DNA from: a virus
Length of the DNA: 25,350 nt
Reading direction: 5' to 3' (one strand)
Virus record (IMG/VR): IMGVR_UViG_3300030098_003940
Location: 1-25,350 of that record
Shown: positions 1 to 25,350 of the stretch, piece after piece
How the letters are laid out: the number at the start of each line of letters is the position of its first letter
Position numbering within the stretch: the stretch's first letter is position 1
Position numbers and translations under genes: made by a program
Notes under the pieces: generated by a model
What the model saw: the letters and a program-made list of their open reading frames with translations, nothing else
Told to the model about the DNA's origin: nothing
Database searches by the model: none

Positions 1-180
1 GAGGATGATAGAGTCACCGTTGACACTTGGGTCCACAAGTTCTTCGGACTACCTGAGAAGCTGCGCGTTACTACCAGACGAGCAGTGCAGCAAGGCATCC
101 AAGAGGAGGGGTATCGTCGTGGTTTCTTTCCTGCACAACTACAAGCGGCACTGTGGACAGTGCAGAGGGGGAGGGTATGA
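1..180 (+). CDS. C-terminal part of an unidentified phage protein (cut by window start)
   Basis: The reading frame is open from the first base and stops at TGA 178-180, giving 59 residues of a gene that begins outside the window. The visible part has a DRVTVDTW motif, several arginines and ends with PAQLQAALWTVQRG. A C-terminus of the type PAxLQAxxW is, from memory, seen in small phage proteins of unknown biochemical function (the DUF7178-like group in actinophages); I cannot confirm membership. The stop codon overlaps the ATG of the next gene (ATGA), so the two are probably translationally coupled. That a real gene is present is likely because of the overlap and the good ribosome binding site inside its end; the family guess is weak. 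Confidence 0.5.
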   Translation, partial: EDDRVTVDTWVHKFFGLPEKLRVTTRRAVQQGIQEEGYRRGFFPAQLQAALWTVQRGRV

Positions 181-557
181 ACTTGGTCAAGGCATGTGAG
201 AAGTTTCCCATCTTGGGTCGAGACTTCTGCGAAAAGAGAGACAGATATTCTAAGTGGGTAACTAACGAGCATCGCAACATCGTGAGGAGCAAGGCTTCGT
301 ATCGGGTTGTGCTTGCGTACTTGGCTGTGGAGGCCGCTTGGCTTCGCCTTTGGCTCGCTGCGGCCATTGAAAGAGCCGAGCGTTATGCTGAAATGTATGA
401 AGAGTGCGGGGTCGAGTGGCATCATCTACAGTCTTTAGGTTGTGGCATGATTTACACTAATCCGTCAACAGGCGTTTCGTATCCTACTGAGAGCGTTCCT
501 TCTGTCGACTGGCTTACGCCGTCGCCATTCGTCGGGGGTGAAGATGGGGAGGCGTGA
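177..557 (+). CDS. Hypothetical protein, 126 aa
   Basis: I chose the ATG at 177 because a purine-rich GAGGGGGAGGG lies just upstream and the ATG overlaps the preceding stop as ATGA. An in-frame GTG at 153 would lengthen it by 8 residues but has no comparable ribosome binding site. The protein begins MNLVKACEKF. It has a basic N-terminal third, an alanine/leucine/tryptophan-rich helical stretch around residues 45-75 (VLAYLAVEAAWLRLWLAAAI) that could be amphipathic or a single membrane segment, and a Pro/Ser/Gly-rich acidic tail. I recognise no family. It belongs to a run of five small overlapping genes (1-1322), an arrangement typical of phage early or accessory regions. Confidence 0.6.
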   Translation: MNLVKACEKFPILGRDFCEKRDRYSKWVTNEHRNIVRSKASYRVVLAYLAVEAAWLRLWLAAAIERAERYAEMYEECGVEWHHLQSLGCGMIYTNPSTGVSYPTESVPSVDWLTPSPFVGGEDGEA

Positions 558-744
558 TGAGTGGTGCTGCTGCGGTCGTTGGCATTGTGACCAATGCACT
601 CCGCAGCGGAAGAAGGATTATACCGAGTCTCTCGCTGTCGCTCGCGTACTCGGTGAACATATGGGCGAGGAACAACGTAAGGAAGCACGTAAAGAGCTTG
701 ACGCTATGTGTCAGCTAAGGAGGGAGAAGTATGGACAGTGGTAA
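544..744 (+). CDS. Small cysteine-rich hypothetical protein, 66 aa
   Basis: The start at ATG 544 is preferred over the in-frame GTG at 538 because the GGGG at 534-537 is then spaced about 6 bases from the start. The gene overlaps the end of the preceding gene by 14 bases. Near the N-terminus is the cluster WCCCGRWHCDQC (Cys 8, 9, 10, 15, 18 and His 14), spaced like a small zinc-binding knuckle. The rest is a charged helix rich in Glu, Arg and Lys. Only one compact Cys/His cluster is present, so a complete zinc ribbon would require dimerisation, or the metal site may not exist. Function unknown; a small DNA-, RNA- or protein-binding adaptor is possible but unproven. Confidence 0.55.
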   Translation: MGRRDEWCCCGRWHCDQCTPQRKKDYTESLAVARVLGEHMGEEQRKEARKELDAMCQLRREKYGQW

Positions 745-1141
745 CAAAAGGAACCTGCCTTGGAAAGCTCTGATAGAGGCGAAGTATCGACATGGCGAAG
801 CTTTATCGCGACTTGAGGAGCTTCGCTCCGTCGCTGGTAGTGCTTGGCAAATCATGGTGCATGGTCAGGAAAACGTGGTGAAGGCAGAGGCTGAGAAAGT
901 CCAGGGTCTGCAGCGGTGCTGCATGCAGCATCGTAAGGAGTTGGTCACAGCAAGCTTTGACGGTCGGCATGACCTGCTCGTCTTCTGTGTCCTTGCTACT
1001 GCTTTCAGCAGTGAGCAAGTCTACCGAACCTTCATGCGTTGGCATGGTGGGTACAGTGAACCTGTCGAGCGTCGGTGGTGGGCAGACGAGTTCTACTATG
1101 AGCATGACCAGAGTAAGGAGGTGAGTGATGAAGAGGAGTAA
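731..1141 (+). CDS. Hypothetical protein, 136 aa
   Basis: The ATG at 731 is preceded by AAGGAGGGAG with ideal spacing and overlaps the upstream gene by 14 bases. The protein is mostly helical. It has a Glu/Lys/Ala-rich segment at about residues 15-70 with a possible short coiled coil, a hydrophobic patch DLLVFCVLATAF around residues 80-93, then a Trp/Tyr-rich acidic end finishing EVSDEEE. I see no catalytic motif and recognise no family. Within the five-gene cluster it is the best supported as a translated gene because of its strong Shine-Dalgarno sequence. Confidence 0.6.
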   Translation: MDSGNKRNLPWKALIEAKYRHGEALSRLEELRSVAGSAWQIMVHGQENVVKAEAEKVQGLQRCCMQHRKELVTASFDGRHDLLVFCVLATAFSSEQVYRTFMRWHGGYSEPVERRWWADEFYYEHDQSKEVSDEEE

Positions 1142-1322
1142 GCCACTAGGAGAATGCGCAGGCTACACCGATGCTGACTTGTATGAGCGTGAGGTGTGGT
1201 ACATGTGGGAAGAGGAGAGGAAGCATCTCGCGTTCTTTACGGCTCGCTATGAGGAGTATGTGGAGCGCGCCAAAGCTGATGGGGAAGAACCTGTTGACTT
1301 TGTTACGTGGTCGAGGCGGTGA
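1128..1322 (+). CDS. Small hypothetical protein, 64 aa
   Basis: A near-perfect Shine-Dalgarno, AAGGAGGTGA at 1115-1124, precedes ATG 1128. The GTG at 1125 is in frame but too close to it. The gene overlaps the previous one by 14 bases. The product is strongly charged and aromatic (about a quarter acidic residues, several Tyr and Trp), probably a single helical domain. No family recognised. It is the last credible gene before the structured 840-base stretch, so its transcript would run straight into the candidate RNA. Confidence 0.6.
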   Translation: MKRSKPLGECAGYTDADLYEREVWYMWEEERKHLAFFTARYEEYVERAKADGEEPVDFVTWSRR

Positions 1323-1411
1323 TGATAGATGAGGTGGAAGGGGTGAAGGTGATTGGGCCTTGCCTCTTTGCCTCCGGATGTCTCGCGCTCATGTGAGGCA
1401 TCGCCAGTGTG

Positions 1412-1459
1412 GGCCATCGGTTGTGGACTCGGCTTGGTTTACTCCGCAACCCGATGGCC
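1412..1459 (+). repeat. Long imperfect inverted repeat at the 5' end of the structured region
   Basis: GGCCATCGG (1412-1420) pairs with CCGATGGCC (1451-1459). The stem continues as TTGTGG (1421-1426) with CCGCAA (1444-1449), leaving C1450 bulged, for 15 pairs including one G-T wobble. The loop is 17 bases. It is not followed by a T-tract, so it is not an intrinsic terminator. It may be the first helix of the candidate RNA. Confidence 0.75.
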
Positions 1460-1775
1460 AAACGCAGCGGTGACGAGTGAGTGAGAGCATCGTTAGGCGG
1501 GTTGGAGGGAAGGACGGGATACCATGTGAAAGAACCCACCCTACAGGGGTGGGTGGTCGGGTCATTGCCCCGCAGGGACAACAACGCTTCGCTCGTTGTC
1601 GATAAGCGTCGCGCTTTGGTTGAATGGAAACATGTTCTGGAAACCGCTTTAGCGGCCCGAGCCAGCGAGGGTGTATTTCCAGGTTGTGGTTGCATTCTAC
1701 CTAAGCTCCAACCAGTGAGTTTGGAGGCGAAGTCCGATTACACACACACACGGTTGGAACATCGTAACTTCGCGT

Positions 1776-1827
1776 CACGAGCTTGCTCGTGGAGATGACG
1801 TAGTCATCGTGTGCAGCTATGCTGCAC
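1776..1827 (+). repeat. Three perfect hairpins placed back to back
   Basis: CACGAG-CTTG-CTCGTG (1776-1791), GATGAC-GTA-GTCATC (1794-1808) and GTGCAGC-TAT-GCTGCAC (1811-1827) follow each other with only 2-base gaps. The stems are 6, 6 and 7 bp with loops of 4, 3 and 3 bases. The three stems differ in sequence, so this is not tandem duplication. Three perfect stems in 52 bases is hard to explain by chance. Confidence 0.8.
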
Positions 1828-1894
1828 GAGCGAACCACGTCCCGGCAACCAGCCTCAACGTCCCGGTAGCCATGTGCTGGGGTGAGTCAGAAAA

Positions 1895-2019
1895 GCGACA
1901 CCGAAGGTGAGCCTACTGCGCATCACGTAAGTGAGAGCGATACCGAATGGTGAGCTTGTGTCTCGTCCCGGTAGAAAAGTTTGAACCCCGCGTCGGGGTT
2001 CGCGATACCGAAGGTGAGC
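1895..2019 (+). repeat. Three copies of an 18-19 base mini-hairpin repeat
   Basis: Copies lie at 1895-1912 (GCGACACCGAAGGTGAGC), 1937-1955 (GCGATACCGAATGGTGAGC) and 2002-2019 (GCGATACCGAAGGTGAGC). Each can fold as GC-ga-YACC-loop-GGTG-a-GC with a GAA or GAAT loop. The first pair of the inner stem is C-G in copy 1 and T-G in copies 2 and 3. The octamer CGTCCCGG also occurs three times, at 1838, 1859 and 1964; the latter two lie 36 and 38 bases before copies 1 and 3, suggesting a larger duplicated unit. Confidence 0.75.
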
Positions 2020-2075
2020 CGTGGTGTGTTACGCTGTGTGGCGTGAGGTGGATGGTCGAACCTCGAACCTCATAT

Positions 2076-2163
2076 GACCCCCCGGGGGGGAGCCCCAGGC
2101 TATTTAAAAGTTTTGAACCCTATTAAAATTACCACCCCTACCCCTCCAAAAAAAGGCGCAGAC
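2076..2163. other. GC palindrome and A/T-rich leader upstream of rusA
   Basis: C6 followed by G7 (2078-2090) is an almost perfect GC palindrome, then GCCCC. Composition switches abruptly to an A/T-rich run from 2101 (ATTTAAAAGTTTTG) and a C/A-rich leader ending in A7 (2148-2154). GGGG-GAG-CCCC (2086-2096) could form a 4-bp hairpin but is not followed by a clean T-tract, so I do not call a terminator. The A/T-rich part could hold a promoter, but no convincing -35/-10 pair is visible. Confidence 0.35.
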
Positions 2164-2613
2164 ATGACCCAAAAAAAGCGCGCGGAACCAGACGATATAC
2201 TCATCAAGTTCATTGTCGATGGGGACCCTGGGACCAAGGGGAGACCCAGGCTGGCGAAGAGTGGGAGAGTCTATACTCCACAGGGTACGAAGATGTACCA
2301 GGCGAGAGTGTTGCGTGCCTTGAAGGGACAGTACTCAGGAGAGCCTTGGGGGTGTCCTGTAGGCCTCTCGCTGGTGATGGTGTGTAAACGTCCATCGGTG
2401 CTCAGGAAGAGAGACGTAGAGCGTGGATGGTGCCCTTACAGCCGTAACCGTCCTGATATAGACAACTGCCTAAAGGCTGTGATGGATGCGCTGAATGGCC
2501 ATCTGTATGTGGACGACCGTCAGGTGTGTGAGGTGTATGCAAGTAAGGTGTATGCGGCGATAGATGAGAGCCCGCATATTTTTGTTCAAGCATGGAAATG
2601 TAAGGAGATGTAG
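2164..2613 (+). CDS. rusA: RusA-family Holliday junction resolvase (crossover junction endodeoxyribonuclease)
   Basis: This 149-residue protein matches the RusA family in length and motifs. RusA enzymes are dimeric, metal-dependent nucleases that resolve four-way DNA junctions and can trim branched phage DNA before packaging. Visible are the N-terminal VDGDPGTKGRPR motif (about residues 18-29), YTPQGTKMY and the catalytic block RPDIDNCLKAVMDALNG with Asp98, Asp100 and Lys104, then YVDDRQV with Asp117/118. E. coli RusA uses Asp70, Asp72, Lys76 and Asp91, a very similar spacing. I start at ATG 2164, preceded by AAAAGGCG; an in-frame ATG at 2074 would add a low-complexity leader lying in the structured region. 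A7 occurs at codons 3-5 (2171-2177). It follows the candidate RNA directly and overlaps the next start by one base. Confidence 0.9.
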   Translation: MTQKKRAEPDDILIKFIVDGDPGTKGRPRLAKSGRVYTPQGTKMYQARVLRALKGQYSGEPWGCPVGLSLVMVCKRPSVLRKRDVERGWCPYSRNRPDIDNCLKAVMDALNGHLYVDDRQVCEVYASKVYAAIDESPHIFVQAWKCKEM

Positions 2614-3056
2614 TGCCGCTATATGAGTACAAGTGTCAGAAGTGTCGTAGTGTGTATGAGCGACTGTACAGCGTGAAGGATGCTCCTCGGGTAGACGAGT
2701 GTGCTTGCGGGGGCAAAGCTCATCGGAAGGTCAGTTTAATAGCCCGCACCCCGAACCGTTGGGGGGATACGAACGGGTACTATGACCCGGGGCTGGGTTC
2801 TTGGGTGTCGAACTCTCAGGACCGAGAACGGAAGATGAAGGAGCTTGGCGTGGTTCCTTTGGCGGACTACGGAACGCACTACATTGATGACCGGCTGGAC
2901 AAAGAGGACCAGCAGATGATTCAGCAAGAGAAGGACAGCCAGGAGGTAAAGCGCCTGGAGTCGGAGGGTGTTTCCCGAGGGGAAGCGTTCGCTCAGGTGT
3001 ATAGTACGGAACGGATGGCAGCAGATGGACTGCTGCCTGATGACATCAAGGGGTGA
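2613..3056 (+). CDS. FmdB-type zinc-ribbon phage protein, 147 aa
   Basis: Translation starts at GTG 2613, overlapping the last base of the resolvase stop, with AAGGAG at 2601-2606. The first 35 residues look like an FmdB/CxxC-type zinc ribbon: MPLYEYKCQKC (Cys8, Cys11) and ECACGG (Cys30, Cys32). A phage-specific part follows with WGDTNGYYDPGLGSWV and a basic DRERKMKELGVVPLAD segment. A similar GYYD-GLG / RRKMKE-LGLV arrangement is familiar from phage proteins encoded near portal or terminase genes; the function is unknown to me. The rest is charged and helical. Zinc binding is predicted from the cysteines; a role in DNA packaging or regulation is speculation from position. Confidence 0.75.
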   Translation: MPLYEYKCQKCRSVYERLYSVKDAPRVDECACGGKAHRKVSLIARTPNRWGDTNGYYDPGLGSWVSNSQDRERKMKELGVVPLADYGTHYIDDRLDKEDQQMIQQEKDSQEVKRLESEGVSRGEAFAQVYSTERMAADGLLPDDIKG

Positions 3057-3059
3057 TGT

Positions 3060-3563
3060 ATGGCAGACATGAGTAAACTTCTTCCGCAGGAACAAGAGGC
3101 TGTGGATATGGCAGGTCAGATGGACCAGGCGATGAATGAATCGCTGATGGCGTCATCACCTGCAGGTGACTTCAACAAGGCATCTCTGAATGGTCTGGTG
3201 GGAGCGTTGAATAAGGTGCTCCCGTTGTTTGACGTGAAGGACAAGTACCCTAAGTTTGAAGAGGGTATTGAGGATGGTCGGTTGCCTGGAGAGTTCATTC
3301 GTCAGCTAAGCATGGTAGCTGCAGCGGCTGAAGATTCGGGGCTCTTAGAAGAACCTATGGACCTCAATGAGCTTACGGATGACCAAGGCCTTCGTATGTT
3401 TGCTGCAAAGATGCAGAGCCTCTCGAAGAACATTGAGTTTAAGCAGTTCCTGAAAGAAGATGCTCCTGTGCAAGCTCCAGAAGAGGAGCCTGTCTTGGAA
3501 GAGCCAGTGGCTGCACCCATGCCGGAGATGGGCATGGATGAGCTTATGATGCAAAGACTCTAA
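3060..3563 (+). CDS. Acidic hypothetical protein next to the portal gene, 167 aa
   Basis: ATG 3060 is preceded by AGGGGTGAT at the end of the upstream gene. The protein is acidic and largely helical (residues 1-130), then has a Pro/Glu-rich linker (APEEEPVLEEPVAAPMPEMG, about residues 139-158) and a short end MDELMMQRL that could be a binding peptide. No catalytic motif or membrane segment is seen. Its TAA overlaps the stop codon of the minus-strand portal gene, so the two genes meet tail to tail with no room for a separate terminator. Acidic, linker-tailed proteins at this position in phages can be head-assembly factors, but I do not recognise this one. Confidence 0.65.
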   Translation: MADMSKLLPQEQEAVDMAGQMDQAMNESLMASSPAGDFNKASLNGLVGALNKVLPLFDVKDKYPKFEEGIEDGRLPGEFIRQLSMVAAAAEDSGLLEEPMDLNELTDDQGLRMFAAKMQSLSKNIEFKQFLKEDAPVQAPEEEPVLEEPVAAPMPEMGMDELMMQRL

Positions 3564-5164
3564 CCTTTGAGTGGTAGCAGCGGGGCTACGTTCTGAGGGG
3601 ACGGATCTACCAGTGATTCTACATAGTTAGCTGGCTGTTCGAACCCCTTCATTCCTCTGGGAACATCTTGAGCTTGGCCTCCCTGTAAGAAAGACTCGGG
3701 GAGGTTGAGCATGCGGACGATCTCCTGGAGGAGCACCTGGGGAGCAACGCCCAGTCCAAGCAGCGTAGGCACATTCTCTAAGAGTTGCTGTTTTGCCATT
3801 TGCTCTGACATGGGGGTTGTTGCCATGTCGCTGGCATAGGTCACAAAGTCCCCCATCAGGTCGCCTGCTTTCAGAAGCACAGCTTTATCGTTAATGAGCA
3901 CTGCTTCTGGAGCGTTCTGGTCAATGAACATGGCCATCATAGGCAGGAAGGTTTTAGCTAATCCCTCGATAGCGCCATCTCTTGCTCGGGCCATCCTGCC
4001 AAGCTCTGAGCTTGTGTATGCTGCCAGGGCTGCAATCTCTGTAGCTGTAGCTCTGGTAGACTCACCGCGAGTAAAGCTTGCGGTAACACCGCCTCGCTCC
4101 CGGTCATCCATAATCTGCTGTGCGTAGAGTTGAAGCTCGTGAGGCAGCGCAACATGAGGCACAGGGCGGATGATTGAATCCATGTCGTCTGTCTCAACTT
4201 CTACAAACAGGCCGTCGATACCAGAAGTGACCTTAGCCATGCTCTCTTCGTCGATAGCCCCCTTCTTTACGATGTACTGGCGAGAGGCCTTTCTGACTGC
4301 AGATGCTTGGTAGCTGCGAATGATATTCATCTCGTAGCACTGGTCATAGATTCTCTGCATGACTCCATACCCCATCAGAGGTTGGTCCGGGAGCCTGGAG
4401 AAGTAGAAGGGAATCAGCGGAGTGATGGGGCGGTCCTCAAAGTCCCTGAAGGGAATGGGAGAAACTTTCTCTACGAACTTTTCACCAGCCTTGTATTGTG
4501 GAGAGTAGAAGAGCAGTTGGTCGTTCACCAAGTCGTAGAATTCCAGGATTTGAACGTACTCAAACACTGACTTGTCCTCTAAGTCAGGCAGGTTGTGCTT
4601 GAAGTAGTCAATCTTTCCTTCGCCCTCCATCTTCTTGCCGAACTTGTCTTTGGCCTCTTCCGTTGTCATCGTGTACCAGTGGCCAATGTACCGCTGCAAG
4701 TCTTGGCTCTGAGCGTCTTCGTCTACCAAAACGTTCCATGGTTCGATAGCGATAGGGACCATTCTCCTGTACAGAACCTTATCTTCCACTGGGATGAGCT
4801 TCATGTAGGCGTGAGGGTAGATGAGCGCCAGCCTGGAGCACCTCTCGATGGTCTCTTGCGCTCTCATCAGGAAGTCGTTCACTACAGCTTCAGAGTATTC
4901 TACGTTCCCTTTCCCTTGAAGTCCGGGTTTAAGGACTACCGCTGGGTGCTTGCTGAACAGAGACGCGATGTAACTCTCGATGAATTCATGTCCCAAGGCT
5001 ACCTGAATGTTGATCTGGGCCTCGTCTTGTGCGCGCAACGAGAACTGGTTGTCCCAGAACTTGTTCTCATAGGCTGCTCGGTAGCGAGTCATCTCTTCCC
5101 TGAGCTTGTCCCAAGCATCCAAGTGATTGTCGAGCAGTTCCTGAACTTGTGTTACGCTGAACAT
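3560..5164 (-). CDS. Portal protein (head-tail connector), minus strand
   Basis: A 534-residue protein with the look of podovirus portal proteins, which form the dodecameric ring at the capsid vertex for DNA entry and exit. Supporting stretches are an N-terminal helical region with AQDEAQINIQVALGHEFIES, then YPHAYMKLIP, a wing-like part with PWNVLVDEDAQSQDLQRYIG, and QPLMGYGVMQRIYDQCYEMN followed by an Arg/Ala-rich helix and ESTRATATEIAAL (a SASE/ATE-like motif common in portals). The C-terminus is a Pro-rich tail. The start is ATG at 5164-5162 with CTGGAG upstream on the minus strand. Length is normal. The oddity is orientation: scaffold, capsid and all tail genes run on plus, so the portal needs its own promoter or an antisense transcription unit. 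Confidence 0.85.
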   Translation of the reverse strand: MFSVTQVQELLDNHLDAWDKLREEMTRYRAAYENKFWDNQFSLRAQDEAQINIQVALGHEFIESYIASLFSKHPAVVLKPGLQGKGNVEYSEAVVNDFLMRAQETIERCSRLALIYPHAYMKLIPVEDKVLYRRMVPIAIEPWNVLVDEDAQSQDLQRYIGHWYTMTTEEAKDKFGKKMEGEGKIDYFKHNLPDLEDKSVFEYVQILEFYDLVNDQLLFYSPQYKAGEKFVEKVSPIPFRDFEDRPITPLIPFYFSRLPDQPLMGYGVMQRIYDQCYEMNIIRSYQASAVRKASRQYIVKKGAIDEESMAKVTSGIDGLFVEVETDDMDSIIRPVPHVALPHELQLYAQQIMDDRERGGVTASFTRGESTRATATEIAALAAYTSSELGRMARARDGAIEGLAKTFLPMMAMFIDQNAPEAVLINDKAVLLKAGDLMGDFVTYASDMATTPMSEQMAKQQLLENVPTLLGLGVAPQVLLQEIVRMLNLPESFLQGGQAQDVPRGMKGFEQPANYVESLVDPSPQNVAPLLPLKG

Positions 5165-5236
5165 GGGTTCTCCAGTAATGTGGCCAGTGTTCTCTTATAT
5201 ATATATAGAAGAAGTTACTGGCCACTTGAGGTGTAA
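5165..5236. promoter_or_regulatory. Divergent portal/scaffold spacer with palindrome around (TA)6
   Basis: This 72-bp spacer separates two divergent genes. GTGGCCAGT (5180-5188) and ACTGGCCAC (5217-5225) are a perfect 9-bp inverted repeat flanking TATATATATATA (5196-5207). CCAGTAA (5172-5178) is also complementary to TTACTGG (5215-5221), so a second pairing is possible. The TA run could act as a -10-like element on both strands and the arms as an operator, or the repeat could form a hairpin in either 5' leader. No canonical -35 is seen. That both genes must be expressed from here or by read-through is inference. Confidence 0.5.
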
Positions 5237-6061
5237 ATGAGTGAAAATGTAGAGACAAACGTAGGAACCGAAGAAAATAACGCTGCTGCTCCACCGGCCA
5301 TTAAAGAAGCCCCCAAGAATGCTTCTGAAGCCCGTGAAGCGAAGATTAGCGAACTGGTTGCGGCCATGAAAGCCTCCCAGGAGATGCAAGACAACGAAAA
5401 TCTTAATTCTGAGGACAATCATAAGGTAGATTACCAGCAGATGGTAGAGGGGCTCTCTGAAGATGGTCAAAAGTTTATTGGCAACCTCCGCCGTTCTTAC
5501 ACCAAGAAGACTCAAGAACTCGCAGAGCAAAGGCGTGAGATAGAGCAACAGCGTGCTCAGATTGAGGCCCAGCAGAAAGCTATGATGCAGTCTGACTTTT
5601 CTAAGCAGGTGCAAGAAGCTGCGTCGGGCGAAGATGTCAAGATAGATGTCTTTGACGAGAAGAGTGTCGAGAAACGCATTGAGCAAGAAGTAGCGCGTCG
5701 CCTGAACGAGATGATGAAGCCAATGAGAGAAGAGCATACTCTTCAACAGAGAAGATTAGCCCTTCAGTCTTTTAAGTCAGAACACCCTGACTTGGAAGAC
5801 TATAAACACGACATTGCGGCAGAACTTAAAGCCAACGACCACATGAACCTGGAGCAGGCTTACTGGATGGTCAAGGGCCGAAAGCTTGCAGACACCAAAG
5901 CCAAGCAAGACCAAGAACTCAAGACTTATAGAGACGCTGCGCGCCAGGCTGGATTAAAAATTGGTGGGCTCAACCGAGGCTCTAAGGCGGGAGTTCCCCC
6001 CAATGTAAAGCGCCAGGGCGCCTGGGCCATTTATGAATACTTGCATAACAACAAGAAGTGA
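5237..6061 (+). CDS. Capsid scaffold (assembly) protein, 274 aa
   Basis: Scaffolding proteins are acidic, coiled-coil proteins that direct procapsid assembly and then leave. This one fits: an acidic, disordered N-terminus (MSENVETNVG, Ala/Pro/Glu-rich to about residue 40), a strong coiled coil at roughly residues 88-125 (TQELAEQRREIEQQRAQIEA), a second helical charged part, and a basic C-terminal segment with RQGAWAIYEYLHNNKK that would bind the capsid protein. The ATG at 5237 is preceded by GAGGTG. It lies directly before the major capsid gene, the standard place for a scaffold. The portal, usually just upstream in the same direction, is here divergent. Confidence 0.85.
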   Translation: MSENVETNVGTEENNAAAPPAIKEAPKNASEAREAKISELVAAMKASQEMQDNENLNSEDNHKVDYQQMVEGLSEDGQKFIGNLRRSYTKKTQELAEQRREIEQQRAQIEAQQKAMMQSDFSKQVQEAASGEDVKIDVFDEKSVEKRIEQEVARRLNEMMKPMREEHTLQQRRLALQSFKSEHPDLEDYKHDIAAELKANDHMNLEQAYWMVKGRKLADTKAKQDQELKTYRDAARQAGLKIGGLNRGSKAGVPPNVKRQGAWAIYEYLHNNKK

Positions 6062-6155
6062 TGTATCAGTTGAAAGCCGGACAAGCGGACGACACCCCCT
6101 GATGGACAAGGTTGCATCTGCCCCAGCAAGAAAACCCTAAACAGAGAGGCCAATC

Positions 6156-7184
6156 ATGGCATTGTCTAACGACATCCTGAGTTCTACTCTTCGGATTCTT
6201 GTTGCTGAAGAGGTAGACAACCTACATAAAGCCATCCCATTCTTTAACGAGATCCAGGGAACAGGCGGTGTTGAAACTTATAGCGGTGGTTCACGAATCG
6301 ACCGTCCACTGATTCTCGCTGAGCACAGCCAGATTACCCAGCTTACGACTGGTTATGAGCCTGTGAACCTTGCAGTTAGTGACGTTCTGCGCCACGCCCA
6401 GTACAACTGGAACGACTTTGTTGCTCCGATTGTCATCACCAAGAAGGAAGAGCTTTCCAACCGAGGGGAACGAGCAATCGTCTCTATCGCCGAAGCTCGA
6501 CTGAAGAGTGTGATGGGCATGCTCAAGCGTGAGTTTGAGAAGCAGATTATTGCCAACTCTTCTACGGTCCTCACCGAGTTGAATACCCTGAATGGCTCCA
6601 GCGCTGCCAGTGGTTCAACGGGCTCTGGAACCAATGAAGGCTTCCTTGAGGCTGCTGCTGTTGGTGGTCAGAGCAACACTGTCGGTGGTCTCTCCAAGGG
6701 AACCTTCAGCGAGTTCAATAACCAGTGGGGTAACTTCGGTGGTGGTCTTGGAACGACGAACGATATCGTTGATCGTCTGACTGAGCTTTACATTGAGTGT
6801 CAGAACAACTCCCCCCGAGGGACGCCAAATCTGATTCTCGCGAGTTCAGCCTCGTACCGCTTCTACAAGTCTGCTCTCTTTGATGTGACTCGCTACATGC
6901 CTGAAGATGCTCAGGACGGTGGTCGCCTCAGCCTGATGTATGCAGGTGCCAAGATGTATGTTGACCCCTTCATGCCTGTCGGCACCGGGGCGAACGCCAT
7001 CAGCATGTACCTGCTGAACACCAACTTCATGAAGCTTGTCTATGATACTGAGGCATACTTCACCATGGGCGACTTCGAGAACGTGACTGGCTATGCTTCA
7101 CGCGCAGCCAACATCATGACTCGCTGTCAGTTGGTCACCGACCATCTGAAGTCCCAGGCTCTCGTAACCAACGCTGAAGCGTAA
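6156..7184 (+). CDS. Major capsid protein (HK97-fold), 342 aa
   Basis: A 342-residue protein following scaffold and preceding decoration and tail genes. It reads as a major capsid protein: N-terminal helix region (MALSNDILSSTLRILVAEEV), an E-loop-like GGVETYSGGSRIDRPLI segment, a long helix with IAEARLKSVMGMLKREFEKQ, a Gly/Ser-rich variable stretch (about residues 147-200), then the P/A-domain segment TPNLILASSASYRFYKSALF and GAKMYVDPFMPVG. The HK97 fold is inferred from length, order and these motifs. ATG 6156 is preceded by GAGAGG. The 94-base leader 6062-6155 holds no gene; GGACAAG occurs twice in it, and it may carry a promoter, which I cannot identify. Confidence 0.88.
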   Translation: MALSNDILSSTLRILVAEEVDNLHKAIPFFNEIQGTGGVETYSGGSRIDRPLILAEHSQITQLTTGYEPVNLAVSDVLRHAQYNWNDFVAPIVITKKEELSNRGERAIVSIAEARLKSVMGMLKREFEKQIIANSSTVLTELNTLNGSSAASGSTGSGTNEGFLEAAAVGGQSNTVGGLSKGTFSEFNNQWGNFGGGLGTTNDIVDRLTELYIECQNNSPRGTPNLILASSASYRFYKSALFDVTRYMPEDAQDGGRLSLMYAGAKMYVDPFMPVGTGANAISMYLLNTNFMKLVYDTEAYFTMGDFENVTGYASRAANIMTRCQLVTDHLKSQALVTNAEA

Positions 7185-7195
7185 GGAGGTAACCA

Positions 7196-7657
7196 ATGGC
7201 TACTAATACTCTTATTCAGAAGCTCTACGGCAAAGATGAGACTGGTGTTGGTGAGGGTGAAGCCTCGCAAAGCAATCGTCGTCAAGTGGAGACCTTCATC
7301 GCTTCTGCTGCTATCGTGGCTGGGGATGTCCTCGCTTTCGACCTCAGTCAGACCTCTGACGGGCTGAAGATGATGCGAGTCATCAAGGCTGATACTGATG
7401 CTGCCACTTCTAAGTGCTTCGTTGGCGTCGCTCTTGAGGCTGCTGCCGCTGAAGGTGACCGCGTAGATGTCTGTATTTCAGGCATCTGCACGGCTCTTGT
7501 CCATTCAGGCGGCGGCGTTGGCAAGCCGCTAATGATTAGTGCTGAAGGCGGAAAGTTCCAAGACTACGCTGACAACTCAGTGCTGTCCATTGCTGCACAC
7601 TGCGCGTCTGCTGTCGTCGGCGGTGTAGCTACCGTGGTAGTTCACAAGCAGTTCTAA
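7196..7657 (+). CDS. Capsid decoration (cement) protein candidate, 153 aa
   Basis: It lies 11 bases after the capsid gene with a strong AAGGAGGT ribosome binding site, suggesting high expression. The protein is small, beta-rich and Ala/Gly/Val-rich, with VAGDVLAFDLSQTSDG (about residues 40-55), CFVGVALEAAAAEGDRVDVC and a repeated hydrophobic strand pattern to the end. This is the layout of DUF2190-like capsid cement proteins (an N-terminal strand, then a small barrel with GDVL and GVAL...GD.V motifs), which stabilise heads at capsomer junctions. A head-fibre base is an alternative. The intrinsic terminator right after it makes capsid plus decoration the end of one expression unit. Confidence 0.65.
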   Translation: MATNTLIQKLYGKDETGVGEGEASQSNRRQVETFIASAAIVAGDVLAFDLSQTSDGLKMMRVIKADTDAATSKCFVGVALEAAAAEGDRVDVCISGICTALVHSGGGVGKPLMISAEGGKFQDYADNSVLSIAAHCASAVVGGVATVVVHKQF

Positions 7658-7686
7658 GCTACTCTCTCTACCTCCATGGCCCCTCA

Positions 7687-7720
7687 CTCCACCCTACGGC
7701 GGGGTGGGGGGTTTCCTTTT
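7687..7720 (+). terminator. Rho-independent terminator after the decoration gene
   Basis: CTCCACCC (7687-7694) pairs with GGGTGGGG (7702-7709), with one T-G wobble, around a 7-base loop, followed by GGTTTCCTTTT (7710-7720). A GC-rich stem followed by a T-rich tract 30 bases after a highly expressed gene is a classical intrinsic terminator. T7 has its main terminator at the same place, after the capsid gene, lowering tail-gene expression relative to capsid. Confidence 0.85.
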
Positions 7721-7731
7721 AGGAGCTTCCC

Positions 7732-9042
7732 ATGAACCTGGGCCAAATCATTGACCGTTGCGGCAACATCCTCGACTACTCCCCAGCGCTGACCAGCTAT
7801 CGACAAGAGGTTCGCGACATTGTGAATATGGTTTACCTGGAGCTTTTTGGGGAGCGCCCTTTCCAGTTTGCGCAAAAGACCACCAAAATCACCGCCTACC
7901 CAGACGCCAAGCCCGCTGGCACGGCCATTACCCTCACTGGGGGGAGCAATGACGTCATCTGCGCAGGGCTTTTCGCTACTTACATGAACGGCATGATTCT
8001 CGAAGTGCAGGGCTCAACAACAGCCAACAACAATGGTGAGTACATCATCAGACACGTAAGCACGACCGACCGCGTTTACGTCGAAAATGAGGACGGTTCT
8101 ACCCCGTCGTTTACCGCTGATGCTACTACGGCAGGCAACGCAAACCTAACTTTAACCGTAAAGCATCGGTACGTTGACCTGCCTCAAGACTGCATCGCTC
8201 CGCTGGCTGTGGGCATAAGGACTCCTGGAAGCTCAGCCTCTCAGCCTATGGACTATCTGACCATGTACTTGGACGAGGCAATGAATCTCGACCTGGACGA
8301 GGTCTCAAGGCCGACTGACTTTATCCACATGAGCCCCGTTAGCGTCAATGGCCCGCCGAAGGCCCCCACAGTGGCTTCTGCTGGCGGCGGGTCGCCTGTC
8401 CCTGCTGGCACCTATGATGCTGTCTACACAATCATGGTGAACGGCAGAGAGTCTTCCGCCTCTCCTGTGAGCGCGTATGTCACCTTAGGCGTAGCAGCCC
8501 CTCTTCAGTCTTCAGATTTACTCCTCACGGGAGCCAACACTGGTCGCGTAAAGAAAGTTTATGTCAGGGGGCCGAACTCTGACGCTTTCTACTATGTGGC
8601 ACAAGTTGCTGTCGGCACAACCGACACTGCGGGAACAATAGCTTTAGCAACCAATCCTCACTGGCTGACAGACAGAAACACCTACCCCAAGCTTCCAGAG
8701 AATGACGGGCTGTACACCAGGCTGAGGATGTACCCGCGCCAGGACGCTGAATACAGCCTCACCGTTCGCTATCTCTTTCGCCCAGAAAAGCTGCTTGATG
8801 AAAGCGATATCCCCGTTCTCCCAGCGGCCAATCATATTTATCTGGTGTACCGGACGTGCCAGGAGCTATTCTCAAAGCACAACAACATGCCTCAGTCTCA
8901 GATGTACCAACTAAAGGCTGACAGGGAGCTTCAGAATCTGATGAACAGGTACTTGAGCCAAAAGACTGCTACCTACATCAAAGGCGCTTTCCGTTCAGGT
9001 TCCCTCTTCCAGCGGCCAATGCCCGTGTTGACGCACTCATGA
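7732..9042 (+). CDS. Tail adaptor / head-tail connector protein with inserted beta domains, 436 aa
   Basis: The N-terminal 45 residues (IIDRCGNILDYSPALTSYRQ...IVNMVYLELFGERPFQF) are the helical start typical of podovirus adaptor proteins (the T7 gp11 / tail tubular A functional class), which join portal to nozzle. The helical core returns at the end (NHIYLVYRTCQELFSKHN to YLSQKT, about residues 365-415). Two beta insertions sit between: residues about 60-155, and about 210-318, the latter FN3/Ig-like (GTYDAVYTIMVNGRESSASP). ATG 7732 is preceded by AGGAG just downstream of the terminator. The stop overlaps the next ATG as ATGA. Assignment rests on position and the N-terminal pattern. Confidence 0.7.
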   Translation: MNLGQIIDRCGNILDYSPALTSYRQEVRDIVNMVYLELFGERPFQFAQKTTKITAYPDAKPAGTAITLTGGSNDVICAGLFATYMNGMILEVQGSTTANNNGEYIIRHVSTTDRVYVENEDGSTPSFTADATTAGNANLTLTVKHRYVDLPQDCIAPLAVGIRTPGSSASQPMDYLTMYLDEAMNLDLDEVSRPTDFIHMSPVSVNGPPKAPTVASAGGGSPVPAGTYDAVYTIMVNGRESSASPVSAYVTLGVAAPLQSSDLLLTGANTGRVKKVYVRGPNSDAFYYVAQVAVGTTDTAGTIALATNPHWLTDRNTYPKLPENDGLYTRLRMYPRQDAEYSLTVRYLFRPEKLLDESDIPVLPAANHIYLVYRTCQELFSKHNNMPQSQMYQLKADRELQNLMNRYLSQKTATYIKGAFRSGSLFQRPMPVLTHS

Positions 9043-11156
9043 AAACCACAAACAGACTCACAGTCCCTATATCTCTTGGAATCGACCAAAGGATTCCACC
9101 AGACCAGTACGCTTCTGACTTGGTTCAGAACTTTACCTATGAGAAAATGTCTCGTGGGTGGGATTCAAGGATTGGTTACGAGAGCTATCTCACGACAACT
9201 GGCTCTACAATGCCTTTGTCTACCGAGATTCCCTTTCGAGTAGACTCAGTGTTTTGCTGGAACAAGCAGCAGGGGCGTCAGCAGTTCTTGATTTGCGAAG
9301 GTAGCTCTTCTTCTGGAATCGGGCGTCTTCTTTTGGTTCGCCCAAAAACAAACGGGGTGTACCAGCTTGACAACAACAGAGCGATTCCTGGGCCTAACGA
9401 TTACAACAGTCAGTACATCCCTTTTGGCAACTACCTCGTCATACTGAACGGCACTGACAAGCCCATCAAGACTTCCCTGTGGCCCTTTGACTTCTTTGTG
9501 GCTGCAGGACGAAGCCCGGTGTACCCTCTTGGCTGGCAGGGAACGCCAGCAGTGCCCGACCCTTGGGGAGTCGACCCTGACGCGAGCAAAATGTCTCCAA
9601 AACAGAATGTGGCAATGTACATAGGAGAAAGCTCTGAAGAGGGTGGGCTTGGCTCAAAGGACGGCAGCGGAAAGTTCCAGGGCGCATATAGCTGGAAGGT
9701 AAGCTTTGTGAACGAGTCTGGCTCAGAAAGCCCGCTCAGCGCAGCTTCAAGGATTATTGACTGGACCTCGTCTGATACCAGACAGGTGTGTATGATTGAA
9801 ATACCGCACGGACCTAAAGGCACCGTGGCTCGAAAGCTGTACAGGACCTTAGATATGTCCGACGGCTTTCTTTCCGCCTACTACTATGTAGGGCAGGTAG
9901 ACAACAACATAGACACAGTCATGTACGACAACGTCTCTGATACGGCACTCATCAGTGCCGCCCCATCGGTGTCTGCGTCTGTCTCGTTGCCGGCACCTAA
10001 AGCGAGGTTCGGTGCTGCCTTTAACAACTGCCTTTTCCTGGAAGCTGGCGCTCATTCTGGCACTCGTGTTCACTATTCGACACCTGGAACAATAGACCAG
10101 TTCGGATTGCTGGACTTTATTGATGTAGGGTCTCGTGACTACGGAAGCATTACTGCGCTGAGGTCGTACTACGACAGCCTTATCGTCTTCCGAGAGAAAG
10201 GCATTGATGTAGTGAGAGGCACGTACCCGAACTTCACAGTCTCTGCATTGACTGGTGGTGTCGGCTGTGTGGGCCCAGACAGCGTTGTAGAGGTCCCTGG
10301 GGCCGGTTTACTCTTCTTGTCTTATGACGGGGTCTATGCGCTCACAGGAGGCCTTGAAGGGGGCTCCCAGATACAAGTGGTGCCAGCGTCTGATGGTTTG
10401 TTTGATGTCATGAGAACGGTCAACAGGGGCGCCCTCTCCAGAGCTACAGCGAGATACTCTAACAAATGGAGAGAGGCTCACTTCTACATCCCGACAGAAG
10501 GTGAAGACAGGCCCAATCTTGGACTTGTCTTTCATATGGACAAGAAGTCATGGAGTGTAAGGAAAGGGTTCCCTGTGGGTTGTTTGACTACAACTTGGGA
10601 TGGGGACTTTGTCTTTGGCCACAGCTACGGGACGCAAGGAAACCTCCACGGAGAAGCAGGGCTCTTCGTTATTTCCAGAACAAGGCACGCTGGTTACAAC
10701 ACAAGAGCGGGAGCAGAGGCCAACTTTGTCGCTGCAAATCCTCCTGTAAGTATATTCAGGTCAGTGGCCCACGACTTCACAGCGCCAGAAGTTAAGAAGT
10801 TCGTGAAGTACGTTTATCTGTATGTCCTGACGGTCGGCGGAGACAACTCCATCTCTATGGAGTACCGCCTGGACGATGACTACACAGGAACAGTCACGGA
10901 AACTCGCCAGATGCAGCGACCAGACCATCCAGACCAAGAAGTCTTTGATACTGCAGTCTACGATACCTCAGTGTGGGAGAAGGGCCTGGTCACAGAGATC
11001 AGGTTCCCTGTGCCTGAGAAAGGTTGCGACAGGTTTCAGTTTCAAGTGAGCACCGACAAGGATATGGTTCTGATTGGGTACACTATCGAGTACAGCATCA
11101 GCGGCACGCGGGTCATCACGGGCCAATCATCCCTTACCACAAGGAGCAGAGCATGA
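9039..11156 (+). CDS. Tail nozzle / tail tubular protein B-like protein, 705 aa
   Basis: Nozzle proteins form the distal hexameric tube of short tails and are built of beta-propeller-like repeats. This 705-residue protein begins MKTTNRLTVPISLGIDQRIP. It contains an FN3-like insert (YSWKVSFVNESGSESPLSAA, about residues 220-300) and the characteristic core YYDSLIVFREKGIDVVRGTY then GCVGPDSVVEVPGAGLLFLS and YDGVYALTGG (about residues 370-440), the GAP/SV-FLS-DGVY pattern of podovirus tail proteins. A C-terminal beta domain follows (about 590-700). It overlaps the adaptor gene by 4 bases and the next gene by 4 bases, so adaptor, nozzle and appendage are coupled. The structural role is well supported; exact equivalence to T7 gp12 is inference. 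Confidence 0.78.
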   Translation: MKTTNRLTVPISLGIDQRIPPDQYASDLVQNFTYEKMSRGWDSRIGYESYLTTTGSTMPLSTEIPFRVDSVFCWNKQQGRQQFLICEGSSSSGIGRLLLVRPKTNGVYQLDNNRAIPGPNDYNSQYIPFGNYLVILNGTDKPIKTSLWPFDFFVAAGRSPVYPLGWQGTPAVPDPWGVDPDASKMSPKQNVAMYIGESSEEGGLGSKDGSGKFQGAYSWKVSFVNESGSESPLSAASRIIDWTSSDTRQVCMIEIPHGPKGTVARKLYRTLDMSDGFLSAYYYVGQVDNNIDTVMYDNVSDTALISAAPSVSASVSLPAPKARFGAAFNNCLFLEAGAHSGTRVHYSTPGTIDQFGLLDFIDVGSRDYGSITALRSYYDSLIVFREKGIDVVRGTYPNFTVSALTGGVGCVGPDSVVEVPGAGLLFLSYDGVYALTGGLEGGSQIQVVPASDGLFDVMRTVNRGALSRATARYSNKWREAHFYIPTEGEDRPNLGLVFHMDKKSWSVRKGFPVGCLTTTWDGDFVFGHSYGTQGNLHGEAGLFVISRTRHAGYNTRAGAEANFVAANPPVSIFRSVAHDFTAPEVKKFVKYVYLYVLTVGGDNSISMEYRLDDDYTGTVTETRQMQRPDHPDQEVFDTAVYDTSVWEKGLVTEIRFPVPEKGCDRFQFQVSTDKDMVLIGYTIEYSISGTRVITGQSSLTTRSRA

Positions 11157-11830
11157 GCTTCAAGTGGACTCCCTCCCAGCTTCAGACAGACAATGTCACG
11201 GATGTTGACGCATTCAATGAAAGGTATGGTCAATTAAAGAGTGAGTTGAATGGCTCGATGGGGCGCGACCAGCTTCCAGAACGAAGCATCACGACAGCTA
11301 TGCTCAAGTCTGGGTCTTTTTACCGATTCAAAAGAGAAAAGCTCCGGCTTCAAGACCCTTACAGGGCTGAACCTACTCCAGGCCTAAGCTTTCCTGGGTG
11401 CCAGTATTCTAAGTACTCAGGCGGGCTTGTTCGCTCGAACAGCTACACATTTGATTGCGTTGAAGGAATGCTTCATATCGAAGCAAGCTTGTGCTTTTAT
11501 CTGCAGCACAGCACGATGGCTGATCCAGAAATTTACTGGACTACAATTAAAGACATGCAGCCCTACGGTCAGTTCCAGCTTCTTGTGAACAGCGTTCAGG
11601 TTGTCTCTCCTGAGTTTAAAGTCTGGCAGCGTGGAGGTACTGTCTACATGGTCGGCGACATTCCGGTGTCTGACGGCGACCAGACAATCCAGTTCTTTTG
11701 GGGAGCAAGACCGCCGGGTGAAGTAGACTATTTAAAGACTGGCGCTTCAGGAAAGTGGACATCAAGAACAGATGAGCCAGTATTCTTCTTTGACGGTGGA
11801 ACCTTACTTCTTATCAACAGGTTCAGATAA
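11153..11830 (+). CDS. Virion appendage-like protein A, 225 aa
   Basis: ATG 11153 overlaps the nozzle stop (ATGA) and has AAGGAG upstream. The first 55 residues look like an attachment domain: MSFKWTPSQLQTDNVTDVDA, then FNERYGQLKSELNGS and LPERSITTAM. The rest is a predicted beta-sandwich rich in Tyr, Phe and Gly (VRSNSYTFDCVEGMLHIEAS, FFDGGTLLLINRF). The next two genes repeat this layout. I interpret it as a tail- or head-attached appendage or short fibre. No enzymatic motif is seen, and I do not recognise a named family. Confidence 0.6.
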   Translation: MSFKWTPSQLQTDNVTDVDAFNERYGQLKSELNGSMGRDQLPERSITTAMLKSGSFYRFKREKLRLQDPYRAEPTPGLSFPGCQYSKYSGGLVRSNSYTFDCVEGMLHIEASLCFYLQHSTMADPEIYWTTIKDMQPYGQFQLLVNSVQVVSPEFKVWQRGGTVYMVGDIPVSDGDQTIQFFWGARPPGEVDYLKTGASGKWTSRTDEPVFFFDGGTLLLINRFR

Positions 11831-12738
11831 TGAGCAGAATTACAAACTCAGACTTCCAGGCGGGAGAGGTCATCTCTGACTCCGATGTTGCTTCTAAGTT
11901 TACAGATGTAGCTACAGCGACGCAGAATATTGACGAAAACAACGTTCAAAGCGGAGCTATTGACGTTACCCACATGCCAAATACTTCAATGTTCGTAAAG
12001 AAGTCTGGAGTACAGCTATCTACCGCTCCAGTCACGGTTCAGAACCGCGTAGGCGCCGCATCAACAGTCCTTCTGACGCTTAATCTTGGAGGGTCGACGA
12101 CTGTCGCCACCAACGATTTGCTCAGGCTCTATTACCAAGTAGAAGTCTCTGGCTCAGCTACAACTTTAACCAACTATCCTCTTTACGACAGAGCTATCGA
12201 AAGAAAAGGGGGTATATTTTGGTGCTTGTGGCTGGAATATGCCACCGATCCAGGGCTGACCACATGGGTCACAGTCAAAGGTCAAGAGTCGCCGCAGAAT
12301 TACAACTTTGGGCCGCACGGCTCAGCAACAAGCGCTCATGGGTTTGACTTTGGGAAAAAAGACGAAGAGAAGCAAAGCTCTTTGATGATGATTCCTCATT
12401 ACCCGGTATTAAACTACAAAGAAGGGAACACTAATGTAGATGGGACCAGCGCCACAAACAGAAAGTGGTGGGACTCTGGAAACACAGAGCGCAGAAGCTA
12501 TACCTCTATGCGAGGATACGCTCACACTGGTGCGTCTTACACTATGTATGGAGTAAGGCTTCAAGCCGCTGGGGTGTACCATGGAGCCTACATTATGCCT
12601 ACCGCGTCACTGTACAACGGAGGCTTGCGGGTCATTGATGGTTCTTGGCCGTCAGATTCCGCGAACGTTCCAGACAATAGCTTCAACATTACTTTTAACC
12701 AGAGCCAGTTAGCGTTAATGCTGCTGAAGGAAGAATAA
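11830..12738 (+). CDS. Virion appendage-like protein B, 302 aa
   Basis: The ATG overlaps the previous stop as TAATG; only a weak purine stretch precedes it, so reinitiation after the upstream gene is likely. The N-terminus (FQAGEVISDSDVASKFTDVA, then NIDENNVQSGAIDVTHMP) parallels those of the genes before and after. The remaining 240 residues are beta-rich with many Tyr, Thr and Gly and short Trp-containing strands (GIFWCLWLEYATDPGLTTWV). The end FNITFNQSQLALMLLKEE is a final strand or helix. A trimeric or multimeric fibre-type virion protein is the best guess; receptor binding is possible but not shown. Confidence 0.6.
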   Translation: MSRITNSDFQAGEVISDSDVASKFTDVATATQNIDENNVQSGAIDVTHMPNTSMFVKKSGVQLSTAPVTVQNRVGAASTVLLTLNLGGSTTVATNDLLRLYYQVEVSGSATTLTNYPLYDRAIERKGGIFWCLWLEYATDPGLTTWVTVKGQESPQNYNFGPHGSATSAHGFDFGKKDEEKQSSLMMIPHYPVLNYKEGNTNVDGTSATNRKWWDSGNTERRSYTSMRGYAHTGASYTMYGVRLQAAGVYHGAYIMPTASLYNGGLRVIDGSWPSDSANVPDNSFNITFNQSQLALMLLKEE

Positions 12739-13502
12739 TGGCATATGTTCCCCCGTATACGCCATCAGGCACGGTGACTGCTCTTGGGTTGAATAACAAC
12801 CTGAAAACCCTTCAGGACTATGTGAACGGGGGAGTTGCCGCTGGCGACCTGAAGACATCTGCAGCTTGGGTAGACAAAACGCAGGTCATGCCTGGCAGGT
12901 ACTATGCTCACAGCAACACGATGAGCTTTGTTAGTGGCTTCTGTGGAGGAAGAACTCGGACTGTCCCTACGGATTTGTACACATACCTAAATCGACAGAA
13001 CACTGCCCGCCTGGGGGCCATTGGAGAGAACAAGCCGTACTCATTTGTGCCGAACGGCTCTGTTATGCTGGATCTGCCTCGCGCTGCGTCTGTAGTCTTT
13101 GTAAGCTGGTTTGGATATCATAAGCATAATGGCTACGATTCAGACAATAGACCAGGCGCCGCTGAAGTAGAGCTTGTTCTTACTCAAGACTCTCTTGGTG
13201 ACCAGTACTTCTTTTCCAACGATACAATCACTGCAGGAACAGCAACCTCAAGCGGAAGGCTTCCTCATTCGATTAGTTGGACTGTAGAAGAGTCGGCTGC
13301 TGTTGCTGGCGGAGGCACGACAGAAGATGAGTACGCTCCTGGCAGCGGAATTGTTTTACGTGCTCCCAACGCTGGGTTTATAATGATTAACCCAGGGTCA
13401 GGAGTCTCTGCTGGTCTTTGGAGGGCAGCGCTCATTGGTCAAACAAATTCACCAACGGTTCGGTGGCTTCACTGGTCCATTAACATTGAGGCTTGGTACT
13501 AA
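12738..13502 (+). CDS. Virion appendage-like protein C, 254 aa
   Basis: It overlaps the previous gene by one base (TAATG) and has AAGGAAG upstream. The N-terminus MAYVPPYTPSGTVTALGLNN followed by LKTLQDYVNGGVAAGDLKTS again shows the shared layout of helix, Gly loop and acidic-leucine turn. The body is beta-rich (VVFVSWFGYHKHNGYDSD, ending WLHWSINIEAWY) with Gly/Ala loops. The C-terminal aromatic strand resembles that of other small phage fibre proteins. Probably a structural protein attached near the nozzle; function beyond that is unknown. Confidence 0.6.
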   Translation: MAYVPPYTPSGTVTALGLNNNLKTLQDYVNGGVAAGDLKTSAAWVDKTQVMPGRYYAHSNTMSFVSGFCGGRTRTVPTDLYTYLNRQNTARLGAIGENKPYSFVPNGSVMLDLPRAASVVFVSWFGYHKHNGYDSDNRPGAAEVELVLTQDSLGDQYFFSNDTITAGTATSSGRLPHSISWTVEESAAVAGGGTTEDEYAPGSGIVLRAPNAGFIMINPGSGVSAGLWRAALIGQTNSPTVRWLHWSINIEAWY

Positions 13503-14173
13503 TGGCATACGGAACAGGAAGAGATATCGCTTCAACCGCCACGTCAAGAGCGGCACAAGGAGCAAGCTTAGGAACCATGATCGCCCCCGGCATCGGCACA
13601 GCTATAGGTGCCGGAATCGGCTTGGTCGGAGGAGGCGTAGAGGGGTTCTTTGCTAACAAAGACGACAGGGACCGCCTTAAAGAGCTTGAGCGTCTCGAAG
13701 AGATGGGTGCTTTGGGTTTAACGGGTGCTGAAGAGAGAGAGGCTCGCAGGACGTTTGTGGACCCCGCTGCAGCCGCAGCAAGGCAAAGCCAGTCACAGAT
13801 GGCGCAGTTCCTTCCTATGCTTGGGAACAACCCAGGTGCCGCGATTGCTGCTCAGGCTCAGCTACAAGAAAGTCAGCAGCAAGCAATGCTGGCCGCATCG
13901 CAAGAAATTGAGTCAGTAAATCAGGCCAAGATTGCCGCCCAGAAAGATGAAATGGAAGACGCTCGCTCAAGGATGATGATTCAAAGCCAACTGAGACAGC
14001 AGGAAGCAGCCAAAGCCTTCACGGAAGCTATTCCAATGATTGAAGAGGGAATGCAGCGCCAAGCTTTGGTGGATGCTCAGTCTACTTTCCAGTCCGTATT
14101 TGGAAGCGGATTCACCGCTGAAGATGAAGACCTTATTTATGAAGCAATGATTGAAGAGATAAACTTCTTGTAG
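13502..14173 (+). CDS. Internal virion protein, T7 gp14-like, 223 aa
   Basis: The ATG at 13502 overlaps the previous stop (TAATG). The N-terminus holds a glycine-zipper hydrophobic segment at about residues 20-50 (GTMIAPGIGTAIGAGIGLVG), typical of ejection proteins that insert into the outer membrane. The rest is Gln/Ala-rich helical coil (AARQSQSQMAQFL, AQAQLQESQQQAMLAASQ) with an acidic end. T7 gp14 and P22 gp7 share this composition: small, Ala-rich, with a glycine-rich membrane-active start. Its place after nozzle and appendages and before two larger helical proteins matches the gp14-gp15-gp16 order. No sequence identity to T7 is claimed. Confidence 0.7.
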   Translation: MAYGTGRDIASTATSRAAQGASLGTMIAPGIGTAIGAGIGLVGGGVEGFFANKDDRDRLKELERLEEMGALGLTGAEEREARRTFVDPAAAAARQSQSQMAQFLPMLGNNPGAAIAAQAQLQESQQQAMLAASQEIESVNQAKIAAQKDEMEDARSRMMIQSQLRQQEAAKAFTEAIPMIEEGMQRQALVDAQSTFQSVFGSGFTAEDEDLIYEAMIEEINFL

Positions 14174-14182
14174 AGGTGATTT

Positions 14183-15508
14183 ATGCCAAGAGGAAACGCT
14201 TACAACGAGGCATATCTCGGGTATCAGCAAAAAATGCTGGAGAGCTTTATCGAAATGGCCGGCCAGGAGCAGACTGACGTCCAAACCAGGATTGACAGTG
14301 CTCAAGCCCAAATTGACAGGTTGAATGGTCAGATTGCTGAATTGTCTGCTGCTGTAGATGATCCAGACATGCAGCGAAGCTTGGCAAATGATCAATTCGC
14401 TGCCGATTTAGAAATTGCCAACTTCCGGGAGTCTCAGCGGGCCACGATCACTTCCGCAACCGGAACAAGAACGGTCACAGGAGATGTGGAAGACGAAGGT
14501 ACTCCAACCATCTACCCGCACGAAAATGTACAGAATCTTCATTCGAGAGATGACTTAAAGTCAGCGTGGGCAGGCCTTGCAAGCGCGGATATAACCCCCC
14601 AACAAGCAAAGCAGCGCGCCAGGCTTCTTATAGAGCAAGCGAGCAAGGGCTTTGATGATGCCAAGTTGACTGTCGGTGAAGACGCGGACGAGAAAGACAA
14701 GCTACAAGCGGCCACTAATGTAGCCTCAGTTATCGCTTCAGGCTTGGATGCTGGGCTTAAACAGACAGCGGTGGATGCTTTGTATGAGGTAGCCACGGAA
14801 GAGTTGGTAGACATGGATCTGGAAAAGGATTTTCGTGGCTATATTCTTACAACAGCCAAACGTATTCATGACGACGAGGGTCCCATTCCTGGAAAAGCAG
14901 GAGGAGTTCGGCAAGGCACTACAACGACCACTGATTCCAGCACCAGCATCAGCAGAAAGCTTGGTCCTGACACCCCTGCTCCTACATATGTAGCCCCAGA
15001 CATTCAGACACCTGAACAAGAGGCAGAGCTTCAGGCGTTAAGGGGTCAGCGTGCTTCATTGGAAGATCAGATTGAGTCCCTTATGGGGTCCAGGCATCCA
15101 GATGTAATGGCCCGAGCACAGACGATGTTCCAGCAATATGCACCTATTTACAAAGAAAAAAGTGCGCGTGCTCGTCAGTTGGCTGCAGAGTTCTCTGATG
15201 CTCAGATGATGAGGAAGACAGGTATCGCTCCGCAAGACTTACTCAGAGGTACAGCGTTGGAAGGAATAGACCCTTCTATGTACAGCAAGCTGGACATGAG
15301 CGCGCTTCCGCAGGCGACGCGCAGGCTCGCTGAGCAAGCTCAAAAGGCTCAAGTAAATATAGACAGGCTAAGCAATCTTGAAGCGAAGAGAGGGAGCAGA
15401 ATCCCCATCAACAAATACACTGCTGCACGAGCAAGGGGAAGCCAGGGTGAGGAAGTAGAGACTCAAGAAGAGGTTACTTCTACTCCTGATTACAGCAACA
15501 TGATTTAG
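14183..15508 (+). CDS. Internal virion protein, T7 gp15-like, 441 aa
   Basis: ATG 14183 is preceded by AGAGGTGAT. The protein is almost wholly helical. It has an N-terminal coiled coil at about residues 10-60 (DSAQAQIDRLNGQIAELSAA), a middle helical domain (residues about 110-230), a Thr/Ser-rich linker near residues 245-260 (QGTTTTTDSSTSIS), a second coiled coil (ELQALRGQRASLEDQIESL, about residues 282-300) and a basic, flexible end. This is consistent with the second ejection protein of podoviruses, which builds the channel core with gp16. Assignment is from position, length and composition. Confidence 0.65.
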   Translation: MPRGNAYNEAYLGYQQKMLESFIEMAGQEQTDVQTRIDSAQAQIDRLNGQIAELSAAVDDPDMQRSLANDQFAADLEIANFRESQRATITSATGTRTVTGDVEDEGTPTIYPHENVQNLHSRDDLKSAWAGLASADITPQQAKQRARLLIEQASKGFDDAKLTVGEDADEKDKLQAATNVASVIASGLDAGLKQTAVDALYEVATEELVDMDLEKDFRGYILTTAKRIHDDEGPIPGKAGGVRQGTTTTTDSSTSISRKLGPDTPAPTYVAPDIQTPEQEAELQALRGQRASLEDQIESLMGSRHPDVMARAQTMFQQYAPIYKEKSARARQLAAEFSDAQMMRKTGIAPQDLLRGTALEGIDPSMYSKLDMSALPQATRRLAEQAQKAQVNIDRLSNLEAKRGSRIPINKYTAARARGSQGEEVETQEEVTSTPDYSNMI

Positions 15509-15517
15509 AGGTGCATT

Positions 15518-18500
15518 ATGGCTAACGGCTCTCTCACACAAAGAGACTTTGACATCCTCTTTGGTTCTGACGAGCCTGCGCCGTCGTCAGGTTCTCTCAC
15601 GGACGATGACTTTTCTATTCTGTTCGGTACTCCTACTGAAGCTGAGCCAGTCCAAGAAGACGAGGATCTCCTTCTTTCTCGCGCTGGAGCGCGGCCAATA
15701 CATACTCTACCAGAGAGTGCGTCTCAAGCCGCTGTAGACCTTGAGGCGAGCAAAACACAAAGCATACTGAAGCAGCAATATGGAGATGACAGGGCCAAGA
15801 GCCTGGCAGAAGGACTGTCAAAAGCCAAGAAGGGGGTTCAAGGGCAGCCAACAGTAGGCGAAAAGCTTCGCGATGCCGTTCCTTTCCTTGGCATTAGCGA
15901 GAGCGCCCGAGGAGAAGACCTCAGTCCCTTCGAGTACCTTGTTGATACAGCGTACCGCCAGCCCTTGGCTGGAACCCAAGTAAGCTACAAGACCGCAGAG
16001 AAAGAGCAAGCTGTAAAGCTTTACGGGCTGGATACAGGACAACCTCCAAAGCTCCAAGCCCGTGAGATGTATGACAAGCTAATAGCCACCGGCGCCTCGG
16101 CGAACGAGGCAGCAGATGCGGCAGTCTCAGCGTTCCCTCATGCGGCCTTTAACGACGAAGAGATTACAGACAACGCCAGTTATGATGAAAGAACCTACGC
16201 TTGGGTAAGAAGAAAGACTTTGGCGGGGCCAGTAGAAGGTGCAGGTCTGGTCGAGAGCCCAGCAGCGGCATTAGGCAGATTTTTGTTCACCGTCGGGCCT
16301 CGTTTAATATGGGGCACACAAGAAGAGTTGACTTCTTATGAGGCTGTCCCAGGGGAGTTTGATGAGCAAGGGCTTCCGATGCCTGCAGACCCTGAGGATA
16401 TGAACTACATAGCGAAGAGAGCATTCAACAAATACGTCAGAAATGATGAACTCAGGGAAGCCATAAAGCGTGAGCGCCCTACAGGTGTTTTCGACGTAAC
16501 AGACCCAGAGTGGCTACAGCGGGCGAAAGACGCGAACGAGCTTCCAGAAGATTACGATACCTGGGATATGGTTTATGACTTCACTGTGGGGGCTGCCGCT
16601 GACTTTTTGGCGAACCCGCTAACAAGGCCAGAAGACTTAAAGCCAGTAGAACGAGAAGAGCTAAGCAGAGAAATAGCCCGAGTGCGCGGGGTTAGAGCAC
16701 CTGGAAGAGAAGGCCCCACAACAGGTAGCTTCATTGGAGATTTAGCGAATCAGATTGTTGCGAGCACCTACGCCGGCGACGACATGATGGAAAGCTACAG
16801 CATTCGACTTCAAAAAGCTGCTGCTGGAGAGTTGGACACTCTTGAAAGAGATGTGGCTATAGGTGGGCTTGTTCGCGAGGTCATGCTTCCCGGATGGGGC
16901 GGGCCCTACAGCCTTCTTGCTGCGGTATCTAAAACACGAAGAGGAGTAACTCCCGTAGAGGCTATTACCCGTGCTGCAAAAGCTCAGAAGGCAGGACGTC
17001 TTGTTGAGGGCGTCATGGAGGGTACAGCGAAAGCCGGGGATGGAGTTCCTTTATCGGACAGCATAGCGGCAGAGCTTTCTTACTTACCTCCAGAAGACGA
17101 TGCGCTGGTATACCTGAGCAGAAAGCATGCTCATGACTATGTCAATGAGGCTTATCAAAGGGCTGCAAGGACAAGGGACCCCGAGACATCACTACCCCTC
17201 CAGGATCCATACCCCATACAATACCTTAGCGATGACCCTATGGACATTGTGGTCAAAGATGTTGATGGCTATGTGGCTCAAGCTTCAGATGAAGTAGCCT
17301 CACTCCAGGTTGGTGATCGCGGGATTGACATGACGATCCCGCTGCACAGACAAATCGCAGGAATAGCTGTGACTCTTGCAGAGCCTGCCATTGTTGAAAA
17401 GTACACAGACTACATCAAAGGTTTAGACTTAAAAAACTTGTCTCGTGAAGAAGTCATGGACAGGCTTAATCTTTTGAACAATCGCTTTGTAAGAACCACA
17501 CTTGAAGAACCAAGAAAGGCTCGTCAGGTAGTAGATGAGTTGACCGCGAGGAGGCTCGCTATTGTGCTTGGTGAGCAGACCGGAATGACGAGAGGCTTCA
17601 CTCAAGTCACTGACAACTTCGCCATCACAAACAAAGCAGCCAAGGGCATCAGGTACAAAGAGATGCTTGCTGAGATTGATGACCTCGTCCGCCGGGCCAT
17701 TGATGACCCTGATGCAGCAAAAGAAGTGGCGAGGCGAGTCGCTATTCGCGACCCAGACATGGCTTACGATATCCTGAAGTCTGGCGTTGAAGAGCCTGAC
17801 CCTTTGAAGCTGATCAACAACTTGCGTGAAGGCTCTGTGCTGAATGCTGCCAGAGACAACCCTGCGATAAGCTTTGGTTCTGTGAAGCACTTTGAAGACG
17901 GCTTCTTTGACCATCAGTTTGTTAACTCCGCTATTCCCCTGAACAGGCAGGCAACGGGGTGGAGAAACATTGCGGACTTAGTCTCACTTACTGGAGAAGC
18001 AATATCACCTCGCCTTCGTACCGTACTCTCTGGGTTTATGAGAATGGGTGGCGTGAACGCAAAGCTTAGTAAGCGCGGCGCAGCTATGGTCAAAGGAACT
18101 ATGGACTGGCTTAAAGGGCCACTAAAGATTCCAGCGGGTATACCGAAAGCTCAGGGCCAGGCTTTATTCGCGGCCAAGCGCAGCATCTCAGTAATGCCAG
18201 ACCAGATGCAAGACGAAGTTCTAAGGCAGATTGCGGCAGGGTCATCTCAAGAAGAAGCAATGAGGAACGTCCAGCAAGGCATCGTTAATGGAGCTTTATC
18301 CGAAGGTGTCTCAATAAACAGCATGACCGAGTTCGATGGCAAAGTCGGGGGAATGGGTGTCTACAAGTCGATATTGACCAAGCTGTTCCCTGTAAACGTG
18401 GCTGATATAGATGCGGATAAGCTGGGAGAAGCCTGGGACGCCCATGTTGGCGCGGTGTTTCGAGGGCTCGGCAAAGAAGACCAGATCAGCATGCGCAGCA

Positions 18501-21343
18501 AAATAGGCGCTGGAGACTTGGAAGTCTTTGATGAGCTTCTTGACGGCTTTATTGCTGAGGGCAGGAAGAGCGAGACCCTGTCTCCTCGTCTTAATAGCCC
18601 GCTGGAGAGTTGGAAGAGCAGAAACCTGCGCAAGATTAGGTCTGCCATTCTCGGCACAGAAGAGACCCCCCAAGGCAACTTAGAGCTTGCTAAGTTCCTA
18701 ACGGTCATGGACCTGGAGAGACAAAGAAGAGTAGCCAGGGCGCTGGATGAGTACGCCATCAACCGACTGGACGATATTCCTCCGATGAGAGAGTCTGACT
18801 GGGCTAAAGTCAAGAAGCCTCGCACACTGCAAGATGTTCAGAACAAAACCTCATCCCTTACGCGATCTGCAGAAGAAGCTCAGTATAAGGGAGTTGAGTT
18901 TGTGGTAAGGGAAGGAAAGGATGTACTTTACAACATTTTAGAGATGGGCGAGGGTGGCTTTGCTAAGCTCTTCCCCACGCCGGCGGCCTTTAAGACTTAC
19001 ATGTACACAAGGACGAAAGACTTGCTCTTGGCGAAAGCTAATGAGCTAATGCCTCCTCTTGTTAGCGACACTTTAAGGCGAGCAAAATCCGGAGGTATGC
19101 AAACAGCTAAAGATACCCGTGAGATGCTGCTTGGGTCTTATCGAGCCAAGTATTCAGGTGAACTCGTAAGACCTCTCTCTCCAGAAGATGATAGGATTCA
19201 AACTGCTTTCCACGAGCTTTTGGTTCGTGGAGACCTGATTCGCAACTTAGAGAGGCTGGACGAAAGCGACGATGTTCTGATCCCTTTAATGAAAGATGAC
19301 TCTATTGTAGAATCTTTGGGTGGCTTGGTTAAGCGTTATAAGAGTGAAGAGCCTGACTTAAATCTTGCGTTTGAGTCAGCCCTGCTAAGAACAGCACTTA
19401 GCAGGGAAGAGCTTACGGCTATGTCCAACGGCAGCGTCTTTGGATACCCAAAGAAATACAAGCAGAACCTGAGCGGCTTAGTTCGTCAAAGTGTTGAAAC
19501 AAAGCTTCTTATCTTTGACCAGCATATTGAAGATGCACTGCTTACTCAGCGGCCTACCTTTACTTCCACGAAGACCCCCACAGAGCGAGTCAGCTATGAG
19601 GGGAATCAGGTTTATGATCAAGCCGCCATCTCTATTAAACAAGTAAAGAGGCTTGGCCAGACGTTAATGACAGACGCTCCCATGCAGCACGAAATCGACA
19701 AATTGCTGAACTCTGGTGTGGCCAACAACATGCACACTCGCATGGAAGAGATGATGAGCATGCCTCCATCTTCTTCTGGGTTCAAGAACCTCGCCGCAGA
19801 AGTGATGCTGGCTTTAAGGTATTCCACCACTAAGGTGGTTACAGCCGCGAACTCAGGCCTCCTGGCGGGCGTCGGGCCATTGTTGAAGATTGGATATCTT
19901 GGAAATAATGTCTACTCTCAAGTGTTTCTGAACAGCGTAACAAATCCTGGCAGGTCTCTTGGTTTATTGGCCTCGTCTGCCCGGAGTGTTACCAGGGGGA
20001 CAGTAGATACGCTTGCTGAGGTCTTTCCTGGTATTGAAAACAAAATCCCTTCTTTAGAAGATATGACTCCGCCAGCCATACAACGTCTTGCAAAGTGGAT
20101 GCTTCGCAATCAAGGGGGAAGGACTATAGACGGCGGCGTTGTTCTTCCGAGCGGCCTGACGATATCTCCTGACAACCTAAGACTCCTTGCTCAAGAAGCA
20201 GGGTTAGCTCAGAGGTCTTTGGCGCACGTCAACTTGGCCGGAGATGTCTATAGAGAGATTACGCGGCACAAGTCTAAAGGCTTCAAGAAGCTCGTTGACT
20301 GGATTGACCCCACGAAAGCGAACGTGAATAATAAATTAGCTCAAAACATGGACTATTCGTTCCGAGAGGCTGTGTTTGCACAAGCTCTCGCATCAGGCGA
20401 CAACTTTGAGACGGCTGCTGAGTTGGGTAGACGCTCAGTTCTTGACTACAGTGACATGCATGAAATCGAAAGGAACTACCTGTCTCGGCTCATTCCTTTC
20501 TATAGCTTCCCGAGAACCTTCACTATGGAGATGCTCAAGGCCTTTGGAAGACCGGACGCTATCCCGGCGATTAGAAGACAGTTAGTGTTGGCGCAGGTCA
20601 ACCATAGAGACACTGACGACTATGGAATGTACCCAAGCTATGTTCGAAACTATCTGCTAAAGGTGGACCTTCCTACAGACGACTTAGACATTCAGAGCGC
20701 TTACTTCCATGGCCGAAACCCGGTGATGGAGCAGATGAACTCCTTGATGAATGCTTTTGCAAGCGAAAACAGCGTGATGCAGACTGTCTCGGAGGTTGCT
20801 CTTGGGCAGCGCTCCCTTTTCTACGAGCCTGTAACGAATCTCTTCAGTGAAAAAAGGCCTGGAGAAAGCTACAGACTTTCTCAGAACGACCTCCTGGCTC
20901 TTTCACAGAATGACGTGATTTGGGACACAGCTAAGCGCTGGTTTGAAATCACTGAGGTTCCTCAAAGAGAACTCAGGGCGGGTCAAGTTAGTGTGCTCAG
21001 TCCTCATTCAGATGAGTTCGGGCGCTTTCAAAACCAGATGCAAATGACAAAGGCCGGACACAAGAGGCTTCAGTGGATTAAGCTTGCTGGGTTGTCTATG
21101 GGTTGGTGGTCTGGCTACGCAAGCAACGCTAAGGCGCTCAAGATGTTGGGATATCCAGCGGGCCCTGAGCTTGCACTGAAAGGCAGAGACATTAATCCCA
21201 TGTTTGAGATACTTGGAGTCTCAACAAAAGCCAGCGCGCTACCTGTTGATGCAGCTACAGCCGCTTGGAGAATTCAGATGATGGGCGGCCTGAAGGAGCT
21301 TAGAAGCATGGGGCTAAATCCAGCCACAGGCGAAGTTGAATAA
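15518..21343 (+). CDS. Giant internal virion (ejection) protein, T7 gp16-like, 1941 aa
   Basis: At 1941 residues this is the largest gene in the window, longer than T7 gp16 (about 1318). ATG 15518 is preceded by AGAGGTG. The N-terminus carries a duplicated motif, SLTQRDFDILFG (about residues 5-16) and SLTDDDFSILFG (26-37). Most of the protein is charged helix. A hydrophobic part lies near residues 1430-1500 (SGLLAGVGPLLKIGYLGNNV), and IPFYSFPRTFTMEMLKAFGRP near residue 1660 resembles an IPF-Y-R motif I recall from large internal or polyvalent phage proteins. I see no lytic transglycosylase motif of the kind that begins T7 gp16. It is presumably packed in the head and ejected to form the DNA conduit. 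Confidence 0.72.
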   Translation: MANGSLTQRDFDILFGSDEPAPSSGSLTDDDFSILFGTPTEAEPVQEDEDLLLSRAGARPIHTLPESASQAAVDLEASKTQSILKQQYGDDRAKSLAEGLSKAKKGVQGQPTVGEKLRDAVPFLGISESARGEDLSPFEYLVDTAYRQPLAGTQVSYKTAEKEQAVKLYGLDTGQPPKLQAREMYDKLIATGASANEAADAAVSAFPHAAFNDEEITDNASYDERTYAWVRRKTLAGPVEGAGLVESPAAALGRFLFTVGPRLIWGTQEELTSYEAVPGEFDEQGLPMPADPEDMNYIAKRAFNKYVRNDELREAIKRERPTGVFDVTDPEWLQRAKDANELPEDYDTWDMVYDFTVGAAADFLANPLTRPEDLKPVEREELSREIARVRGVRAPGREGPTTGSFIGDLANQIVASTYAGDDMMESYSIRLQKAAAGELDTLERDVAIGGLVREVMLPGWGGPYSLLAAVSKTRRGVTPVEAITRAAKAQKAGRLVEGVMEGTAKAGDGVPLSDSIAAELSYLPPEDDALVYLSRKHAHDYVNEAYQRAARTRDPETSLPLQDPYPIQYLSDDPMDIVVKDVDGYVAQASDEVASLQVGDRGIDMTIPLHRQIAGIAVTLAEPAIVEKYTDYIKGLDLKNLSREEVMDRLNLLNNRFVRTTLEEPRKARQVVDELTARRLAIVLGEQTGMTRGFTQVTDNFAITNKAAKGIRYKEMLAEIDDLVRRAIDDPDAAKEVARRVAIRDPDMAYDILKSGVEEPDPLKLINNLREGSVLNAARDNPAISFGSVKHFEDGFFDHQFVNSAIPLNRQATGWRNIADLVSLTGEAISPRLRTVLSGFMRMGGVNAKLSKRGAAMVKGTMDWLKGPLKIPAGIPKAQGQALFAAKRSISVMPDQMQDEVLRQIAAGSSQEEAMRNVQQGIVNGALSEGVSINSMTEFDGKVGGMGVYKSILTKLFPVNVADIDADKLGEAWDAHVGAVFRGLGKEDQISMRSKIGAGDLEVFDELLDGFIAEGRKSETLSPRLNSPLESWKSRNLRKIRSAILGTEETPQGNLELAKFLTVMDLERQRRVARALDEYAINRLDDIPPMRESDWAKVKKPRTLQDVQNKTSSLTRSAEEAQYKGVEFVVREGKDVLYNILEMGEGGFAKLFPTPAAFKTYMYTRTKDLLLAKANELMPPLVSDTLRRAKSGGMQTAKDTREMLLGSYRAKYSGELVRPLSPEDDRIQTAFHELLVRGDLIRNLERLDESDDVLIPLMKDDSIVESLGGLVKRYKSEEPDLNLAFESALLRTALSREELTAMSNGSVFGYPKKYKQNLSGLVRQSVETKLLIFDQHIEDALLTQRPTFTSTKTPTERVSYEGNQVYDQAAISIKQVKRLGQTLMTDAPMQHEIDKLLNSGVANNMHTRMEEMMSMPPSSSGFKNLAAEVMLALRYSTTKVVTAANSGLLAGVGPLLKIGYLGNNVYSQVFLNSVTNPGRSLGLLASSARSVTRGTVDTLAEVFPGIENKIPSLEDMTPPAIQRLAKWMLRNQGGRTIDGGVVLPSGLTISPDNLRLLAQEAGLAQRSLAHVNLAGDVYREITRHKSKGFKKLVDWIDPTKANVNNKLAQNMDYSFREAVFAQALASGDNFETAAELGRRSVLDYSDMHEIERNYLSRLIPFYSFPRTFTMEMLKAFGRPDAIPAIRRQLVLAQVNHRDTDDYGMYPSYVRNYLLKVDLPTDDLDIQSAYFHGRNPVMEQMNSLMNAFASENSVMQTVSEVALGQRSLFYEPVTNLFSEKRPGESYRLSQNDLLALSQNDVIWDTAKRWFEITEVPQRELRAGQVSVLSPHSDEFGRFQNQMQMTKAGHKRLQWIKLAGLSMGWWSGYASNAKALKMLGYPAGPELALKGRDINPMFEILGVSTKASALPVDAATAAWRIQMMGGLKELRSMGLNPATGEVE
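15527..15628 (+). repeat. Duplicated peptide motif at the N-terminus of the giant internal protein
   Basis: Residues 4-16 and 25-37 read GSLTQRDFDILFG and GSLTDDDFSILFG, a 21-residue period with identity at 10 of 13 positions. The codons differ between copies, so the peptide, not the DNA, is conserved. The motif may be a docking peptide for another virion protein; that is a guess. Confidence 0.7.
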
Positions 21344-21379
21344 ATGTGATACTATGAACCCAGTCAGAAGGAGTCGAAG

Positions 21380-21787
21380 ATGGCTAAGACGGGAAGCTTT
21401 ATACACCAGGCTACTACACTCTCAGACATAGCGAGTGTGGGCACCAGCTTTAATGCAGCAAAAAAACATACAGTAAGACTGAGGGATCGTCCTTCAGCAT
21501 ATGCTGTTGGCGCCAACCTCAGTGCCATCTATGTTGAGGTTGACACCATTGCTGGAGGCGCCGCTAAGCTAAGCATTCAGGTCAGCACAGACAGCGCGGG
21601 TGACAAGATTATTGTTCCCAGCACCGAAGCGACAATGGGCGTTGGCGTCACCACAGGAACCAAGGGCGCAGCGGTTTATGACTTGTCTATTGCCTATGCT
21701 GCATCCAGCGACCAGATTTATGTCTTCTACAAGGCAGATGCCGGCACGGTTACGATCAAAAGCGTGTCTATCTCTTGGAGTGAGTGA
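21380..21787 (+). CDS. Small beta-rich virion protein, 135 aa
   Basis: ATG 21380 has AAGGAG upstream. The protein begins MAKTGSFIHQATTLSDIASV and is rich in alternating hydrophobic strands with Ala, Thr, Gly and Ser (AIYVEVDTIAGGAAKLSIQV, YVFYKADAGTVTIKSVSISW), the look of a small beta-barrel or jelly-roll capsid or fibre accessory protein. It overlaps the following fibre gene by one base (TGATG), so the two probably act together. No family recognised. The 36-base gap before it has a GATACT that could serve as a -10, but no matching -35. Confidence 0.6.
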   Translation: MAKTGSFIHQATTLSDIASVGTSFNAAKKHTVRLRDRPSAYAVGANLSAIYVEVDTIAGGAAKLSIQVSTDSAGDKIIVPSTEATMGVGVTTGTKGAAVYDLSIAYAASSDQIYVFYKADAGTVTIKSVSISWSE

Positions 21788-23103
21788 TGGGCATTAAGCG
21801 CGTATTCGGGCCTTCTGATACTGGCGGTGGCGGTACAGGTGACTTGGCTCTGACAACGGGCGGCTTTGCTGCTCGCTCTGACTTGAATGCACAGAACCTG
21901 ACAGCATCTGCTTCTGGTGGCACTGCTGGGTACACGTATGCTTGGACATGCGTGCGCCCTGATGGGTCTGCGAGCACCAGCGAGTTCTCCTCAGCATCGG
22001 CACAGAACCCTACCTTCACGCCCGCCAGAGTCGGTTTGTATGCTGTTACATGCACAGTGACCGACAGCACGTCTGGTTCGCCTCTAACAGCCGCCAGCAC
22101 CCAGTCTAAGACCGTTGGTACTGTTCTCAGCGCGGCTATTAGTGGACTTGCTAACTCAGCGACTCTTGCAGCGCAGAGCTTAACGGCTACACCTACGGGC
22201 GGTACAGGCTCTCCGACGTATGCTTGGACCTGCACCAGGCCCAACAACACCTCCAGCACCAGCGAGTTCTCGTCCACTACGGTGAACAACCCGAACTTTA
22301 CTCCGGCCAGCCCAGGGCTGCACAAAGTTCAGTGTGTCATTACGGACTCTTCTTCTACGACTGCTACGGCTGTGGCGACTGCAGATGTGGGTACGGGTGC
22401 TGTCGCTGTGGGAACCAGAACGCAGCTTACCTCGCTGTCAGGCTGGACTCAGGTCGATGGACCCAACACGGAGGCTGTATGGGCCGGAGGAGCCAGCATC
22501 TCTGTTAACGCTGGGGTGTTTACGTTCGCTGACAGCGCACAGCCTTCAGCGGCGTTAAACCAACCGCAAGAAATGAAGCTTTATTACAGCACTGCGGCTG
22601 AACTTAGTGCAGTCGACTTTACGGGAACACCTGGCGTTTTGACACTACGCTTAGAGTCTCAGGGGAGCAACAGTCTTGCCGCTGCTAAACAATACATTTT
22701 GTTTGGTATTATTGACTCAGCGTATTCAGGGTCCGCGACCACAGATTGGGGATATGGCTTTATTGTTAATGAAAGCACAAGCGGCAAATCGCAGGGCGGT
22801 GTGTGTCTCGGCAATGATGCATCATCTGTAACACTCACTTCCCAGGCCAATAACAATGGTCAAGAGATTTTGGATTGCGTCATTTACATCAACATTGATG
22901 GCGACCCAGACGAGAACCTTGGAAACTTCTTTGAGGGGACCACAAAGCAAACCCGAGTGATTCAGTCCAACATACAAACAGAGTTTAGTGCTAACAACGA
23001 TGCCAGGCTGGTCTTAGGTATCGGAAGAGCCCACAATGGCGCTGCTGGTGCATGTTCCTCTACATGGAAGATGTACTGGTCTTACTCGAAGATTGGAGCT
23101 TGA
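21787..23103 (+). CDS. Fibre-like protein with two PKD/Ig-like domains, 438 aa
   Basis: ATG 21787 overlaps the previous stop (TGATG) and follows GGAGTGA; an in-frame GTG lies just before. After a Gly-rich leader, two tandem domains (about residues 22-112 and 113-205) each contain YAWTC, a STSEFSS segment, NPxFTPA and a second Cys in the last strands (AVTCTVTD and KVQCVITD). This is the PKD/Ig-like pattern with a likely Cys pair. The C-terminal 230 residues are a beta-rich, possibly lectin-like domain (YILFGIIDSAYSGSATTDWG). PKD/Ig-like domains are common on phage surfaces and bind carbohydrates weakly. It is likely a surface fibre or head decoration; the target is unknown. Confidence 0.7.
   Translation: MGIKRVFGPSDTGGGGTGDLALTTGGFAARSDLNAQNLTASASGGTAGYTYAWTCVRPDGSASTSEFSSASAQNPTFTPARVGLYAVTCTVTDSTSGSPLTAASTQSKTVGTVLSAAISGLANSATLAAQSLTATPTGGTGSPTYAWTCTRPNNTSSTSEFSSTTVNNPNFTPASPGLHKVQCVITDSSSTTATAVATADVGTGAVAVGTRTQLTSLSGWTQVDGPNTEAVWAGGASISVNAGVFTFADSAQPSAALNQPQEMKLYYSTAAELSAVDFTGTPGVLTLRLESQGSNSLAAAKQYILFGIIDSAYSGSATTDWGYGFIVNESTSGKSQGGVCLGNDASSVTLTSQANNNGQEILDCVIYINIDGDPDENLGNFFEGTTKQTRVIQSNIQTEFSANNDARLVLGIGRAHNGAAGACSSTWKMYWSYSKIGA
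21934..22310 (+). repeat. Internal DNA duplication encoding the two PKD-like domains
   Basis: Identical blocks recur exactly 282 bases (94 codons) apart: ACGTATGCTTGGAC at 21934 becomes ACGTATGCTTGGAC at 22216, and AGCACCAGCGAGTTCTC at 21973 recurs at 22255. Retained nucleotide identity, not only protein similarity, points to a fairly recent tandem duplication or recombination between domain copies. Confidence 0.8.
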
Positions 23104-23104
23104 G

Positions 23105-23344
23105 ATGGCAAAGACGATTCACTATGACGACGATGGCTCAACCACCCGGCTGATTGCAGCTTGGCAAGAGAATGCAAGAACGCATACGCCTGAGTTTATT
23201 GACGCTTGTGAGGCTGAGATTATGCCTCGCATATCTACATCTGGCAGTTATGCTGTAGACGACAGCAGAGAGCTTTCAGGTTGGATCTCCTCCATGATTT
23301 GCTATCTCTTAGACAACGCTGACGTAATCAGGAGTGATTCATGA
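23105..23344 (+). CDS. Small hypothetical protein, 79 aa
   Basis: It starts at ATG 23105, one base after the fibre stop, with a GGAG about 9 bases upstream. The product begins MAKTIHYDDDGSTTRLIAAW and is acidic, with a predicted helical core and the end SGWISSMICYLLDNADVIRS. No membrane segment or catalytic motif is clear. It overlaps the next gene as ATGA, tying it to the lysis-side cluster. Function unknown. Confidence 0.6.
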   Translation: MAKTIHYDDDGSTTRLIAAWQENARTHTPEFIDACEAEIMPRISTSGSYAVDDSRELSGWISSMICYLLDNADVIRSDS

Positions 23345-23559
23345 AGTGGGCACAAATTCTAACTGTAGCCATCCGCATTGCACCTATGGTCCAGGCCATG
23401 AGTGAGGACCTTAAAGAACTCGCAGCTCGCAAGGCAGATTCTGACGGTGGTAAGAAGATCACTGCAGAAGAGGCTGGTAAGATTGCTCAGATTGTAGCCA
23501 GCGCTATTGGTGGGCTGGTAGACGAAATCCTTGATGAGCTTGGTCTCAACGTGGAGTAA
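23341..23559 (+). CDS. Small hypothetical protein before the holin candidate, 72 aa
   Basis: ATG 23341 overlaps the previous stop (ATGA) and follows AGGAGTGA. The 72-residue product has an N-terminal amphipathic helix (MKWAQILTVAIRIAPMVQAM), a charged middle with DSDGGKKITAEEAGKIAQIV that resembles the D-G-GK-(I/V)T-EE segment of small phage proteins found near lysis genes, and a C-terminal helix. It could be a membrane-associated lysis accessory protein, but there is no clear transmembrane segment. Two bases separate its stop from the next start. Confidence 0.6.
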   Translation: MKWAQILTVAIRIAPMVQAMSEDLKELAARKADSDGGKKITAEEAGKIAQIVASAIGGLVDEILDELGLNVE

Positions 23560-23561
23560 CC

Positions 23562-23903
23562 ATGGAAGCTGAAAGCGCATCCCATCTTAGTGAACTGGTC
23601 ATGCTGCTCACGGGCCCCGTGAGTGGACTGGCTATCTGCGTTTCCATCTTGGCCAGCATCTATAAGTTTGTCATCAAGCACGGCATCCCTTTAGCAAGAA
23701 CTGGCCTGGAGATTCACGCGAAGGGCATGCGTGACCAAAACACAGCCTTGAAGGACATGGTGACCGGACATCAGAAGAATCTTGAGGTTCTAATTAGCGA
23801 AATGCGCGAGGACCGTAAAGATTTTCGGGCTGGGCTGGATGCAATCGACCGCAGACTTAGTTATATAGAAGGAGCGTTGGGTGACCGTGGTGGTCGCTCA
23901 TAG
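23562..23903 (+). CDS. Holin candidate: one membrane segment plus coiled coil, 113 aa
   Basis: ATG 23562 follows GGAGTAACC. A hydrophobic segment at about residues 12-38 (LVMLLTGPVSGLAICVSILA) is followed by a basic stretch and a heptad-like coiled coil at about residues 55-108 (LEVLISEMREDRKDF, LDAIDRRLSYIEGALG). An N-terminal membrane anchor with a charged cytoplasmic coil resembles BhlA-type holin-like proteins, and it lies just upstream of two peptidoglycan hydrolases. Holins oligomerise in the inner membrane and set the time of lysis. The role is inferred from topology and position; a different membrane anchor protein is possible. Confidence 0.6.
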   Translation: MEAESASHLSELVMLLTGPVSGLAICVSILASIYKFVIKHGIPLARTGLEIHAKGMRDQNTALKDMVTGHQKNLEVLISEMREDRKDFRAGLDAIDRRLSYIEGALGDRGGRS

Positions 23904-23910
23904 CAATTAA

Positions 23911-24135
23911 CTTACTTTCGAAGTAAGAATGGATCTGTAAGCCCTGGGGAAACCTGGGGTTTTCAGTCTGGAAGCTGCGGGGGGATACCCTCACAGAGTC
24001 GGAGTTGGGTAGCAGGAGGTAACACAAAGAACGCGGTGTCGGACTAGTCCCCTGGCACTCGAACTGAAAGGTGAAGCACACAGACTTAACTGTTAGCCTT
24101 GCATCCTTCCCTGCTACCCAGCCCCTCTTCCGACT
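23911..24135 (+). ncRNA. Candidate structured RNA / leader upstream of the amidase gene
   Basis: The 249-base gap 23904-24152 holds no gene but several inverted repeats. CTTACTT-TCG-AAGTAAG (23911-23927) is a perfect 7-bp hairpin. CTG..GAAACC pairs with GGTTTT-CAG (23944-23966). A long-range stem joins AGTCGGA (23997-24003) to TCCGACT (24129-24135) and TGGGTAGCAGG (24006-24016) to CCTGCTACCCA (24110-24120), 18 pairs in all, enclosing a hairpin at 24035-24059. The stem ends 7 bases before the amidase Shine-Dalgarno (AAGGAG, 24142). It could be a translational control element or an independent small RNA; strand and function are inference. Confidence 0.6.
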
Positions 24136-24152
24136 ACACACAAGGAGACACA

Positions 24153-24704
24153 ATGGACAGGCTCGACGAACTGGACGCAGCAATCAACTCTCTGATGAAT
24201 CGCATGGAGATCGTAGAAAGATTCTTGTCTAAACAAGCGCAGCAAACAGAATCGACCCTCGTGTATCCCTTCAGCGACCCCCCAAACCCGAGCATTAAGT
24301 TCCTGAGCGTGCATCACAGCGCATCAAGAGCTGACATTACAAGAGCAGATGTCATGTCTTGGCACACCAACAACGGATGGCCAGCAGAGCACAGCGGCTA
24401 CCACGTCTTTATCCAGGCCACTGGAGAGATTGAGTGGGGCGATATGGACGCTACGCTGAAGTACATCGTTGGCCATCAGAACCCCCACACCCTTGGAGTG
24501 TGCTTAGCAGGCAATTTCCACCCTTCTGAGAGGGGGTACACCGGTCATCCTACCCCAAGTCAACTGGAGTCTTTGCAGGGCGTCTTGGCCGTCTGGAAGA
24601 GCCGGTATCCCAACGCTAAGATTGTGCCGCACAAGTACTTTGGCGGGACAGTGTGTCCTGGTGATGTCTTGGCCGCATGGATGGAGGAGAACTATGCTGA
24701 TTGA
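24153..24704 (+). CDS. N-acetylmuramoyl-L-alanine amidase (endolysin), 183 aa
   Basis: This enzyme cuts the amide bond between N-acetylmuramic acid and L-alanine in peptidoglycan. It has the zinc amidase/PGRP (Amidase_2, T7 lysozyme-like) motifs: FLSVHHSAS with His54 as a zinc ligand, SGYHVFI, TLGVCLAGNF and IVPHKYFGGTVCPGD with His160 and Cys168. Thr166 takes the place where T7 lysozyme has the catalytic-site Lys128. The first 45 residues are an extra helical, coiled-coil-like N-terminus (MDRLDELDAAINSLMNRMEI). No signal peptide is seen, so a holin is needed. I start at ATG 24153, preceded by AAGGAG; an in-frame upstream ATG would read through the structured leader. It overlaps the next gene by 11 bases. 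Confidence 0.9.
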   Translation: MDRLDELDAAINSLMNRMEIVERFLSKQAQQTESTLVYPFSDPPNPSIKFLSVHHSASRADITRADVMSWHTNNGWPAEHSGYHVFIQATGEIEWGDMDATLKYIVGHQNPHTLGVCLAGNFHPSERGYTGHPTPSQLESLQGVLAVWKSRYPNAKIVPHKYFGGTVCPGDVLAAWMEENYAD

Positions 24705-25125
24705 GTTCTTATTAGCGCAGTGCACCTTAGAGCCTCCCGTAGGCTATGCAGGCATGGTGATTGAGGCGGCAGAAGAGTTCAACATTAACCCTCGGCTATT
24801 GAATACCGTGGTAGTACAAGAGACCCGCTGTAATCACGGTGCGATTGGAGCCCAAGGGGAAATAGGACTCGTGCAATTGCACCCTGTTGTATGGAGCCAC
24901 CCATATAACTGGAACTGGATTTCTACAGATCTTTCCTGGGATGGATTGGAAGATGCCAGGGACCCTTACCAGAACCTCAGAGCTGGGGCGTGGTTGATTC
25001 ATATCAACCTGATGCTATCTGGCGGTGACATGCACGGAGCGCTTACAAAATACAATGGCTCGTCTGCTTATGCTGATGAGGTCTTAGAGCGCTTTGCAAC
25101 GTACTGGGAAGACTGCGAGCTTTAG
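24694..25125 (+). CDS. Stand-alone lytic transglycosylase (SLT-type), 143 aa
   Basis: Lytic transglycosylases cleave the MurNAc-GlcNAc bond with formation of an anhydro sugar. Motifs: TVVVQETRCNHGAIGAQGEI followed by GLVQLHP, in which Glu43 is the likely catalytic acid and G-GEIGLVQL is the classical SLT signature (usually G-MGLMQ-P); then NLRAGAWLIHINLML and ALTKYNGSSAYADEVL, the later helices with the conserved YNG. The first 9 residues are hydrophobic but too short for a signal peptide. ATG 24694 is preceded by GGAGGAG inside the amidase gene. It may be a second lysis enzyme, or a virion enzyme that opens the wall on infection. Confidence 0.82.
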   Translation: MLIEFLLAQCTLEPPVGYAGMVIEAAEEFNINPRLLNTVVVQETRCNHGAIGAQGEIGLVQLHPVVWSHPYNWNWISTDLSWDGLEDARDPYQNLRAGAWLIHINLMLSGGDMHGALTKYNGSSAYADEVLERFATYWEDCEL

Positions 25126-25350
25126 AGTTTGCGTATGGACTCAGGGTAGATTTGCTCTCTGAGTTCCCCGTACTTGTATCGCCACTCTGCCCATTCTTTG
25201 CGTGCGCCCGCAAGTTCTTTAGTGAGCCTGGTGTTGCCTGCTCGATACCCGATGTTGCTGCGCTTGAGAGTGTTGCGCTCTTCTTGCAGTTCCAAGAAGA
25301 GTTTAATCAGTTCAGCCTTCTTGAGTTCTTTCAAATCACTATCATCCAAG
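25122..25350 (-). CDS. Coiled-coil hypothetical protein, minus strand, probably cut by window end
   Basis: The minus frame is open from the window edge to TAA at 25124-25122. A TTG at 25349-25347 is the only start candidate near the edge, and no ribosome binding site can be seen, so I treat the gene as partial. The visible 75 codons are a highly charged helix (LKELKKAELIKLFLELQEER, then KEWAEWRYKYGELREQIYPE) with coiled-coil character. Its stop overlaps the stop of the transglycosylase gene tail to tail. No family recognised. It marks the start of a minus-strand gene or operon beyond the window. Confidence 0.55.
   Translation of the reverse strand, partial: LDDSDLKELKKAELIKLFLELQEERNTLKRSNIGYRAGNTRLTKELAGARKEWAEWRYKYGELREQIYPESIRKL

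Follow-up and report, generated by a model that had tools for sequence, protein, structure and literature searches.

The 25,350-base virus contig analysed here, referred to below as the window, contains a gene-free stretch at positions 1323-2163 of the plus strand whose predicted structure exceeds chance and which, with moderate confidence, is taken to be an orphan large (~0.8 kb) structured non-coding RNA. This reading is based on the non-coding character of the stretch, on a folding excess over shuffled sequences, over the rest of the record and over the gaps of related viruses, and on a preference for the plus strand.

Genomic context of the element

The window contains podovirus-like structural genes, including those for a portal, a major head protein (phrog_9953), an internal virion protein and an amidase. 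The element begins after a small ORF that ends at 1322 and is followed, on the same strand, by a gene for a RusA Holliday-junction resolvase (2164-2613; PF05866, E 9.8e-23; phrog_140, E 6.6e-34). It is the sole gap of more than 250 nt in the window without a credible gene: 1323-2073 is left without a gene by a simple gene caller, while the two other caller gaps of more than 250 nt (11157-11829 and 24705-25121) are spanned by long ORFs in the ORF listing. All ORFs of 1323-2163 are non-coding by a codon-usage score trained on the long genes of the window; those at 1481-1798 (plus strand) and 1303-1695 (minus strand) have values of -0.07 and -0.11, whereas the 5th percentile of true coding sequence is +0.09. 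Six-frame translations of the stretch give no PHROG match in any frame, and a decayed gene was rejected on this ground. The absence of a convincing gene, as noted in an earlier sequence-only reading of this DNA, is thereby confirmed.

The start of rusA is uncertain, the candidates being 2164 and an ATG further upstream, at 2074, with 30 extra codons that score as coding-like, so that the right limit of the gene-free stretch lies somewhere in 2073-2163 and the helix that closes the predicted fold (1331-1345/2133-2146) may overlap the start of rusA. Immediately upstream of rusA, region 2079-2160 comprises a C/G-run palindrome followed by an AT-rich stretch with A-tracts, which is a possible promoter or unwinding element.

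No promoter or plus-strand terminator was recognised for the element, and with the flanking genes on the same strand the RNA would be transcribed together with them. The element immediately precedes rusA in the same orientation, with no plus-strand terminator seen in between, an arrangement that would also suit a cis-acting leader, i.e., a structured 5' untranslated region controlling translation, processing or decay of RusA and the following transcript. A length of 800 nt is, however, very long for a leader, and no riboswitch or leader family of Rfam matches the element, which makes such a role unlikely.

Predicted fold and strand preference

The best fold of the element spans 1331-2146 (816 nt), with both ends within the gap between the flanking genes, and shows that the boundaries of 1397-2075 proposed earlier were too narrow. 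It has a minimum free energy of -359 kcal/mol, with z-scores of about -6.6 on the plus strand and -4.6 on the minus strand (100 shuffles). As this interval was picked from the fold, its z-scores are somewhat optimistic, and those of the gene-defined interval 1323-2163, -5.8 and -4.0 (60 shuffles each), are the fairer figures; for 1397-2075 the values are -4.6 and -3.4 (60 shuffles each). In a comparison of 816-nt windows from the whole record and both strands (60 tests), 1331-2146 ranks first on the plus strand, at 50 kcal/mol below its own shuffles, and second on the minus strand, at 36 kcal/mol below, the best non-overlapping window being 26 kcal/mol below. The gene-free gaps of related viruses are mostly short and weakly structured; the z-scores of 12 such gaps are no stronger than -4.3, compared with -7.9 for the element in the same run (10 shuffles).

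The numerous short inverted repeats described earlier are also borne out. A repeat tool finds 15 inverted-repeat pairs in 1300-2200, part of them long-range, and the element contains six perfect hairpins (stem 6 bp or longer, loop 3-8 nt), against a mean of 0.84 and a maximum of 4 in 200 shuffles. This density of perfect hairpins is the highest anywhere in the window. With folding windows of 150 nt alone the region does not stand out; the excess appears at the scale of domains and of the whole element. Folding energy by itself is no proof of function.

A long-range helix closes the predicted layout, given here for the plus strand, around a 156-nt rod, three arms and a number of tight hairpins. 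In the closing helix, residues 1331-1345 pair with residues 2133-2146 (GAGG/CCUC and AGGGGUG/CACCCCU) with pair probabilities of 0.94-0.99. The rod (1358-1513) is a single long imperfect hairpin, with 59 bp in 1356-1515, including 10 G-U pairs; it has z-scores of -4.9 on the plus strand and -2.5 on the minus strand, and is matched by none of 500 plus-strand shuffles. It is followed by hairpin ACCCACCC-UACAG-GGGUGGGU (1534-1554) and by the inner junction helix, in which 1559-1575 pairs with 2034-2042 and 2074-2080, the 3' side (2034-2080) enclosing a hairpin at 2043-2073. The first arm (1613-1706) contains 36 bp and internal loops (z -3.9 on the plus strand, -2.6 on the minus strand). The second arm (1707-1793; z -3.5 and -1.4) has a 3' strand that can instead form a perfect hairpin at 1776-1791, and the third (1875-1973; z -3.5 and -0.9 for 1873-1975) is closed by a 12-bp helix. 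The perfect hairpins GAUGAC-GUA-GUCAUC (1794-1808), GUGCAGC-UAU-GCUGCAC (1811-1827) and GAACCCCG-CGU-CGGGGUUC (1983-2001), like that at 1534-1554, appear both in the hairpin count and in the best fold. A GNRA-closed stem pointed out earlier, CAC-GUAA-GUG, is indeed present at 1924-1933 of the plus strand, but it is just 3 bp long and does not form in the best fold.

The tandem repeats reported earlier are real and comprise two motifs with three copies each. Motif CGTCCCGGYA occurs at 1838, 1859 and 1964. The second motif, GCGAYACCGAA(T)GGTGAGC, starts at 1895, 1937 and 2002, where the repeat tool identifies repeat 1, GCGACACCGAAGGTGAGCC (1895-1913), repeat 2, GCGATACCGAATGGTGAGCT (1937-1956), and repeat 3, GCGATACCGAAGGTGAGCC (2002-2020). 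These three repeats are self-complementary, allowing either hairpins of their own or mutual pairing; in the best fold repeat 1 is paired with repeat 2 inside the third arm. The sole substitution in their stems changes a C-G to a U-G pair, such that pairing is kept, which lends the structure weak support. Pairing through the same ACC-GAA-GGU units could be intramolecular or intermolecular.

Every domain is more stable on the plus strand than on the minus strand and has more G-U pairs there, in a comparison for which the domain boundaries were taken from the plus-strand fold. A fairer test is provided by the whole element, for which E(+)-E(-) is -47.5, versus -31.2 (sd 7.2) in shuffles, a difference of ~2.3 sd. 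The plus strand is thus favoured beyond composition, which indicates RNA rather than DNA cruciforms, and an RNA role of the element is favoured over a DNA role. The origin and cruciform alternatives that had been raised with the sequence-only reading are weakened by this strand preference, yet both strands are structured. As a DNA element, the stretch would be a hairpin or cruciform region acting as an origin, a packaging site or a recombination hot spot, and possibly a substrate of RusA. The folding of the minus strand, the strong folding of either strand when only Watson-Crick pairs are allowed (z -4.7 and -5.4), the AT-rich tract that follows at 2100-2160 and the nearby portal gene, which is moved and inverted relative to related viruses, are all consistent with such a function. 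Neither the strand preference nor the G-U pairs in the arms are expected of cruciforms, however; the perfect hairpins extend over no more than 6-8 bp, the long arms are not perfectly paired, and the direct repeats are few and short, with no iteron array. On balance a DNA element is considered quite unlikely.

Related viruses and a second structured region

Searches with the capsid protein reveal 24 related viral loci, the nearest of which is 67% identical (L003, from record G002). In these relatives the portal gene precedes a zinc-ribbon gene, a place that is occupied in the window by RusA and the element. The element is absent from all relatives, as judged by blastn on a subset of the loci, nhmmer and single-sequence covariance models, and relatives found through capsid, RusA and neighbouring-gene searches do not carry it. 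No homologue is present in 20 related or RusA-sharing virus records, nor was one found by motif scans, and the phage, plasmid and E. coli genome collections contain no match; the genome collection holds neither a capsid relative nor an element motif. Single-sequence covariance models of three domains match only the window itself. Records nearly identical to the window may have been absent from what these searches covered. All nine loci retrieved by motif scans of the viral collection (L027-L029, L052-L054 and L059-L061) were rejected, their likeness to the element being confined to the short motif; the first six of them (L027-L029 and L052-L054) are coding-like on reading and about as numerous as expected by chance. 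In the literature no RNA was found described at the position of the element.

The large structured RNA of the sequence-only reading is sustained in part, being favoured by the lack of coding capacity, the extreme folding energy, the imperfect arms with G-U pairs and the strand preference. That no relative was found to carry the element, and that its locus is rearranged, would agree with non-functional DNA, whether an insertion in decay or a GC-rich spacer with hairpins formed by chance. Such an origin is very improbable: none of 60 shuffles reaches the folding energy and none of 200 the hairpin count, decay would not be expected to leave a 59-bp rod intact, and no protein remnant is present.

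Several other features were observed at these loci. The portal gene of the window (3560-5164, minus strand) runs against the other structural genes and follows the zinc-ribbon gene and that at 3060-3563, while in relatives it lies before these two in the same direction; this arrangement is either a real inversion or an assembly chimera. Between the portal and scaffold genes (5165-5236) the two halves of an inverted repeat, GTGGCCAGTG .. TACTGGCCAC, bracket a promoter-like TATATATATAG; in G002 the same promoter-like core (L050 2997-3044) is accompanied by another inverted repeat, GAGACACTGT/ACAGTGTCTC. In another related record, a 1.2-kb low-coding gap read by eye may contain a remnant of an HNH/NUMOD-type homing endonuclease (L012 2550-2857).

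A second candidate structured RNA, of ~225 nt, is located at 23904-24128 on the plus strand, in the gap that separates a small ORF from the amidase gene, with z-scores of -3.7 on the plus strand and -1.3 on the minus strand. Its homologue in G002 (L050:12254-12480, minus strand) is 82% identical and keeps 60 of 60 consensus pairs, with five double-compensatory changes, five one-sided changes and no broken pair, a comparison biased towards kept pairs, as the consensus itself was predicted from these two sequences. For the region in the window, neither Rfam at E<=10 nor the phage collection gives a match. The covariation pattern between two sequences makes a good but not final case for a previously undescribed RNA structure next to the lysis genes, one that is better supported than the element at 1323-2163, and suggests that this phage lineage harbours undescribed structured RNAs.

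Comparison with known large RNAs

On the reading of the element as a large RNA, the transcript would be kept as a stable folded particle with its ends joined by the closing helix. By analogy with GOLLD and ROOL it might act in trans, as a particle or scaffold used in infection, which we regard as rather unlikely. It is proposed tentatively that the element represents a new class of ornate phage RNA of ~0.8 kb that is related to neither GOLLD nor ROOL and forms a closed, possibly self-associating particle during infection. If true, a further unrelated class would suggest that phages invent large RNAs repeatedly, and would offer a new system for studying their role.

Only a handful of very large structured phage RNAs are known; GOLLD and ROOL form RNA-only cages of unknown function (PMC12286853). 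The Rfam covariance-model search proposed earlier, covering GOLLD, ROOL, OLE, HEARO and introns, matched no family. At gathering thresholds the whole window has no Rfam match, and at E<=10 region 1320-2170 has only two weak, unrelated matches far below their cut-offs. OLE, HEARO and group I and II introns, which come from bacteria or mobile elements, are also large and structured, but none of them matches region 1320-2170 at E<=10.

The resemblance to GOLLD and ROOL was suspected from the start to be one without matching sequence, and the searches agree. GOLLD is phage-encoded and multi-helical, with many members exceeding 800 nt, and often, though not obligatorily, lies near tRNA islands (PMC12286853). 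The element shares the large size, the multiple helices and the phage location, but is not matched by the GOLLD model (RF02032) at E<=10, a search for which no control genome scored above the cut-off, and the 25-kb window has no tRNA genes. With ROOL the element shares the large size, a phage or prophage location and the lack of an evident protein partner. The ROOL model (RF03087) does not match the element at E<=10, while it detects the ROOL of L. salivarius, used as positive control, at E 1.1e-29. This genuine ROOL has a z-score of only -1.3 at 40% GC, compared with -6.6 at 57% GC for the element, so that a strong z-score is no ROOL-like signature and the element is distinctly more hairpin-rich.
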